Position numbers and translations under genes: made by a program. 64,000 bases of DNA from Stenotrophomonas indicatrix (GTDB lineage Bacteria; Pseudomonadota; Gammaproteobacteria; Xanthomonadales; Xanthomonadaceae): positions 2,170,001 to 2,234,000 of the forward strand of contig NZ_PEJS01000001.1 in assembly GCF_002750975.1 (NCBI RefSeq), read 5' to 3'. How positions within the stretch are numbered: position 1 is the stretch's first letter; each line of letters begins with the position of its first letter. The notes under the pieces were generated by a model that saw only the letters and a list, made by a program, of their open reading frames with translations, did not search any database and was not told the DNA's origin. Below are positions 1 to 64,000 of this stretch, in pieces.

Positions 1-1
1 C

Positions 2-1024
2 CAGCGTACGCGCTGGAAGACCCACCAGTTCTTCCTGAAGGACACCTGGCGGCTGCTCGATGACCGCCTGACCCTGGAGTTCGGCGCCAAGAGCCCGCAC
101 GCCACCTCCGATGCGCAGGCGCTGCCGGGCGATGCGAAGACACCGATCCTGCCGAGCTCGAACAACCAGTTCGCCACCGGTTCGCTGAAGGCCAGCAGGA
201 ATTTTCTGCCCAGCGTGGGTGCCAACTTCCGCCTCAGCGAGCATCACGAAGTGTTCGCCAGCTACGCCGAGAACATCGCCATGTTCCAGGGCGGCTTCAA
301 ACTTGGCCCACAGGCGGTCAGCCAGGCCACCTGGAACGCGCAGGGCAACCTGAAGCCGGAAGAATCACGCTCGCTGGAGGCGGGCTATCGCTTCGTCACC
401 GATACGTTGCAGGCATCGGTCGCTGCCTACAGCGTGCGCTTTGACAATCGCCTGCTGCAGTACAACCCCTGCGATTCGAGGCAGCCGGTCGGCCCCACCT
501 GCGGCAACCGTTTCTACAATGTCGGCGGCGTCGACAGCCGCGGTGCTGAACTGACCGTGCTGTGGACACCGAACGAGCACTTCAGCTGGTACACCTCGGC
601 GTCGCTGAACCGCTCGACATATGCCTCCAACTACACCCAGGCCGGCGCCGAGCAGCAGATCAAGGGCAAGATCCAGACCGACACGCCCAAGCAGCTGCTG
701 GCCACCGAAATCACCTGGCGCGACAACGGCTGGTTCGCCAGCCTGCGCGGCAAGTACACCGGCGAACGCTTCTACACCTATACCAACGACCAGGGCTTTG
801 GTGGCTTCACCGTGTTCGACCTGGCCGGTGGCTACGATTTCGGTCAGGTTGGCTTCGCCAAGGGCATGCGCCTGTCGCTGAACGTGACCAACGTAGGTGA
901 CAAGCGCTACGCCAGCAACCTGGACTCGAGCGTGTTCGCCCCCAGCGACCCGGCCGGCAAGCTGTATGTGTTCCATGCGTCGGCACCGCGCCAGGTGTTC
1001 GGTACCATCGACATCCGTTTCTGA
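2..1024 (+). CDS. TonB-dependent receptor, C-terminal part (5' end outside window)
   Basis: The frame is open from base 2 to a TGA at 1022-1024, giving the last 340 residues of an outer-membrane TonB-dependent receptor. Visible barrel features are alternating aromatic and polar strands, a LKPEESRSLEAGYRF strand typical of the family, a loop with a likely disulfide pair (NPCDSRQPVGPTCGN), and a C-terminal strand ending GTIDIRF with the terminal aromatic expected for BAM recognition. The plug domain is missing, so the substrate cannot be assigned. A phytase-like esterase follows 22 bp downstream, which suggests a paired uptake and processing system. Confidence 0.85.
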   Translation, partial: QRTRWKTHQFFLKDTWRLLDDRLTLEFGAKSPHATSDAQALPGDAKTPILPSSNNQFATGSLKASRNFLPSVGANFRLSEHHEVFASYAENIAMFQGGFKLGPQAVSQATWNAQGNLKPEESRSLEAGYRFVTDTLQASVAAYSVRFDNRLLQYNPCDSRQPVGPTCGNRFYNVGGVDSRGAELTVLWTPNEHFSWYTSASLNRSTYASNYTQAGAEQQIKGKIQTDTPKQLLATEITWRDNGWFASLRGKYTGERFYTYTNDQGFGGFTVFDLAGGYDFGQVGFAKGMRLSLNVTNVGDKRYASNLDSSVFAPSDPAGKLYVFHASAPRQVFGTIDIRF

Positions 1025-1046
1025 TCGCCGGCCGAGGAGTCCATTG

Positions 1047-2507
1047 ATGTCCGTTACTGCCCTGCTGTTGGCCGCGCTCTCGGTCAGCGGCTACAACGCA
1101 CCGCATGAAGCCCGCGGCATGCCACCACGCGCGGTGGACGTGGCCAGCTTCACTTACGTGGACAAGGGATTGGTCGCCGCCGGACGATTGCCGGCCGGCA
1201 CCGTGGACTTCCTCGGCGATACGCTGGGCTCGTTCTCGTCGTTGGCGGTACAGCCGGGCACGTGGCGGCGTACCGCGCATGGCTATGAAGGGGTGCTGTG
1301 GACCCTGCCCGACCGCGGTCGCAACGATCCGGAGGCCGGCCTGTTCTACGACTACGCTGGCCGCCTGGAGCACATGCAGCTGCGCATCGACTGGCCTGCA
1401 GACAAGCCAGAGAGCTTCGGCACGCTGACGATGAAGCCGGAAAAGGGGCTGGTGCTGAAGGACTACAACGGCCAGCCATTCACCGGTGCCGACCCCGGTG
1501 ATCACACCATCATCCAGCGTGGCGTGGTGCTGCCCTCACCCGCCGTGGGCGCGGGGGCCGGCAAGGTCGCACTTGATGCCGAATCGCTGCAGTTCACTGC
1601 GGACGGCCACTTCTACATCGGCGACGAGTACACCGCCAACGTCTATTACTTCAACGCACAGGGGCAGCTGCAGGGCGTGATCGTGCCGCCGCAGGCGATC
1701 CAGCCACAACGTGATGGCAAGCCTGCCTTTGGATCGTTGGCCCCGCCGCAGACCGGGCGCCGCAACAACCAGGGCGTGGAAGGCATGGGCCTGTCGCCCG
1801 ACGGCACACGGCTGTTCGTTGCCCTGCAGAGCGCGCTGATGCAGGACAGCGCGGCGGGCAATGCCGCCGGCCGCATCAACACCCGCGTGCTGGTCTACGA
1901 CGTGTCTGCCAACCCGACGCCGACGCAACCGGTGGGCCACCATGTGATGATCCTGCCCGCCTACGCCCACGACGGCAAAGGCAAGCTCGACCGTACCGCT
2001 GCACAGAGCGAACTGCGTGCGCTGGACAACGAGCGTTTCCTGATGCTGGCGCGCGATGGCAATGGACTGGGCAAGGAGGGCAACGACCCGATCGTCTATA
2101 AATCGGTGCTGCTGGTGAACGTGGCGCAGGCCTCCAATCTGGTGGACACGGCCTATGAGACCGGCACGGTATCGGTGCTGGCCGATCCGGCTGACGCCAT
2201 GTTGAAGACCGGCATCGTGCCCGCCAAGGTCAATGAGGTGCTGAACCTGCTCGACCGGCCACAGCTGGCCCGGGCCGGGCTGGACCTGGATACAGGGCGC
2301 GGCCCTCACCCGGGATTGCTGTCGGAGAAGTGGGAAGCAATGGACGTGTTGCCGGCGCTTGATCCAGAGCACCCGAACGACGTACTGCTGCTGATCGGCA
2401 ACGACAACGACTTCACCGCCCGCAACTGCCGCATGCAGGGTGAGCACTGCGACAGTGCGTACGACAACGACAACCGGGTGCTGGTGTATCGGCTCACCCT
2501 GCCGTAG
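1047..2507 (+). CDS. Esterase-like activity of phytase family protein
   Basis: This 486-residue protein matches the phytase-like esterase family (PF13449 type, beta-propeller). It has a short hydrophobic N-terminus that may be an export signal, a central EGMGLSPDGTRLFVALQ strand, paired DGRGNDPE-like and DNDNRVLVYRL segments, and acidic loops that could bind metal. The ATG at 1047 follows a GAGGAG-like site and lies 22 bp after the receptor stop, so the two are probably co-transcribed. The in-frame extension back to 897 overlaps the receptor and is rejected. The TAG stop is supplied by the GTAG head of a SMAG repeat. Substrate is unknown; phosphate esters or a ligand taken up by the receptor are both possible. 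Confidence 0.75.
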   Translation: MSVTALLLAALSVSGYNAPHEARGMPPRAVDVASFTYVDKGLVAAGRLPAGTVDFLGDTLGSFSSLAVQPGTWRRTAHGYEGVLWTLPDRGRNDPEAGLFYDYAGRLEHMQLRIDWPADKPESFGTLTMKPEKGLVLKDYNGQPFTGADPGDHTIIQRGVVLPSPAVGAGAGKVALDAESLQFTADGHFYIGDEYTANVYYFNAQGQLQGVIVPPQAIQPQRDGKPAFGSLAPPQTGRRNNQGVEGMGLSPDGTRLFVALQSALMQDSAAGNAAGRINTRVLVYDVSANPTPTQPVGHHVMILPAYAHDGKGKLDRTAAQSELRALDNERFLMLARDGNGLGKEGNDPIVYKSVLLVNVAQASNLVDTAYETGTVSVLADPADAMLKTGIVPAKVNEVLNLLDRPQLARAGLDLDTGRGPHPGLLSEKWEAMDVLPALDPEHPNDVLLLIGNDNDFTARNCRMQGEHCDSAYDNDNRVLVYRLTLP

Positions 2508-2689
2508 TGCCGGCCGCTGGCCGGCAACCTCATGAACCTCCGGACGCACCGCCTGGTTGCCGGCCAGCGGCCGGCACTACCCGACAGGAAAATCCCGCGC
2601 GCCTGCCCCGTGGTAGTGCCGACCGCTGGTCGGCAGCCTCATGAATCTCCGGAAACACCGCCTGGTTGCCGGCCAGCGGCCGGCTCTAC
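2504..2689. repeat. Cluster of four SMAG-type REP palindromes
   Basis: Four copies of the GTAG-headed palindrome with a CCGGC..GCCGG stem lie in alternating orientation: plus at 2504-2529, minus at 2556-2580, plus at 2613-2638 (stem changed to CCGAC/GTCGG, so pairing is kept), and minus at 2664-2689. The first copy supplies the stop of the upstream esterase gene and the last supplies the stop of the transposase gene. They match the SMAG family known from S. maltophilia. Confidence 0.9.
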
Positions 2690-3129
2690 CAGATCGACCA
2701 CGCATAGGGATACTGGCCAATCTCCCTGGCCAGGCCCGCTCGAATGGGATTTCCCAGGATATACAGAGCCTGGCGATGCAACGATTCCTCTGCCCTGACC
2801 GCATGATCGAAGTACCCGGACTGCCAGACCACGCCGCGACGACCGACCAGCCGATTCAAGGACAACGCGCTGGATGACTTGAACCGACGGGCGATACCCG
2901 ACAGCTCCGACGCACGTAGTTGCAACATCCAATGCACATGATCCGGCATCACCACCCATGCCAGTGACTGGACCAGGCCTTGTCGCTCCAGTTCCTCAAA
3001 CTGGCTGGAGACGCAGCCTGCGGTAGCGCCGCATTCAAAGCGTCGGCGGCGCTGGCATGTTGTCGTGGTCAGCACATATACCTGACCGATGATGGAGCGC
3101 CGCCCGTGGCGCAGGAGATCGCTGCTCAT
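2686..3129 (-). CDS. rayT: REP-associated tyrosine transposase (RAYT)
   Basis: This 147-residue protein is a Y1 transposase-like RAYT. The HUH-type motif appears as MPDHVHWML near residue 62-70, and the family signature YILGNPIRAGL near residue 122 follows the likely catalytic tyrosine region. RAYTs are single-copy, domesticated relatives of IS200/IS605 transposases that cut and join REP hairpins. SMAG hairpins lie directly at both ends of the gene, and its TAG stop lies inside the GTAG of the adjoining copy. The length is usual for RAYTs, the frame is intact, and the local base composition is somewhat less GC-biased than its neighbours. Confidence 0.9.
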   Translation of the reverse strand: MSSDLLRHGRRSIIGQVYVLTTTTCQRRRRFECGATAGCVSSQFEELERQGLVQSLAWVVMPDHVHWMLQLRASELSGIARRFKSSSALSLNRLVGRRGVVWQSGYFDHAVRAEESLHRQALYILGNPIRAGLAREIGQYPYAWSIW

Positions 3130-3212
3130 GGCCCATCGTGGATCAGGCAGACATCGCTGGCTGTCGGGGAACAGCGCGAGATTCCATGAGGATGTTGCTG
3201 ACAGTCTGCTGG

Positions 3213-3403
3213 GGTTGCCGGCCAGCGGCCGGCACTACCCAATGCAAAAGCCCGTCACGTCCGCCCCATGGTAGTGCCGGCCGCTGGCCGGCAACCCACG
3301 CCAACGCACAAGCCCATCGCGCCTGCCCCGTGGTAGTGCCGGCCGCTGGCCGGCAACCTCACAAACCCCGACCGGTGGTAGTGCCGGCCGCTGGCCGGCA
3401 ACC
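3213..3403. repeat. Cluster of four SMAG-type REP palindromes upstream of the RAYT gene
   Basis: One minus-oriented copy (3213-3238) and three plus-oriented copies (3271-3296, 3333-3358, 3378-3403) of the GTAGTGCCGGCC..GGCCGGCAAC element fill most of the gap between the transposase and the entA end. Short spacers of related sequence (for example the CGCCTGCCCCGTG stretch) separate them, as if the units spread by local duplication. No gene is seen between 3130 and 3436. Confidence 0.88.
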
Positions 3404-3436
3404 CATGAACCCCGCCCGGCGGTGTGGCCGGCCCCG

Positions 3437-4201
3437 TCACCCGCGCAGCGTGGCGCCACCATCCACATACAGGTCACTCATCGCCACGTGCCCGGCCTGC
3501 TCGGACAGCAGGAACATCACCGCCTGCGCGATGTCCTCCGGCGTGGCCAGCTTGCGCAAGGGGATGCCCGCCTTGTAGGTGGCCGGATTGCCGGCGATCA
3601 CCCGTGCCGCGCCCTGCTCGTCTTCCCACATGCCGGTCTGCATCGGGGTCAGCGTGGAGCCCGGCGCAACGATGTTGCAGCGGATGCCCAACGGTGCCAG
3701 CTCCAGGCCCAGGCAACGGGTGAACATCGTCGCCGCCGCCTTCGAGGCGGCATAGGCGGCCATGCCATGCCGTGGCACGCCCGCCGCGTTGGAACTGACG
3801 GTCACGATGGCGCCTTGCCGGCGCGGCGACATCACCCGTGCCAGTGCGCGGCCCACATGGAACACACCATCGGCATTGACCGCGAACACCCTGCGCCAAT
3901 CCGCGTCACGGGTGTCCACGACCTCACCGACATGCAGCACGCCCGCCACGCTGGCCGCCAACATGATCGGTCCCACCGTGGCTTCCACCTCGTTTACCAG
4001 CGCGTCCACGGCCGCGCCGTCGGTGACGTCCAGTGCGAAAGCCTGCACGCGACCATCGTCGGTCGTCAGCGCAGGTCGCTCGCGATCGGTTGCCACGACC
4101 CGGCACCCTGCGTCCAGCAGTTGCCCGACCAGCGCCGCACCGATACCGCCCGCTGCGCCGGTCACCAGCGCCACATTTCCTTCAAAACCCGTCAGCTGCA
4201 T
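3437..4201 (-). CDS. entA: 2,3-dihydro-2,3-dihydroxybenzoate dehydrogenase EntA
   Basis: Short-chain dehydrogenase of 254 residues (E. coli EntA is 248). It has the NAD-binding TGAAGGIG motif near residue 13, the NAG-equivalent region, and the catalytic YAASK near residue 150. It oxidises 2,3-dihydro-DHB to 2,3-dihydroxybenzoate in the cytosol. The start at 4201 (MQLTGFEG) is chosen because the longer frame runs into entF; it overlaps the entF stop by 10 bp. It is the last gene of the entSCEBB'FA operon, which supports EntA over a generic SDR. Confidence 0.9.
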   Translation of the reverse strand: MQLTGFEGNVALVTGAAGGIGAALVGQLLDAGCRVVATDRERPALTTDDGRVQAFALDVTDGAAVDALVNEVEATVGPIMLAASVAGVLHVGEVVDTRDADWRRVFAVNADGVFHVGRALARVMSPRRQGAIVTVSSNAAGVPRHGMAAYAASKAAATMFTRCLGLELAPLGIRCNIVAPGSTLTPMQTGMWEDEQGAARVIAGNPATYKAGIPLRKLATPEDIAQAVMFLLSEQAGHVAMSDLYVDGGATLRG

Positions 4202-7200
4202 GTTGCGCTCTCCTGTTGCCTGTCCCACTGCTGCAGCCGCGCCGACAACCACGGTGCCAGCTGCGCCACCGCATCACGCCCGGTCAGTTCGGCGTGCAGG
4301 AACGGCAGCTCGATGGCATCCACCTGCAGCGCATGTGCCTTCCATAGCGCGGACTGCAACTGCGGCCGTGCCTGATGATCGCGTCCGGCCCGCACATGCG
4401 CCAGCGTTCCGACGAAGGGTCGGTGCTGGTGTTCGCGGATCAGTCGATTGGTTCCGGTCACCGCCCGTACCACGCCGTCGAGCACCACCTCGGGCAGGCT
4501 GCCCAGCGCGCTGCCGCCGCGCCGCAGGAAGGCGAGGATGCGCCCGCGATCGTCCAGTTCCGGATGCGCGTCCGGGTCATGCCCGGCGATGGCCAACAGC
4601 GCCCGCAGTGCCGCGATCGGGTCGGGCTCCGGTTCGGCACGCCAGCATTCGCTGGGATAGGCATCGAGCAGCACCAGTTCGCCGACCTCGCGGCCGATGT
4701 CATGCAGGCGCACGGCCATCGCCTGCGCGAGGATGCCGCCCACCGACCAGCCGAGCAGATGGATCGGCCCCTGTGGCTGCAGCGTGATCACCCGCTGCAC
4801 ATAGTCATTGGCCATGGCCTCGATGCTGCCTGGCAGCGGTTGCGTGGGGTCGAGCGCGGGTGACTGAAGCCCGTACACCGCGCGCGTTGGCTGCAGCGCC
4901 CGGGCCAGTGCGCGATAGTTCCAGGCAATGCCGCCTGCCGGGTGCAGCACGAACAGGGGGGCTGCGGTTGCCTCGTCGGATGCAGACAGCGCAATCACCG
5001 GCCCCAGCGCGTGATCGGCGCGTGCGGGCGGCTCGGCAATGCGTGCCGCCAGCGCGGCTACGGTCGGTTGCGCGAACAGCGCGCCCAGCCCCAGCTCGCA
5101 ACGCCAGCGCTGCTCGATGGCCAGCAGCAGGTGCACGGCCGACAGGGAGTCCCCTCCGATGCTGAAGAAATCCACATCAACCGCCACCGGCAGTTCACCC
5201 CCCAGCGCCTGTGCGAACAGCCCGGCCAGTTCCTGCTCCAGCGGCGTACGCGGCGCCTGCCCCGCAACGTCCTGCTGCGGCGGTTTCGGCAGCGCAGACC
5301 GGTCCAGCTTGCCATTGGCGGTCACCGGCCACTGATCCACGCCCACGAACGCAGACGGCACCATGTAGTCCGGCACCCGCGCCAGCAGATGGCTGCGCAG
5401 CGCCGCTGCATCGAACAGCGCCGTCGGCACATAGGCGACCAGCCGCGCCTCGCCGGGTAGATCATCGCGCAACAGCACTTCCACCCGGTCCATTCCAGGC
5501 AGCTCGCGCAACGCTGCTTCAATCTCGCCAAGTTCGATGCGCAGGCCGCGCAGCTTTACCTGATGGTCGCTGCGCCCCAGGTACTCGACCGCACCGTCGC
5601 CCCGCCAGCGTGCCACGTCGCCGGTGCGGTAGATGCGCTCACCCGGCAGGAACGGATCCGCCAGGAAGCGCTCGGCCGTCAGGTCGTCGCGGCCGAGATA
5701 GCCGCGCGCCAACTGCACACCGCCGAGGTACAGGTCACCGGCCACGCCCACCGGCACGGGCTGCATCCGTGCGTCCAGCACATACAGGCGGGTGTTCCAG
5801 ACCGGGAAACCGATCGGCACCGGGCGCGAGCGGTCATCGGCCGAGGCTGGCCACCAGCTCACATCCACTGCCGCTTCGGTCGGCCCGTAGAGGTTGTGCA
5901 GTTCGGCATGTACCCGCGCGTGGAAGCGGTCACGCAGTGCGGCATCCAGCGCCTCGCCACTGGTGAACACGCGCCGCAGCCGCAGGTCCTGTGAGGCCGG
6001 TGCAGCCAGGAACGCATCCAGCATCGACGGTACGAAATGTGCGGTGGTGACACCATGGACGCGGATCAATCGCGCCAGCTCGGTCGGGTCGCGGTGTGCG
6101 TCCGGCCCCGCCAACACCAGCGTCGCGCCGCACAGCAGTGGCAGGAAGAATTCCCAGACCGATACGTCGAACGTTGCCGGGGTCTTCTGCAGAATCCGGT
6201 CGTCGGCACCCATGCCATAGTGCTCGCGCATCCACAGCAGGCGATTGACGATGGCTCGGTGTTCGATCACCACGCCCTTGGGCTCGCCGGTCGAACCGGA
6301 GGTATAGATCACATAGGCCGCATCGTCGCCCGTCGGGCCCGGCCAGGGTGCGGCAAAGCTCACGTCGGTCCACTGCTCCGGCGGCAGCACCGGCACATCT
6401 GAAAGACGGGATTGCACGCCGGCCTCTGCCAGTACGCAGACCGGTTGCGCCGACGCCAGGATGCGCGCCAGGCGCTCCGCGGGATGGGCAAGGTCCAGTG
6501 GCAGGTACGCGCCGCCTGCACGCAGCACTGCCAGCAACGCAACCACCAGTTCCAGCGAACGCGGCAGCGCTACGGCAACGACCGTGCCCGGGCCCACGCC
6601 CAGCGAGCGCAGCTGCGCGGCCAGGGCGAAGCTGCGGGCCTCCAGCGCAGCATGGTCCAGCGTCGTATCGCCGAACACCAGCGCCGCTGCCGACGGATCG
6701 CGGTCCATGCCCTGCTGCAGCAGTTCGACCAGGGTGGTGCCAGGCAGCGCATGCGTGGTGGCATTGAAGCCATGCACGACCTGCTTCAATTCTTCCGGCG
6801 TGGCCAGTGGCACCGTCGCGATGTCTTCGGCCAGCAGCGCGGCCGACACGAAATGCAGCAGCCGCCGGGCATGCGCCTTCATGTCATCCAGCCCATACAG
6901 GGCCGGGTTTGCTTCAATCTCCAGATCCAGCAGGGTCTGTCCATCGCCACGGAAGCCCAGTGTCAGGTCGTCGACCGGGCCGGTGCTCAGCACTTCCAGT
7001 GAAGCCTGCACACCCGGCAGCGCCAGCGGCTTGTAGAACGGCTGTACGTTGATCAACGGCCCATGCAGACGGTGCTGTGCACCGACCAGGCCGAGGTCAC
7101 GACGCAGCTGTTCGCCACGGTAGCGCCCATGCTTGCGGCTCTGACTGAGCTGGCGCCCGATGCGCCGGCAGAATTCCTCGACGCCGCCCTCGCCCCCTGC

Positions 7201-8070
7201 TACACGCAGCGGCAGCACGTTCATCACCATCGCCGGCACCCGCGCCGCCGCGTTGCCCAGCCGCGCCATGTACGGCACCCCGAGCACGACTTCCTCGGAC
7301 GCACTCATGCGACGCACATACTCGGCGGCCAACGCGGCAAGCACATCCGGCCACGGCTGCAACCACGATGCCGAGACCTGCAGCAGGTGCTCGCGCAAGG
7401 CGGGGTCCACCGGCTGCACCCAGCGCAATGCATCGTCACTGGCCGCGGCGGTGCCGGCCAGGCCGGTGGAGGCCGGGGCGCCCTGCAGCGCCTGCAACCA
7501 CCACTGCCGGTCGACGTCGCGGCGCGCATCACTGCGGTAGCTGGCATCATCGGCCAGCACGCCCGCCAACCCTGGCAGCGCACTACCGGTGCGGCCCGCA
7601 TACAGGGCGCAGACGCGGTCAGTGAACAGCGCCATGCCATAGCCATCGGTGGCCAGGTGATGCACGCGCAGGTACCAGGCCCAGCGCTGGCCCCCCAGGT
7701 CGAACAGCACCTGCTGGCTCAGCCGGTCGCGGGTCGGGTCGACCGCGCTGCAGCGGTCAGCCAGCATCGCCGCACGCGCCGTCTGCTGCGGATCATCGGC
7801 CGCGGCGACATCGCGCAGCTGCAGCAATGGCACCCGCGCGGGCTCGTGCCACTGCACGGGCTGGCCGTCCTCGGCCTCGGCGAAACGCAACGCCAGCGCC
7901 TCGGCCTCGACGGCGGCCTGGTTGGCGGCAGCGGTGAACGCCGGCACATCCAGCAAACCCTCGATCCACACCGCGTGCGCGGTATTGAATGCAGGATTCT
8001 GCGGTGCCAGCCGCTGGGCAAACCACAGCCCTGCCTGCGCCTCGGTCAGCGGCAGCGGCGATCCGTTCAT
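4192..8070 (-). CDS. entF: Non-ribosomal peptide synthetase EntF (C-A-T-TE)
   Basis: This 1292-residue protein has nearly the length of E. coli EntF. Domains in order are condensation (HHLATDG, residues 137-143), adenylation (YVIYTSGSTGEPKG near 590), carrier (FFSIGGDSLSA near 990) and thioesterase (LLGWSVGG, nucleophile Ser). Read against GrsA numbering, the adenylation pocket is D-V-W-H-F-S-L-V-D-K, the code for L-serine. The enzyme should join 2,3-DHB from the EntB' carrier to serine and release the product through its thioesterase. The ATG at 8068-8070 overlaps the entB' stop as ATGA. Confidence 0.95.
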   Translation of the reverse strand: MNGSPLPLTEAQAGLWFAQRLAPQNPAFNTAHAVWIEGLLDVPAFTAAANQAAVEAEALALRFAEAEDGQPVQWHEPARVPLLQLRDVAAADDPQQTARAAMLADRCSAVDPTRDRLSQQVLFDLGGQRWAWYLRVHHLATDGYGMALFTDRVCALYAGRTGSALPGLAGVLADDASYRSDARRDVDRQWWLQALQGAPASTGLAGTAAASDDALRWVQPVDPALREHLLQVSASWLQPWPDVLAALAAEYVRRMSASEEVVLGVPYMARLGNAAARVPAMVMNVLPLRVAGGEGGVEEFCRRIGRQLSQSRKHGRYRGEQLRRDLGLVGAQHRLHGPLINVQPFYKPLALPGVQASLEVLSTGPVDDLTLGFRGDGQTLLDLEIEANPALYGLDDMKAHARRLLHFVSAALLAEDIATVPLATPEELKQVVHGFNATTHALPGTTLVELLQQGMDRDPSAAALVFGDTTLDHAALEARSFALAAQLRSLGVGPGTVVAVALPRSLELVVALLAVLRAGGAYLPLDLAHPAERLARILASAQPVCVLAEAGVQSRLSDVPVLPPEQWTDVSFAAPWPGPTGDDAAYVIYTSGSTGEPKGVVIEHRAIVNRLLWMREHYGMGADDRILQKTPATFDVSVWEFFLPLLCGATLVLAGPDAHRDPTELARLIRVHGVTTAHFVPSMLDAFLAAPASQDLRLRRVFTSGEALDAALRDRFHARVHAELHNLYGPTEAAVDVSWWPASADDRSRPVPIGFPVWNTRLYVLDARMQPVPVGVAGDLYLGGVQLARGYLGRDDLTAERFLADPFLPGERIYRTGDVARWRGDGAVEYLGRSDHQVKLRGLRIELGEIEAALRELPGMDRVEVLLRDDLPGEARLVAYVPTALFDAAALRSHLLARVPDYMVPSAFVGVDQWPVTANGKLDRSALPKPPQQDVAGQAPRTPLEQELAGLFAQALGGELPVAVDVDFFSIGGDSLSAVHLLLAIEQRWRCELGLGALFAQPTVAALAARIAEPPARADHALGPVIALSASDEATAAPLFVLHPAGGIAWNYRALARALQPTRAVYGLQSPALDPTQPLPGSIEAMANDYVQRVITLQPQGPIHLLGWSVGGILAQAMAVRLHDIGREVGELVLLDAYPSECWRAEPEPDPIAALRALLAIAGHDPDAHPELDDRGRILAFLRRGGSALGSLPEVVLDGVVRAVTGTNRLIREHQHRPFVGTLAHVRAGRDHQARPQLQSALWKAHALQVDAIELPFLHAELTGRDAVAQLAPWLSARLQQWDRQQESATCS

Positions 8071-8324
8071 GCCGTCTGCGCGGCCTGCAGCTGCTGCACC
8101 ACCGCCCACCACTGGCGCAGCGTGGTGTGCTCAGCCAGCTGCGCGAACTCCAGTGGCAGCCCGGTGTTGCCCCAGGCCAGCACCAGCCCCAGCATGCGCA
8201 TCGAATCCAGATCCAGATCGATCAGGTTGTCATCATCGCCGATGTCCGCCGCGTGGCAGTCCAGCACGCGGGCGACGTCGGCGCGCATGCGCTCCAAGGT
8301 CAAGGTTTCGGTCGTCGCGTTCAT
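8067..8324 (-). CDS. entB': Stand-alone aryl carrier protein EntB'
   Basis: An 85-residue acyl carrier domain with the phosphopantetheine site in LDLDSMRML (Ser near residue 41). It corresponds to the C-terminal aryl carrier domain that is fused to the isochorismatase in E. coli EntB. EntE should load 2,3-DHB onto it and EntF should accept the aryl group. The ATG at 8324 overlaps the isochorismatase stop as TGATG; a GTG three bases earlier is also possible. The entB/entB' split is established for S. maltophilia. Confidence 0.9.
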   Translation of the reverse strand: MNATTETLTLERMRADVARVLDCHAADIGDDDNLIDLDLDSMRMLGLVLAWGNTGLPLEFAQLAEHTTLRQWWAVVQQLQAAQTA

Positions 8325-8956
8325 CACATTGCCTCCAGCAGCTGGTCGGTGGTCATCGGTACGCCGCAGGTGCGGGCGATCCAGTGCAGCGCCTGGTCAT
8401 GGTCGGCACGCGAGAAATCGGCCACGGCATCGGCAGCGATGAACGTCTCGATGTCACGCTGGAACGCCTCCACCGCCGTCGCGGTGCATCCGATGTGCGC
8501 GTAGACGCCGGTGATCAGCAGCTGGTCGCGGCCGCGCACGCGCATCAGCGTTTCCAGATTGCTGCGCTGGAACGCGCTGTAGCGGTGCTTTACCAGCACA
8601 TGCTCGCCCGGCTGCGGCGCGAGTGCGTCGATGATCGGCTCGTGGTCGGCACGCCGGCCCATGCCCGGGCCCCACAGGTCTGCCTGCAGGCCGCGGTCGC
8701 GGCGGTCCTGGTCGCCGTGCTGGGCGGTGTAGAACACCGGAATGCCGTGCATACGGCAATGTCCCAGCAGTCGCGCGATGTTGTCCACCGCCGGCTGGAG
8801 CGGCGCGTTGCCGGCGTCGAATGCGGCGAGGAAATAGCGCTGCATGTCGTGTACCAGCAAGGCAACACGATCACGCTGGGGGCGCCAGGCGCCTCGCGCC
8901 TGCGGCAGTTCCGCAGCGGTCGGCAGGGAATACGGGGTAATGCGGGGCAGCGCCAT
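8324..8956 (-). CDS. entB: Isochorismatase EntB (catalytic domain only)
   Basis: This 210-residue cysteine-hydrolase-fold isochorismatase has the N-terminal PYSLPTAAELP segment and VHDMQRYF strand of EntB/DhbB, the conserved KHRYSAF region, and ITGVYAHIGC in place of the cysteine-centred motif. It hydrolyses isochorismate to 2,3-dihydro-2,3-DHB and pyruvate. The protein ends where the carrier domain begins in E. coli EntB, and that domain is encoded by the next gene. The start at 8956 overlaps the entE stop (TGATG). Confidence 0.92.
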   Translation of the reverse strand: MALPRITPYSLPTAAELPQARGAWRPQRDRVALLVHDMQRYFLAAFDAGNAPLQPAVDNIARLLGHCRMHGIPVFYTAQHGDQDRRDRGLQADLWGPGMGRRADHEPIIDALAPQPGEHVLVKHRYSAFQRSNLETLMRVRGRDQLLITGVYAHIGCTATAVEAFQRDIETFIAADAVADFSRADHDQALHWIARTCGVPMTTDQLLEAM

Positions 8957-10608
8957 CAGCGCGTTCCTCCTGTCTGTTGCAGATGACGCGCGCGCAGCTG
9001 CGCGCGCAGTTCGCGGCGGCTGATCTTGCCAACCGCCGTAGTGTCGAAACTGTCCACGAAAACAATCTGATCGGGCACCTTGAACGCGGCCAGGCCACGC
9101 CCGCGCATCCACGCCTTCAGCACCGGCGCCTTGATGGCCTCGCCCTGCTGGATCACGAAGGCACAGCTGCGCTCGCCCAGGTAGTCGTCAGGAATGGAGA
9201 CCACGGCGGCATCGAATACGCCAGGATGGGCCAGCAGATGGTCTTCGATCTCCTCGGCGGAGATCTTCTCGCCCGCCCGGTTGATGTGGTCGCCGGCACG
9301 GCCCTGCACCACCAGATAGCCGCCGGGCAGCTGCTGCACGCGGTCGCCGGTGCGGTAGAAGCCGTCGTCGGTGAACGAGCGCGCGTTGGCCGCCGCGTCA
9401 TTGTGGTAATTGCGGATGGTGTACGGACCGCGCGTGAGCAGATGACCGACCTCGCCTTCGGCAACGGGCTGGTCGTGGTCGTCGACCACGCGCACTTCAT
9501 CATCCTCGCTGATCGGCCTGCCCTGGCAAGCGACAATCAGCTCCTGCGGGTCATCCAGCCGGGTGTAGTTGACCAGGCCTTCGGCCATGCCGAACACCTG
9601 CTGCAACGTGCAACCGAGGCCATCGATGACCCGCCGCGCGGCTTCCGGCACCAGCTTCGCTCCCCCGACCTGCAGCACCCGCAGGCTGGACAGATCGTGC
9701 CTGCTGGTCGCCGCCGCCTGCGCCCACAGCAGCGCCAAGGGCGGCACCAGACCACAGCAGGTCACCTTCTCGCGCGCGATCAACGGAAATGCCGCATCCG
9801 GGCCAGGGCCCGGGCTGAGTACCACGCGGGCGCCGGCGTACAGCGCACCGAAGAAACCCGGCGAGCTCATCGGGAAGTTGTGTGCTGCCGGCAGCGCAAC
9901 CAGGTACACGCTGTCGCGGTCGATGCCACAGATTTCGTTGCTGGCGCGGAACGAGTAGATGTAATCGTCGTGCGTGCGCGGAATGAGCTTTGACAGCCCG
10001 GTGCTGCCACCGGAGATCTGCAGGAACGCCACCGACTGCGGATCAGGATCGGCCGGCAGCTGGCTGCGATCGCCCTGCAGCGATTCCAGCGCGACGAACT
10101 CGGCCGCATCGCCGTCGATCAGCACGTGGCGTACCGCCGGCACTTCCGCCTGCAGCGCGCGCGCCAGGCCACGATGATCGAAGCCTTCATGGACATCGGT
10201 ACTGATGTAGGCACTGGCCTCGGCCTTGCGCGCAAAGTGGGCCAGCTCGGTGATGCGATGTGCCGGCAGCGCGTACACCGGCACCAGCCCGGCGCGGAAC
10301 AGGCCACAGACCGCTGCGATGAAACCGGCCGTATTGCCCAGCTGCACCAGCACGCGCTCGCCGGGTTGCAGGCCCAGCGCCAGCAGCCCGGCGCCGATGC
10401 GCCCGGCCTCATGCCAGAGCTGCGCATAGCTCAGGCGCACATCGCCAGCCACCACCGCGATGTCATCGGCATGGCGCTCGGCGCGTTCGCGCAGGAAACC
10501 CGGGAAGGTTTCGCCACGCCAATGACCTGCGGCCCGATAGCGCGCGACCAGCGCTTCAGGCCATTGCTGTTGCAGCGGCAGGCGCGAATCAACGGTGGAC
10601 GGCGTCAT
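8956..10608 (-). CDS. entE: 2,3-dihydroxybenzoate-AMP ligase EntE
   Basis: This 550-residue adenylate-forming enzyme has the P-loop [15 protein letters not shown] near residue 192, a [12 protein letters not shown] motif typical of DHB/salicylate ligases, and a [15 protein letters not shown] hinge followed by the catalytic lysine region near the C-terminus ([11 protein letters not shown]). It activates 2,3-DHB with ATP and loads the EntB' carrier. The ATG at 10608 overlaps the entC stop (ATGA); the longer in-frame extension to 11046 lies in entC and is rejected. Confidence 0.94.
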
Positions 10609-11798
10609 GCGGATACCTCGATCAGGGACAGCGGGTCCTGCACACCCAATGCGTTGAGCAGGGCAGCAAACTTGGCGGCGGTTTCGGCCACTTCGGCCTC
10701 GGGCTGCGAGTCGGCGACGATGCCGGCGCCGGCATACAGGCGCAGCTGGGTGCCCTGCAGGCGCGCGCAGCGGATCGCCACATACCAGTCGCCGTCCCCC
10801 TGCGCATCGAGCCAGCCCACCGCACCGGCATAGAAGCCGCGCGGCACCGGTTCCAGCGCACGGATGCGCTGCAGTGCCTGCAGCCGCGGGGTACCGCAGA
10901 CGGCCGGGGTGGGATGCAGCTCGGCCAGCAGGGTCGCCGCCGACGTAGCAGCGTCCTTCAGCGTGGCGTGGATGCGCGTACCCAGATGCCACATGCTGGC
11001 GGTGGCGTGCAGCACCGGGCGTGGCTGCGCTTCGATGTGACTGCACCAGGGCGAGAGGCCATCGACAATGGCGTCGACCACATGCCGGTGTTCGTCATGA
11101 TCCTTCGCCGATGCCAGCAACGCCTGCGCGGCGCGCTCGTCCGCAACCGGATCGGCACTGCGCCTGGCCGAACCGGCCAGCGGATGCGACAGCACCTGCG
11201 CCCCGCGTTTGCGCAGCAGCAGTTCCGGTGTCGCCCCCACCAGCCATGCCGGCGCCTGGCCAACGTCCACCGGCAGCGGCACGGCGTAGGTCGCCACCGA
11301 AGGATCGGTGCCGAGGCGGGCCAGCAGCATTTCCGGTGACAGCGCCTGCTGCGTGTGCGCCAACAGGCTGCGCGCCAGTACCACCTTGTGCAGCTCCGGG
11401 TCCGGCGCGCGCATCGCGCTGACCGCGTCGGCCACGGCCGCTGCATACGCCTGCGCCGAGGGCTCGGCAGTCAGCGCTCCGGACAGCGCCGGCGCCGCCT
11501 GCGACTGCACGGGCAACGCCGGCAGCAGGCGCTCGGGCTGGTACAACGCATCATCGGCGCGCGGCTCGAACGGCACCGCGCCGACCAGCAGGCCCGGCCC
11601 ACCGCGCTGCTGCGCGAAGAACGTCGCCACGCGCTCGGCCAGCGTGGCCAGCACACCGGTCGGCAAGGGTGCGCGGCAGCCGCGCGCGTGCATCTGCTGA
11701 TCCGCCTGCCGCAGCAGGAACAGCGACGCTTCGGCGGTGGGCTCGGGCAGCATCGACGCAGCCTCCGGCCACGCGCCCTGCATCAGGGAATCGTTCAT
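10605..11798 (-). CDS. entC: Isochorismate synthase EntC
   Basis: This 397-residue chorismate-utilising enzyme is the length of EntC. It has the conserved LHKVVLARS segment, HPLAGSARR, the [11 protein letters not shown] stretch, [11 protein letters not shown] and the metal-binding [16 protein letters not shown] near the C-terminus. It converts chorismate to isochorismate, the committed step. The ATG at 11798 overlaps the entS stop as ATGA. Overlaps from entS through entA imply tight translational coupling of the whole pathway. Confidence 0.94.
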
Positions 11799-12991
11799 GG
11801 GGTCTCCTTCATCCGATACGCTGCTGCCAGCACGCACAGCACCAGCAGCAGCACGCCGACCAGCAGGTAAGGCAGGCTGGCGCCGCCGCGATACAACAGG
11901 GTGCCGAGCATCGGCCCGGCCACCATGCCCAGCCCCTGCGCCGCCGCGACGGTGCCGGCCGCCGCCCCCTGTTCGTGCGCCTGCACCGCGTCGGCGGCCA
12001 ACGCCTGGAACGACGGGAACACGAAGCCCATGCCGAACGCTGCAAGCGCGTATGCCGCCGGCAACTGCCAGGTCTGCTGCACCGCCGCCACCGACGCAAA
12101 GCCGATGCCTGCGATCAGTGCGCCGAGGATGATCCAGCGCCGGGGATGCACGTCCAGTTTCATCACCAGCCCCTGCGCGAGGATCAGGCCCACGCCGACT
12201 GCAGTCAGTGCGATGCCGGCCATGCGTGCACCTTCGGCTGCATCCAGGCCGAAACGATCAATGGCGAAGAAGCCGACCGTGACCTGGGCGATGGTCACCG
12301 TCACCATCGCCACGAACGCGGCCATCTGCGGCAGGCGCAGCCGCGGGTCGAGGCGCGACAGCGGTACGCGGTTACGGCTGTGTGCGGCTGCCACCGGCGG
12401 TGTGGCCGGCAGGCGCCAGGCCAGCAGGCCCAGCGCGAGCAGCGGCAACAGCGCAGCCACGTACAGCGCCAGCGGCAGGTTCTTGTAGGCAAGCCATCCG
12501 GCAGCAGCCGGACCCAACACCATCCCCAGCGCGTTGGCGCTGCCAAGGCGGGCGAGGAATTTCGCACGTTGGCCGGTGGGTGCCTTGTCGGCGATCAGCG
12601 CAGCAGCGGTCGGCGGCACAGCCGCGTAGAACAGGCCGATCAGGCCACGTGCACCGACCAGCACCAGCACCGAGACCAGCACCGGCGGTATTGTCTGCAG
12701 CGCGACATCGATGAACACCGCCAGCGCGATGTAGACCACGGTGTAGGCACTCATCGCCAGCATCAGCACGCGCTTGCGGCCGATGCGGTCGCTGAGCTGG
12801 CCCCACGGGCGAGCGGCCAGCATCCACAACACGCCCGCGGCCGTGACCGATAGACCGGCATGCCATTCGGACAGGCCCAGCAGGCGGACCACCGGGCCGA
12901 TGACGGCGACGAAGGACATCATCGCCATGGTGCCGATCAGGGCAGCCAACACCAGCGCCGGCAAGCCGGGAACCACGGGACGTGCATGCAT
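11795..12991 (-). CDS. entS: MFS siderophore exporter EntS
   Basis: A 398-residue major facilitator protein with about twelve hydrophobic segments and the loop motif GQLSDRIGRKRVLML between helices 2 and 3. It is the first gene of the siderophore operon and overlaps entC by four bases, so it most likely exports the finished catecholate to the periplasm. In S. maltophilia an MFS gene called entS holds this position. Sequence alone does not exclude another substrate. A Fur-like box lies about 100 bp upstream. Confidence 0.85.
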   Translation of the reverse strand: MHARPVVPGLPALVLAALIGTMAMMSFVAVIGPVVRLLGLSEWHAGLSVTAAGVLWMLAARPWGQLSDRIGRKRVLMLAMSAYTVVYIALAVFIDVALQTIPPVLVSVLVLVGARGLIGLFYAAVPPTAAALIADKAPTGQRAKFLARLGSANALGMVLGPAAAGWLAYKNLPLALYVAALLPLLALGLLAWRLPATPPVAAAHSRNRVPLSRLDPRLRLPQMAAFVAMVTVTIAQVTVGFFAIDRFGLDAAEGARMAGIALTAVGVGLILAQGLVMKLDVHPRRWIILGALIAGIGFASVAAVQQTWQLPAAYALAAFGMGFVFPSFQALAADAVQAHEQGAAAGTVAAAQGLGMVAGPMLGTLLYRGGASLPYLLVGVLLLVLCVLAAAYRMKETP

Positions 12992-13089
12992 GGAACACCA
13001 ACCGTAACCAGGGAGGGAACGCCGGGCGCATCCGCACCCCGCGCGACGTCGCCCTGTCAGGCGGCGACGCCATCCTTAAATGATAACGG

Positions 13090-13108
13090 CTCGCATTTGC
13101 ATTTGATA
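13090..13108 (-). promoter_or_regulatory. Putative Fur box of the ent operon
   Basis: On the minus strand the sequence reads TATCAAATGCAAATGCGAG, close to the iron box pattern of AAATGAGAAT hexamers. It lies about 100 bp before entS, and a TTATCATTT half follows. It shares TATCAAATG with the candidate box at 13493-13510. Iron repression of this operon is expected from S. maltophilia work. Confidence 0.6.
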
Positions 13109-13143
13109 CCCATTCGCTTAACAGGCACGCACCTGCGGGTGCA

Positions 13144-13473
13144 TCACCGTCCTGCGCGTACCGACAGCAGGCCGCGACGCTTGAACCACCACTCCAGCGG
13201 CAGGGTCACCAGCGGCGGAATCGCAGCCAGCAACGCCAGCCCCGTTGCCCACCATGGCCAGCGCAGGCGCAGCGCCGCAAACAGCGTCACCGCCACGTAG
13301 ACCAGGAACGCCACGCCATGCAGCGGCCCGAACAGCTTCACCAGCGCGACGTTGGCCTGCGGCCCGTATTTGAGCCACATGCCGGCCAGCAGACCGGCCC
13401 AGGTGATGGCCTCGATGAAGGCGACGACGGCGAAAAGGCGCCCGGTCGGGTGCAGCGGGTTACGGTGGGTCAC
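13144..13473 (-). CDS. DUF3817 family integral membrane protein
   Basis: A 109-residue inner-membrane protein with three or four hydrophobic segments and the DUF3817 features FIEAITWAGLLAGMWLKYG and KLFGPLHGVAFLVYV. Function is unknown; family members sit beside many transporter genes. It lies upstream of entS on the same strand with its own Fur-like box, so it is probably iron-regulated and might be read through into the ent operon. Confidence 0.8.
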   Translation of the reverse strand: MTHRNPLHPTGRLFAVVAFIEAITWAGLLAGMWLKYGPQANVALVKLFGPLHGVAFLVYVAVTLFAALRLRWPWWATGLALLAAIPPLVTLPLEWWFKRRGLLSVRAGR

Positions 13474-13492
13474 GCAGGGCTCCAGCGCTGGA

Positions 13493-13510
13493 TATCAAAT
13501 GAGAATGATA
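13493..13510 (-). promoter_or_regulatory. Putative Fur box upstream of the DUF3817 gene
   Basis: TATCAAATGAGAATGATA has TATCA/TGATA ends around an AATGAGAATGAT core, a strong match to the iron-box pattern. It lies 20 bp before the DUF3817 start. Confidence 0.65.
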
Positions 13511-13542
13511 CGCAGATGCGAACATGCCGGATACCTGCGGCG

Positions 13543-13565
13543 TGTCCACCAAGGTGGACACCTAC
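13543..13565 (-). repeat. GTAG-headed palindrome (SMAG variant) at the oxidoreductase stop
   Basis: On the minus strand GTAG is followed by a TGTCCACC..GGTGGACA hairpin with a two-base loop. The TAG is the stop codon of the upstream luciferase-like gene. The head is shared with the other SMAG copies while the stem is of another subtype. Confidence 0.7.
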
Positions 13566-14497
13566 CGACGCGTATCGGGCAGGACGTGCTCGCCGATCTC
13601 GCCCAGTACGTCGTCCACCGGCCGGCCGTTGTCCACCAGGTTGAACATCACATGCGCCACACCCTGCGCGTGTACGCGTTGCAGGTACGCGCGCAGGCCA
13701 TCGCGGCCCACCTTCAGGCCCAGCGGCAGCGGCTCCGCCGGCGCAGTTGGATCGGTCTGCAGGTCCAGCAGCATCGACTGCACGAATGGCTTGGGCGCGC
13801 CGCCGCTCTGGGCCAGCGCCTGCTGCCACAGACCGATGCGCCCTTCCTGCGCGGTCTCTTCGCGGTGATAGGTCGCCCAGCCTTCGGCCTCGCGTGCGAT
13901 CCACTGCAGGCTCTGCCGCGCAGTACCGACCACCAGCATCGGAATGCGCCTTGCCGGCTTAGGAAGTACGTCGTATCCACCGGTTGCCTGCAACACCGGC
14001 GCGCGCTCGGAGGGTTCGGGGGACAGCGCCGCACGCAGCAGCGACCAGCGCTCGCGGAAGGTGCCCACCCTGCCCTGTAGGTCCTCGCCGAAGGCCGCGA
14101 ACTCTTCTGGTCGATCACCCGAGCCCAGCCCCAGCACGAAGCGTCCACCGCTGATCCGGTCCAGCGTCAGCGCCGATTTCGCCACCTGCAGCGGTTGCCG
14201 CAACGGCAGCACGATGGCCGCAGTGCCGATCACGATGCGCTCGGTCGCCGCGGCCAGCATCCCCAGCCACAGGAACGGATCATCCAGCGCACTGGCGGTC
14301 GCATCCGGCCCCTGCGGCACCATCAGCGGCACATCGCGGGTCCACAACGCGGCAAAGCCCAGATCGTCGGCCAGCCGGGCGACGCGGCGCGCCTCCAGTA
14401 GATCGGCCAGGCCGTGTGCGGCCACCGGCGTCATCAGGCCAAGGCTCAAGCCCTGCTTTGGAAACAGACGTGCATGGGCAGGATTGAAATCAGTCAT
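13562..14497 (-). CDS. LLM class (luciferase-like) flavin oxidoreductase
   Basis: A 311-residue F420/FMN-dependent luciferase-fold oxidoreductase resembling the TIGR03571 subgroup. It starts with the GLSLGLMTPVAAHG strand, has FAALWTRDVPLM near residue 50 and the SGGRFVLGLGSGDRPEEF flavin-binding region near residue 115. Substrate unknown. The ATG at 14497 is the first in frame. The TAG stop lies in the GTAG of a SMAG-like palindrome. Its divergent neighbour is a GNAT acetyltransferase. Confidence 0.85.
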   Translation of the reverse strand: MTDFNPAHARLFPKQGLSLGLMTPVAAHGLADLLEARRVARLADDLGFAALWTRDVPLMVPQGPDATASALDDPFLWLGMLAAATERIVIGTAAIVLPLRQPLQVAKSALTLDRISGGRFVLGLGSGDRPEEFAAFGEDLQGRVGTFRERWSLLRAALSPEPSERAPVLQATGGYDVLPKPARRIPMLVVGTARQSLQWIAREAEGWATYHREETAQEGRIGLWQQALAQSGGAPKPFVQSMLLDLQTDPTAPAEPLPLGLKVGRDGLRAYLQRVHAQGVAHVMFNLVDNGRPVDDVLGEIGEHVLPDTRR

Positions 14498-14551
14498 GCC
14501 GCCAGCTTAGCGTGGGGCATTGATGGCGTCCCACAACAGGAAGTACAGCGC

Positions 14552-15031
14552 ATGCCCAGGATCCGTCCCGCCCACGTCGATGACCTGCCCGCAATCAGCG
14601 CGGTGTGCATGGCGGCCTTCACTGCAGCCGTTGCGCCCATGCTTACCGCCGAGGGCATCGCCACCTTCGGCAACGTGGCCGCAGCCAGCGCCTTCGCCGA
14701 GCGCCTGCAGGGTGACAACCACATCCTGGTGGCCGAACAGGAGGGCCGTGTGGTCGGCGTGGTGGAACTGAAGGCGGGCCAGCACCTGGCGATGCTGTTC
14801 GTCGCGCCGGAGCTGCAGGGACAAGGCATCGGTCGTGCCCTGCTGCAGTCGGTGCTGCCGCAGGTACGCGGCCCGCAGATGACCGTGCGCGCCTCGCTCA
14901 ACGCGGTGCCGGCCTACGAACACTATGGGTTCGTGCTGGATGGCGACGTCGGCGAGTACCACGGCCTGATCTACCAGCCGTTGGTGTTGGCGGTGCCCGC
15001 TGCGGTGGCTGCGCCCCCTGGTCCGCACTGA
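14552..15031 (+). CDS. GNAT family N-acetyltransferase
   Basis: This 159-residue protein has the GNAT fold: the PRIRPAHVDDLPAI start, the GVVELKAGQHLAMLFVAPELQ strands and the acetyl-CoA loop GQGIGRALL (Q-G-x-G-I/G type) near residue 95, then AYEHYGFVLDG. The acceptor is unknown. The ATG at 14552 is chosen because the reading frame further upstream overlaps the divergent oxidoreductase gene. Confidence 0.85.
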   Translation: MPRIRPAHVDDLPAISAVCMAAFTAAVAPMLTAEGIATFGNVAAASAFAERLQGDNHILVAEQEGRVVGVVELKAGQHLAMLFVAPELQGQGIGRALLQSVLPQVRGPQMTVRASLNAVPAYEHYGFVLDGDVGEYHGLIYQPLVLAVPAAVAAPPGPH

Positions 15032-15130
15032 TACCCCGCCCACATGCCGTGCTGCGCGTGCGACATAAGCAAACTGCATCAGCCAGCACCCCGACCGTTC
15101 CTACAATGGCCCACCACCCTGTCCTTCGAG

Positions 15131-16654
15131 ATGCTGCCGATGCGCGTCGCGCTTTCCCTGTTGCTGTTGGCCTCGGCCCTGAGCGCCTGCTCCCCCGCGT
15201 CCGCGCCGGTACCGACGGCAAAGGCGGCATCGACCGCCCCGGCCTCCGCCATCGCCTGGCGCCAGGGCGACGTGGATGATGCGTTCAACGAAGCCGCCGA
15301 GAGTGGCAAGCCGGTGCTGCTGTACTGGGGCGCGGTGTGGTGCCCGCCGTGCAACCAGCTCAAGGCAGGGCTGTTCAAGGATCCGGCCTTCATCGCACTG
15401 ACCGGCAAATTCGTGCCGGTCTACCTGGACGGCGACGAAGAAGGCGCGCAGGCATGGGGCGAACGCTTCGGCGTGCGCGGCTATCCAACCCTGATCGTGC
15501 TCGACCCGCAGCGCAACGAAATCACCCGCGTGGCCGGCGGCAACGACGCGGCCGAACTGACCCGGGCCCTGACCGTCGCCGCCAGCCGCCGCAGCGCTGT
15601 CGCCGAAACACTTGCGACCGCGCTGGCGACGCCGGCCACGCTTGGCGCCGAAGACTGGCAGGTACTGGGCGATTACGGCTGGGAGGTGGATGCCAACCGC
15701 CTGGCTGGCAAGCGCAGCGCCCAGGACGTGCTGCAGCAGCTGGCCAAGGCCGCACCCGAGCCTGCGCTGCAGCGTCGCTTCGCGCTGCTCGCGTTGGCTA
15801 CCGCCGAGAAACCGACGGCAGCGCCCACCCAGGTACGCGAACTGTTGCAGGCGGTGCTGGCTCAACCGGCGGAGGTACGTCGCAACCGCGAGTTGCTGGG
15901 GTATGCCGGCGCCGGGCTGGTCAAGCAGGCCAGCGCTGGTCCGGCCAGCAGCAATGCCCTCGGCCAGCAGTTGCTGGTCGCACTGGAACGTGCCGACGCC
16001 GCGCGTGGTGATCGCGCAGACGATGCCTTGTCACGTGCGTTGACCGAGTTGGCGCTGGCACGCCAGCGGCAGCCTGAAGGCGCGCTGCCGGCAGCACTGG
16101 TGCAGCGCGTAAAGCAGCGCGTGGCCGCCGCCGATGCCGCGGCTACCGATGCACACGCGCGCCAGGCCACCATCAGCAGCGCCGTCTACGCGCTGCGTCA
16201 GGTCGATGACGATGCGGGCGCCGAGGCCTTGCTGCTGGCAGAGCTGAAGCGCAGCGAGCAGCCTTACTACTACATGCCGGAGCTGGCCGAACTGGCCGAG
16301 CAGCGTGGTGATAGCGCCGGCGCCCTGGAATGGCTGAAGCGTGCCTATGAAGGCGCGCAGGGCCCTGCCACGCGCGTGCAGTGGGGCGTGCTGTACGTAG
16401 AAGGCCTGCTGCGGTTGGCACCCGATGATGCACCGCGTATCGAGCAGGCCACCGAGGCCTTGATCGCCGAGCTGGACAAGCAGCCGTCCGGCTACCACCA
16501 GCGCACGCGCCAGCGCTTCGAACGGCTGGCCGGGCAGCTGCAGTCGTGGAGCGCCAAGCACAAGGGTGCGGACACGCTGGCGCGGCTGCAGCAGCGGATG
16601 CAGGCGGCCTGTGGTGATCAGGTTGATAGCGGTTGCAGGGAATGGTTGAGCTGA
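15131..16654 (+). CDS. Thioredoxin-fold lipoprotein with helical C-terminal region
   Basis: A 507-residue protein with an N-terminal lipoprotein signal ending in the lipobox LSAC (lipidated Cys20; Cys17 if the ATG at 15140 is used), then a thioredoxin domain with active site WCPPC (Cys71/Cys74) and cis-Pro loop RGYPTLIVLD. The remaining ~330 residues are alanine-rich and helical, likely TPR-like, with repeated ELAELAEQRGDSAGALEWL-type units. It is probably anchored in the envelope and acts in periplasmic disulfide exchange. No operon partner is seen. Confidence 0.8.
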   Translation: MLPMRVALSLLLLASALSACSPASAPVPTAKAASTAPASAIAWRQGDVDDAFNEAAESGKPVLLYWGAVWCPPCNQLKAGLFKDPAFIALTGKFVPVYLDGDEEGAQAWGERFGVRGYPTLIVLDPQRNEITRVAGGNDAAELTRALTVAASRRSAVAETLATALATPATLGAEDWQVLGDYGWEVDANRLAGKRSAQDVLQQLAKAAPEPALQRRFALLALATAEKPTAAPTQVRELLQAVLAQPAEVRRNRELLGYAGAGLVKQASAGPASSNALGQQLLVALERADAARGDRADDALSRALTELALARQRQPEGALPAALVQRVKQRVAAADAAATDAHARQATISSAVYALRQVDDDAGAEALLLAELKRSEQPYYYMPELAELAEQRGDSAGALEWLKRAYEGAQGPATRVQWGVLYVEGLLRLAPDDAPRIEQATEALIAELDKQPSGYHQRTRQRFERLAGQLQSWSAKHKGADTLARLQQRMQAACGDQVDSGCREWLS

Positions 16655-16682
16655 CGCCAGACGCAGGATTCGACGGATACAG

Positions 16683-16747
16683 GTAGTGCCGGCCGCTGGC
16701 CGGCAGCCCCGACCATCACCCGCTGCCGGCCAGCGGCCGGCACTACC
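16683..16747. repeat. Inverted pair of SMAG palindromes
   Basis: A plus copy (16683-16708) and a minus copy (16722-16747) with a short spacer sit downstream of the lipoprotein gene. The pair could fold as one large hairpin and may end transcription before the sod promoter. Confidence 0.85.
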
Positions 16748-16892
16748 CTGCTGCTTCTGCTCTCGCCTTTGACGTCGCCTCCGCGCCGGCGCGTGGACCT
16801 GTCCTGCGTGGGCGGACCTGCATGGGCCCATCCGCCCACGTGATCCCGGGACAGTCAACGTGCCGACAGCGCCCTCTTTTCAACCACCCCGC

Positions 16893-16923
16893 TTGACCTC
16901 AACCAATGTTGAGGTGCGATAAC
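16893..16923 (+). promoter_or_regulatory. MerR/SoxR-type promoter upstream of superoxide dismutase
   Basis: A -35 element TTGACC (16893-16898) overlaps a perfect 8-4-8 palindrome ACCTCAAC-CAAT-GTTGAGGT (16896-16915). A -10-like GATAAC (16918-16923) follows after a 19 bp spacer. The long spacer with a centred palindrome is the layout of MerR-family activated promoters, and CCTCAA..TTGAGG resembles the SoxR box. Redox control of the dismutase is inferred. Confidence 0.6.
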
Positions 16924-16971
16924 AGTCTCCCCACGGCCATACCCCTGGCCTTCCCCACGGAGACTGTCTCG

Positions 16972-17601
16972 ATGCCGCACTCGCTTCCCGCCCTCCCCTA
17001 TGCCTACGACGCCCTCGAGCCGCACTTCGATGCGCGCACGATGGAGATCCATCACAGCAAGCATCACCAGGCCTACGTCAACAACCTCAATGCCGCGCTG
17101 GAACAGGCGGGCCTGCCGGCACAACCGGTGGAAACCCTGATCGCCGACCTCGACGCCCTGCCCGAATCGATCCGCGGTGCAGTGCGCAACAACGGCGGCG
17201 GCCACGCCAACCACAGCCTGTTCTGGACCGTGCTCAGCGCCAATGGCGGCACCGCCGATGACGCGCTTGCCGCGGCCATCGATCGCGACCTCGGTGGCTA
17301 CGACGCCTTCAAGGAAACCTTCAGCAAGGCCGCGCAGACCCGGTTCGGCAGTGGCTGGGCGTGGCTGACCGTCGATCGCGATGGCCGCCTGCAGGTCGAA
17401 AGCACCGCCAACCAGGACAGCCCGCTGATGGGCGCGGCGGTGGGCGCCTCCGGCAACACCCCGATCCTTGCCCTGGATGTCTGGGAGCACGCCTACTACC
17501 TGCATTACCAGAACCGTCGCCCGGACTACATCGGTGCGTTCTTCAACCTCATCAACTGGGCCGAGGTCGGCCGGCGCTACCGCCAGGCCAGGGCCGCATG
17601 A
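16972..17601 (+). CDS. sodA: Manganese superoxide dismutase SodA
   Basis: A 209-residue cytosolic superoxide dismutase. Metal ligands are in [15 protein letters not shown] (His), [11 protein letters not shown] (His) and LDVWEHAYY (Asp and His). The [10 protein letters not shown] segment with the glutamine typical of Mn enzymes, in place of the Fe-type residue, points to SodA. The ATG at 16972 follows a GGAGA site; the frame upstream of it lies in the promoter. The stop overlaps the next gene as ATGA, so a flavin reductase and a TPR protein are co-expressed. Confidence 0.93.
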
Positions 17602-18173
17602 ACGCGGACTCCGGTGCATACGCCGGGCCGTGGGCGGGGGTGTTCCCCGCTCCGGCACCGGTGCCATCGGTCAGCCTGCCGCCGCGTGCGCTGCGGCGGT
17701 TGCTCGGCCATTTCCCTACTGGCGTGGCGATCGTCTGCGCCCGCGACGCACAGGGAAAACCGCAGGGCCTGACCATCAACTCGTTCGTGCCGATCTCGCT
17801 GCAGCCGCCACTGGTGCTGTGGAACCTCGCCCTGCATGCGCAGAGCCTGTCCACGTTCCAGCGCGCCACCCGCTTTGCGATCAGCGTGCTCGGCGCTGGC
17901 CAGGAAGCCCTGGCGCGCCGGTTCGCCGATCCGCAGGTGCGCCATCGATTCACCGATGTGCCCTTGCTGGATGACGGCGAAGACGCTCCACCGCGTATCG
18001 CCGGTGCCGTGGTCCATCTCACCTGCACCCGCCACGCGCAGTGGCCGGTCGGCGATCACCTGTTGCTGGCCGGGCGCATTGTCGATGTGCAGGAAGCAGG
18101 CGGCACGCCGCTGCTGTTTCATCGCGGCCGCTTCCAGGCGGGACCGGTGGAAACCCTGCTGGAGGTGCGCTGA
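17598..18173 (+). CDS. Flavin reductase family protein
   Basis: A 191-residue FMN-binding split-barrel flavin reductase. [16 protein letters not shown] near residue 36 and [21 protein letters not shown] near residue 57 are the family core. It would reduce free flavin with NAD(P)H to serve a monooxygenase; no oxygenase partner is adjacent. It overlaps the sodA stop by four bases and the next start by one, so it belongs to the same operon and the same likely redox control. Confidence 0.85.
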
Positions 18174-18511
18174 TGGACATCGAAACGCTGGAGAGGATGC
18201 TTGCCGCCGGCAAGGACAGCGCACTGCTGCGCTTCGGCCTGGGCAAGAGCTGGCTGGATGCCGGCGACCCGGTGCGCGCAGCCACCCATCTGGGCCGCTG
18301 CGTGGTGCTGGACCCGGACTATTCGGCGGCGTGGAAGCTGCTGGGCAAGGCCTGGCTGGCTGGTGGCCAGCCGCAGGCGGCGCGCGAAGCGTGGCAGCGC
18401 GGGCTCAGCGTGGCCGGCAGCAAGGGCGACCAGCAGGCCTGCAAGGAAATGCAGGTGTTCCTGCGCAGGCTCGATCGCGATTCACCTGCGCTGTTGGCGA
18501 AGGCCGGCTGA
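18173..18511 (+). CDS. Small tetratricopeptide repeat protein
   Basis: A 112-residue helical protein with about two TPR units (ALLRFGLGKSWLDAGDPVRAATHL and the following AAWKLLGKAWLAGGQPQAAREAW, both shown shortened by domain rules to their repeat pattern). No signal peptide. The start overlaps the flavin reductase stop as TGATG. Function unknown; probably a protein-binding partner in the sod operon. Confidence 0.75.
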   Translation: MDIETLERMLAAGKDSALLRFGLGKSWLDAGDPVRAATHLGRCVVLDPDYSAAWKLLGKAWLAGGQPQAAREAWQRGLSVAGSKGDQQACKEMQVFLRRLDRDSPALLAKAG

Positions 18512-18515
18512 AGAC

Positions 18516-19664
18516 TCAGCCGGCGTTGGCCGACGCCGGTGCCGGCATGATGTCCGGCATCGGCAGGCGGCGCGGCTTGCTCGGGAACGCGTGGCGCAGG
18601 ATCCGCCAGACCACCTGGGTGAACTGCCGCGGCAGCGAGCCGTTGTTGTAGTGCTGGCCGTAGCGCCGGCAGATTTCCTTCACTTCCTTGGCGATGGCCG
18701 CATAGCGGTTGGCCGGCAGGTCCGGGTAGAAGTGGTGCTCGATCTGGTGGCTGAGGTTGCCCGACAGCACGTTGATCACGAAACCGCCGCTGATGTTGGA
18801 CGAACCGCGCAGCTGGCGCAGGTACCAGTGGCCACGCGATTCATTGCGCAGGCATTCCTTCGGGAAGGTTTCCGATTCGGCGGTGAAGTGGCCGCAGAAG
18901 ATGATCACGTAGGTCCAGATGTTGCGCAGGCCGTTGGCCACCATGTTGCCCAGCATCACCGGCAGGAAGAACGGACCGGCCAGCAGCGGGAAGAACACGT
19001 AGTCCTTCAGCACCTGGCGGATCATCTTGCGGGCCACCGGACGGGTCTGCAGCCACATCGCACGGCTGCTGATGCGGCCCTTGAACCAGCGCCCCAGGCG
19101 CAGGTCCTGCGCCGCCACGCCCCACTGGAACAGCAGCGCGAAGATCGGTGCGATGATCGGCTGCAGCAGGTAGAACGGCTTCCAGCGCTGTTCCGGGAAG
19201 ATGCGCAGCAGGCCATAGCCGATGTCATCGTCCATGCCACGCACGTTGGTGTAGGTGTGGTGGCGGAAATTATGGGTCTTGCGCCAGTTGTCGGCGGTGG
19301 CAACGATGTCCCATTCGTAGGTGTTGCCGTTGAGCTTGGGATCGCCGGTCCAGTCGTACTGGCCGTGCATCACGTTGTGGCCCAGTTCCATGTTTTCCAG
19401 GATCTTGGCCAGCGCCAGCAGCAGCGTGCCGGCGATGCAGGCCGGCCACAGCAGCGGCGCCCAGAACAACGGAGAGAACGCGCCCAGGAACAGCAGGCTG
19501 CGGCCGAGCACGCCGGACCAGCGCACAGCCGCTGCGACGCGGCGGATGTAACGGGTGTCGGAGGCGCCGAGGCTGCCGATCACACGGTCGCGGATCGCAT
19601 CGAGTTCCTCACCAAACGTCTGCATCTCGGCAGGGCTCAGGGCACGGTCGGTAGCGCGGGTCAT
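18516..19664 (-). CDS. desB: Acyl-CoA fatty acid desaturase (DesB type)
   Basis: A 382-residue membrane-bound desaturase with the three histidine boxes: HNVMH near residue 95, HNFRHH near residue 131, and QIEHHFYPDLP near residue 314. Four hydrophobic helices lie between them. It should insert a double bond into acyl-CoA or lipid acyl chains with electrons from the reductase encoded just upstream. The order reductase, desaturase, divergent TetR is that of Pseudomonas aeruginosa desC-desB/desT. The gap to the reductase gene is only 13 bp. Confidence 0.88.
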   Translation of the reverse strand: MTRATDRALSPAEMQTFGEELDAIRDRVIGSLGASDTRYIRRVAAAVRWSGVLGRSLLFLGAFSPLFWAPLLWPACIAGTLLLALAKILENMELGHNVMHGQYDWTGDPKLNGNTYEWDIVATADNWRKTHNFRHHTYTNVRGMDDDIGYGLLRIFPEQRWKPFYLLQPIIAPIFALLFQWGVAAQDLRLGRWFKGRISSRAMWLQTRPVARKMIRQVLKDYVFFPLLAGPFFLPVMLGNMVANGLRNIWTYVIIFCGHFTAESETFPKECLRNESRGHWYLRQLRGSSNISGGFVINVLSGNLSHQIEHHFYPDLPANRYAAIAKEVKEICRRYGQHYNNGSLPRQFTQVVWRILRHAFPSKPRRLPMPDIMPAPASANAG

Positions 19665-19677
19665 GGCAGCGGAGTCC

Positions 19678-20748
19678 TCAGAGATCCAGGGTCAGGTCGG
19701 TGGTCGGCGCGCTCACGCAGATCCGCACCGGCACGGCCGTTTCGGACTGGGTATCGCCGGTGCGCAGGTGGCGGGTGGTGCCACTGACGCGTTCACAGGT
19801 ACAGCTGTTGCAGATGCCCATGCGGCAGCCGTGCTTGGGCGCGATGCCCTGCGCCTCCAGGCTTTCCAGCAGCGAGCGGCCACGCGGCACGATCAGCCGC
19901 CGGCCGCTGCGGGCCAGGGTCAATGCGACCTCACCCAGGCTGTCGGCATCACTGAGTGCCGCAGGCGGCGTAAAGGCTTCAGCCTGGAAACCGGCCACCT
20001 GCTGCGCCAGCCGCGTGCGCGCAGCGGCAACGAAGCCATCCGGGCCACAGGCCAGCACATGGCGCTGCGCCAGCGGGGTGTCGTCACCGGCAACGGCCAA
20101 CGTGTGGCTGTCGATGCGCGCGGCCGGCACCTCGCCTTCGCGGGTGGTCAGCAGATGCACGCGCAGGTTCGGGTTCGCTGCGGCCAGCGCCTGCAGTTCA
20201 TCACGGAACTGGAACGCCGCGGCGCTGCGCTCCCAGTAGAACAGGTCGACCGGCGCCGCCAGCGGGCGCTGGCAGGCGTCGCGCAGCAGGCTGCGCATGG
20301 GCGTGATGCCGCTGCCTGCCGCCAGCAGCAGTACCGGCGCTGCGGCGGGCATGTGGAAATCACCGAAGGCCGCATCCAGCCGGAACAGGTCGCCCGGCTT
20401 GGCATGCGCGACCAGATGCTGGCTGACCTTGCCGCCTTCCACCGCCTTGACGGTAATGGCCAGCTCACGACGGCCCAGGCGGGTCGGGCTGTAGCTGCGG
20501 CGCAATACACGCCCCTCAAGCTCGACGCCCAGGGTGACGTGCTGGCCGGCGCGCATCCCGGCCCAGTGCCGGTTGCAGCGCAGGACCAGGGTAGCGGCGC
20601 CCTCGCCGGCCGGCTCGCGCCGTACCAGGCGGGCCATCGGCTCACGCAGGGTCCACAACGGATTCAGCTGGCCCGCCCAGAAGTCGAACAGCGACGGCGA
20701 CAGCCAGCGGTACGGGGAAAACAGGGAAGGACGGACGACAGCGCTCAT
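19678..20748 (-). CDS. desC: Ferredoxin reductase, electron donor of the desaturase (DesC type)
   Basis: A 356-residue reductase with an FAD domain (RSYSPTR near residue 95), an NAD(P) domain (LLLAAGSGITPMRSLL near 150), and a C-terminal plant-type 2Fe-2S domain with CRMGICNSCTC plus a later cysteine. It passes electrons from NAD(P)H to the desaturase. The ATG at 20748 (MSAVVRPSLF) is preferred to the longer frame, which runs into the operator. Confidence 0.88.
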   Translation of the reverse strand: MSAVVRPSLFSPYRWLSPSLFDFWAGQLNPLWTLREPMARLVRREPAGEGAATLVLRCNRHWAGMRAGQHVTLGVELEGRVLRRSYSPTRLGRRELAITVKAVEGGKVSQHLVAHAKPGDLFRLDAAFGDFHMPAAAPVLLLAAGSGITPMRSLLRDACQRPLAAPVDLFYWERSAAAFQFRDELQALAAANPNLRVHLLTTREGEVPAARIDSHTLAVAGDDTPLAQRHVLACGPDGFVAAARTRLAQQVAGFQAEAFTPPAALSDADSLGEVALTLARSGRRLIVPRGRSLLESLEAQGIAPKHGCRMGICNSCTCERVSGTTRHLRTGDTQSETAVPVRICVSAPTTDLTLDL

Positions 20749-20769
20749 GGATGCACTATACGGCCGCAC

Positions 20770-20794
20770 ACACAGCTGTGTATACATGTGTATA
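20770..20794. promoter_or_regulatory. Putative operator between desC and the TetR gene
   Basis: Two abutting palindromes fill the divergent gap: ACACAGCTGTGT (20770-20781, perfect) and TATACA-TG-TGTATA (20781-20794). They lie 22-46 bp before desC and 47-71 bp before the TetR start. The position suits a DesT/FabR-type repressor controlling both directions. Confidence 0.55.
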
Positions 20795-20840
20795 TTGCAG
20801 CGGATTGGGTATGATTCAGCCTTGCCCCTCCGGAAGTACC

Positions 20841-21497
20841 ATGGCCGCCGCCACCGTTCTGTCTCCGCCTGAAGATGCCAGCAGCCCGGCCCGCCGTACG
20901 GTGAGCCGCGAAGATCTGCTGGCCGCCGCGTTGAAACTGATCGGCCCGCATCGCAGCCTGTCCACCCTCAGCCTGCGCGAAGTCGCCCGCGAGGCGGGCA
21001 TCGCACCCAACAGCTTCTACCGCCAGTTCCGCGACATGGACGAACTGGCCGTCGCCTTGATCGACGTGGCTGGGCGCTCGTTGCGCACCATCATCGGCGA
21101 AGCCCGCCAGCGCGCTACGTCCAGCGCCACCAGCGTGGTGCGCGTGTCGGTGGAAACCTTCATGGAACAGCTGCGTGCCGACGACAAGCTGCTGCACGTA
21201 CTGCTGCGCGAAGGCGCGGTCGGCTCGGACGATTTCAAGCACGCGGTCGAACGCGAACTGCACTACTTCGAAGAAGAACTGCAGCATGACCTGGTGCGCC
21301 TGGCCGCACTGGATGGCGCGGTGCTGTACAAGCCGGAACTGGTGTCGATGGCAATCACCCGGCTGGTGTTTGCGATGGGCGCTTCGGCCATGGACCAGCC
21401 CCCTGAGAACGATCCGGAACTGGTCGAACAGATCTCCACGATGATCCGCATGATCATCGTCGGCGCGCGCACTCCCGCCGCCTTCCGCCGCGGCTGA
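20841..21497 (+). CDS. desT: TetR family regulator (DesT/FabR type)
   Basis: A 218-residue TetR protein. Its recognition helix region SLREVAREAGIAPNSFYRQF near residue 46 is nearly the same as in E. coli FabR, followed by RDMDELAVALID. FabR and DesT sense the saturation state of acyl-ACP or acyl-CoA and repress unsaturated-lipid genes. The start at 20841 is preferred; an in-frame ATG at 20811 would add ten residues. It is divergent from the desaturase operon across the palindromic gap. Confidence 0.85.
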   Translation: MAAATVLSPPEDASSPARRTVSREDLLAAALKLIGPHRSLSTLSLREVAREAGIAPNSFYRQFRDMDELAVALIDVAGRSLRTIIGEARQRATSSATSVVRVSVETFMEQLRADDKLLHVLLREGAVGSDDFKHAVERELHYFEEELQHDLVRLAALDGAVLYKPELVSMAITRLVFAMGASAMDQPPENDPELVEQISTMIRMIIVGARTPAAFRRG

Positions 21498-21545
21498 CCG
21501 CTTCCGGTGCATGACCACCGGCACACACGTGTGCGCATTGTGTAA

Positions 21546-21555
21546 TGTTATAACA
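21546..21555. promoter_or_regulatory. Zur-like palindrome upstream of the manganese-locus receptor
   Basis: TGTTATAACA is a perfect palindrome inside GTAATGTTATAACAATTAC, with flanking GTAAT/ATTAC arms. It lies 139 bp before the receptor start. It resembles zinc-uptake regulator sites but is shorter than the usual spacing, so the assignment is weak. Confidence 0.3.
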
Positions 21556-21600
21556 ATTACGTTCGAGTAAAGGCCACGGTTCACGCACGCGCCGAGACCC

Positions 21601-21622
21601 CAATATAGCAATTGCTATGTTG
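21601..21622. promoter_or_regulatory. MntR box upstream of the TonB-dependent receptor
   Basis: ATAGCAATTGCTAT (21605-21618) is a perfect 14 bp palindrome, extended by CAAT and GTTG arms to a near-perfect 22 bp one. The same ATAGCA..GCTAT pattern lies before mntH at 25024-25037. It lies 72 bp before the receptor start. Confidence 0.7.
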
Positions 21623-21693
21623 ATGACCATCTGCTTTCATGTGCGCCAGCCAGGTCGCCCTCGCCGCCCTCCCTTCCCAAGGACGACGCCCTC

Positions 21694-23853
21694 ATGCGCA
21701 TTGCTGCCTCCCTTCTCCGCCGGCTGCCGCTGGCTGCCGGTATTGCCGCCGCCCTGCCGGTGACCGCATTCGCCGCACCGCCTTCGCCTACCGAGCTGGA
21801 CCGCGTGCAGGTGAAAGTCAGCACGGCCACCCGCAGCGAACGCCTGCTGTCGGACGTGCCGATCCGCACCGAGGTACTGCGCAAGGAGGACATCGCCCTG
21901 CGCGCGGCCACCGACTTCTCCCGCGCGGTCGAGCTGATCAACGGCCTGCGGGTGGAGAGCAACTGCCAGAACTGCAACACCAGCGAAGTGCAGCTGCTGG
22001 GCCTTCCCGGTGCCTACAACCAGCTGCTGTTCGATGGCATTCCACTGTTGTCCACGCTGGGCAGTGTGTATGGGCTGGAACAGATTCCCGCCGGCTTCGT
22101 CGACCGCATCGAAGTGGTCAAGGGCGGTGGTTCGTCGCTGTACGGGCCGGGCGCCGTAGCCGGTGTCATCAATCTGGTTCCGCCGCTGCCGGCACGCAGC
22201 GGCGGCCATGTGCAGGCGGGCGTGGATGTTCTGAAGGGCACGCCGCAGAAGAACGCCGACGTGCGTCTGGATCTGGTCGCCAGCGAGGCCGACGCGGGAC
22301 TGTCGGTGATCGCCCAGCGCAACTGGAACAGTGGCATCGACTACAACGGCGACGGCTATACCGAGATCACCCGCAAGAACCTCAAGGTCGGTGGCCTGCA
22401 GGCCTGGTATGCGCCCACTCCGGGCACGCGCCTGCGGTTGGACCTGCAGGTGACCGATGAGAGCCGTCGCGGTGGCAACCGCCTGGACCAGCCCGAACAC
22501 CTGGCCAACATCGCCGAATCGCTGGACACGAACTACCGCCGCGGCAGCCTGTCATGGGACCAGGAGGTGAGCGGCGACGTCGACTTCCGCCTGGCCTATG
22601 CCTTCGCCGACATCGACCGCGACAGTTTCTATGGCGGACTCGGCGACGTGGTCACCGATCCGTCCGCACCCGGCTACGATCCTTCGCAACTGGACCCGAA
22701 CGTACCGGGCAGCCCCGCATCACGCTCATGGCGCCAGTACGGGCGCACCCACAACCCGCTGCACTACATCGACAGCCAGTTGAACTGGCGGCTGGGTGCA
22801 CACACGCTGGCGTTCGGCGTTCAGTACAAGCATGAGGGCCTGCGTGACGACAATCGCGATGGTGCCGGCCAGCGCCTGGCCGTGCTCGAGGATGCAACCT
22901 TCCACAACCTCGGCGCGTTCGTGCAGGACGAATGGAGCGTACGCGAGGACGTCGACCTGGTGCTGGGCGCGCGCGTGGACAAGAGTTCGGAACTGGACAG
23001 CGCCGTGTTCTCACCGCGTATCGCCCTGGCCTGGCAGGCCACGCCACGGCTGAAATGGCGAACGGGCATCGCCACCGGCTTCCGTGCGCCGGAAATCTTC
23101 GTCGAGGATGTCCACGTCGATACCCTCGGCGGCGAGCAGGTGCGCGTGCGCAACACCCGTGGCCTGAAGGAGGAGCGCGCGCTGACCACCCTGTTCGGGT
23201 TCGACTGGCGCTCCGACCCGGCCGACCCGGTATGGAGCTGGGATGCCACCGCGTCCTACGCACGCATCCGCGATACCTTCGCGCTGGGCGAGATCCAGCG
23301 CGGCGATGATGGCCAGCTGACGCAGCTGCGCTACAACGCCTCCGGCTCGAACGTGCTGGGCGTGGAAACCAACCTCGGCTGGCAGCCCTCCCCGCAGTGG
23401 CGGTTGACTGCCGGCGCATCGTGGTACCGCTCGCAGTTCCGCGAGCCGCAGCGCATCTTCGACGACACCGCCGACGGCGGCGACACCGTCATCGACAGCC
23501 GCGACTATCTGAAAACCCCGCGCTGGACCGGCCTGGCCCAACTCAGCTGGATGCCGGCCGAGCCCTGGGAGACGTTCCTGGCGCTGCGCCACACCGGATC
23601 GATGCCGGTGCTCAACAACCGGCTGGGCGAGCTGCATCGCACCCGCGCCTTCCTGGTCACCGACCTCGGCGCGCGCTGGCATCGCCATCTGGGTGCGCAG
23701 GCACAGCAGGAAGTGTCGGTGGCGGCGGGGGTCAAGAACGTGTTCGACCAGCGGCAGAAGGATCTGGAAAGCGGCGCGCTGCGCGACAGCGATTACGTGT
23801 ACGGTCCTCGCTTCGCCCGCTCGTGGTACGTCAACCTGCGCTATGCGTTCTAG
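21694..23853 (+). CDS. TonB-dependent receptor, probably for manganese
   Basis: A 719-residue receptor with a signal peptide cleaved near AFAAP, a plug domain (LLSDVPIRTEVLRKEDI, then FVDRIEVVKGGGSSLYGPGAVAGVINL near residue 140) and a barrel ending WYVNLRYAF. The plug contains an unusual NCQNCNTSEVQLLGL segment near residue 89-103: two cysteines two residues apart, possibly a metal or disulfide site, in place of the usual first plug motif. An MntR-type palindrome upstream, a thioredoxin gene overlapping its end, and mntR/mntH next door point to manganese. Specificity is inferred, not shown. Confidence 0.8.
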   Translation: MRIAASLLRRLPLAAGIAAALPVTAFAAPPSPTELDRVQVKVSTATRSERLLSDVPIRTEVLRKEDIALRAATDFSRAVELINGLRVESNCQNCNTSEVQLLGLPGAYNQLLFDGIPLLSTLGSVYGLEQIPAGFVDRIEVVKGGGSSLYGPGAVAGVINLVPPLPARSGGHVQAGVDVLKGTPQKNADVRLDLVASEADAGLSVIAQRNWNSGIDYNGDGYTEITRKNLKVGGLQAWYAPTPGTRLRLDLQVTDESRRGGNRLDQPEHLANIAESLDTNYRRGSLSWDQEVSGDVDFRLAYAFADIDRDSFYGGLGDVVTDPSAPGYDPSQLDPNVPGSPASRSWRQYGRTHNPLHYIDSQLNWRLGAHTLAFGVQYKHEGLRDDNRDGAGQRLAVLEDATFHNLGAFVQDEWSVREDVDLVLGARVDKSSELDSAVFSPRIALAWQATPRLKWRTGIATGFRAPEIFVEDVHVDTLGGEQVRVRNTRGLKEERALTTLFGFDWRSDPADPVWSWDATASYARIRDTFALGEIQRGDDGQLTQLRYNASGSNVLGVETNLGWQPSPQWRLTAGASWYRSQFREPQRIFDDTADGGDTVIDSRDYLKTPRWTGLAQLSWMPAEPWETFLALRHTGSMPVLNNRLGELHRTRAFLVTDLGARWHRHLGAQAQQEVSVAAGVKNVFDQRQKDLESGALRDSDYVYGPRFARSWYVNLRYAF

Positions 23854-24391
23854 CTGGCTGCCCGCGCTGTTGCTGGCACTGGCATGGCCGGCAGTGGCTG
23901 CCGACCTGCATGCGCAGGTCTCCGCCTCGCTGATGCGGCCCGAGCCACGTGCCCTGCGCCCGATGCAGTGGTCGCCACCGCCAACGCTGATCGCGCTGTA
24001 CTTCGGCGCCGACTGGTGCGCGCCCTGCCACGCTTTCGTGCCGACCCTGCGCGGCGTGCGTGACGCGCTGCGCGAGGCCGGCGCCGATACCGAAGTGGTG
24101 TATGTCAGCCTGGATGAAAGCGAGGCGGCGTTGCGGCGCTACATGCACCTGCAGCAGATGCCGTGGCCGGTGCTGGACCCGCGTCGTGCGCAGCGCATGC
24201 CAGCGCTGCAGGCATTGGCGGGCCCGGCCCCGCCCAACCTGGTGCTGATCGATGCGCAGGGCGCGGTGCTGGCCAATGGTTGGCAGGGGCGCCATTACCG
24301 CGGGCTGCAACCGGTACTGCAGGAATGGTGGAAGCAGGCATGTGCGCAGCAGCAGGCGCACTGCCCCGATGACGGCGCTCAACCCCGGTAG
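23843..24391 (+). CDS. Exported thioredoxin-like protein of the manganese locus
   Basis: A 182-residue protein with a signal peptide (MRSSWLPALLLALAWPAVA) and a TlpA/thioredoxin fold: active site GADWCAPCHAF near residue 57-67, and PPNLVLIDAQG cis-Pro region near 130. A C-terminal stretch has two more cysteines (QACAQQQAHC). It starts inside the last codons of the receptor (11 bp overlap), so it is translationally coupled. It may keep the receptor's cysteines reduced or arrange its disulfide. The TAG stop lies in the GTAG of a repeat. Confidence 0.78.
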   Translation: MRSSWLPALLLALAWPAVAADLHAQVSASLMRPEPRALRPMQWSPPPTLIALYFGADWCAPCHAFVPTLRGVRDALREAGADTEVVYVSLDESEAALRRYMHLQQMPWPVLDPRRAQRMPALQALAGPAPPNLVLIDAQGAVLANGWQGRHYRGLQPVLQEWWKQACAQQQAHCPDDGAQPR

Positions 24392-24457
24392 CGCCGGGCC
24401 ATGCCCGGCGAAATGCGTGAGGCGGCAACGCGCCCGCCGGGCATGGCCCGGCGCTAC
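24388..24457. repeat. Inverted pair of SMAG palindromes, CCGGGCATGGCCCGG subtype
   Basis: A plus copy GTAGCGCCGGGCCATGCCC.. (24388-24410) and a minus copy (24435-24457) lie between the convergent thioredoxin-like gene and mntR. The first supplies the stop codon of the thioredoxin-like gene. Confidence 0.85.
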
Positions 24458-24930
24458 CGTTCGGCGGAACCGCCCTCGGCCTTGCGCACGAATGCGTCGA
24501 ACAGCGCCAGCGTCTGTTCGCTGACGTGGTGCTCGATGCCCTCGGCATCACGTCGCGCGGTATCCGGGTCCACGCCCAGCGCCAGCAGGAAGCGCTCCAC
24601 GGTCTGGTGGCGCTGGCGGCTGGCATGGGCCAGCGCCTCGCCCTCCGGGGTCAGGAACACGCCGCGGTACGGGCGCTGCACCACCCAGCCATCGCGGGCC
24701 AGCCGGCGCAGCATCTTCGCCACGGTCGGCTGGGCCACACCGAGGCGGGTGGCGATGTCGACCTGGCGGGCCTCGCCGCCGTCGGCCAGCAGGTCGGAGA
24801 TCAGCTCGACATAATCCTCCACCAGCTCCATCCGGTGTGCCTCGCGCACTTGCCGGAAGCTCTCGACCTGGCGCTCGGCCTCGATCAAGGGGGTGCTTTT
24901 CAGCGATGTCGAATCGTCCGTCTTGCCCAC
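24454..24930 (-). CDS. mntR: Manganese-responsive regulator MntR
   Basis: A 158-residue DtxR/MntR-family winged-helix repressor. The DNA-binding domain is [21 protein letters not shown] near residue 55-75 with the wing [16 protein letters not shown]; metal ligands are expected in the [11 protein letters not shown] helix near residue 130. The length fits the E. coli MntR type. It is divergent from mntH with ATAGCA/TGCTAT palindromes between them. It should repress mntH and the receptor when manganese is high. Confidence 0.9.
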
Positions 24931-25012
24931 GCGTGTGCCTGTCCTGCAGTTGTCATCCGGGTGCGAACCTGAATTCTGGACCAGTGACGCAGTAAAGACG
25001 ATTGTTTCACAT

Positions 25013-25037
25013 TGCTATGCGATATAGCAGTGGCTAT
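25013..25037. promoter_or_regulatory. Overlapping MntR boxes between mntR and mntH
   Basis: ATAGCAGTGGCTAT (25024-25037) matches the palindrome before the receptor, with two central changes. A second overlapping inverted repeat TGCTAT-GCGAT-ATAGCA occupies 25013-25029. They end 10 bp before the mntH ATG, so they probably cover the transcription start. Confidence 0.7.
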
Positions 25038-25047
25038 ATTGGCAGCC

Positions 25048-26379
25048 ATGAACACTGTCGCGCCCACCGACTCTCCGGCCTCCACCGCGGCCAGCCTGGG
25101 TCCGCTCAACGCGTCGATCGCCGTACCCGAAAAGGGCCATTGGTGGTTCCGGCTGCTGGCCTTCCTGGGCCCCGGCTACATGGTGTCGGTGGGTTACATG
25201 GATCCGGGCAACTGGGCGACCGATCTCGCAGGTGGCTCACGCTTCGGCTATCTGCTGCTGTCGGTCATCCTGATCTCCAACCTGATGGCGGTGATCCTGC
25301 AGGCGCTGTCGGCACGGCTGGGCATCGCCACCGGCATGGACCTGGCGCAGGCCTGCCGTGCGCGCTACCCCAAGCCGGTGAACCTGGCGCTGTGGGCGTT
25401 GTGCGAAGCGGCGATCATCGCCTGCGACCTGGCCGAAGTGATCGGCACGGCCATCGCGCTGAAACTGTTGTTCGATCTGCCGCTGCTGTGGGGCGCGGTG
25501 ATCACCGCGCTGGACACGCTGCTGGTGCTGCTGTTGATGAACCGCGGTTTCCGCGCGCTGGAAGCCTTCGTGATCGCACTGCTGCTGGTGATCTTCGGCT
25601 GCTTCATGGTGCAGATCGCGCTGGCCGCGCCGCCGGTGATGCAGGTGCTGGGCGGTTTCATTCCGCGCGCGCAGGTGGTCACCGATCCGCATGCGCTGTA
25701 CATCGCCATCGGCATCATCGGTGCCACGGTGATGCCGCACAACCTGTACCTGCATTCTTCCATCGTGCAGACCCGTGCCTATCCACGCACCGATGAAGGC
25801 CGTCGCAGCGCGCTGCGCTGGGCGGTGACCGACAGCACCTTTGCCTTGACCCTGGCGCTGTTCATCAACGCCAGCATCCTGATCCTGGCGGCGGCGGTAT
25901 TCCATGCCAACGACCGCTTCGACGTGGAAGACATCGAGCAGGCGCACCAGTTGCTGGCACCGATGCTGGGCGTCGGCCTGGCCTCGACATTGTTCGCGGT
26001 GGCACTGCTCGCCTCCGGCCTGAACTCCACGGTGACCGCGACACTGGCCGGGCAGATCGTGATGGAAGGGTTCCTGCGCCTGCGCCTGCCGCCGTGGCTG
26101 CGGCGGCTGATCACCCGCGCGCTGGCGATCATTCCGGTGGTGGTGGTCATCATGCTGTTCGGCGACCAGGGCGCGGTGAAGCTGCTGGTGCTGAGCCAGG
26201 TGGTGCTGTCCATGCAGCTGCCCTTCGCGATCATCCCGCTGGTACGCATCGTGACCGACAAAGTGACGATGGGTGCGCTGGTGGCACCGCGCTGGCTGGG
26301 CGGCATTGCCTGGGTGATCGCGCTGGTGATCGTGGTGCTGAACGTGAAGCTGCTGGTGGATACGTTCGCAGCCGGTTGA
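25048..26379 (+). CDS. mntH: NRAMP manganese transporter MntH
   Basis: A 443-residue proton-coupled divalent metal importer with eleven or so transmembrane helices. The helix 1 motif [10 protein letters not shown] (metal-binding Asp and Asn) lies near residue 62, and the helix 6 motif MPHNLYLHS near residue 230. The ATG at 25048 is chosen; the extension to 25012 runs through the MntR box. The usual substrate is Mn(II), and the adjoining mntR supports this. Confidence 0.93.
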
Positions 26380-26396
26380 TCCGCGCGGTGGGAATC

Positions 26397-26476
26397 CGCC
26401 GGGCATGGCCCGGCGCTACCGCTGGCGACCTGCAGTAGATCCACGCCACGCGTGGATTTGACATGACCGGCGCTAC
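26397..26476. repeat. Mixed SMAG palindromes between mntH and the nrd operon
   Basis: A minus copy of the CGCCGGGCATGGCCCGGCG subtype (26397-26420), a plus copy of the GTAGATCCACGC..GCGTGGAT subtype (26434-26457), and a partial minus copy whose GTAG (26473-26476) supplies the stop of the thioredoxin gene. Three subtypes within 80 bp. Confidence 0.8.
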
Positions 26477-26799
26477 AGGAACTCCGCGATGGCCGCTTCG
26501 ATCTGCTGCGGCGACTGGAAACCCGGCATGCGCATGCGCTCGTCACCGTCCAGGAACAGCGACAACGTAGGGGTCTGCCGCAGGCCCAGCTCGCGGAAGA
26601 ACGCCTCGCCCACCACCTCCAGCTGCACCCGCAGCAGGGTCGTGCCCTGCCCTGCAGTGCCGCTGGCGACCCGCTGCAGCGACATGTCCAGCATCCGGCA
26701 GCCCGGGCATTGGTCCTTGTGGAAGTCCACCAGCACGCGTGGATGGTCGGCCAGCAACTGCTGGAACTGCTCAGGCGTGGTGGCGTCGATGATCTGCAT
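26473..26799 (-). CDS. Thioredoxin family protein at the end of the nrd operon
   Basis: A 108-residue cytosolic thioredoxin fold with the atypical active site DQCPGCRMLD (Cys-Pro-Gly-Cys, residues ~32-35) and cis-Pro loop RQTPTLSLFLDG. No signal peptide. It overlaps the flavodoxin gene by 29 bp and so belongs to the nrdA-nrdB-flavodoxin operon. It probably reduces the reductase disulfide or the flavodoxin partner. The stop codon TAG lies in a SMAG head. Confidence 0.8.
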   Translation of the reverse strand: MQIIDATTPEQFQQLLADHPRVLVDFHKDQCPGCRMLDMSLQRVASGTAGQGTTLLRVQLEVVGEAFFRELGLRQTPTLSLFLDGDERMRMPGFQSPQQIEAAIAEFL

Positions 26800-27313
26800 C
26801 GGTGGTACTCCAGTAGTGATCCAGGACCGCTTCGGTCCAGGTATCGATGGCCGCGGCATGCCGCCGGCCATGTGGCATCTGTTCGATCTCCAGCGGCGGG
26901 TAGCCACTGTGGAAATAGCGGATCAGCCGGTGCACCGCGCCGCAGTAGTACTCCTGCCCCCACTGCGTTTCACCGGTGCCGAACACCGCCACCTGCCGCG
27001 GCCGCTGGCCGCGCTCCGCGATGCCTGCCACCCAGGCCTTCATCTCCGACGGTGTGCGCCCGGCGTTGTCGGTCCAGCAGCCCAGCAGCACCAGGTCGGC
27101 CTCGTCCACCGGCAACGGCGGGGCCTGGCGCAGGTCGTCGGCGTCCTGCCAGTGCACGGCGTGGCCTGCGGCCCGGCAACGCGCGGCGATGTGGCGGCCG
27201 AGCTCACGGGTGTTGCCGCTGAGCGACGCCACCACGATCAGGATGCGCAGCGCCGGGCCGCGCTCAGAGGTCGTCGAAGCCGTTGTCGACGTTGGTCTTC
27301 TTGTAGCTTGCAT
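26771..27313 (-). CDS. Flavodoxin-like protein of the nrd operon
   Basis: A flavodoxin-fold protein of up to 180 residues. The FMN phosphate loop SLSGNTRELGRHI is clear, followed by LVLLGCWTDNAGRTPSEM and VAVFGTGETQWG around the flavin. The only ATG, at 27313, lies inside the nrdB end, and the fold begins about 22 residues later, so a CTG start near 27250 is also possible. Its place after nrdB recalls NrdI of class Ib systems, but the loop is that of ordinary flavodoxins. Confidence 0.75.
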   Translation of the reverse strand: MQATRRPTSTTASTTSERGPALRILIVVASLSGNTRELGRHIAARCRAAGHAVHWQDADDLRQAPPLPVDEADLVLLGCWTDNAGRTPSEMKAWVAGIAERGQRPRQVAVFGTGETQWGQEYYCGAVHRLIRYFHSGYPPLEIEQMPHGRRHAAAIDTWTEAVLDHYWSTTDADHRRHHA

Positions 27314-28304
27314 TGCGCATCTCGAAGAAGTCGGTCTTGGTCTCGGTGAAGTTGTCGGCGTAGGCCTTGATCCACGGCATCACGTTGTCGGTGGTGTCGC
27401 TGTACAGGCGCTCGATGCCGAGCATGCCGGCCATCTTGTTGGCGCGGTACTTCACGTAGCGCACCATCTCGTCCACGTCGATGCCATCGATGCCATCCAG
27501 CACCTCCGCCGACCACTGGGTTTCCAGTTCAATGGCGTGTTCGAACGACTGGTGCACGTAGGCGGTCAGCTCGCTGGTCTGCAGTTCCGGGTTCTCGCCG
27601 ATGATGGCGCGGATCAGCTCGCTGATGAACTTGGTGTGGGCCAGCTCATCACGGTTGATGAAGCTGATGATCTTGCCGGTGCCGTTCATGCGGTTCTGCC
27701 GCACCATGTTGTAGAAGTACGCGAAACCGGAATAGAAGTTGATGCCTTCCAGGATCGAGGACTGGATCAACGACTTCAGCAGGGTTTCGGCAGTCTTCTC
27801 GCGCATGAAATCGTCATAGGCCCCCATGATCGGCGCGTTGCGCTTGATGATGGTGGGATGGGTGCGGGCGATCTCGAAGATGCGGTTCTGGTTGGGCAGG
27901 TCGGTGATCGAGGCCAGCACGTAGCTGTAGCTCTCGTTGTGGATCACCTCCTGCTGGCCGATGATCGCCGCGTTGGCGTGCGCGGCCGGATCGGTGATGT
28001 ACTCGGCGACGTTGTAGATGAAGCGCGTCTGCGGCGAATCCAGCGTGGCCAGCAGGCCGATGATGGAATCGTAGGCGTTCTTCTCGCGCGCGTTGAGCTC
28101 GCCGTACTGGCGTGCATCCACCTTCATGTCCACCTCGTCGGGGATCCAGAAGTTGGTCGACAGCTCCTTGTAGGCGCGATAGAACGACGGGTACGGAATG
28201 TCGTTCCAGTTCAGGATGCCGCTGGTGCGGCCGTTGATGATGCCGGTGCTGCGGTTGGGGTGGCGCGGTTCGAGGATCTTGATGCGGTCCAGGGGTGTTG
28301 CCAT
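27264..28304 (-). CDS. nrdB: Ribonucleoside-diphosphate reductase beta subunit NrdB
   Basis: A 346-residue class I radical-generating subunit. Iron ligands are seen as Asp in LLATLDSPQ, Glu and His in GQQEVIHNESY, Glu in ILEGINFYSGF, and Glu/His in INRDELAHTKF. The tyrosyl-radical residue is the Tyr of HNESY, four residues after the ligand His, so it is a tyrosine type and not a Phe (Ic) type. It pairs with NrdA encoded upstream. The ATG at 28304 follows a GGAAAG site. Confidence 0.93.
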   Translation of the reverse strand: MATPLDRIKILEPRHPNRSTGIINGRTSGILNWNDIPYPSFYRAYKELSTNFWIPDEVDMKVDARQYGELNAREKNAYDSIIGLLATLDSPQTRFIYNVAEYITDPAAHANAAIIGQQEVIHNESYSYVLASITDLPNQNRIFEIARTHPTIIKRNAPIMGAYDDFMREKTAETLLKSLIQSSILEGINFYSGFAYFYNMVRQNRMNGTGKIISFINRDELAHTKFISELIRAIIGENPELQTSELTAYVHQSFEHAIELETQWSAEVLDGIDGIDVDEMVRYVKYRANKMAGMLGIERLYSDTTDNVMPWIKAYADNFTETKTDFFEMRNASYKKTNVDNGFDDL

Positions 28305-28320
28305 GGTCTTTCCTGCAGAG

Positions 28321-28399
28321 GTAGCGCCGGGCCATGCCCGGCGGAAGGGAAGGTGCGGTGGTCGCGCGGTGCGCTCGCCGGGCATGGCCCGGCGCTACC
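28321..28399. repeat. Inverted pair of SMAG palindromes inside the nrdA-nrdB gap
   Basis: A plus copy (28321-28343) and a minus copy (28377-28399) of the GCCGGGC..GCCCGGC subtype fill the 113 bp gap between nrdA and nrdB. In a transcript they would form a strong hairpin, able to stabilise one part of the mRNA and set different nrdA and nrdB levels. Confidence 0.85.
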
Positions 28400-28417
28400 G
28401 CGGCTGGAGCGCATTGA

Positions 28418-30796
28418 TCAGCTCGAGCACCACTCGCATTCGCTGATGTCGATGTCGTTGGAGCGCACGTAGTAGGTGGTCTTCAACCCTTCCCGCCAGG
28501 CACTCAGGTGCAGCTCCAGCAGCGTGCTGGCGCGGATCGTGCTGGGCACGTACAGGTTGAAGCTGATCGACTGGTCCACATGGCGCTGGCGGCGTGCGTT
28601 CTGCCGCACGCTGGCGAACTGGTCGACCTTGTAGGCACCCTTCTCGTAGTACGGCCAGGTGTCCAGCGACAGGCCAGGCGCGGCCACCGGTCGTCGGAAG
28701 TCCTTCTTTTCCTCGTAGTAGAACGCGCTGTAGATCGGATCGATCGACGCGGTGGAGCCGGCGATCTGCGCGGTGCTCATGTTCGGCGCCACCGCCAGCA
28801 GCCAGCCATTGCGCAGGCCGTTGGTCGCCACCTCGCGCGCAAGACTGTCCCAGGCCGCGCCACTGTAATCGCGGTCACGGAAATAGTTGCCGTTGTGCCA
28901 GTCGCTGCCGGCGAACATCGGATAGCTGCCCTTCTCCTTGGCCAGCTGCGCGCTGGCCTGGATGGTCAGGAAGTTGATGCGCTCGAACAGGCGATCGGAC
29001 AGTTCCTCGGCCTCGGGCGATTCCCAATGGATCGCCTGCTGTGCCAGCAGGTGGTGCCAGCCGAACGTGCCCAGGCCGATGGCGCGGTACTTGCGGTTGG
29101 TGATGGTGGCCTGCGGCACCGGCAGCGCATTGAGATCGATCACGTTGTCGAGCATGCGCACCTGGATCGGAATCAACCGTTCCAGCACATCCTTGGCCAG
29201 CAGATCCTCGGGGGCGGTGATGGCACGGCCGAGGTTGATCGACGACAGGTTGCAGACCACGAAGTCGCCCGCGCGGCGGGTAGTGACGATCTGGTCGCCG
29301 CTGACGATCTCCTGGATCATCCGCGTCGGGCTCATGTTCTGCAGGATCTCGGTGCACAGGTTGCTGGAATAGACCATGCCCGCATGCTTGTTCGGGTTCT
29401 TCCGGTTCACTTCGTCGCGGTAGAACAGGAACGGGTTGCCGGTTTCCAGCTGGCTGAGCATGATCCGCTTGAACAGGTCGATCGCCTTCACCGTGCGACG
29501 GCTGATGCGTTCGTCGGCCACCAGCTCGGCGTAGCGGTCACGGAAGCTGCCCTGCCCTCGCTTCTCGTCGTAGAAATCCTGCAGGTACCAGCCCTTGGCC
29601 TGCTTCACCTCGTGCGGATCGAACAGGTACCAGTCGGCACGGCGCTCGACGGCCTCCATGAACAGGTCCGGCACGCAGATGGCGGTGAACACATCATGCG
29701 CACGCAGGCGCTGGTCGCCGTTGTTCAGGCGCAGGTCCATGAACGCCTCGATGTCGCGGTGCCAGATGTCCAGGTACACCGCCACTGCACCCTTGCGCTG
29801 GCCGAGCTGGTCGACCGACACCGCCGTGTTGTTGAGCTGCTTGATCCACGGCACCACGCCGCCGGACGAGTTGGGCACGCCGCGGATCGGCGCGCCACTG
29901 CTGCGCACGTACCCCAGGTACGCACCCACACCACCACCGTGCTTGGACACGCGGGCGATATCGGTGTTGGAGTCATAGATGCCCTGCAGGCTGTCGTCCA
30001 CCGTGTCGATGAAGCAGCTCGACAGCTGGCCGCCGACCTTGCCGGCATTGGCCAGGGTCGGCGTGGCCACGGTCATGTACAGGTTGGACAACGCCCAGTA
30101 CGCCTCGCCCACCAGCTGCATGCGGCGCACGCGGCCGCTCTCACCAGCCCCGCCCTCGTTCTGCATCAGGTACAGGGCAATGGTCAGCCAACGTTCCTGC
30201 GGCAGCTCATACACCTCGCGGCTGCGATCGGTAGCCAGGTAGCGCGTGGCCAGCAGGTACAGCCCGTTGTAGGCGAACAGACGATCGCGCTCGGGGTCGA
30301 TCATCTCGCCGGCCTGCTGCAGCTCTTCCTTCGAATAGCAGCGCAGGATGTCATTGCTGTAGATGCCGCGGTCGGCCAGGCTTTCCTGCAGGCCCACGAA
30401 GGAGCCGTACTTCAGGCTGACATCGTAGAAGCGGTTGCGGCTGGCGCGCTTGTACAGCCGGCGCAGGTACAGGCGTGCAGCGAACTGCTCCCACTGCGGC
30501 GCGACAAGGTCGACGCGCGATTCCGCTTCGCGGATCAGCAGATCCACCAGATCATCGGCACTGATGCTGGGCTTGCGTTCGACCATCGCCAGCACCACGC
30601 GGCGATAGTCGGCCACATCCAGCTGCGGCAGCTCGGCGTGGATGGTGTCGATGCTGCGCAGCAGGCGCGCCGCATCGAACGGCAGGCGACGATTGCCGGC
30701 CTCCTTGGTGATCCAGGTCGGCATGCGCTCGCCGCTGGCGCGCATGGCGTCGCCGGCGCCGGCCAGGTCGGCCACGCGGAAGGTACTGTCGGTCAT
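28418..30796 (-). CDS. nrdA: Ribonucleoside-diphosphate reductase alpha subunit NrdA
   Basis: A 792-residue class Ia-type large subunit. An ATP-cone (regulatory) domain lies at residues ~25-110. Active-site motifs are GGQLSSCF (first redox Cys), NLCTEI (Asn, Cys and Glu of the radical site), GLGTFGWHHLL, and the C-terminal shuttle cysteines CEWCSS. The enzyme reduces ribonucleotides to deoxyribonucleotides with NrdB. The ATG at 30796 is the start of the conserved protein; the frame upstream is shadow. Tandem NrdR-like boxes lie 269-316 bp upstream. Confidence 0.95.
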   Translation of the reverse strand: MTDSTFRVADLAGAGDAMRASGERMPTWITKEAGNRRLPFDAARLLRSIDTIHAELPQLDVADYRRVVLAMVERKPSISADDLVDLLIREAESRVDLVAPQWEQFAARLYLRRLYKRASRNRFYDVSLKYGSFVGLQESLADRGIYSNDILRCYSKEELQQAGEMIDPERDRLFAYNGLYLLATRYLATDRSREVYELPQERWLTIALYLMQNEGGAGESGRVRRMQLVGEAYWALSNLYMTVATPTLANAGKVGGQLSSCFIDTVDDSLQGIYDSNTDIARVSKHGGGVGAYLGYVRSSGAPIRGVPNSSGGVVPWIKQLNNTAVSVDQLGQRKGAVAVYLDIWHRDIEAFMDLRLNNGDQRLRAHDVFTAICVPDLFMEAVERRADWYLFDPHEVKQAKGWYLQDFYDEKRGQGSFRDRYAELVADERISRRTVKAIDLFKRIMLSQLETGNPFLFYRDEVNRKNPNKHAGMVYSSNLCTEILQNMSPTRMIQEIVSGDQIVTTRRAGDFVVCNLSSINLGRAITAPEDLLAKDVLERLIPIQVRMLDNVIDLNALPVPQATITNRKYRAIGLGTFGWHHLLAQQAIHWESPEAEELSDRLFERINFLTIQASAQLAKEKGSYPMFAGSDWHNGNYFRDRDYSGAAWDSLAREVATNGLRNGWLLAVAPNMSTAQIAGSTASIDPIYSAFYYEEKKDFRRPVAAPGLSLDTWPYYEKGAYKVDQFASVRQNARRQRHVDQSISFNLYVPSTIRASTLLELHLSAWREGLKTTYYVRSNDIDISECEWCSS

Positions 30797-31227
30797 GGTG
30801 GTGGAACTCCAGGCTCGTGCGCGCGTCGGCGCCCGATGCCATGGCGGCCCTGCACGCGATACCGGCGCACGGGGCGAACGGGTGAAGTGCCAAGGGGCGG
30901 GAACACAGGTCGTCGGCATCTGCCTGCGCCTGCGGCCGGTATCCGGGCCGTGGGGGCGACCTGCGTCCGCACGATGGCGGCCGCGTCGACACGGCAAGCC
31001 TTCAGGGGCGGGCCGCGGGACGTTTGCTGCATGTCCGGCGGCGGCGGCTGACCGGGAGTGACAGCCACAACATAGTGGGGATATTCCGAGCCGTCAACAC
31101 AAGATGCGGTGATCACGCGCCAGCGCGACCATCGGTCGCAGGATGCCGTGTTGCACGTGCGCGGCCTTGTCGACGCTGAGCGCATCCCCAGTTCGGTACA
31201 ACGTCAACTTTCATTGGAACACCGCCC
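30797..31227. other. Non-coding region between divergent nrdA and the reductase gene
   Basis: 431 bp with no convincing gene. It holds two NrdR-like boxes and the start signals of both flanking genes. The part nearer to nrdA is very GC-rich and would be its 5' leader; nothing else is recognised. Confidence 0.6.
31065..31112 (-). promoter_or_regulatory. Tandem NrdR boxes upstream of nrdA
   Basis: Box 1 CCACAACATAGTGGGG (31065-31080) and box 2 ACACAAGATGCGGTGA (31097-31112) resemble the NrdR consensus of ACAC..ATAT..GTGT form. Their centres are 32 bp apart, about three helical turns, which is the usual NrdR spacing. NrdR represses ribonucleotide reductase genes. Confidence 0.6.
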
Positions 31228-32205
31228 ATGCGCGCTGCCCTGTACTCCTCCTTCGGCGATCCAGCCCAGGTCCTCGCCGTTGCCGATGCCCCCCTGCCCG
31301 AACCCGGTCCCGGCGAAGTACGCATCCGCACCGTGCTGGCCTCGATCCACAACCACGATCTGCTGACCGTGCGTGGCCTGTATGGCTACAAGCCGACGCT
31401 GCCGGCGATCGGCGGCAGCGAAGCACTGGGCGTGGTCGATGCGCTCGGCGAAGGCGTCGACGGCCTGCAGATCGGCCAGCGGGTTGCCGCCGCCTCCGTG
31501 CACGGCACATGGGCCGAGGCGTTCATCGCACCGGCGCGGATGGTGATCCCGATGCCGGACGCGATCGCCGATGAAATGGCCGCACAGCTGATCGCCATGC
31601 CGCTGAGCGCGTTGATGCTGCTGGAATTCCTGCACGTCGAGCAGGGCCAGTGGATCGTGCAGAACACCGCCAACGGTGCCGTCGGCAAATCGCTGGCGAT
31701 GCTCGCAAAGGCGCGCGGCGTGCACGTGGCCAACCTGGTGCGCAATGCCGAGGCCGTGGCGCAACTGCAGGCACTGGGCATCGATCACGTATTCGATACC
31801 TCGGTGGACGGCTGGAAGGACCGCGTGCGCGAAGCCACCGGGCAAGCGCAGGCCGCTGCTGCAGTCGATTCCATCGGTGGCGATGCCAGCGGCGACCTGG
31901 TCGACCTGCTCGGCCACCACGGCACCCTGGTCTCTTTCGGTGTGATGAGCGGCGAACCGATGCGCATTCCCGCCGGCGGCCTGATCTACAAGGAAGCCAC
32001 GGTGAAGGGCTTCTGGGGCAGCAAGGTCAGCCAGGCAATGGCGGTGGAAGACAAGCGGCGGTTGGTGGGTGAACTGCTGAAGCGTGCGGCCGGGGGTGAA
32101 CTGACCCTGCCGGTGGAGCAGATCTTCGCATTGGACGACATCGCCCAGGCGGCGAAAGCCGGCGCCGGATCGGGCCGCAATGGCAAGGTGCTGCTTCGCG
32201 CGTGA
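31228..32205 (+). CDS. Zinc-type alcohol dehydrogenase / quinone oxidoreductase family protein
   Basis: A 325-residue medium-chain dehydrogenase/reductase. The GroES-like N-terminal domain (GSEALGVVDALGEGV) is followed by the nucleotide-binding domain with NTANGAVGKSLAMLAKARG near residue 146. No structural zinc cysteines are seen, so it groups with quinone reductases or enoyl reductases of MECR type. It is divergent from nrdA and stands alone. NADPH is the probable cofactor; substrate unknown. Confidence 0.82.
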   Translation: MRAALYSSFGDPAQVLAVADAPLPEPGPGEVRIRTVLASIHNHDLLTVRGLYGYKPTLPAIGGSEALGVVDALGEGVDGLQIGQRVAAASVHGTWAEAFIAPARMVIPMPDAIADEMAAQLIAMPLSALMLLEFLHVEQGQWIVQNTANGAVGKSLAMLAKARGVHVANLVRNAEAVAQLQALGIDHVFDTSVDGWKDRVREATGQAQAAAAVDSIGGDASGDLVDLLGHHGTLVSFGVMSGEPMRIPAGGLIYKEATVKGFWGSKVSQAMAVEDKRRLVGELLKRAAGGELTLPVEQIFALDDIAQAAKAGAGSGRNGKVLLRA

Positions 32206-32211
32206 TGCCCA

Positions 32212-32281
32212 CGGGGTCGGATCCCTTTCCGAAAGGGAAGGGCTCTGACCCTGCAGGAGCGTGCGGACCAACGGTCCGCAC
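32212..32281. terminator. Two adjacent intergenic hairpins after the reductase gene
   Basis: The first is an imperfect palindrome (32213-32253) with core CCCTTTCC-GAAA-GGGAAGGG and GGTC/GACC ends. The second is GTGCGGACC-AA-CGGTCCGCAC (32261-32281). The second stem also occurs at 35058-35083, so these are probably dispersed palindromes that serve as terminators. Confidence 0.6.
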
Positions 32282-32425
32282 CCACCGGGATGGTCTGCCG
32301 CACCGAGGCCGCCGACTTTCGTTAAGAACCTGTGATGTATAACTGAATGCGCTTTCGTCATTGGAAGGTGCACTCACCCGCGTGCGGTACTGACGGCTCC
32401 TCCACCGTTTGGCGTAGTCGCTTCC

Positions 32426-35047
32426 ATGTATCGCACCACCCTGCTTTCCAGCGCGGTCGCGCTGGCCCTCGTCGCTGGCACCGCCGGCGCTGCTGAAACC
32501 GCCGACACCGGCAAGGACAGCACCACCCTCGGCACCGTGCTGGTGACCGGCTCGAACATCAAGCGCAGCGACACCGCCGGTCCCAATCCGGTGCAGATCG
32601 TCACCCGCGAGCAGATCCTGCAGACCGGCCGCTCCACCCTTACCGACGTGCTGCGCAACCTGTCGGCCAACGCCGGCAACAGTTTCGACGAGCAGTACAC
32701 CGGCAGCTTCGCTGCGGGCTCGGCCTCGATCGGCCTGCGCGGCCTGTCACCGAAGAACACGCTGGTACTGGTCAACGGCTACCGCGTGGCCAACTTCGGT
32801 TTTGCGCTCAACACCCAGGACACCTTCGTCGACCTCAATGCGCTGCCGATCAGCGCGGTCGAGCGCATCGAAGTGCTGAAGGATGGCGCCTCGGCGGTGT
32901 ACGGCTCGGACGCCATCGCCGGCGTCATCAACATCATCCTGCGTCGCGACTTCCAGGGCGTGGAAGTCGGCGGTGGTTTCGGCACCGCCACCCAGGGCGG
33001 CCTGAACGAGCGCAAGGCCAACCTGCTGGCCGGCTTCGGTGACCTCGAGCAGCAAGGCTGGAACGTGCTGTTCGGGCTGGACCTGCTCAAGCGCGACCGC
33101 CTCGATGCTGACCAGCGCGCGTACACCCGCGACGGCGATTTCCGCGACAAGCCCGGTGGCCGCCTCGCCGGCTGGTCCACCGCCGGTGGCAACTGGCTGT
33201 CCAATCCGCGCGCACCGCAGCCGTTCTCGCCCTGCCCCGAGGGCAGCGAGCTGCGTCCCTACAGCGACTTCGGCAGCACCCTGCCCGGCCAGGCCTGCGC
33301 CTTCAACGCGCAGCCGTTCAAGACCCTGCAGCCCGGCGCCGAGCGCCTGCAGGCATCGTTGAGCGCGACCTATCGCTTCAGTGACAGCGTCGAAGCCTTC
33401 GCCGACGTGCTGTACAGCCACAACAAGGCCGACCAGATCTTCAGCGCCCCGCTGACGGTCGGCCCGGGCCTGCGTGCCTACAATCCCGCTACAGGTACGC
33501 TGACCGATATCGCCGCTGTCCTGCCGGTCGGCCATCCGAACAATCCGGGCAGCACGCCACTGCCGTTCGAGTACACCTTCTTCGATCTCGGCCCGCGTCT
33601 GAAGGACAACACCCAGGTGTTCTACCGCGCCCTCGCCGGCGTACGTGGCACCGGTGAACGCTGGGACTGGGAAGTGGCCGCACTGACCTCGCAGAGTGCG
33701 CAGCGCGAGTACGTGGACAACTTCGTTGACCGCTACGCCTTCCAGCAGATCCTGCGCGACGGCAGCTACAACTTCCTCGATCCGTCCAGCACGCCGGGCG
33801 CACTGGACGAACTGCGCCTGCAGACCAAGCGCCCGGGCTGGTACAAGCTGCACTCGCTCAACGTCAAGGCATCGACCTCGTTGTGGGAACTGCCGGCGGG
33901 TGCGATCGGCTTCGCCTGGGGCGCGGAATTCCGCAAGGAATCGCTGGACGCGCGCACCAGTGCGCAGGTGCTGTCCGGTACTGAACTGCGCCCGGCGATC
34001 AACATCGTCGACGGCGAGCGCCAGGTCAGTGCCGCCTATGCCGAGTTCAGCGTGCCGCTGCATCGCACGCTGGAGCTGCAGGTAGCCGGCCGCGGTGACC
34101 ACTACGATGACTTCGGCAAGGCATTCTCGCCGAAGTTCGCGCTGCGCTGGCAACCACTGGACAGCCTGCTGCTGCGTGGCTCGTTCTCGCGTGGTTTCCG
34201 TGCACCGTCGCTGCCGGAGATCGCACCGGGGCAGACCATCAGCTACGGCTCGGTGGTCGACCCGTTCGATCCACTGCAGCCGGGCGGCAGCCGCGGCGTG
34301 ACCAACCTGCGTACCGGCAATCCGGACCTGAAGGCCGAACGCTCGCGCAACCTCAACGTCGGCGCCGTGTGGTCACCCGATGCCGATTCCAGCATCGGCC
34401 TGGACTGGTACCGCATTGAACAGGACAACCTGGTCAAGCCGGACAGCGCGCAGTTCATCGTCGACAACCCGGGACTGTTCCCCGGTCGCGTGCAGCGCGA
34501 TGCGCAGGGCCGCATCCAGATCATCACCAACCAGTACGCCAACCAGGGCGAGCTGACCACCTCGGGCATCGACCTGGAAGCCAACCGTACCTTCCGTACC
34601 GACGGCTGGGGCAACTTCACCGTGGCCGGCAGCTGGACCCACCTGCTCAGCTTCAAGCAGCCGCTGGTGGCCGGCCAGGCGCCATATGACGGCGCCGGCA
34701 ACAACCGCCATGGCGCGCTGCCACGCACCCGCGGCACCACTTCGTTGAACTGGGCGGTGGGCGACTGGAGCAGCACGCTGAGCCTGCAGTACGTGAGCGG
34801 CTATGACCAGCGCGTAGCCACGGCCACCAGCAATCCGGGCCTGCGCGATCGGGTCAAGCCATACCACCAGCTGGACCTGTACGTGGCCTATGAAGGCATT
34901 CCGAAGACCACGCTGTCGCTGTCGGTGCTGAACCTGACCGACAAGGACCCGCCGTTCGATCCGGCCGGCGGTTCCAACGGCTTCGACATCAGCCAGTACA
35001 ACCTGCGCGGGCAGTTCGTTTCGCTGGGCGCGCGCTACCGGTTCTGA
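32426..35047 (+). CDS. TonB-dependent receptor, large (carbohydrate/peptide type)
   Basis: An 873-residue receptor with a signal peptide cleaved near GTAGAAE, a plug with LGTVLVTGSNIKRSD and VERIEVLKDGASAVYGSDAIAGVINI, and a long barrel ending LGARYRF. A loop disulfide is likely between cysteines near residues 271 and 291. The SNIKRSD plug start is typical of receptors abundant in Xanthomonadaceae that import plant or peptide breakdown products, not classical siderophores. No Fur-like box is visible upstream. Substrate unknown. Confidence 0.88.
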   Translation: MYRTTLLSSAVALALVAGTAGAAETADTGKDSTTLGTVLVTGSNIKRSDTAGPNPVQIVTREQILQTGRSTLTDVLRNLSANAGNSFDEQYTGSFAAGSASIGLRGLSPKNTLVLVNGYRVANFGFALNTQDTFVDLNALPISAVERIEVLKDGASAVYGSDAIAGVINIILRRDFQGVEVGGGFGTATQGGLNERKANLLAGFGDLEQQGWNVLFGLDLLKRDRLDADQRAYTRDGDFRDKPGGRLAGWSTAGGNWLSNPRAPQPFSPCPEGSELRPYSDFGSTLPGQACAFNAQPFKTLQPGAERLQASLSATYRFSDSVEAFADVLYSHNKADQIFSAPLTVGPGLRAYNPATGTLTDIAAVLPVGHPNNPGSTPLPFEYTFFDLGPRLKDNTQVFYRALAGVRGTGERWDWEVAALTSQSAQREYVDNFVDRYAFQQILRDGSYNFLDPSSTPGALDELRLQTKRPGWYKLHSLNVKASTSLWELPAGAIGFAWGAEFRKESLDARTSAQVLSGTELRPAINIVDGERQVSAAYAEFSVPLHRTLELQVAGRGDHYDDFGKAFSPKFALRWQPLDSLLLRGSFSRGFRAPSLPEIAPGQTISYGSVVDPFDPLQPGGSRGVTNLRTGNPDLKAERSRNLNVGAVWSPDADSSIGLDWYRIEQDNLVKPDSAQFIVDNPGLFPGRVQRDAQGRIQIITNQYANQGELTTSGIDLEANRTFRTDGWGNFTVAGSWTHLLSFKQPLVAGQAPYDGAGNNRHGALPRTRGTTSLNWAVGDWSSTLSLQYVSGYDQRVATATSNPGLRDRVKPYHQLDLYVAYEGIPKTTLSLSVLNLTDKDPPFDPAGGSNGFDISQYNLRGQFVSLGARYRF

Positions 35048-35055
35048 TTGAACAG

Positions 35056-35085
35056 GAGGGTGCGGACCAACGGTCCGCACCCTCC
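35056..35085. terminator. Bidirectional terminator hairpin between receptor and betT
   Basis: A nearly perfect palindrome GGAGGGTGCGGACC-AA-CGGTCCGCACC.. (about 14 bp arms) sits between the convergent receptor and transporter genes. It shares its stem with the hairpin at 32261-32281. Confidence 0.65.
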
Positions 35086-35116
35086 AAAGGCAAGGGCCAT
35101 GCCCGGCGTGGCTGCA

Positions 35117-37096
35117 TCAACGGCTCAGGTGCAGGAACTGCAGGTGCCGTTCGTACTGGCTGATGATGTCGTTGATGATCTGCTTGCGGCTGTAGCCGAC
35201 CAGGTCGTAGTCCTGGCTACCCTCGTACAGATGCACTTCGGCGCGGTAGTAGCGCTGGTTGCGCAGCTGCTGCGCGGCGAAGGACGGGGTCAGGTAGCCA
35301 CTGAGGATCACCCGGTACTGGAAGTCCTGTTGCTCGCCGTGGTTGACCGACAGCTCCATGTCGCCCGCTTCGAACCGCGTCTGCACGTCCCAGCCCTGCT
35401 CGCGCAGCTGCTCGGCCACCGCCTCCATCGCCGGCTTCACCGTGTCGTCCATGAAGCGGTACACCTGGTCGCGTACCGGGAAGTGCATGGCCTGGGTCAG
35501 GCGCTGGCGCCAGCCCTGGTGGTGGCGGTCATCGCCGATCAGCGGCGATGGCCTGAACTGCTGCGCGCGCTTGCGGTGCGACTCGTCACTGAAGGCACGG
35601 GTCAGGCCCCACATCATCAACAGCAGCACCGCCGAGAACGGCAAAGAGGCGAGCACCACTGCTGATTTCAGCGCATCGATGCTGCCGGCCAGCAGCAGGC
35701 CGGCGGTCAGCACCGCGATCACCGTGCCCCAGAACACGCGCAGCCAGCGCGGGCCATCGTCCTCCGGCGCACCGCCATGCGAGGACAGCGTGGACAGCAC
35801 CACCGCCCCGGAATCGGCCGACGTCACGAAGAAGATGAAGCTGACCAGCACGGTCACCCCGATCACCACCTTGCTCCACGGGTAGCCATCCAGCAACGCA
35901 TACAGCACCGTCGGTGGGTCATCCACCGCCAGCTGCGCCAACTGCTGCTGGCCATGGTGCAGCACCTGGTCCAGCGCGCTGTTGCCGAAGATCGACAGCC
36001 ACGCCAGGGTGAAGCCGAGCGGGATCAGCAATACGCCGAACACGAACTCGCGGATGGTGCGGCCGCGCGAGATGCGCGCGATGAACAGGCCGACGAACGG
36101 CGCCCAGCCGATCCACCAGGCCCAGTAGAACACCGTCCAGCCGCCCAGCCATTCCGGCCGGCCGCCATAGGCGTATACGTCGAAACTCTTGCCCACCACG
36201 CTGCCCAGGTAGTCACCCAGGTTCTGCATCAGCGTGCTGAGCAGGTACTGCGTGGGACCGGCGCACAGCATGAACAGCACCAGCGCGATCGCCAGCAGCA
36301 TGTTGATGTTGGCCATCCAGCGCACGCCCTTCTCCACGCCGGACACGGCCACTGCGACCGCCGCGCCCATCATCGCCACCACCAGCAGGATCTGCACCAT
36401 GTTCGAGTGCGGCACGTTGAACAGGTGCGACAGCCCAGCGTTGAGATGCAGCACGCCAAAGCCCATGTCCGCGCCGATGCCGAACACGGTGGCGACGATG
36501 CCCAGGGCGTCGACGGTATAGCCGATGGGGCCATTGATGCGCTTGCCGATCAATGGATACAGCGCCGAGCGCAGCGCCAGTGGCAGGTTGTGCCGGTAGG
36601 CGAAATAGGCCATCGCCATCGCCGCCAGCGCGAACACGCCCCAGCCGTGCAGGCCCCAGTGCAGGAACAGCAGCTGCATGGCCTGGCGCGCACCGGCCTC
36701 GCCCGCGGCCGGATCACCCTGCGGCGGCTGCAGGTAGTGGGTCAGCGGCTCGGAAACGCAGAAGAAGAACAGGGTGATGCTGATGCCTGCTGCGAACAGC
36801 ATGCCGGCCCAGGAGAGGTAGCTGAACTCCGGTTCGTCATGGTCGGCACCGAGCTTGATGCCGCCGTACTTGGACAGCGCCACGCCGACCACGAACACCA
36901 GGTACAGGGTCATCGCCAGCAGGTAGTACCAGCCGACGTTGAGCGCGGCCCAGTCCTGCGCCTTGACCAGCAGGCGACCGGCGCCGATCGGATACAGGCT
37001 GACGAACAGTGCGAAGGCAACGACTACGATCGCCGCGAAGGCGAAGACGGGCCGCAGGGTTCGCACCGGCTGATGTTGAGGCTCCAGTGCTTCCAT
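35117..37096 (-). CDS. betT: BCCT family choline/betaine transporter (BetT type)
   Basis: A 659-residue inner-membrane carrier with twelve helices and the tryptophan-rich BCCT signature FYWAWWIGWAPFVGLFIARISRG split across residues ~330-352. A glycine-rich helix near GIGADMGFGVLHL and a C-terminal cytosolic tail of ~150 residues (ending HLQFLHLSR) fit BetT-like osmosensing choline importers. No betAB or betI genes are adjacent. Choline, betaine or a related trimethylamine is the likely substrate. Confidence 0.87.
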   Translation of the reverse strand: MEALEPQHQPVRTLRPVFAFAAIVVVAFALFVSLYPIGAGRLLVKAQDWAALNVGWYYLLAMTLYLVFVVGVALSKYGGIKLGADHDEPEFSYLSWAGMLFAAGISITLFFFCVSEPLTHYLQPPQGDPAAGEAGARQAMQLLFLHWGLHGWGVFALAAMAMAYFAYRHNLPLALRSALYPLIGKRINGPIGYTVDALGIVATVFGIGADMGFGVLHLNAGLSHLFNVPHSNMVQILLVVAMMGAAVAVAVSGVEKGVRWMANINMLLAIALVLFMLCAGPTQYLLSTLMQNLGDYLGSVVGKSFDVYAYGGRPEWLGGWTVFYWAWWIGWAPFVGLFIARISRGRTIREFVFGVLLIPLGFTLAWLSIFGNSALDQVLHHGQQQLAQLAVDDPPTVLYALLDGYPWSKVVIGVTVLVSFIFFVTSADSGAVVLSTLSSHGGAPEDDGPRWLRVFWGTVIAVLTAGLLLAGSIDALKSAVVLASLPFSAVLLLMMWGLTRAFSDESHRKRAQQFRPSPLIGDDRHHQGWRQRLTQAMHFPVRDQVYRFMDDTVKPAMEAVAEQLREQGWDVQTRFEAGDMELSVNHGEQQDFQYRVILSGYLTPSFAAQQLRNQRYYRAEVHLYEGSQDYDLVGYSRKQIINDIISQYERHLQFLHLSR

Positions 37097-37297
37097 GGGC
37101 AGCCATCTCCGGATCGATCAAAGAGTAAGCCGCCGGATTCTGGCTGAATCGCAGTGGACACAGGATGAAGTCGTGGCATCGCGCAGGCACGATCGGCTGG
37201 ATTTCCGTGCTACGCGCGCGCCTGCAGACCGGCGGGCGTGCCGGGCGGCGTTGTCACTTTGGTCCGATTACGACACGCCGCGTCCGGCACCGACGAT

Positions 37298-37678
37298 TCA
37301 CCCCATCACATGCACGGCGCACAGCTTGTTGCCGTCGGGATCACGCAGGTAGGCCAGGTACAACTGGCGCCCGGCCTTGTGCCGCACGCCGGCCGGGTCT
37401 TCCACCGCGGTACCGCCGTGGGCGACCCCCGCTTCCTGCCAGGCATGCACCGCCTGCGGGTCTGCCAGCGCAAAGCCGATGGTGCCGCCGTTGGCATGGC
37501 ACGCCGCCTCGCCATCAATGGGCGGGATGACCATGAACATCCGTCCATCCTTGATATAGACCAGCTTGCCCTCGTCATCGAACACGCCTGCACGACCGCC
37601 GATGGCAGTGAACAAGGCATCGTAGAAGCGGCGGGAAGCCGCCATGTCGTTGGTTCCGACGGTGACGTGACTGAACAT
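37298..37678 (-). CDS. VOC family protein (glyoxalase/bleomycin-resistance fold)
   Basis: A 126-residue vicinal oxygen chelate protein: MFSHVTVGTNDMAASRRFYD opens the first beta-alpha-beta unit and YLAYLRDPDGNKLCAVH closes the second, with the metal-binding His and Glu-equivalent positions only partly kept. The ATG at 37678 is chosen on homology; the frame beyond it is unlikely. Function unknown. It borders the anomalous NTPase gene. Confidence 0.8.
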   Translation of the reverse strand: MFSHVTVGTNDMAASRRFYDALFTAIGGRAGVFDDEGKLVYIKDGRMFMVIPPIDGEAACHANGGTIGFALADPQAVHAWQEAGVAHGGTAVEDPAGVRHKAGRQLYLAYLRDPDGNKLCAVHVMG

Positions 37679-37832
37679 GCGGGCACTCCGTTGCGGGAAA
37701 GCCTGAGTGTCGGCCAGCCCGCCGTCTGTCGCAATGGCAGGCATGACCGAGCGTAGCCGGCCCAACAAATGCTGATAATCTTGGACGTTACGAACCATCG
37801 ACAAATGACAGACAGACGGCACGGAGGCCCAA

Positions 37833-39503
37833 GTGGATAGCGTACTGATCAGCACCGAGGCGTATTCACAGTTGGCCGATCAATTGAGAGCGGCTCTGCT
37901 CAGCAAATCTGTTCGTGCGATGTCTGTGTCGGGACCATGGGGGACAGGGAAGACACACTGCGTTCGTTCGACGCTCAAAGCGAACAGGCGGGAAGCGGCA
38001 TTTGCCTCGCTCTTCAGCGTCAAGAGCATCAACAACCTGAAACTGACCCTGCTCGACAACATCGTCGCTGAGCAGGGAGGGATCCGCGGTTGGCTGGCGA
38101 GAAGAACGAAAGCCGATCGCGATGTCTATGGTGCAGCCATTGAAAAGCTCTATTCCGGAGCGGCCATTGCCAATGATCTTGCGTTGATCGCCTTCAGGAG
38201 CGCTGTCCGCGGAAAGGTGATCGTTCTCGATGACCTTGAACGAAAGCATCCTGATCTGGATATCGACGAAGTCGCTGGCTTCATCGACGAGCTGATGGAA
38301 CTCAGCGCTTGCCGAGTCATCCTAATAATGAACAGCGAGCGGCTGACAGATCACACGAAGTGGATGCAGATCCGCGAGAAGATAATTGACCGGGAGTTGT
38401 TCTACTCTCCAACCCCGCAGGAGTCCACGGCCATCGCACTTCCCGGTCATCATCTGGCTGGGATGATTACCCCCCTGATCACTGGCTGCGGCATCACCAA
38501 TATCAGGGCGATCAGGCGGATCGCACTGGAAATTGATTGGCTGGGCGAAAAGAAGTATTCACAAGGCAAGCCGCTTCGGGAATTCCTTGCATCATTCATA
38601 CTGATGATGGGCGCCAATCTTCACGCATTGGGGCAGCAAGGGGTGATGGCCAAGATCGCTCCCGACCGGACCGGCAGCATCAAGCAGCATGATCAATTCA
38701 GAAACGCTTGCAGCACTCTGCTCATCGACCCCGATAACGAATTCATCGACAGCATAGATCTCTTTCTTCGTACTGGCGCCATGCCCAGCGAGCGCATAGC
38801 ATCGGTGCTGGACAGAAGGTGCACGACCGAGCGTGTCAGCGAGCTGCAATTCGAATCCATCGCGGTTCGAAACGATTACTTCTGGGACATCGACTGGAGC
38901 GACGAGGAAGCGCTGGATTATTGTCTGGAATTGTGCACGGAATCGGCCAGTTTCGGTGATCCGCATCTTCTCAGCCACATCCTGCAGACGCTGGAACTGA
39001 TCGGAGGCCCGGAAGTGCTGCAATCCGCCTCACCGGCCCTGTCCACTTTCAGAACCACGCTGGAACGGCAACCCCGCGAATTCACCTCGCAGAACTACCA
39101 CCCGGCGATCCTCAACGTCCTGGCGTCCCTGCAGCACCCACCTCCGGAAGGGGCCTCAACAAGGCCAGCAGTGAAAGACGATAGGATGCACGCCCTGGCT
39201 ACCGGAGGGTTCGCATACGCACCAGTCCTGAAACTCTCAACTACCCGGTCTTCTTTCGTTGAACAGCTGGGGTCCATGGATGCTGCGGATATGCGTTATG
39301 TCGTACCCGCGATGCTAAACAGGTGCGCGAACATCATCCCCAATTGCGAACATCCGGATCTCGAGGCAGCGAAGGCTTTCCAGGAAGCGTGCACTCAATA
39401 CGTCGATGACAATCCACGGACCAAACGGGCGCGCCTGATTAGTGCCGCGATGACGGGCGATTATCCTGCGGGCCAGCTGGAATCCGCCCGTAACGTTGAC
39501 TGA
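37833..39503 (+). CDS. KAP-type P-loop NTPase, probable acquired gene
   Basis: A 556-residue protein starting at GTG 37833 with a GGAGG site nine bases upstream. The Walker A motif is GPWGTGKT (residues 34-41), the Walker B motif is VIVLDDLER (129-137), followed by a sensor-like CRVILIMNSERL and the KAP-family NIRAIRRIALEI helix. About 280 C-terminal residues have no recognised domain. No membrane helix or signal is seen. The gene is visibly AT-richer than its neighbours, uses codons rare here (ATA, AGA, AGG), and stands alone between core-type genes. KAP NTPases include anti-phage proteins such as PifA. A defence role is inference; a general signalling NTPase is possible. Confidence 0.7.
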   Translation: MDSVLISTEAYSQLADQLRAALLSKSVRAMSVSGPWGTGKTHCVRSTLKANRREAAFASLFSVKSINNLKLTLLDNIVAEQGGIRGWLARRTKADRDVYGAAIEKLYSGAAIANDLALIAFRSAVRGKVIVLDDLERKHPDLDIDEVAGFIDELMELSACRVILIMNSERLTDHTKWMQIREKIIDRELFYSPTPQESTAIALPGHHLAGMITPLITGCGITNIRAIRRIALEIDWLGEKKYSQGKPLREFLASFILMMGANLHALGQQGVMAKIAPDRTGSIKQHDQFRNACSTLLIDPDNEFIDSIDLFLRTGAMPSERIASVLDRRCTTERVSELQFESIAVRNDYFWDIDWSDEEALDYCLELCTESASFGDPHLLSHILQTLELIGGPEVLQSASPALSTFRTTLERQPREFTSQNYHPAILNVLASLQHPPPEGASTRPAVKDDRMHALATGGFAYAPVLKLSTTRSSFVEQLGSMDAADMRYVVPAMLNRCANIIPNCEHPDLEAAKAFQEACTQYVDDNPRTKRARLISAAMTGDYPAGQLESARNVD

Positions 39504-39506
39504 AGT

Positions 39507-39523
39507 GGGTGGATGAATTCCAC
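39507..39523. terminator. Hairpin after the NTPase gene
   Basis: GGTGGA-TGAAT-TCCACC follows the NTPase stop closely, between it and the convergent mdtI gene. No U-tract is evident, so it is a weak terminator candidate. Confidence 0.4.
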
Positions 39524-39569
39524 CGCAACTGCGCCATGGAGCTGAAACGAACAGCCGCACCACGACAGA

Positions 39570-39890
39570 TCACGCCGTACTGAGCAGCAGCACGGCCGCC
39601 GTGACCAGGCCGATGCCGATCCAACCGATCGGGCGCAGACGGTTGCCGAACAACAGGCGACCACACGTGGCCGTGCCGATCACGCCGATCGCGCCCCACA
39701 TCGCATAGGCGGTGGCCAGGTCCATGTAGCGCACGGCCTGGCCCAGCAGAGCGAAGGCGATCCAGACCAGCACGATGGCGCCGACACCCCAACGCCAGCG
39801 ACGGAAGCCATCGGACTTGGCCACCATCATGTTGGCGGCCACATCGATCAGCGCCGAGCAGATCACGAAAAACAAGGCCATCAAGTTCAT
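39570..39890 (-). CDS. mdtI: SMR family transporter subunit MdtI
   Basis: A 106-residue four-helix small multidrug resistance protein. The family glutamate near residue 14 is replaced by aspartate in ALIDVAANMM, and AYAMWGAIGVIGTA is the conserved helix 3. Paired SMR subunits such as MdtIJ export spermidine. The start overlaps the mdtJ stop as TGATG, which suits a heterodimer made in equal amounts. Confidence 0.82.
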   Translation of the reverse strand: MNLMALFFVICSALIDVAANMMVAKSDGFRRWRWGVGAIVLVWIAFALLGQAVRYMDLATAYAMWGAIGVIGTATCGRLLFGNRLRPIGWIGIGLVTAAVLLLSTA

Positions 39891-40243
39891 CAGTGCGCCT
39901 CCCCGAGGGTGACACAGACGATGCCGACCACCGCCAGCACCAGACCGGCCAGCTGCTGCAGCGACAGGCTCTCACCGAACACGCTGATGCCGACCACGGT
40001 CAGCAGGGTCAGGCCCAGGCCTTCCCACACCGCATAGGCCACGCCGACGGCGATGCGGCGCACCGACAGCGCCAGGAAGTAATAGGAAAGCGCCAGCGCG
40101 GCGGCCATCACCACATAGCCGGTCCAGCCGCCATCGCGGGCGGCATGGGCCATGAAGGACGTGCCGACCACTTCGGCGACGATCGCCACGGTCAGGCAGG
40201 CCCAGGCGACGAAGGCGCCACGGGCGGGAACAGTACAGGACAT
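39890..40243 (-). CDS. mdtJ: SMR family transporter subunit MdtJ
   Basis: A 117-residue four-helix SMR subunit with the conserved glutamate in VAIVAEVVGTSFM near residue 20, AYAVWEGLGLTLLT in helix 3 and a final VVGIVCVTLGE helix. It forms the partner of MdtI. The ATG at 40243 has an AAGGAG site; an earlier in-frame ATG at 40276 has none. A LysR regulator is encoded divergently and may control the pair. Confidence 0.82.
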   Translation of the reverse strand: MSCTVPARGAFVAWACLTVAIVAEVVGTSFMAHAARDGGWTGYVVMAAALALSYYFLALSVRRIAVGVAYAVWEGLGLTLLTVVGISVFGESLSLQQLAGLVLAVVGIVCVTLGEAH

Positions 40244-40283
40244 GTGAAGCTCCTTGCGGGACGGGGACCGCGCCACGTCATCA

Positions 40284-40306
40284 GTAGATCCACGCCGTGC
40301 GTGGAT
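40284..40306 (+). repeat. SMAG palindrome, GATCCACGC subtype, between mdtJ and lysR
   Basis: GTAGATCCACGCCGTGCGTGGAT: a GTAG head and a TCCACGC..GCGTGGA stem, the same subtype as at 26434-26457 and 46284-46306. It lies in the divergent gap, which is unusual for these elements. Confidence 0.75.
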
Positions 40307-40404
40307 GATCCGGAACGCCCGCGCAGACAGGGGCGACGGCGGTCAGTATCATCGTCTTTTACGGTGGTATCAAAATGGATTCCATCGACAGGAGCGATGG
40401 ATCA

Positions 40405-41256
40405 ATGCCCTATTCTCCCGAATCCCTGCAGGCCTTCGTCGAGGCCGCCGCGCTGGGCTCGTTCTCGGCGGCCGCCCGCCGGCTGCGCAAGACCCAGTCC
40501 ACGGTCAGCACTGCCATTGCCCATCTGGAAGCGGACCTGGGCATGGTTCTGTTCGACCGCAGCGGCCGCTATCCGCAGCTGACCGACGCCGGCCGGCAGG
40601 TGCTGGGCCACGCGCAGGAAATCCTTGCCGCCGACGCGCGCCTGCAGCAACTGAGCGTGCGCCTGGCCGCACCCGTGGAGCCACGCCTGACCGTGGTGTT
40701 CTCCGATGTCTACCAGCTCGATCCGGCGCAACGTGTGCTGCAGCGGTTTGCCGAGGCATTTCCCGAGATCGAGCTGGAATGGCTGGATGCCGAGGGGCGC
40801 GACGTGCTGGAACTGGTGGATGCTGGCCGCGCCGGGCTGGGCCTGCTGCCGCGCCAGGCGCAGTACCCCGATGCGCTGGTGGCCCAGCCGTTGGCCCACC
40901 ACAGCGAACTGGCGGTGTACGTGGCCAGCGACCATCCGCTGGCGCAGGCCGGCGTGCGTGCGGCGGCGCAACTGGCCCGGCACCGGCAGGTGCGGCTGAG
41001 TGCGCAGGTCGACCACGCACCGCCGATCAGCGGGCCGGCATGGACCGCGTCGGACTACCTGATGGTGATGGAGATGGCCGAGGACGGCATCGGCTGGGCC
41101 GAACTGCCGCGTGCGCTGGTGCAGCGCTACGACCGGGGCCGCCTGCTGGAACTGCGCGTGCCGGGCTGGCCGCGCCGCATCCACAGCGACCTGGTGTGGC
41201 GCCGCGATACGCCACCGGGGCCGGCAGCGTTGTGGTGGGCCGAGGCGTTGGGGTGA
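40405..41256 (+). CDS. LysR family transcriptional regulator
   Basis: A 283-residue LysR protein. The N-terminal winged helix reads GSFSAAARRLRKTQSTVSTAIAHLE across residues ~20-44, followed by the effector domain. The ATG at 40405 has AGGAG at the right distance; an ATG at 40375 would add ten residues. It is divergent from mdtJI and so is the likely regulator of that exporter. Effector unknown. Confidence 0.87.
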   Translation: MPYSPESLQAFVEAAALGSFSAAARRLRKTQSTVSTAIAHLEADLGMVLFDRSGRYPQLTDAGRQVLGHAQEILAADARLQQLSVRLAAPVEPRLTVVFSDVYQLDPAQRVLQRFAEAFPEIELEWLDAEGRDVLELVDAGRAGLGLLPRQAQYPDALVAQPLAHHSELAVYVASDHPLAQAGVRAAAQLARHRQVRLSAQVDHAPPISGPAWTASDYLMVMEMAEDGIGWAELPRALVQRYDRGRLLELRVPGWPRRIHSDLVWRRDTPPGPAALWWAEALG

Positions 41257-41257
41257 G

Positions 41258-41321
41258 GTAGTGCCGGCCGCTGGCCGGCATCCCCTTGCCCCGTGGTTGC
41301 CGGCCAGCGGCCGGCGCTACC
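41258..41321. repeat. Inverted pair of SMAG palindromes between lysR and the carboxypeptidase
   Basis: A plus copy (41258-41283) and a minus copy (41297-41321) of the GTGCCGGCC..GGCCGGC subtype separate two convergent genes and may act as a shared terminator. Confidence 0.85.
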
Positions 41322-41323
41322 GA

Positions 41324-42244
41324 TCAACGATGGGCGAGCGCGTAATCGAGCGCCGAGCACACCGCCGCCACCTGCGCGTCGTTGCACTGCTGCGGCGTCG
41401 CGCGGGGGCTGTCCGGGTAGACCTCGGTGGTGGTGGTGTACTTCGCCCCGGTGATGCCCGCACACAGGCCCAGCGACACCAGCGCGTACTCGATCACGCC
41501 GTGCGCGACCACTGGCGAACCGATGATCTCGCCCTTGTCGTCAGCCGGTGCGATATGGGTCACCTTCTCCACTTCGGCGACCACGGCCTGCTGGAAGGCC
41601 GGCTGCGGATTCCCGCTGTCGTCCACCAGGTAGAAGCCATCGGGAATCAGGCCCGGTTCGAACGGCTTGCCATCGCGCGCGGCGAGTGCGGGACGGAACT
41701 CGCTCTCGTCGCTGTCGGTGGTTTCGTGCAGGTCGATATGCAGCACGAACTGGCCCTTCAACGGTGCGATCAGTTCGATCAGCGCCGTCGATTCGCGGGC
41801 CGGGCCGTCAGCGCGGAAATTGCGGTTCGGGTCGATCGCATCGAAGTTCCAACGGTTGATGCGCTCGAAGCCCCACGGATTCACGCACGGCGCGACCAGA
41901 AGGTTGGCCTTGCCGGCGTAGTGGGCGGCATGTTTTTCGAGGAACTCCAGCGCGCCCATTACGCCACTGGTCTCGTAGCCATGCACGCCGCCGGTCACCA
42001 GCGCGGCCGGCAACGCCGGGTTCCAGTCGCGGCTGCGCAGGGCGAACAGGGTGTAGGTCTCGCCTGCATAGTCGAGCTGGCCGTAGGCCACCTTGTCGAA
42101 ATGCCCGGCCAGTGCGTCGATGCGCGGCAGCACCTCCTCGTCGTAACGGCGCAGGCGCTGCTGGCGCGCACGCCACTGCTCCCTTTCCGCAACGCCCCAC
42201 GGCTGGCCAGGGGTACCGACGGGGTAGAAAGCAGCAGTGGACAT
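41324..42244 (-). CDS. M14 family metallocarboxypeptidase
   Basis: A 306-residue zinc carboxypeptidase of the M14/AstE-AspA type. Zinc ligands are in GGVHGYETSG (HxxE, near residue 85) and in LHIDLHET (His near residue 171), and a catalytic Glu is expected near TTTTEVYPDSP. No signal peptide is seen, so it is probably cytosolic. The ATG at 42244 is chosen. Substrate unknown; a peptide or an amide-linked ligand is likely. A Fur-box receptor is divergent from it. Confidence 0.83.
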   Translation of the reverse strand: MSTAAFYPVGTPGQPWGVAEREQWRARQQRLRRYDEEVLPRIDALAGHFDKVAYGQLDYAGETYTLFALRSRDWNPALPAALVTGGVHGYETSGVMGALEFLEKHAAHYAGKANLLVAPCVNPWGFERINRWNFDAIDPNRNFRADGPARESTALIELIAPLKGQFVLHIDLHETTDSDESEFRPALAARDGKPFEPGLIPDGFYLVDDSGNPQPAFQQAVVAEVEKVTHIAPADDKGEIIGSPVVAHGVIEYALVSLGLCAGITGAKYTTTTEVYPDSPRATPQQCNDAQVAAVCSALDYALAHR

Positions 42245-42335
42245 GGCAGTTCTCAGCGGGTCAGGAGGCAATCGGCCACTTTACCACCGGGCCAAAGCGC
42301 TGAACGGCGGACCGATTCCAATGGCGAATGGAATC

Positions 42336-42354
42336 AGCAATAATTCTCATTTAC
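42336..42354 (+). promoter_or_regulatory. Fur box upstream of the TonB-dependent receptor
   Basis: AGCAATAATTCTCATTTAC; its complement contains AAATGAGAATTATT, a strong match to the iron box. It lies 22 bp before the receptor ATG at 42376 and 92 bp before the divergent carboxypeptidase start. Confidence 0.75.
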
Positions 42355-42375
42355 GACCTTCCACGCCCCGCACCG

Positions 42376-44457
42376 ATGCCTATCCCTGCCCCGCAACCGG
42401 CCCGCCTGCCCCTGGCTGCCGCCCTCGCCCTGTGCGTGTTTCCGGCCGCCAGCGCGCTCGCGCAGGACAGCGCCACCACGCTCGACAGCATCCAGGTGTC
42501 GGGTAGTTGGTTGGGCACCGGCCTGCACGACAGCGTCAAGAGCTTCGCTGGCGCGCGTACCGTGGTCGATCGCCAGCGCATCGAGGCCAGCGGCGCCGCC
42601 AGCCTGGGCGATGCCATGCGCCGCATTCCCGGCGTGCAGGTCACCGACAACTCCGGCACCGCTGGCAGCTCGGTCTCGCTCAACATCGGCGTGCGCGGCC
42701 TGACCGGCCGTTACTCGCCGCGCTCGACCGTCCTGCTGGACGGCGTGCCACTGGCGGTTGCGCCGTACGGCCAGCCACAGCTCTCCTTCGCCCCGGCCAG
42801 CCTGGCCAACATCGAATCGATCGACGTGGTACGCGGCGGCGGTGCGGTGCGCTACGGGCCGCAGAATGTCGGCGGCATCATCAACTTCAGCACCCGCGCG
42901 ATTCCGACTGCGGCCGGCCTGCACGGCGAGGCCGGCGTGCGCTACAGCGCTTACGACCACGGCGGCGGCGACAGCACCCAGTACAACACGTTCCTCGGCG
43001 GCACCGCCGACAACGGCCTGGGCATGGCCCTGCTGTATTCGGGGCAGGACGGCCGCGGCTGGCGCCAGGGCAGCGATGACCGCTTCGATGATCTGGCGCT
43101 GAAGTTCGCCTATGCCATCGACGCACAGCAGGAGCTGCGTGCCAAGCTGTCGTACTACGACGTGCGCTCTCTGACTCCGGGCGGCCTGACCCGCGCCCAG
43201 TACCAGGCCGATCCGTTCCAGAACACCCGCCCGTCCGACTTCTGGAAGGGCCATCGCACCGGCATCGACCTGGGCTACACCAACACGCTGTCGGAGAACA
43301 GCGAGTTCGAGGTGCTGGCGTATTACAACGAAAGCAACCGGGCCAGTTCGCTGATCAACGCGGCCAACACACAGATCACGGTGCAGCCGCGCGACTACCG
43401 TGTGCTCGGCATCGAGCCGCGCTACACCCAGCGCCTGCACTGGGGCAGCAGCGTGCACGACATCACCGCCGGCTACCGCTTCCTGCGCGAGCGTGGCAAC
43501 GACCGCAGCTACACCGTTACCCGCCGTACCGGTGCGACCGGCGCGACCACCCGCTTCGACAACGCCACCGATGCGCACTCGTTCTACGTTGATGACCGCA
43601 TCGCCATCGGCCAGTGGCGGATCACGCCCGGCGTGCGCATGGAGTGGATCGACATGGACCGCCGCCAGGCCGGCGGCGGCGCGACCTTCAGCAGCCGCAA
43701 CGACAAGGCCCTGCCCTCGCTCAACGTCGCCTACCTGCTGACCCCGCAGCTGACCGTGTTCGGCAACTACACCACCTCGTTCGGGCCGGTGCAGAACATC
43801 CAGTTGAACTCGCAGAGCGCGACCAATCCGCTGAACCCGGAAATCGCCAGGACCACCGAGCTGGGCGCGCGTTGGCAGGATGGCGGGCTGCGTGCGGAAG
43901 TGACCGTGTTCAAGATGCGCTTCGACAACCAGATCCTGCAGGTGCCGGGCATCACCCCGCCCACCTTCCAGAACATCGGCGCCACCGACCACAAGGGCGT
44001 GGAAAGCGCGATCGAGTACCGCTTTGCCGAAAGCAGCGCGCTGGCCGGGCTGGAACTGTACGCGAACTACACCTGGACCAAGGCCATCCAGCAGTCCGGC
44101 GACAACCGCGGCCTCGATGTGCCGTTCTACGCGCGCGATACCGACAGCGTCGGCGCCCGTTATGCGCTGGCCGGCTGGACCTTCAACGTGTCCAGCACCC
44201 ACCAGAGCGGCCAGTTCTCCGATGCCGCCAACACCTGGGAAGAAGCCGCCGACGCGCGCGTAGGCCGTGTACCCGGCGTACGCCTGTGGAACGCGCAGGC
44301 CGCCTGGCAGCTGCGCTGGCTGGCCGACAGCGAGGTCGCGGTGGGCGTGAACAACCCGGCCGACAAGCGCTGGTACACCCGCAACGTGGATGGCAACGCC
44401 GGGCGCATGGTGGCCGCGCCGCGCACGTTCTACCTGCAGGGCCGCTACCGCTTCTGA
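42376..44457 (+). CDS. Iron-regulated TonB-dependent receptor (FecA-like)
   Basis: A 693-residue siderophore-type receptor. The signal peptide is cleaved near SALAQ, the plug has TLDSIQVSGSW, VRGLTGRYSPRSTVLLDGVPLA and VRGGGAVRYGPQNVGGIINF, and the barrel ends YLQGRYRF. The plug loop resembles FecA-type ferric citrate or xenosiderophore receptors. No FecR/FecI pair and no N-terminal signalling domain are present. The start at 42376 is used because the longer frame begins inside the Fur box. Confidence 0.9.
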   Translation: MPIPAPQPARLPLAAALALCVFPAASALAQDSATTLDSIQVSGSWLGTGLHDSVKSFAGARTVVDRQRIEASGAASLGDAMRRIPGVQVTDNSGTAGSSVSLNIGVRGLTGRYSPRSTVLLDGVPLAVAPYGQPQLSFAPASLANIESIDVVRGGGAVRYGPQNVGGIINFSTRAIPTAAGLHGEAGVRYSAYDHGGGDSTQYNTFLGGTADNGLGMALLYSGQDGRGWRQGSDDRFDDLALKFAYAIDAQQELRAKLSYYDVRSLTPGGLTRAQYQADPFQNTRPSDFWKGHRTGIDLGYTNTLSENSEFEVLAYYNESNRASSLINAANTQITVQPRDYRVLGIEPRYTQRLHWGSSVHDITAGYRFLRERGNDRSYTVTRRTGATGATTRFDNATDAHSFYVDDRIAIGQWRITPGVRMEWIDMDRRQAGGGATFSSRNDKALPSLNVAYLLTPQLTVFGNYTTSFGPVQNIQLNSQSATNPLNPEIARTTELGARWQDGGLRAEVTVFKMRFDNQILQVPGITPPTFQNIGATDHKGVESAIEYRFAESSALAGLELYANYTWTKAIQQSGDNRGLDVPFYARDTDSVGARYALAGWTFNVSSTHQSGQFSDAANTWEEAADARVGRVPGVRLWNAQAAWQLRWLADSEVAVGVNNPADKRWYTRNVDGNAGRMVAAPRTFYLQGRYRF

Positions 44458-44520
44458 GCATGGCAACCGCCTGATGCGGTGACGGTAGCGCTCACGGTGG
44501 CGGCGTATCATGCCGCCACC

Positions 44521-46287
44521 ATGTCCTCCACCGCTTCGCCATCGCGCCTGCATCTGGCCTTCCAGGGCCTGCGCCTGCGCCTGCGCGGCAGCGACCTGTG
44601 GTTCATCGCCCTGGCGCTGGTGGTCGGGCTGATCGCCGGCGGCCTGACCCTGTTGCAGGCTGGGCTGGCACGCACCCTGCAGACGGCGTTGTATGGGCTG
44701 GACGAGGGCATGCGCCTGAGCTCGCTGCCCGCTTTGACCTGGACTGCCCTGCTGGTGCTGCCGCTGGGTGGCCTGGTGGTGGGCCTGGTCAGCCTGGCTG
44801 CCACGCGCCTGAAACGCCCCCTGCTGGATGCCGTGGAAGCCAACGCACTGCATGGCGGCCGCATGTCGATGCGCGACAACCTGATCGTGTTGACCCAGAC
44901 CCTGGTCTCCAATGGCTGCGGTGCTTCGGTCGGACTGGAGGCGTCCTACACGCAGATGGGCGCCGGCAGCGGCTCGCAGCTGGGGCGGGTGATGCGCCTG
45001 CGCCGCAACGACATGCGCATCCTGGTCGGTGCTGGTGCGGCCGGTGCGATCGCCGCGGCCTTCGGTGCACCGCTGGCCGGGGCGTTCTACGCCTTCGAGA
45101 TCGTCATCGGTGCCTATACGCCGGCGGCACTCGCGCCGGTTGCGGTGGCCGCGCTGGCCGGCGCCTTCGTTGCCGACCAGGCCGGCGTGGACGCCTATCT
45201 GCTGCCGGCGGCATCGACCATCGACGTGCGCGCAGCCGACTATGCGATCTACGGCCTGCTCGGCTGCTGCTGTGCGATGGTCGGCATCGTGGTGATGCGC
45301 CTGATCGCCTCCATCGAAGGCACGGTCAAGCGCAGCCCGCTGCCGTTGTGGGGGCGCCCGGTGGTGGGCGGCCTGCTGCTGATTCCGCTGGCCCTGGCCA
45401 GCCCGCAGGTACTGTCGTCCGGCCACGGAGCGCTGCACCTGGACCTGACCACCCATCTGCCGCTGATCTGGATCGGCGGGCTGCTGACGCTGAAATGCCT
45501 GGCCTCCGGCATTTCGCTGGGCTTCGGTTTCCGCGGCGGCCTGTTCTTCGCCTCGCTGTTCATGGGCACCCTGGTCGGCACGCTGTTTGCCGGGCTGCTG
45601 GCGATGGCCACCGGCGTTCCTGTGGTCGACGCCACGTCGGCAGCGCTGGCAGGCATGGCTGCACTGGCCGCGGCGGTGGTTGGCGCGCCGATGACCATGG
45701 CCATGCTGGTGCTGGAAGGAACCCACGACTTCCTGCTGACCAGCGTGGTGATGAGCGCCGTGCTGGTGTCCAGCACCCTGGTGCGGCAGTGGTTCGGCTA
45801 TTCCTTCTCGACCTGGCGCATGCACCTGCGCGGGGAAACCATCAAGAGCGCGCGTGACATCGGCTGGGTGCACAACCTCAATGCCGGGCGGATGATGCGC
45901 AAGGGTGTGGCCACCGCCCCGGCCGACCTCGATGCCGCCGCCTTCCGCCAGCGCTTCCCGCTGGGCTCGGGCAGCCGGGTGATCCTGATCGACAGTGAAG
46001 GCCACTACGTTGGCATCGTGCAGATTCCGCGCCTGTTCGGCGACGGCGTGAAGCCCGAGGACGTCGTAGGTACGTTCGCCGAGAACCGCGACGTGGCACT
46101 CGCCGCCAGCGCCGACGTGGTGACCGTGATGCAGCGGTTCGACCAGACCCAGGCCGACGAGCTGGCGGTGGTGGCCGACGATGGCCAGGTGCTGGGCGTG
46201 GTGTCTGAAGCATTCGTGCGCAAGCGCTATGCGGAGGAACTGGACAAGCGCCAGCGCGAAATGATGGGCGAGCGCGTCGACGAGTAG
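44521..46287 (+). CDS. ClC family chloride channel/antiporter with CBS domains
   Basis: A 588-residue ClC protein. Selectivity motifs include SNGCGASVGLEASYTQMG, with the gating-type glutamate kept but the usual Pro replaced by Ser, and GFGFRGGLFFASLFMG further on. About ten or more membrane segments are followed by two C-terminal CBS domains (residues ~470-575). It carries chloride, alone or in exchange for protons. The ATG at 44521 is chosen. The TAG stop lies in the GTAG of a SMAG copy. Confidence 0.87.
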   Translation: MSSTASPSRLHLAFQGLRLRLRGSDLWFIALALVVGLIAGGLTLLQAGLARTLQTALYGLDEGMRLSSLPALTWTALLVLPLGGLVVGLVSLAATRLKRPLLDAVEANALHGGRMSMRDNLIVLTQTLVSNGCGASVGLEASYTQMGAGSGSQLGRVMRLRRNDMRILVGAGAAGAIAAAFGAPLAGAFYAFEIVIGAYTPAALAPVAVAALAGAFVADQAGVDAYLLPAASTIDVRAADYAIYGLLGCCCAMVGIVVMRLIASIEGTVKRSPLPLWGRPVVGGLLLIPLALASPQVLSSGHGALHLDLTTHLPLIWIGGLLTLKCLASGISLGFGFRGGLFFASLFMGTLVGTLFAGLLAMATGVPVVDATSAALAGMAALAAAVVGAPMTMAMLVLEGTHDFLLTSVVMSAVLVSSTLVRQWFGYSFSTWRMHLRGETIKSARDIGWVHNLNAGRMMRKGVATAPADLDAAAFRQRFPLGSGSRVILIDSEGHYVGIVQIPRLFGDGVKPEDVVGTFAENRDVALAASADVVTVMQRFDQTQADELAVVADDGQVLGVVSEAFVRKRYAEELDKRQREMMGERVDE

Positions 46288-46350
46288 ATCCACGCCATGC
46301 GTGGATGATGCCCCCTGCCCCCTGCCCCTCCACGCGTGGCGTGGTTCTAC
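46284..46350. repeat. Inverted pair of SMAG palindromes after the ClC gene
   Basis: A plus GTAGATCCACGCCATGCGTGGAT copy (46284-46306) whose TAG is the ClC stop, and a minus copy ending in CTAC at 46350. Confidence 0.8.
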
Positions 46351-46378
46351 TGTCACCTGCGGGAGGTAGACTGCGGCC

Positions 46379-47095
46379 ATGCGCTTCATTGAAACCTTCC
46401 AGCCCGGCCCGTTCGCCGACACCGTGGTCAGCCTGCTGGCGGCGTTCGTGCTCGGCACCCTGATCGGCGCCGAACGCCAGTACCGGCAACGCACCGCTGG
46501 CCTGCGCACCAACGTGCTGGTGGCTGTCGGCGCTGCCGCCTTCGTTGACCTGGGCATGCGCATCGCCAGCAGCGCCGAGGCCGTGCGGGTCATCTCCTAC
46601 GTCGTCTCGGGCGTCGGCTTCCTCGGCGCCGGCGTGATCATGAAGGAAGGCATGAACGTGCGCGGCCTGAACACCGCCGCGACGCTGTGGTGCTCGGCTG
46701 CCGTGGGCAGCTGCACCGGCGCGGACATGCTGGCCGAAGGCGTGCTGCTGACCGTACTGATCATCGCCGGCAATACCCTGCTGCGGCCACTGGTGAACGC
46801 GATCAATCGCATCCCGATCAACGAAGCCGCCAGCGAAGCGACCTACGAAGTGCGCCTGAGCGTGGATGCCGACGCGGTGCCGCGCGTGCGCGAGCGCCTG
46901 GTCGATGCGCCGGAAGCCGCGCAGTACCCCGTTGGCGACGTGCAACTGGTGGAGCACGCCGATGCGCCCACTGATGTGATCGCAGTGCTGGTCAGCACCG
47001 CGGTCAGCGCCGACGAACTGGACGTGGTGCTGGCGCGGATGGAACAGGTGCCGGGCGTGCTGCATGCCACCTGGGAAGTCAGCACCCGCGATTGA
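46379..47095 (+). CDS. MgtC/SapB family inner-membrane protein
   Basis: A 238-residue protein with the MgtC domain: LGTLIGAERQYRQRTAGLRTN near residue 25-45, the GFLGAGVIMKEG helix near 80, then a soluble C-terminal ACT-like domain from about residue 155. MgtC-type proteins bind to ATP synthase or sensor partners and help survival at low magnesium or in host cells. It starts 91 bp after the ClC stop; a link between the two is not shown. Confidence 0.85.
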   Translation: MRFIETFQPGPFADTVVSLLAAFVLGTLIGAERQYRQRTAGLRTNVLVAVGAAAFVDLGMRIASSAEAVRVISYVVSGVGFLGAGVIMKEGMNVRGLNTAATLWCSAAVGSCTGADMLAEGVLLTVLIIAGNTLLRPLVNAINRIPINEAASEATYEVRLSVDADAVPRVRERLVDAPEAAQYPVGDVQLVEHADAPTDVIAVLVSTAVSADELDVVLARMEQVPGVLHATWEVSTRD

Positions 47096-47110
47096 GCGGG
47101 TGTCGGCAGT

Positions 47111-47515
47111 TCATCCGCGCGCTACGCGCTGCTGCGCTCGCAGCAACCTGCGGAACGAGGCGCAGCGCCGAGCATCCTCGGCGTGTGGACAGGCGGCAGC
47201 CCGCCGCAGCCGATCCTGAGCCCGCTGCAATCTGCGGATCTGCTGCTGCAGCGCATCGGCCCGGGCCAGCAATGCCGTGCGATCCAGTGCAAGCCCTGCC
47301 CCCTGCGGCATCGCTGCGCCGATCTGCTGCAGCGACAGGCCTGCCGATTGCCCCAGGCCGATCAGTGCCAGCCGTTCCAGCACCTGTTCGTGGTACTGCC
47401 GGCGCAGGCCGCGACGCCCCAGCACCTGCAACAGGCCGAGCTGCTCGTAGTAGCGCAGCGTGGAGGCCGGCACGCCACTGCGGCGGACCACCTCACCGAT
47501 ATCCAGTTCCTGCAT
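47111..47515 (-). CDS. MerR family transcriptional regulator
   Basis: A 134-residue MerR protein with the N-terminal DNA-binding domain (IGEVVRRSGVPASTLRYYEQLGLL, shortened here in use), a dimerisation coiled coil, and two cysteines in CPHAEDARRC (near residues 109-118) that could bind metal or sense redox state. It is not a typical SoxR iron-sulfur protein. It is divergent from a methyltransferase gene across a MerR-type promoter at 47520-47545. Confidence 0.83.
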   Translation of the reverse strand: MQELDIGEVVRRSGVPASTLRYYEQLGLLQVLGRRGLRRQYHEQVLERLALIGLGQSAGLSLQQIGAAMPQGAGLALDRTALLARADALQQQIRRLQRAQDRLRRAAACPHAEDARRCASFRRLLRAQQRVARG

Positions 47516-47519
47516 CGTG

Positions 47520-47545
47520 CTTGACCTCAAGTGGGCTTCAAGCGC
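47520..47545 (+). promoter_or_regulatory. MerR-type promoter of the methyltransferase gene
   Basis: TTGACC (47521-47526) is joined to CTTGA-CC-TCAAG (47520-47531) and a TCAAG-TGGG-CTTCA half-palindrome. With a 19 bp spacer the -10 would fall at 47546. The -35 and palindrome start match the sod promoter at 16893 (TTGACCTCAA). Confidence 0.45.
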
Positions 47546-47579
47546 CACCATGGTCGCACTCCCCGCGCAAGGCAAGCCC

Positions 47580-48404
47580 ATGGACGATTCACTCCCGCTC
47601 GATCAGAACACGCTCTGGAACGGCGCCGCCGGCGAGAACTGGGTCGCGCAGCAGACCCTGCTGGACGACCTGTTCCAACCGATGGCCGATGCCCTGCGCG
47701 ACGAGCTGCCGGTTACCGTCACGGAACTGCTGGACGTGGGCTGTGGCACCGGCGCCAGTACGCTGAGCGCCGCCGCAGCACGCGCTGACGCCCATTGCAC
47801 GGGCGTGGACATCTCCGCACCGATGCTTGACCTGGCCCGCCAGCGCGCCGCCGCGATCGGGCGCGGGGTCGACTTCATCGTTGCCGATGCCCAGCGCCAT
47901 CCCTTCGCAACGGCGCGCTACGATTGGATCCAGTCGCGCTTCGGGGTGATGTTCTTCGAGGACACGCAGGCCGCCTTCGCCAACCTGCACCGTGCCGCCC
48001 GAACGGGCGCGGGCCTGCGCTGCATCGCCTGGCGCAGCGCGCAGGAAAATCCGTTCATGACCACCGCCGAGCACGCCCTTGCAGACCAGCTGGTGCTGCC
48101 GGCGCGGGTACCCGGTGCACCGGGGCAGTTCGCTTTCGCCGATGGCGAACGGGTGCGCCGGCTGCTGCAGCGTGCCGGATGGCAGGACGTGGACATCGCG
48201 CCGCTGGACCTGACCTGCTTCCTCAGCCGTGATGCGCTGGCCAGCTACGTCGGCCAGCTCGGACCTGTGGGTCTGGCCCTGCGTGCGTTGCCGGCCGCAC
48301 GCGCCGAAGCGCTGCTGCAGCAGGCGCTGACCGCGTTCGCACCGTTCATCGACGACCGTGTGCGGGTGGAAACCGCCTGCTGGATGATCCGCGCCCGCGC
48401 ATAG
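47580..48404 (+). CDS. Class I SAM-dependent methyltransferase
   Basis: A 274-residue Rossmann-fold methyltransferase with the SAM motif LLDVGCGTGASTL near residue 49, the acidic CTGVDISAPMLDLARQ strand and VADAQRHPF. It is related to methyltransferases often found beside MerR regulators. An in-frame ATG at 47550 exists, but it would fall in the promoter. Substrate unknown. Confidence 0.82.
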   Translation: MDDSLPLDQNTLWNGAAGENWVAQQTLLDDLFQPMADALRDELPVTVTELLDVGCGTGASTLSAAAARADAHCTGVDISAPMLDLARQRAAAIGRGVDFIVADAQRHPFATARYDWIQSRFGVMFFEDTQAAFANLHRAARTGAGLRCIAWRSAQENPFMTTAEHALADQLVLPARVPGAPGQFAFADGERVRRLLQRAGWQDVDIAPLDLTCFLSRDALASYVGQLGPVGLALRALPAARAEALLQQALTAFAPFIDDRVRVETACWMIRARA

Positions 48405-48405
48405 C

Positions 48406-48488
48406 AACAGAAAAGGGGACGAAGGGATCAAGTCGTTCATGCCCCGGTTGTGCGGGAAACGACTTGATCCCCTCCGTCCCCTGTTTCT
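48406..48488. terminator. Long inverted repeat between methyltransferase and DUF6959 gene
   Basis: Arms of about 28-30 bases (left AGGGGACGAAGGGATCAAG.., right ..CTTGATCCCCTCCGTCCCC) pair with one mismatch and one bulge around a 20-base loop that itself holds CCCC/GGG. It lies between two convergent genes and would end transcription in both directions. Such a long pure stem suggests a dispersed repeat. Confidence 0.65.
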
Positions 48489-48752
48489 CTACAAGGCCTC
48501 GCCGGCATCGGCCAGGCGCGATTCGATGAGCGCGTACCACTGCTCGAGCATGTCGACCAGCATGTCCAGCTCGGCGTCGGCACGCTGCGCGCGGCCGCTG
48601 CGCAGGCACGCCTGTGCTTCCTGCAGCTGGGTGAGGAAGCCGGCAACGGTGTCGGCCTGCAGGATGAGGCCCGGCAGCCGGCGCCCGGGAATGCGCACGA
48701 CCGCATGGTTGCCGAGCTGGCCGTACACGCTGAGAGTGGCTTCCGTCTTCAT
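48489..48752 (-). CDS. DUF6959-like small protein
   Basis: An 87-residue protein (96 if the ATG at 48779 is used). The core YGQLGNHAVVRIPGRRLPGL and a helical C-terminus (LDMLVDMLEQWYALIES) resemble the uncharacterised DUF6959 family. No signal or membrane helix. Function unknown. It follows the OmpA-like lipoprotein gene on the same strand after about 150 bp. Confidence 0.6.
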   Translation of the reverse strand: MKTEATLSVYGQLGNHAVVRIPGRRLPGLILQADTVAGFLTQLQEAQACLRSGRAQRADAELDMLVDMLEQWYALIESRLADAGEAL

Positions 48753-48900
48753 GGACAAGGGCAGGAATTGGGCATTCATCAGGTGCACCAGGGAAGAAAC
48801 CTGCCCACCGGCAGGCGTGGAAAACGGGGGAGACGTTTCCACGTCCTGCCGGCAGGACAGGGGGGACTCGGGATGCCGGGGCACGCCCCGGCGCGGGGAT

Positions 48901-49737
48901 TCAGTGCGATCGGGCCACGCCCGCGATCTGCACCCGGCGATTGGGCGCCAGGCAGGCGATCAGCTCGCGCCGGTTGCGCTGGTCGCACTGCACCAGCGGT
49001 TCGGCCGCACCCCGCCCTTCAGCGCTGATGCTCGCCGCGGATACGCCGCCCTGTACCAGCGCCATGCGCACCGCCTCGGCACGTCGCTGCGACAGCGTCT
49101 GGTTGTAGGCAGCGCTGCCGATGCGGTCGGTGTAGCCGACCACCTGGATCGACTGCACCTGGCTGGCCTCACGCACCTGCGCCAGTACACCCTGCACGGC
49201 CTGCTGGCCGCTGGCACTGAGTACGGCACTGTCGAAGCCGAACAGTGCATCGGCAGCCAGCCGCAGCGGCTGCTCCGGCAAGGGCGCCGGCGCCGGCGGT
49301 GGCGGCGGACGCGGCGGGTCGAGGACCGCTGCGCACGATTCAGGCTTCCAGTAGCCGCCCTGGGCGATGCCCTTGTTGTCGAAGCGCACCTGGAACTGGC
49401 AGGTGAAGTACTCCGCGCCCTGTGCGGTGCGGAAGTTGAACAGGTAGTTCCACTCGCGCACGCCCCACATGCCTTCGTTGAAGTGCGGGGTGCCGAGCAA
49501 CGTGTACAGCTGGCGCTTGCTCATGCCCGGTGCGAACCGGCGCAGGTCGGCGATATCCGGATAGATGCCTTCCTTCAGCGATGCCTTGCTGGCCTCCGGG
49601 AAGGTGACGGCGGTGCTGTCGGCCAGGCCGTCGGCGGCCGGTGCGTGGCTGCGGCAGGCAACCAGCAGCCCTGCGGCCAGGATCAGGCCCAGCGTGGCGG
49701 CGACGCGGCCACTGCGAGCGATGCGATGCGGTTTCAT
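48901..49737 (-). CDS. tpgA: OmpA-family lipoprotein with SmpA/OmlA domain (TpgA-like)
   Basis: A 278-residue lipoprotein: signal with lipobox LLVAC near residue 28, an SmpA/OmlA (BamE-like) domain (DLRRFAPGMSKRQLYTLLGTP), a proline-rich linker (PPRPPPPPAPAP), and a C-terminal OmpA peptidoglycan-binding domain (VVGYTDRIGSAAYNQTLSQR). This order is that of Acinetobacter TpgA, which anchors the trimeric autotransporter Ata to the cell wall and helps its export. It lies 62 bp after the adhesin gene on the same strand and should be its partner. Confidence 0.85.
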   Translation of the reverse strand: MKPHRIARSGRVAATLGLILAAGLLVACRSHAPAADGLADSTAVTFPEASKASLKEGIYPDIADLRRFAPGMSKRQLYTLLGTPHFNEGMWGVREWNYLFNFRTAQGAEYFTCQFQVRFDNKGIAQGGYWKPESCAAVLDPPRPPPPPAPAPLPEQPLRLAADALFGFDSAVLSASGQQAVQGVLAQVREASQVQSIQVVGYTDRIGSAAYNQTLSQRRAEAVRMALVQGGVSAASISAEGRGAAEPLVQCDQRNRRELIACLAPNRRVQIAGVARSH

Positions 49738-49799
49738 GTCATTCCCCCTGTAGACGTTGCCCGCTGCGCCGGGCCGCGAATGCGACCCGGCGCAGGCGA

Positions 49800-52700
49800 T
49801 CACCACTGGATGCCGGCACCGACGGCCACACCGGCCTCGCCGCGGCTGTTGGTGGAACCACTGAACTTGTAGATCCAGCGACCGCCCTCGGAGACACCGG
49901 AGATGCCCAGGGCCACGCCGGATTCGCCGTTGTAGCTGCCGGCGGCGATCGAGGCCATGTTGCGGCCGGCTTCGCTGGGCTGCGGCAGCGATGCGGTTGC
50001 CATCGCCGAGGCGATACCGGCCGAGGCGCGGTTGTCGGTCTTGCGCAGGTCGCGTTCGAAGCCGCCCATGCGCTCATCGGTGTAGGCCTTGGACCAGTCC
50101 AGGGTCTGCGCCATGCCCGACTTCAGCTGGTCGACGTTGACCGCGTCGGTACCGGCGGTGCCGGCAGCGACGTTGCGCACCGTGGTCGGGCCGCTGCTGG
50201 TGCTGCCCAGGGTCACGCTGTTGTAGTTGGTGGTGCCGTTGGTGGTGGTGTCATAGCGGATCGTGCCCTGCTGCGAAGCCTGCAGCTGGCGCACGTTGAC
50301 CGCATCGGTCGCCTGCGAACCATCGGCCACGTTGACCACCTGGCGTTCGGCACCGGCTGCACCCACCGACACCGTATTGGCGCGGTTGGCGACCGAGCCC
50401 GCACCCAGCGCCACCGAGTTGTCTGCCTGCGCCTGCGAGCCGTTGCCCAATGCGGTCGAGTTGGCCCCGGCCGCAGTGGAGCCGGCACCGCCCGCGGCGG
50501 AGTTGGCGCCGGTGGCGGCCGGATCGGCCAGGTTGTTGCTGTTGTTGGCGCGGAAGCTGCCGGCAACGTTGGTGATGTTCTGGATCTTCTGGTCGGTGTA
50601 GGCCTTGGACTGGTCGATGGCGTAGTTCACGCCGTTCTTCAGCTGGCCGACGTTGGTCGCATCGTGGTCGTCGGAGCCATCGGCCACGTGGGTGATCTTG
50701 CGCTCGCTGCCACTGCTGCCCACCGCCACCTCACCGGACGAGTTGCTGGCGCCGGCCTGGCCATAGGCACCGGTATAGCCGGTCTGCGCACCGACGCTGG
50801 CCACCGAACCGGCACCCAGCGCAACACTGTTGCCTGCGCTGGCATTGGCACCGTTGCCGACCGCTACGCTGCCCGCACCGGCTGCGCTGGCCTGCGGGCC
50901 GACCGCCAGTGCTTCGGCACCGGTGGCCGTGGCTGCGGCAGCCGTGGAGTTGACCGCCAGGTACGGGCTGCCGCCGCCGCTGCTGATGCGCTGGTTGAGC
51001 ACCCGCAGCGAGCCGTCCACTGCAGAGAACGCAGCGGTGACGTTGCTGTAGTCGTTGCCGGTGATGGTGCCATCGGTGGCGATGGTGGAGATGTTGAAGG
51101 TCGGCGCGGTCCACAGCCCGGTGCTGCCGTTGTACACGGTGCTGCCACCGAAGTAGCTGGCCACCGTCTGGTGCGTGCTGAACAGCTGGTCGCCGGTGAT
51201 GGCATCGCTGCTGCCCGCCAGGATGCTGCCGGCGGCCACGTTGGTGACTTTCACCGGTGCACCGCCGGTACCGCTGAGGGTCACGGTATCGACCACGTTG
51301 CCACTCCCGTCCACGTCGTACTTCACGGCGCGCGCGTCCAGGTCATCGGTCTGCTCGGCCACATTGGCCAGCGAATTGCTGACCGCATCGAAGGCCGTGC
51401 CGACGTCGTTGTAGCTGCCCTGGCTGACCGTGCCATTGGCGGCGACGTTGTTGAGCGTGTAGGTCGGCGCGGTGACCACGCCATTGGCATCCACTGCAGC
51501 GCCGCCGCCGAGGTGGGTGGCCACCGTCTGGTTGGCCGCGAACAACTGCGCACCGTTGATTGCTTCACTGCTGGCCGCGCTGATCTGGCCCGGGCCGAGG
51601 TTGCGCAGCGTGGTGGCGGTGCCGGACTCGCCGAGCGTCGCACTTGCGTAGTTGACGCTGCCGTCGCCGTTGAGGTCGTAGCGCAGCGCGCCCTCTTCTG
51701 AAGCCTGCAACTGACCCAGGTTGACCGCATCGGTGCTGGCGGTGCCGGCGGCGACGTTGGTGACCTGGCGTTCGGCGCCCGCGGCACCGATCGACACGCT
51801 GTTGGCACGGTCGGCCAGGCTGCCGGCACCGACCGCGATGCTGTTGGCGGCGGTTGCGCTGGCACCGGCACCGACGGCGATTGCTTCGGCGCCGCTGGCC
51901 ACGGCGTCGGCACCGGTCGAGTTCACCCGCAGGTACCGGGTGCCGGTGTTGCGGATGTCATTGATCTGGGTGTTGAGGTTGACCAGCGAACCATCCACCG
52001 CATCGAAGGCGTCGGTGACGTTGTCATACAGCCCCGGGGCCACGGCGCCACCGGTGGAGATGGTGCTGATCTCGAACAGCGGTGCGGTGAAAGTGCTGGT
52101 GAGCGGATCGAACGCTGCGCGTCCGCCGAAGAACTTTGCCATCGTGTCGTTGCTGGCGAACAGCTGCGCACCATTGACCGCCTCGCTGCTGGTGGCGTTG
52201 ACCGCGCCGGCGGCCAGGTTGCCGATGGTGGTGGTGCCGGTGCCATTGCCGAGGGTGACACGGCGATAGTCGGGGTCGCCTGCACCATCCAGGTCATAGG
52301 TGACCGCCGCCGCGCCGACCGCGTCGATCTGGCTGATCGCACCCTTCAGCTGGGCCACGTTGACTGCATCGGTGTTGGCGCTGCCGGCCGCCAGGTTGGT
52401 GATCTGCCGCTCGCCACCGCCTGCGGTGCCCACCGACACCTCGCCCGCCGACACCTGTGCGGTGGTCAGGCCGTAAGCGCTGTAGCTGGCCTGCGCGCCG
52501 CGCAGTGCGGCCGAGCGATAGCCCAGCGCCACCGAGTTGGCCTGGTTGGAGGTGCTCTCTGCGCCGAGCAGGGTCTGCCCGTTGGCAGTGCCGCTGGCAC
52601 TGTCGCCGACCACCACCGAGTGCCCCATGCGTGCTGCATAGTCGGCGGTGGGAACGCCGGTCGGATCGCTCGGATCATTGGCGCCCGCGCCCGGGAAGGC

Positions 52701-54371
52701 GACGTTGGCGTCGACCTTGGGCAGCTCATGGCGGGCGTTGGCACCGATCACCACTTCCTTGGATCCGTTGGCATAGGCGCCATCGCCCATCAGCACCTGG
52801 TAGTCCTGCGCTGCGTTGACCGCCCAGCAGGAGATGTCCGCCAGCGCGATGTCCAGGCACTTGGCCGCCCAGGCCGGCGAGTCCGTCGGCAGCAGCAGGC
52901 CGAGCAGGCCACCGGGATTGCCGTTGTTGATGTTGTAGATGTAGCTGTCGGAGGTGACGCCACCGATCAGGGTCAGGTGCGAGCTGCCACCGGTGACCGC
53001 GCCACCCAGTCCGTTGAGCGTGGTGCCGACCGGCGTCGCATTGACCACCGGCAGGCCGAGCACGTTGACCGTGGAATAGGTCTGCATGACGTTGGCGGTG
53101 CTGAGCTTGAGGTTGCCGTTGGACAGGTAACCGGTGCCGCCGAACAGGCTGGCGGTGGTCGGGCCGAGCAGTTCGGTGACACCGCCCACCAGGCCACCGG
53201 TACCGATCACCAGGCCCGCGTTCGGGTCGGCAGCGGCGGGCGCCTTCGGGCTGGTCGGCGGAATGGCCGACGGCGAGGTCAGGCCGAGGCTGCCCAGGGT
53301 ATTGCCGACCAGGCCACCGACGGCGCCGGTCAGGTTGCCGACGGTGCCGTTGAGGTCACCATTGAGCAGGCTGCCGACCGCGCTGCCAACGCCGTTGAGC
53401 GCAGTGCCGACGCCGTTGAGCAGGCCGCCCAGGCCCAGCGCGCTGTTCTGCGCGGCGACGGTTGCGGTGCCGGCCAGCTTGAGATTGCGATCGGCGACGA
53501 TTTCCTCGCCGTCCTTGCCCTGCACCCGTACCTTGCCTGCCACGCCGGTATCGAACGCTGCGGTGATCGCGCGGTCATCGGTGTCACCCGGCAGCTCTTC
53601 CTTGGCCGGCAGTGTGACCGCTGCGGTGGCCTCGGCCTGGCCCTGGCCTTCGATGTGATTGCCGGCCACGACCAGCTGCGCATCGACCTTGCCATCCACG
53701 GCCGCCTTCAAGCCGGACGGCGTTACACCCGCTGCCGCGGCAACCCGGGTGCCGGCGTCAATGCTGGCAACCGGCTTGCCGGCGATGCCGACATCGGCCT
53801 TTGCTGCCGCGTTGGCGGCCAGACCCAACGGCGCCTGTGCGGCCGGTGCGACGTTCGCCGCAAGCGCGGCATCGACACGGGTAGCGGCTGCAGTGCCAAC
53901 ACCGATGTTGGCGCGCACGTCGGCGCCCAGCACCGGTGCAGGCACCTGGCGCGGCGCGGCGCCGGCCGCCAGCTTGACCTGCACGGTGGCCGGCAGCACG
54001 TCGCGCACGACCGGCAATGACGTTGTGCTCAGCTGCAGGCCGACGCGTGCGTTGGCACTGATCGCCGGGTTCGCCTGGGCCTGTCGTGCAGCCGCGGCCA
54101 GCGCCACTTCGGCGTCCACCTTCACCGGCATCGGCTGGGTGTACTTGGCCGCCAGCGCCTGCAGGTCGCGCAGCGATTGATTGGCCTCTGTCGCCGCCGC
54201 AGGTCCGCTGGCCAGCACGCACAGCAGTGCCATGGCCAGGGTGCTGGGCACCAGAAGGCTGGCACGACGGTCGCGCGGTGCGGTACCACCGCTATCGCCG
54301 GTGGCCAGTTCCGAGGCCACAACCAGAGCATTGAGCTGGCGGTTCCATACACGCCGGTATATGCGGTTCAT
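49800..54371 (-). CDS. Trimeric autotransporter adhesin (YadA/Ata type)
   Basis: A 1523-residue adhesin. MNRIYRRVWNRQLNALVVASE is an extended signal peptide region of the type V secretion class, cleaved near PAAATE. Residues ~45-400 are alanine-rich and lack head repeats. From ~540 come YadA-head-like repeats (NSVALG, NSIAVG, NTVSVG) and neck motifs (RQVTNVAAGTASTDAVN), repeated about five times, then a coiled stalk (QSKAYTDQKIQNI) and a ~75-residue trimeric membrane anchor ending GVAVGAGIQW. It would mediate adhesion or biofilm. The ATG at 54371 is chosen; one at 54377 would add two residues. Confidence 0.93.
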   Translation of the reverse strand: MNRIYRRVWNRQLNALVVASELATGDSGGTAPRDRRASLLVPSTLAMALLCVLASGPAAATEANQSLRDLQALAAKYTQPMPVKVDAEVALAAAARQAQANPAISANARVGLQLSTTSLPVVRDVLPATVQVKLAAGAAPRQVPAPVLGADVRANIGVGTAAATRVDAALAANVAPAAQAPLGLAANAAAKADVGIAGKPVASIDAGTRVAAAAGVTPSGLKAAVDGKVDAQLVVAGNHIEGQGQAEATAAVTLPAKEELPGDTDDRAITAAFDTGVAGKVRVQGKDGEEIVADRNLKLAGTATVAAQNSALGLGGLLNGVGTALNGVGSAVGSLLNGDLNGTVGNLTGAVGGLVGNTLGSLGLTSPSAIPPTSPKAPAAADPNAGLVIGTGGLVGGVTELLGPTTASLFGGTGYLSNGNLKLSTANVMQTYSTVNVLGLPVVNATPVGTTLNGLGGAVTGGSSHLTLIGGVTSDSYIYNINNGNPGGLLGLLLPTDSPAWAAKCLDIALADISCWAVNAAQDYQVLMGDGAYANGSKEVVIGANARHELPKVDANVAFPGAGANDPSDPTGVPTADYAARMGHSVVVGDSASGTANGQTLLGAESTSNQANSVALGYRSAALRGAQASYSAYGLTTAQVSAGEVSVGTAGGGERQITNLAAGSANTDAVNVAQLKGAISQIDAVGAAAVTYDLDGAGDPDYRRVTLGNGTGTTTIGNLAAGAVNATSSEAVNGAQLFASNDTMAKFFGGRAAFDPLTSTFTAPLFEISTISTGGAVAPGLYDNVTDAFDAVDGSLVNLNTQINDIRNTGTRYLRVNSTGADAVASGAEAIAVGAGASATAANSIAVGAGSLADRANSVSIGAAGAERQVTNVAAGTASTDAVNLGQLQASEEGALRYDLNGDGSVNYASATLGESGTATTLRNLGPGQISAASSEAINGAQLFAANQTVATHLGGGAAVDANGVVTAPTYTLNNVAANGTVSQGSYNDVGTAFDAVSNSLANVAEQTDDLDARAVKYDVDGSGNVVDTVTLSGTGGAPVKVTNVAAGSILAGSSDAITGDQLFSTHQTVASYFGGSTVYNGSTGLWTAPTFNISTIATDGTITGNDYSNVTAAFSAVDGSLRVLNQRISSGGGSPYLAVNSTAAAATATGAEALAVGPQASAAGAGSVAVGNGANASAGNSVALGAGSVASVGAQTGYTGAYGQAGASNSSGEVAVGSSGSERKITHVADGSDDHDATNVGQLKNGVNYAIDQSKAYTDQKIQNITNVAGSFRANNSNNLADPAATGANSAAGGAGSTAAGANSTALGNGSQAQADNSVALGAGSVANRANTVSVGAAGAERQVVNVADGSQATDAVNVRQLQASQQGTIRYDTTTNGTTNYNSVTLGSTSSGPTTVRNVAAGTAGTDAVNVDQLKSGMAQTLDWSKAYTDERMGGFERDLRKTDNRASAGIASAMATASLPQPSEAGRNMASIAAGSYNGESGVALGISGVSEGGRWIYKFSGSTNSRGEAGVAVGAGIQW

Positions 54372-54400
54372 GAGCATTTCCCCCGTAGGCGGACAACTTG

Positions 54401-54439
54401 AATGTCAGTGGACTTGCCGTTAGGCAGGTGACTGACATT
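54401..54439. promoter_or_regulatory. Hairpin in the leader of the adhesin gene
   Basis: AATGTCAGT (54401-54409) pairs with ACTGACATT (54431-54439), and CTTGCC-GTTA-GGCAGG extends the stem inside. It lies 30-68 bp before the adhesin start, so it could be a leader structure or an operator. Confidence 0.5.
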
Positions 54440-54469
54440 TCGCGCCTTTCAGCGAGGGCTGAGCACTTC

Positions 54470-54541
54470 ATTCCGGCAGGGCAATCGCGCATTCCGGCAA
54501 ATCCACGGCCGGATTCGGCAGCCACATATGCAAATCCGGCA
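54470..54541. promoter_or_regulatory. Four direct repeats at 21 bp spacing upstream of the adhesin
   Basis: ATTCCGGCA (54470), ATTCCGGCA (54491), GATTCGGCA (54512) and AATCCGGCA (54533): the shared CGGCA begins at 54474, 54495, 54516 and 54537, each exactly 21 bp after the last, about two helical turns. They lie 100-170 bp before the adhesin start. Such phased direct repeats are typical operators of activators such as AraC proteins, and one is encoded next door. Confidence 0.65.
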
Positions 54542-54550
54542 GGGAGGGCT

Positions 54551-54745
54551 GGCCGGGCTGCCGCCCGGCACCCGCAGAGGCGAAAACAAAAGCCAAAGCC
54601 GAAGCAACAGCCGGCTCTGGGTTTTCTGCGGGTTGGCGGGGCGGTGTGGGCTTGCAGGACACGCCGTAAACCCGTCCATGGGGCTCGATGGCGCCATCCA
54701 TGGCGCCAACGGTCCGGCAAGCCCACACCGCCCCACCTGTGACAG
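54551..54745 (+). repeat. Hairpin module, copy 1
   Basis: A 31-base segment (54551-54581) is followed by a variable AAG-rich tract, then 18 bp perfect arms (GGGGCGGTGTGGGCTTGC at 54638-54655 and its complement at 54717-54734). The 61-base loop carries a 21-base core (54663-54683) and an inner GGCGCCAT-CC-ATGGCGCC hairpin (54690-54707). The GACAGTTTCC flank ends the unit. Copy 2 lies inverted 160 bp away. Confidence 0.75.
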
Positions 54746-54857
54746 TTTCCCCACGACGGTTCGATCTGCCGTCGTGCATTCACTGTCGACATGATCGATC
54801 TTTGATTTTCAGTGATTATTTCGATCTAAATCGAAATTGATGATCCGACTTTCCCTC

Positions 54858-54880
54858 GGCCGGGCATGGCCCGGCGCTAC
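54858..54880 (-). repeat. SMAG palindrome, GCCGGGC subtype, between the two modules
   Basis: On the minus strand GTAGCGCCGGGCCATGCCCG.. with the usual stem. It sits between the inverted modules. Confidence 0.8.
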
Positions 54881-54898
54881 ATCCAAAGCGCGCGGGAA

Positions 54899-55087
54899 AC
54901 TGTCGAAGGCGGGGTGGGTCCGGTTGCGGGGGTGTCCGCGGCATGGATGCCGCGGCCAAGCCCCCATGGACGGGTTTACGGCGTCCCCCGCAACCGGACC
55001 CACCCCGCCATTCCACAGGAAACCTGCTTTTGCTTTCGGCAGTTGCCGTTGCCCTTGCCTCTGCGGGTGCCGGGCGGCAGCCCGGCC
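54899..55087 (-). repeat. Hairpin module, copy 2 (inverted)
   Basis: Perfect 25 bp arms (54908-54932 and 54985-55009) enclose an inner CCGCGGCAT-GG-ATGCCGCGG hairpin (54936-54955) and the complement of the same 21-base core (54963-54983). The 31-base segment recurs at 55057-55087 in complement. Core and end segments match copy 1, but the arms and inner stem differ in sequence while staying self-complementary. Confidence 0.75.
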
Positions 55088-55095
55088 GATACCCC

Positions 55096-56076
55096 TCAGG
55101 CTGGCTGGCCGAGCTGTGCCGGCGCGCGCATCAGCGTGTCACGCGGCAGTTCGCCGAACACTTTCCGGTAGTTGTCGGCAAAGCGCGAAAGATCCCACAG
55201 CCCGCAACTGAGGGCGATGGCCTTGACCGAACGCCGGTTGGAATCGGCCATCGACAGGCTGCGGCAGGCCGCGCACAGCCGCAGCATCGACAGGTAGCGA
55301 TTGGGCGAGGTGCCGAACAGATCCTCGAACGCATAGCGCAGGCCACGCTCGCTGACGCCGGCGGCGTCACAGATTTCATTCATGTAGATATTGCGGCGAA
55401 GATTGAGGCGCATGAAGTTCTCCGCCCGCTGCGCGATCAGGTAATGCGTGCGGCGGGCGCGGCTGCAACTGGGCCGATCGGCTGGGCCGGCACCGAGCAG
55501 CGCCTGGACATGCTCGTGCAGCAGGCGCTCGGTTTCTTCCGGCTGCAGCCCACCCCCCTGCCCCAGCTGCGCGTGCAGTTGCTGGTAATGGCGTACCAGC
55601 GGCATCGCATCATCGCCAAGGTTGAACAGTGAAAGCGCCTGCCCCGCCGGTGGCGTGCTGCGCAGGCTCAGCTCGGTCAACTTGCGCTGCACGCGCGCGA
55701 CCGGCACCAGCATCAGCGTCATCTGGGTACCAGGGCTGAGAGTGAATTCACTGATGCCTTCGGGCATCACGGTCAAGGCCATGCCCGGCGTCAGCGGCAC
55801 GCCATGGCACCAGCTCAATGCATCATCGGTGGTGTGCAGGTAGCCGAGCATTGCCCAGTCCGGCGGCAGCATGAAACGGCCGCGGCAGTGGAAGCCACAG
55901 GTGATGCTGCAGAACAGGGCTTCCTCGTGAACGCGCGAAGCAAATGCCGCGCGCGGACCATTGCCATCCAGCAGCAACAGTTCCACATCGCACACGCGGA
56001 GCACGCCGCTCAGCGTGGCCAGGTCGATTGACCTGAGATCGCCGTCGTCGTTGTCTTCCACCCCACCATCGACCAT
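55096..56076 (-). CDS. AraC family transcriptional regulator
   Basis: A 326-residue protein with an N-terminal cupin-like sensing domain and two C-terminal helix-turn-helix units: IYMNEICDAAGVSERGLRYAF near residue 235-255 and AIALSCGLWDLSRFADNYRKVFG near 290-312. The ATG at 56076 is preferred; frames up to 56283 continue but lose similarity. It stands between the adhesin and the Flp pilus genes, and repeated motifs lie upstream of both, so it may activate them. Effector unknown. Confidence 0.83.
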   Translation of the reverse strand: MVDGGVEDNDDGDLRSIDLATLSGVLRVCDVELLLLDGNGPRAAFASRVHEEALFCSITCGFHCRGRFMLPPDWAMLGYLHTTDDALSWCHGVPLTPGMALTVMPEGISEFTLSPGTQMTLMLVPVARVQRKLTELSLRSTPPAGQALSLFNLGDDAMPLVRHYQQLHAQLGQGGGLQPEETERLLHEHVQALLGAGPADRPSCSRARRTHYLIAQRAENFMRLNLRRNIYMNEICDAAGVSERGLRYAFEDLFGTSPNRYLSMLRLCAACRSLSMADSNRRSVKAIALSCGLWDLSRFADNYRKVFGELPRDTLMRAPAQLGQPA

Positions 56077-56309
56077 GACAGTGTCGTCCCCCGTTTGGCC
56101 TGCCGCACGACCCCGCCCCCACTGCCTGACAGGGCGCACGCCGTTTCCAAGAGCATCGTCCGTTGCCGAGATGGACGCTGCGATGCACGCGCGTCCCTCC
56201 CTGAAAATGCAAAACCTTGAATGCGAGTATGCCCGATAATCGGCAGTCGTAAACAGGATGTTTCGACGCTGCGGAATTATCAACTGCGTGAAGAAAATGT
56301 GCGCGCCGA

Positions 56310-56325
56310 TGGCATGGTTTTCGCA
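56310..56325 (+). promoter_or_regulatory. Sigma-54-like promoter candidate
   Basis: TGGCATGGTTTTCGCA has GG and GC separated by ten bases and differs from the TGGCACG-N4-TTGCA consensus at two positions. It points toward flp but lies about 440 bp upstream. Confidence 0.3.
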
Positions 56326-56411
56326 TGCGCGCGGATGGGCATCACATTATCTGCACGACCATGAATCGTTTTGCGCAGGAACGGATTTACGTCACAGATC
56401 CGCGCCGCAAT

Positions 56412-56480
56412 ATTCAGGCATCCAGCGAATCTGCCGAATTTGCATATAGGTTCCGGTTGCAGGGAACCGCCATTCAGGCA
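56412..56480. promoter_or_regulatory. Motif cluster upstream of flp related to the adhesin operator
   Basis: ATTCAGGCA occurs at 56412 and 56472, and an inverted AATTCGGCA at 56432-56440. The minus-strand ATATGCAAATTCGGCAG (56431-56447) matches 16 of 17 bases of ATATGCAAATCCGGCAG at 54526-54542, in the same orientation relative to its downstream gene. Confidence 0.55.
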
Positions 56481-56767
56481 AAGTCGAATACACGGTGATC
56501 GGGCACGCAGACAGCGGCCACACCCAGGGGGACAGCATGACCATGCACGTACGAGATACCGTTTCGACCACCGGCCTGGAGCTGGGTGGTCGTGGTTGCG
56601 CGGCCGCTGCCCTGCCCGGGAATGATCACCCTGCTTGAGCACAGCGGGATTGCCCGCCGTGCCTCCTCCGCCAGGATGGCGGGGGCCTACGGACGGTCCC
56701 GGCGGAGCCGGGCCACCGCCCATGCAGGTGTCCTGCAGCAACTGACAGGTAGAGGGAGACAACCGTC

Positions 56768-56950
56768 ATGAACGCATCGATCCGCAAGTTCCTGAAAGAA
56801 GAAGATGGCGTGACCGCGCTCGAATACGGGCTGCTGGCCGCCGTGATCGCCGGCATCCTGATCGTGGTGGGCAGAACCCAGATCACCGCGTTCTTCACCA
56901 CGTTGTTCACCCGCCTGCAGGCCATTGCCACCGACGCCACCACCACCTAG
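56768..56950 (+). CDS. flp: Flp-type pilin
   Basis: A 60-residue type IVb pilin. The prepilin site is in EEDGVTALEYGLLAA, with the Glu at +5 after the cleaved Gly and a hydrophobic helix to residue ~38. CpaA, encoded next, should process it. The ATG follows GAGGGAGA. It is assembled by the Tad/Cpa machinery for tight surface adherence. Confidence 0.93.
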   Translation: MNASIRKFLKEEDGVTALEYGLLAAVIAGILIVVGRTQITAFFTTLFTRLQAIATDATTT

Positions 56951-57050
56951 CCAGCGCGCAGGGTGCAGCACCTGCGGTCGCTTCGATGGCGGCCGCGGTG
57001 GCCGATGAGGGGTTCTGCAACTGTCCAGTGACGGACAACGAGGGTGTGCG

Positions 57051-57596
57051 ATGACACTGCTGGGATTGCTGGCCATGGGAGTGTGCCTGCGGATTGCGAT
57101 CAGCGATCTGTACGCCCGCCGCGTGCCCAACACCTGGCTGCTGGCCGCGTGCGCGATCGCCGTGCCCCTGATCATCGCCGGCCAGTTCAATGCAACGCGC
57201 ACGGCCTGGGCGCCACACCTGCTGGGCGCAGTCGTTGGCCTGCTGGCATTGCTGCCGTTCTATGCGGTGCGCTGGATGGGCGCCGGCGATGTGAAGTTCT
57301 TCGCCGTGCTCGGCCTGCTGCTGGGCTGGAAGGCATTGCTGCCGGTGTGGGTGCTGGCCAGCGTGGCCGCAGGTGCCCACGCCGTGCTGGTGCTGGCCGG
57401 TCGGCAGTTGGCCGGTCACCTGCCGCTGCGCCTGCAGATGCAGGTAAACCGCGCCAGCACGCATTTGAATGGCCACCCTGCCCTGCGCGAACTGCATGCC
57501 GCGCGCGAGGGGCGACAGGGCATTCCCTACGCAGCCTACCTGGCCTTCGCGGCGATTGGCTGGGTGTTGGCAACCACCTATGGAGGCGTCGCATGA
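57051..57596 (+). CDS. cpaA: Prepilin peptidase CpaA/TadV
   Basis: A 181-residue inner-membrane aspartate protease of the A24 family without the methylase domain. Catalytic aspartates are in RIAISDLYARRVPN (near residue 19) and in the GAGDVKFF motif (near 81). It cleaves the Flp leader. It ends with an ATGA overlap with the next gene. Confidence 0.9.
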   Translation: MTLLGLLAMGVCLRIAISDLYARRVPNTWLLAACAIAVPLIIAGQFNATRTAWAPHLLGAVVGLLALLPFYAVRWMGAGDVKFFAVLGLLLGWKALLPVWVLASVAAGAHAVLVLAGRQLAGHLPLRLQMQVNRASTHLNGHPALRELHAAREGRQGIPYAAYLAFAAIGWVLATTYGGVA

Positions 57597-58066
57597 AAGC
57601 GTTCGCGCGCCAACGCCAACGCGGCGTGGCCAGCATCGAATTCGCGTTGATGCTGCTGCTCGGCCTGGTGCCGCTGCTGCTGCTCACCTTTTCCGGCGTG
57701 CTGATCATGGCCGCGCAGCAGACGCTGGCGACGGCCTCGGCCGAGGGCGCGCGTGCTTCGCTGCGCTTTGGCAACGCCGGCGAGCGGCGCACCGCCGCCT
57801 GCCTGGCGGCCCGTCGCTCCATGCAATGGCTGTTGCAGTTTTCCGGGCAGAACCCGGACTGCAGCGGCGGCGGCACCGGCGCCATCGTGGTCTCGCCGCA
57901 GGCGCCCTGCGCCGGCCTGGCGACGGTGCAATGCATGACCGTGACGGTGAGCTACGACTATGCGTCCCATCCCTTCCTGCCCGGCACCGCCACGCTCTAT
58001 GGCTGGGTGATGCAGGCCCCCATCCGCAGCGTCGCGGTCGCCCAGCTGGACCTCGGCAGCAACTGA
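57593..58066 (+). CDS. TadE/TadG-like minor pseudopilin
   Basis: A 157-residue protein with a short basic N-terminus and a hydrophobic helix after RQRGVASIEFALMLLLG, which carries the TadE-type prepilin motif (G/E at +5). The C-terminal part has paired cysteines (CMTV and earlier CSGG, CAGL) expected outside the membrane. It is probably a minor pilin of the Tad apparatus processed by CpaA. Confidence 0.8.
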   Translation: MKAFARQRQRGVASIEFALMLLLGLVPLLLLTFSGVLIMAAQQTLATASAEGARASLRFGNAGERRTAACLAARRSMQWLLQFSGQNPDCSGGGTGAIVVSPQAPCAGLATVQCMTVTVSYDYASHPFLPGTATLYGWVMQAPIRSVAVAQLDLGSN

Positions 58067-58090
58067 CGATCGGTACAGGAGACGATTTTC

Positions 58091-59146
58091 ATGCTCAAGT
58101 TGACCCGCATCGCCGCCATCGCGCTGATCGCGCTCGCCGTGCTGCTGGCCGTGGTCGCCTTCGTGATCGGGCGCAAGCCTGCGGCCTCGGCGGACAACCC
58201 GAGCACGATCGTGAAGGCCGATGCGCAGACCTTCAGTGTCGTTGAAGCCACCGCGCGGCTACCCGCCGGCGAGCCGATCAGCGCCAATGGCGTGCGGCTG
58301 ACACAACGCACCGCGGAAGTGCCGGGGGCCGTTGCCGACCTGGCAGCGGTGGTCGGCAAGGTGCCGGTGCAGGACATCAGCGAAGGCAGCGCGATTGCTG
58401 ACAGCCTGCTGGCACAGGGCTTCTCGCTGCAGCTGCGGCCGGGTGAACGGGCATTGGCGGTGCCGGTCGATGAGCTGGTCGCGGCAGGCAACCGCATCCT
58501 GCCCGGTGATTTCGTCGACGTCTTCCTCAACCTGCGCAGCGCCGCTACCAGCTACAACGGCCAGCAGGACATCGCACAGACGCGGTTGCTGCTGTCACGC
58601 CTGCGCGTGCTCAGCTACGGACAGCAGGACATCGCGGCAGCCCCGACGAGCAGCCAGGGCCAGGCCCCGGCCACGGCCACGGCAGGCAACGACTCACGTG
58701 CAGCCGATATCACCAGCGGTTCCAGCAGCGCCCCCAGCAACGCAAACGGTAGCGATGCCACGCAGCCGGCGCGCACCGCGGTGCTGGCGGTGCCGGTGGC
58801 CGACGCCAACCGCCTGCTGCTCGGCGCACAGCAGGGCAAGCTGTTCCTCGCCCTGCGCAATCCCGCCGATACCGGCCTGCCGGATGTGGCGCTGTTCCCA
58901 CAGGCGCGCGGCGTGCTGGACCCGGTGCGCGGCCTGGACAACGAGCAGCAGCAGGCCCTGCAGCGACCGGAGAACAACGCCTACGCCGGCCTGGATGGCG
59001 ATGCGCTGGCTGGCCGCGGCAGCAGCGTGCAGCGCAGCGTCCACGAAACGCCGGCGCGTGCACCGGTGCAGCGTCGCTCGACGCCGCGACCGGCGGGCAT
59101 CGAAATCATCCGCGGCGACACTGCTGCCCCCCGTGGCTCCCTTTGA
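58091..59146 (+). CDS. cpaB: Flp pilus assembly protein CpaB/RcpC
   Basis: A 351-residue protein with one N-terminal membrane helix (LIALAVLLAVVAFVIG) and a SAF domain (ARLPAGEPISANGVRLTQR) near residue 50-70, then a second beta domain (RPGERALAVPVDE). The C-terminal ~120 residues are low-complexity with Gln, Ser and Thr runs. CpaB binds the secretin in the periplasm. Confidence 0.9.
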   Translation: MLKLTRIAAIALIALAVLLAVVAFVIGRKPAASADNPSTIVKADAQTFSVVEATARLPAGEPISANGVRLTQRTAEVPGAVADLAAVVGKVPVQDISEGSAIADSLLAQGFSLQLRPGERALAVPVDELVAAGNRILPGDFVDVFLNLRSAATSYNGQQDIAQTRLLLSRLRVLSYGQQDIAAAPTSSQGQAPATATAGNDSRAADITSGSSSAPSNANGSDATQPARTAVLAVPVADANRLLLGAQQGKLFLALRNPADTGLPDVALFPQARGVLDPVRGLDNEQQQALQRPENNAYAGLDGDALAGRGSSVQRSVHETPARAPVQRRSTPRPAGIEIIRGDTAAPRGSL

Positions 59147-59164
59147 CCCTTGCCGAGAGCGCAC

Positions 59165-60523
59165 ATGACTGAACGTCGCCACCGCCTACGCCCCACTGTC
59201 CGCCAGCGCTGGCTGGCCCTGCTGCTGGTGCTGCTGGCACCGGGTGCGAGCGTGGCTGCCGACGATCTGTTGCTGCAGACCCGCGAACAGCGGCCATGGA
59301 CGCTGCCGGCCGACCTGGAACGGGTTGCCATCGCCGACCCCGGCGTAGCTGACATCGTGATGCTGCGCGGCGCACGCCAGGCGCTGCTGGTAGGCAAGGC
59401 CCCCGGCACCACCACCCTGCTGCTCTGGCATCGCAAGCAGAGCGAACCGCAGCGCGTGCAGGTGCGGGTGCAGAGTGCCGTGCAGGGGGCCGCCGATGCC
59501 GGCTCCAGCGGACTGGTGTTCACCCAGCAGGACCAGCAGGGGCTGCTGCAGGGAAGCAGCGACAGCGTGCTGGCGCACATGCAGGAGCAGAAGACCGCGG
59601 TGATGGCGCTCGGCAAGGACGGCAGCCTGGCCGATGCCTCCACCATCAGCAGCGGCGGCGTAGTGCAGGTCGAGGTGAAGGTGGTCGAGTTCAACAAGAC
59701 CGCGCTGAAGCAGATCGGCATCAACTTCCAGAACCGCAACGGTGGTTTCGCCTATGGATTCGCGCGGCCGGGCGGGCAGCTGCCAGGCAACACCGGCATC
59801 CTGCCTGGCATGAAGGAAGGTGAGTCGAGCAACGAAAGCGAGTCACCGATCTCCTCGGCGTTCAGGCTGGTGTTCGGTTCGACCAAGGGCCTGTGGAACG
59901 CCGATGTCGACCTGCTGCAGGCCAACGGCATGGCGCGCGTGCTGGCCGAGCCCACTCTCGTCGCGCTGTCCGGGCAGAGCGCCAGCTTCCTGGCCGGTGG
60001 CGAACTGCCGATCCTGGAGCCGCAGGGGCTCGGCACGACCACGGTCACCTACAAGCCCTTCGGCATCGGCCTCACCGTTACTCCCACGGTGCTCTCACCG
60101 AACCGCATTGCGTTGAAGGTTGCCCCGGAAGCCAGCGACCTGGACTACACCAATGCGATCGCGCTCAACGGCGTGCAGATCCCTTCGATCACTACCCGCC
60201 GCGCCGACACCACCGTCGAGCTTGGCGATGGTGAGAGTTTCGTCATCGGCGGCCTGGTCAGTTCCACCGTGGCTTCGACGGTCAACAAGATTCCGCTGCT
60301 CGGCGACCTGCCGATCATCGGTACGTTCTTCCGCAACTTCGACTACAAGCGCCAGGACAAGGAACTGGTGATCATCGTCACCCCGCGGTTGGTACAGCCG
60401 ATTGCCCGCAATACCGAACTGCCGCTGCCCGGCGATCGCGAAGCCAAGCCGAACATGCCCGAATGGGGCGCGTGGCTGCTTGGCCCGATCAGCCGCGATC
60501 CGGTTCCCGGTTTCTCGCGCTGA
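59165..60523 (+). CDS. cpaC: Outer-membrane secretin CpaC/RcpA
   Basis: A 452-residue secretin with a signal peptide cleaved near SVAAD, an N-terminal pilus-type domain (VAIADPGVADIVMLRGARQ and LLLWHRKQSEP), and the secretin core: ARVLAEPTLVALSGQ near residue 260 and the signature GGLVSSTVASTVNKIPLLGD near 365. It forms the outer-membrane pore for the Flp pilus. The ATG at 59165 is chosen over 59150. Confidence 0.93.
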   Translation: MTERRHRLRPTVRQRWLALLLVLLAPGASVAADDLLLQTREQRPWTLPADLERVAIADPGVADIVMLRGARQALLVGKAPGTTTLLLWHRKQSEPQRVQVRVQSAVQGAADAGSSGLVFTQQDQQGLLQGSSDSVLAHMQEQKTAVMALGKDGSLADASTISSGGVVQVEVKVVEFNKTALKQIGINFQNRNGGFAYGFARPGGQLPGNTGILPGMKEGESSNESESPISSAFRLVFGSTKGLWNADVDLLQANGMARVLAEPTLVALSGQSASFLAGGELPILEPQGLGTTTVTYKPFGIGLTVTPTVLSPNRIALKVAPEASDLDYTNAIALNGVQIPSITTRRADTTVELGDGESFVIGGLVSSTVASTVNKIPLLGDLPIIGTFFRNFDYKRQDKELVIIVTPRLVQPIARNTELPLPGDREAKPNMPEWGAWLLGPISRDPVPGFSR

Positions 60524-60596
60524 CCTGCATGACGTCTCCGGTACTACGCCCATGCCCTACGCCACTGCCCTGCCGCTGCACCCGCAAGGACCACCG

Positions 60597-61808
60597 ATGA
60601 ACCTGGTCCTGTACGGGATCGACCGTGAACTGCTGCCACGCCTGGCTGCCAAGCTGCCGCCGACCACGGCACTGCACTGGCAGGACAGCAGCGAGCCGAC
60701 CTCGGCCCAGGACCTGCAGCGTGGCCCGCAGAACCTTGTACTGCTGGACTTCCGCCCGGAGCATGCCTCGGCATCGACAGTGCTGGCCCAGCAGCTGCAG
60801 CAGACCCAACCCGAATTGACCCTGGTGGCGGTGGGCGCCACCAGCGCCGGCCAGGTGGAAGGCGTGGTGATGGCGCTGCGCGCCGGCCTGCGCGATGTAC
60901 TGGACCTGGACAGTGACAACACCGGCATCGAAGCCGCCCTGCGTCGCGCTTTGTCACCGCGCCCCGCCGCAAGCGCGCAGCAGGCGCACAAGGCGCGCCT
61001 GATCGTGCTGCTGGGCGTGCGCGCCGGCGTCGGCACCAGCACGTTGGCCGCACATCTTTCGGTGCTCGCACAGCAGACCCGCACCTTGGCCCAGGGCGAT
61101 GCCGCCGTACAGGACGGGCTATTGATGGAGCTGGCGCAGCCGGCCGGCGACCTCGCCCTGTACCTCAACCTGGACAGCCGCTTCCACTACGAAGATGCGC
61201 TGCGCAATGCCAGCCGCATCGATGCCACCCTGGCCCGCACGGCGATGGCCCGGCACACCAGCGGACTGGTCCTGCTCGACCGTGCCAGTGGCAGCGACGC
61301 ACTGCCTCCGTCCGATCCTGGTGCGCTGCTGCAACGACTGCGCGGCGTATTCTCCAGCGTACTGTGCGATGCCGGCGGCTGCCCGCTGCGGCAGCTGCCG
61401 CCGCTGCTGCTGGACCAGGCCGATGAAATCTGGCTGGTGGCCGACGCATCGATCGCCACCCTGGTGTCGCTGGACCACGCCCTGAAGCACCTTTCCGGCC
61501 AGCGCGACCGCGAGAAGCGACTGCAGCTGGTGATCAACCGCCACGACGACAACAGTGGCATGAGCCCCGAACAGATCGCGCGCCGCTTCGAGCTGCCGCT
61601 GCTGGCCACCCTGCCCGAGCGGTCGCGGGTACGCGCCTCCGCCAGCCATGGCCATCTGCTGCTGCAGGATGCGCCGCGCGACCCGTACCTGCGTGCCCTC
61701 GCCCCGCTGGTGCAACGCCTGGATCCGGCTGCCTGCCCGGTCCAGGCGCACGGCCTGCGGGAAAGACTTGCCCTTGCCCTGGGTGGATCGCAATGGAAGA
61801 CAAAGTGA
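60597..61808 (+). CDS. cpaE: Pilus assembly ATPase-like protein CpaE/TadZ
   Basis: A 403-residue protein with an N-terminal response-regulator-like fold (LVLLDFRPEHASAS) and a MinD/ParA-type C-terminal domain. The deviant Walker A is GVRAGVGTSTLAAHLS, which lacks both lysines of KGGxGKT, so ATP hydrolysis is doubtful. TadZ localises the Tad machinery at the pole. The ATG at 60597 has an AAGGA site. Confidence 0.88.
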   Translation: MNLVLYGIDRELLPRLAAKLPPTTALHWQDSSEPTSAQDLQRGPQNLVLLDFRPEHASASTVLAQQLQQTQPELTLVAVGATSAGQVEGVVMALRAGLRDVLDLDSDNTGIEAALRRALSPRPAASAQQAHKARLIVLLGVRAGVGTSTLAAHLSVLAQQTRTLAQGDAAVQDGLLMELAQPAGDLALYLNLDSRFHYEDALRNASRIDATLARTAMARHTSGLVLLDRASGSDALPPSDPGALLQRLRGVFSSVLCDAGGCPLRQLPPLLLDQADEIWLVADASIATLVSLDHALKHLSGQRDREKRLQLVINRHDDNSGMSPEQIARRFELPLLATLPERSRVRASASHGHLLLQDAPRDPYLRALAPLVQRLDPAACPVQAHGLRERLALALGGSQWKTK

Positions 61809-63142
61809 CCCCGTTCCCGCACGTTGTCGCCCGCAGCACGGTGCCGGAGCATGCACCGGGCAGCCTGCCGTTCGCACAGACCGAGCAGTACCAGAAGGTG
61901 CTGTCGGCCGCGCACGAGCATCTGCTCAACAGCATCGAAGACGAGCGCATCGACATCGATTCCTGGGCCCCCGACACCATCGCCCGCTGGGTGGAAGTGC
62001 AGACGGTCAGTTTCATCCAGGAATGGCGCATCCCCATCAACGAAGAAGAAATGCAGGTGGTGGCCGAAGGCCTGGTCAAGGAGCTGACCGGGTTCGGCCC
62101 GCTCGATGACCTGCTGCATGACCCCACCATCGAAGACATCCTGATCAATGGCTTCAAGGATGTGCATGTCTCCCAGGGTGGGCAGCTCAAACGCGCACCT
62201 CAGCGCTTCACCGATGACACCCACCTGCTACGCATCCTGCGCCGCATCATCGCCCCACTCGGCCGCCGCCTGGATGATTCCAATCCGATGGTCGATGCAC
62301 GCCTGCCCAATGGTGGCCGCCTCAACGCGATCATCTCGCCACTGGCGGTGGATGGGCCGATGGTGTCCATCCGCAAGTTCCGCAAGGATCCGTTCACCCC
62401 CGACGAACTGCTGGCCAAGGGCACCTTCGATGCGCCGATGCAGGCGCTGCTGAAGGCGATGGTGCTGGGCCGCTGCAACATCCTGGTGTCAGGTGGCACC
62501 AGCTCGGGCAAGACCTCGCTGCTCAATGCGCTGGCCAGCTATGTGCCGGCCAACGAACGCGTCATCACCGTGGAAGACACCGCCGAGCTCTCGCTCAACC
62601 ACCCGCATGTGGTGCGGCTGGAGAGCCGCATCGGTGGCGCCGAAGGCCAGGGCGCGGTCAGCATCCGCGACCTGGTGCGCAACAGCCTGCGCATGCGCCC
62701 GGACCGCATTGTGGTCGGCGAAGTGCGTGGCGCCGAGGTGCTGGAGATGCTGCAGGCGATGAACACCGGCCATGACGGATCGATGGCCACCATCCACGCC
62801 AATTCACCGCGCGACTGCCTGTACCGCATCGAGATGCTGGCCGGCTTCGCCGGTTTCCAGGGCAGCGAAGACAGCCTGCGCCGGCAGATCGCCAGTGCCA
62901 TCGACTTCATCGTGCAGATCTCGCGCCTGGGCAGCGGCCGCCGGGTGCTGGTGTCCATCACTGAAATCACCGGCGTCAGCGACAACCTGATCACCACCCA
63001 GGAGATGTTCCGCCACGAAGTGCAGATCGATGGCAGCGGCAAGGAAATCGACCGTTGGATCGGCCTCGGCTTCCAGCCACATTCGCACAAGCTGGAGCCG
63101 TTCCGGCAGTTGCTGCGCGAATCCCTGTACGGAGACTTCTGA
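61793..63142 (+). CDS. cpaF: Pilus assembly ATPase CpaF/TadA
   Basis: A 449-residue type II/IV secretion ATPase. Motifs are Walker A SGGTSSGKTSLLNA near residue 231, Asp box region VITVEDTAEL near 260, and Walker B RIVVGEVRGAEVLEML near 304, with the His box GHDGSMATIHANS near 324. It powers Flp pilus assembly. It overlaps cpaE by 16 bp. Confidence 0.94.
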   Translation: MEDKVTPFPHVVARSTVPEHAPGSLPFAQTEQYQKVLSAAHEHLLNSIEDERIDIDSWAPDTIARWVEVQTVSFIQEWRIPINEEEMQVVAEGLVKELTGFGPLDDLLHDPTIEDILINGFKDVHVSQGGQLKRAPQRFTDDTHLLRILRRIIAPLGRRLDDSNPMVDARLPNGGRLNAIISPLAVDGPMVSIRKFRKDPFTPDELLAKGTFDAPMQALLKAMVLGRCNILVSGGTSSGKTSLLNALASYVPANERVITVEDTAELSLNHPHVVRLESRIGGAEGQGAVSIRDLVRNSLRMRPDRIVVGEVRGAEVLEMLQAMNTGHDGSMATIHANSPRDCLYRIEMLAGFAGFQGSEDSLRRQIASAIDFIVQISRLGSGRRVLVSITEITGVSDNLITTQEMFRHEVQIDGSGKEIDRWIGLGFQPHSHKLEPFRQLLRESLYGDF

Positions 63143-63144
63143 GC

Positions 63145-64000
63145 ATGGGTACCGGCCTGCTGCTGGGTGTGCTGAGCATCGTGTCGGTGCTGCTGGCGCT
63201 GGCGGTGTGGCTGTGGGGGACGGCCAGCAGCCGCGAACAGCGCCAGGCCTCGCTGCAGCATGCCGAGCAGCAGCTGGCGCGCGGCACCGGCGCTGCCGCC
63301 GCGCCGGCCGATGCAGCACGGCAGGCGCCGCTGCCTGCGCCGGGTCGCCGCGCCCTGCCCTGGAACGGGCTGCTGCAGCGTGCCGGCCTGGCACCGGGCT
63401 GGAAGCTGCCGCTGCTGATGCTGCTGCCGGGCATCGCCCTGTCCGCGTTCGCGGTGTTGCGCCTGGGCACCTTCTGGATGTTCCCGCTGACCCTGCTGCT
63501 GTACCTGCTGGGCTGCTGGCTGTGGCTGATGCGCCGTATCGGCAAGCTGCAGGCGCAGCTGCTGCACCAGCTGCCGGACTTCCTCGACAACCTGGTGCGC
63601 CTTACCGCGCTCGGCAACAGCCTGCAGGCCGCCTTCCAGGTCGCGTCGATGCAGACCAACGCGCCGCTGCGCGGCCTGCTCGACACCACGGTGCGCTATG
63701 CACGTGGCGGCATGGACCTTGACCGTGCGCTCAACCTGGCCGCACAGCCCTACCGCATGGACGTGCTGAAGGTGCTGGCGGTGGTGATGGGCGTCAGCGT
63801 GCGCATCGGTGGCCGTGCCGACCAGATCCTGCAGCGCATGGGCGACTTCATGCGTGACCTGGAACAGGCGCAGCAGGAACTGGCCGCAACCACTTCTGAA
63901 ACCCGCATGTCGGCGTGGGTACTGGGCCTCCTGCCACCGGCCAGCGCAGTGCTGATGGCGATCTCCAGCCCCGAGTTCTTCCAGCCGGTGCTGCACGACC
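63145..64000 (+). CDS. tadB: Tad pilus inner-membrane platform protein TadB (3' end outside window)
   Basis: The frame is open from ATG 63145 to the window end (285 codons). It has an N-terminal membrane helix, a basic Pro/Ala-rich linker, and a type II secretion F domain with LLHQLPDFLDNLVRLTALGNS followed by helices that include MRDLEQAQQELAATT. It begins two bases after the cpaF stop and would form the platform for the CpaF ATPase with TadC, expected downstream. Confidence 0.88.
   Translation, partial: MGTGLLLGVLSIVSVLLALAVWLWGTASSREQRQASLQHAEQQLARGTGAAAAPADAARQAPLPAPGRRALPWNGLLQRAGLAPGWKLPLLMLLPGIALSAFAVLRLGTFWMFPLTLLLYLLGCWLWLMRRIGKLQAQLLHQLPDFLDNLVRLTALGNSLQAAFQVASMQTNAPLRGLLDTTVRYARGGMDLDRALNLAAQPYRMDVLKVLAVVMGVSVRIGGRADQILQRMGDFMRDLEQAQQELAATTSETRMSAWVLGLLPPASAVLMAISSPEFFQPVLHD

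Follow-up and report, generated by a model that had tools for sequence, protein, structure and literature searches.

ToxT and Rns are AraC-family activators of pili, and their site sequences differ from those described below. In Pseudomonas aeruginosa, Flp/Tad pili and a large adhesin are activated together by the response regulator PprB, and the AraC-like protein CuxR responds to c-di-GMP. For XylS, published accounts give the sites as TGCA-N6-GGNTA-N6-TGCA-N6-GGNTA, with a 21-bp period (PMC4514859), place the second site so that it overlaps the -35 by two bases (PMC4225500), and report that the proximal site is loaded first (PMC5481539, PMC4225500).

The locus compared here with these systems lies in a window of 64,000 nucleotides (the whole stretch analysed, from Stenotrophomonas indicatrix) and carries the following genes:

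49800..54377, minus strand: trimeric autotransporter adhesin, 1525 aa (Pfam ESPR, YadA_stalk in six stretches, YadA_head and YadA_anchor; open reading frame list)
55096..56076, minus strand: AraC-family regulator, 326 aa (Pfam)
56768..56950, plus strand: flp pilin, 60 aa (Pfam Flp_Fap)
57051..63142, plus strand: Tad assembly genes for prepilin peptidase, RcpC/CpaB, secretin, a CpaE-like protein and T2SSE ATPase (Pfam; the CpaE-like label was given by eye from the translation)

The start codon of the adhesin is the ATG at 54377 or 54371. The order and orientation adhesin-araC-flp were identical in 30 of 30 loci fetched through AraC from named genomes, mostly Stenotrophomonas.

Predicted operator boxes at the adhesin and flp promoters

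The first-pass annotation had reported four CGGCA-centred motifs upstream of the adhesin, and we recovered them at 54474, 54495, 54516 and 54537, exactly 21 bp apart. The spacing stood, but CGGCA proved not to be the whole of the repeat: read towards the adhesin, the unit is longer, TGCCG-N5-GCATA, and advances in 21-bp steps with only the distal copy complete. On the minus strand the boxes start at 54541 (box 1), 54520 (box 2), 54499 (box 3) and 54478 (box 4):

54521..54541, minus strand: box 1 (distal), TGCCGGATTTGCATATGTGGC, the sole copy in the array with a complete B box
54500..54520, minus strand: box 2, TGCCGAATCCGGCCGTGGATT, from the box register and the array alignment
54479..54499, minus strand: box 3, TGCCGGAATGCGCGATTGCCC, from the same register and alignment
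54458..54478, minus strand: box 4 (promoter-proximal), TGCCGGAATGAAGTGCTCAGC, from the same register and alignment, abutting the -35 position
54437..54442, minus strand: CGAAAT, the -10-like hexamer of the adhesin promoter, lying exactly 36 nt past the box 4 start

Runs of at least three TGCCG at period 21 appeared in none of 20000 first-order Markov resamplings of the 718-bp spacer; when any period from 10 to 63 was allowed, a run of three was seen in 4 of 4000 resamplings and a run of four in none. Scored with a matrix made from the flp sites, box 1 was the top-scoring box in 47/47 aligned arrays (mean 16.6 bits), the means for boxes 2, 3 and 4 being 1.6, -8.2 and -5.9 bits. The low scores of the last three are due to their retention of the A box alone, and since they have no recognisable B box they may not be true sites. 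A scan found no sigma-70-type promoter, which is expected of an activator-dependent promoter and is not proof of one.

The arrangement resembles that of XylS at the Pm promoter of Pseudomonas putida, as far as the accounts cited above describe it, in its 15-bp sites, A and B boxes 6 bp apart, 21-bp direct repeats and a proximal site abutting the -35. With a 15-bp site, a two-base overlap of the -35 and a 17-bp spacer, the -10 falls 36 nt past the start of the site, which is the very distance found here. Among the features of an AraC/XylS operator, the 21-bp period and the position next to the -35 were found, and the complete B box only in the distal copy and at flp. The two systems differ in that Pm has two steps and the adhesin array four, in that the targets here are surface structures, and in the core, which is TGCC-N6-GCATA and not TGCA-N6-GGNTA, so that these are not sites of XylS proper. 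Moreover, the complete site is the distal one here, whereas XylS is reported to load its proximal site first; the array suggests that loading at the adhesin may be distal-first, the reverse of XylS. A HrpX-type PIP box was dropped as a candidate because the period here is 21 and the core differs, the PIP box having a period of 20.

On the other side of araC, the flp promoter region contains these features:

56412..56420, plus strand: ATTCAGGCA
56432..56446, plus strand: candidate flp operator, a full site (TGCCGAATTTGCATA) that precedes the flp ATG by 336 nt
56468..56473, plus strand: CGCCAT, a poor -10-like hexamer located at +36 relative to the flp site
56472..56480, plus strand: ATTCAGGCA, an inverted box-like motif

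The near-identity that had been noticed between the two clusters was confirmed: the 17-bp stretch CTGCCGAATTTGCATAT at 56431-56447 matches, as its reverse complement, the distal copy at 54526-54542 in 16 of 17 bases. As a result of the inversion the site has the same orientation relative to flp as box 1 has relative to the adhesin, and it scores 26.4 bits with the flp-site matrix. The -10 is weak. In distant loci the hexamer at offset +36 is GAGCAT, GACACT, AAGAAT or others, and in the distinct sequences of 64 flp sites its last two positions are A at a frequency of 0.79 and T at 0.87; the flp promoter of the window's own clade has no good -10. The two related ATTCAGGCA motifs listed in the first-pass annotation are both present, but they fared differently among close relatives, since the 56472-type is kept in 36 of 38 close loci and the 56412-type in 1 of 38. 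In more distant loci neither is a constant feature, as judged by eye.

Between araC and the array, the spacer carries REP-like nested inverted repeats (54551-55087), with these arms:

54551-54603 and 55035-55087
54639-54683 and 54962-55006
54908-54932 and 54985-55009

Rfam matches in this spacer (Ysr224 and microRNA families) scored far under the gathering thresholds, and we attribute them to chance similarity with the palindromes.

Conservation, rarity and linkage of the sites

Aligning the upstream regions, which had been suggested as a check, showed that the sites keep their register across the genus and also beyond it, in four more genera belonging to the same family and in a second family within the order. 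Together with the window, 60 fetched loci had an AraC match, and these 61 comprise 48 distinct ones; L060 was dropped as a distant non-orthologue, which left 47, of which 45 have the adhesin and two (L054 and L055) do not. Note that the AraC protein was used to fetch nearly all the loci in the comparison, and the presence of araC in them is thus a matter of selection; this does not apply to the scan with the array profile R1 or to the pattern searches. Four boxes at exactly 21 bp were present in 45/45 distinct adhesin loci, with TGCCG in 175 of the 180 box cells and TGCCA in five. Exactly 36 nt past the start of the last box, all 45 have a [T/C]NNANT hexamer (TGAAAT in 25, TGTAAT in 6, CGAAAT in 4, TGTACT in 3, CGTAAT in 2 and five similar ones once each). 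L054 and L055 retain the array without the adhesin, their hexamers being TGTAAT and TCTAAT. A MAFFT alignment of the 47 arrays gave 108 columns without gaps, and invariant columns made up 18/20 of those in TGCCG versus 5/82 of those outside the boxes and the -10.

The full flp-side site, defined as 13 or more of the 15 consensus positions, was found in 46/47 loci, L059 being the exception; it precedes flp or, in L054 and L055, those tad genes that are left. For a larger comparison we used 76 distinct loci, after dropping L063 and L064 (duplicates with short flanks). A site of at least 20 bits was found in 64/66 distinct loci with flp in range, with L059 and L145 as the misses, and the highest score in 760 shuffles of the same regions was 16.3, a comparison that is partly circular because the matrix was built from the same sites.

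The AraC orthologues of the four other genera (L144-L149) have 59-61% identity to the regulator. A four-box array with a -10-like hexamer at +36 was seen in L145-L149 and, in the second family (loci L173-L184, same order), in L173-L175 and L177-L179, at 50-57% identity. Three boxes were counted by eye in L144 (the same locus as L170), with TGTAAT at +36, and in L182 (47% identity), with TCTAAT at +36. An automated test for the array within 900 nt after araC was passed by 70/76 loci, the three-box L144 included; it failed in L176 (masked N), in the three-box L182, and in L180, L181, L183 and L184, four AraC homologues at 47-48% identity with no array alongside. The second family is probably Rhodanobacteraceae, because homologues at 57-58% come from Rhodanobacter, Fulvimonas and Dyella. 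Two close homologues, P0007 and P0016, are labelled Serratia marcescens and Bacillus subtilis, probably as mislabelled or contaminated records.

The genome-wide motif search, likewise proposed in the first-pass annotation, showed that the full site is rare. In the 4.56 Mb genome, the pattern TGCCGNWTTTGCATA matches exactly at two places, both in this locus; one mismatch adds no further match and two mismatches add 14. Its reverse, used as a control, matched 17 times in total. This search is less circular than the matrix comparison above. This pattern and profile R1 took the place of a plain search for three TGCCG at period 21, which was too loose, with matches in at least 90/91 genus genomes, mostly several in each; of the five such triples in the window's genome, two are the array. 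Searching five genomes for two boxes plus a -10 with one mismatch allowed returned 7-10 matches per genome, with the adhesin array among them in all five. This search, which was not exhaustive, gave no further convincing target in the five genomes, and its other matches looked by their sequence like GC-rich coding stretches.

AraC is present in 79/91 genus genomes (E 1e-60), and R1 matches beside araC in all 79 (E at most 2.7e-11, positions compared by eye), versus a best R1 match of only E=4.8e-4 in the 12 genomes without AraC. R1 was trained on the 47 AraC-fetched loci, which include a good part of the 91 genomes, and the 12 genomes without AraC also have no CpaB, so the array may be absent from them only because the island is. 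The co-occurrence is thus evidence of a single linked island and does not by itself tell which protein binds the array. Three genomes, G002, G015 and G092 (loci L095, L096 and L171), have no CpaB and neither an adhesin start nor flp beside araC; what they retain is araC, the array of four boxes and the second site, the last now located before a CpaE-like gene (G015, G092) or a T2SSE-type ATPase (G002), genes that were named by eye.

Boxes before an unlinked CshA-type surface protein

The scope of the sites is wider than first proposed, since boxes also occur at a third, unlinked surface-protein promoter. Profile R1 has a weaker match, common to relatives, at G000:C1:1589151-1589221 (E 2.5e-5), which precedes a giant surface protein with CshA_NR2, GEVED, DUF11 and isopeptide-type domains. 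In the coordinates of this CshA_NR2-type locus (L131) the boxes lie at about 4650-4725 and the gene runs from 4977. Eighteen of the 91 genus genomes carry such a gene, and boxes precede it in 16 of them, two of these by eye. Two exact TGCCG boxes 21 bp apart were found in 14/18. In these 14 genomes a third box, 21 bp further up, is exact in one (G098), has one mismatch in nine and two mismatches in four; the window's genome belongs to the last group, and box 1 of its CshA-type promoter is degenerate. TACAAC (13 promoters) or TATAAC (one) begins 37 nt after the start of the last box. The two carriers seen by eye have other sequence contexts, with two boxes in G113 (the first of them a complete site) and one good box in G065; no boxes were visible in G109 and G104.

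The regulator and the proposed adhesion regulon

The C-terminal domain of the regulator has two helix-turn-helix motifs (Pfam HTH_18, 67.3 bits), and its N-terminal domain is cupin-like, as in AraC, CuxR and ExsA, which is the sensor and dimerisation feature of the AraC/XylS family; the structure model has a pLDDT of 81.7. None of the 11 NCBIfam AraC-type equivalogs listed (AndR, EutR, RhaS and others) scored above its curated cut-off, the best being AndR (83.7 bits versus 350) and EutR (58.5 versus 319). Like ToxT and Rns, which give Foldseek matches over most of its chain, it is an AraC-family protein with pilus genes under its predicted control, but its identity to them is 10-13%, the pilus here is of the Tad type, and control would be shared with a trimeric adhesin. 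The likeness to PprB is that of one regulator for Flp/Tad pili and a large adhesin, predicted in our case; PprB differs in being a response regulator, whereas the Pfam scan of our protein (P0001) found no receiver domain and the AraC helix-turn-helix only. CuxR (5nla) matches the regulator in fold, with 15% identity. We found no paper on this regulator in the titles and abstract openings of an incomplete set of literature on Stenotrophomonas, Tad, Flp, trimeric adhesins and AraC, and its absence from print is thus weakly supported.

Taken together, the conserved register, the rarity of the site and the AraC/XylS geometry support the earlier suggestion of one activator for the adhesin and the Tad pilus, and make it very probable, as judged from the DNA, that the AraC-family protein is the local activator of an adhesion regulon. 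The sites bound by the protein would be 15 bp long (TGCCG-N5-GCATA) and arranged as direct repeats with a 21-bp period. In front of the adhesin, the complete distal site would be followed by three steps with the A box (TGCCG) only, the last of which would abut the -35 and set RNA polymerase on the -10 located exactly 36 nt after its start; this would be class II activation of a promoter with no good -35. At flp, one complete site would act alone from the promoter-proximal place, and the giant CshA_NR2-type protein would probably be driven by the same regulator through three such boxes. Since the sites are shared, we propose that the trimeric adhesin, the Tad/Flp pilus and, where present, the third adhesin are switched on together, presumably in answer to a signal sensed by the regulator.

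The regulator may also control its own gene in some relatives. In the second family, a site faces araC in six loci (L173-L178), 100-109 nt before the araC start in five, and in five of the six it stands 36-37 nt before TCTAAT or TTTAAT; the sites of L174 and L175, at 14.1 bits, are within reach of the shuffles and rest on the shared position and the -10. Autoactivation of araC is therefore possible there, and some loci outside the second family likewise have an araC-facing site. The best araC-facing score was 2.3 bits in the window and at most 14.0 in the 38 close loci, with a shuffle maximum of 16.3, and since none rises above the shuffles we do not claim autoregulation for the window's clade.

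Could the array belong to another conserved regulator, with the AraC-family gene there by coincidence or regulating something else? The array, the adhesin, flp and araC are gained and lost as one island, so that linkage alone does not name the binder, and most of the loci compared were fetched through AraC. We nevertheless regard this reading as quite improbable, because 21-bp direct repeats of A and B boxes abutting the -35 are the AraC/XylS pattern, araC itself bears the site in the second family, araC and the sites persist where the adhesin and flp are missing beside araC, and the exact full site, unlike that of a global regulator, is not scattered over the window's genome. An origin of the boxes by chance or by the spread of a REP-type repeat has next to nothing in its favour, even though REP-like inverted repeats do lie in the window's spacer and most genomes of the genus have several TGCCG triples at period 21: the register is kept over two families, resampling never yields it, and the same array stands in 41/45 adhesin loci with a short spacer of 158-230 nt (229-230 nt in 21/48 distinct loci), which rules out the palindromes as its source.

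The sign of the regulation is a separate matter. AraC itself both represses and activates, the sites flank araC on both sides, about 1.9 kb separating the flp cluster from the adhesin cluster, and in 36/38 close loci the flp site is followed by an inverted box-like motif, all of which would fit a regulator that represses, or that toggles between repression and activation through AraC-like looping. This is unlikely, since a last box that abuts the -35, at a fixed distance from the -10 and with no good -35, is the usual geometry of an activator, and the 56412 motif is not conserved. We thus keep to activation by the AraC-family protein, which provides a concrete predicted regulator, operator and start site for three adhesion systems of Stenotrophomonas.

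An array of four steps, of which the distal one is a complete site and the others have the A box only, is an unusual operator. As a tentative and rather doubtful extension, it may work as a loading ladder that sets the order of expression, with the signal entering through the CuxR-like sensor domain. If so, the distal complete site would nucleate the regulator, which would spread over the A-box-only steps to RNA polymerase, and since flp has its one complete site at the promoter, the adhesin would need more active regulator than flp. The pilus would come first, then the adhesin, and the giant CshA-type protein would follow at the end. The sensor domain would tie this control to a signal of surface life such as c-di-GMP, an idea whose single basis is the fold match to CuxR. 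Cooperativity and expression order are directly measurable on such an array, and natural three-box and four-box versions are available for comparison.

Finally, two further reading frames adjoin the adhesin and flp. The frame at 48901-49806 (minus strand) encodes a lipoprotein with BamE and OmpA domains and has, in its listed form, a 7-nt overlap with the adhesin stop; its true start may be a later ATG. Similar lipoproteins were seen by eye 3' of the adhesin in L169 and L170, and the protein is possibly an assembly partner of the adhesin, encoded in one operon with it. Between the candidate flp operator and flp, a 33-aa open reading frame (56537-56638, plus strand) has GGGGGA before it; GGGGGA followed by ATG was found again in many relatives, and the peptide looks variable.
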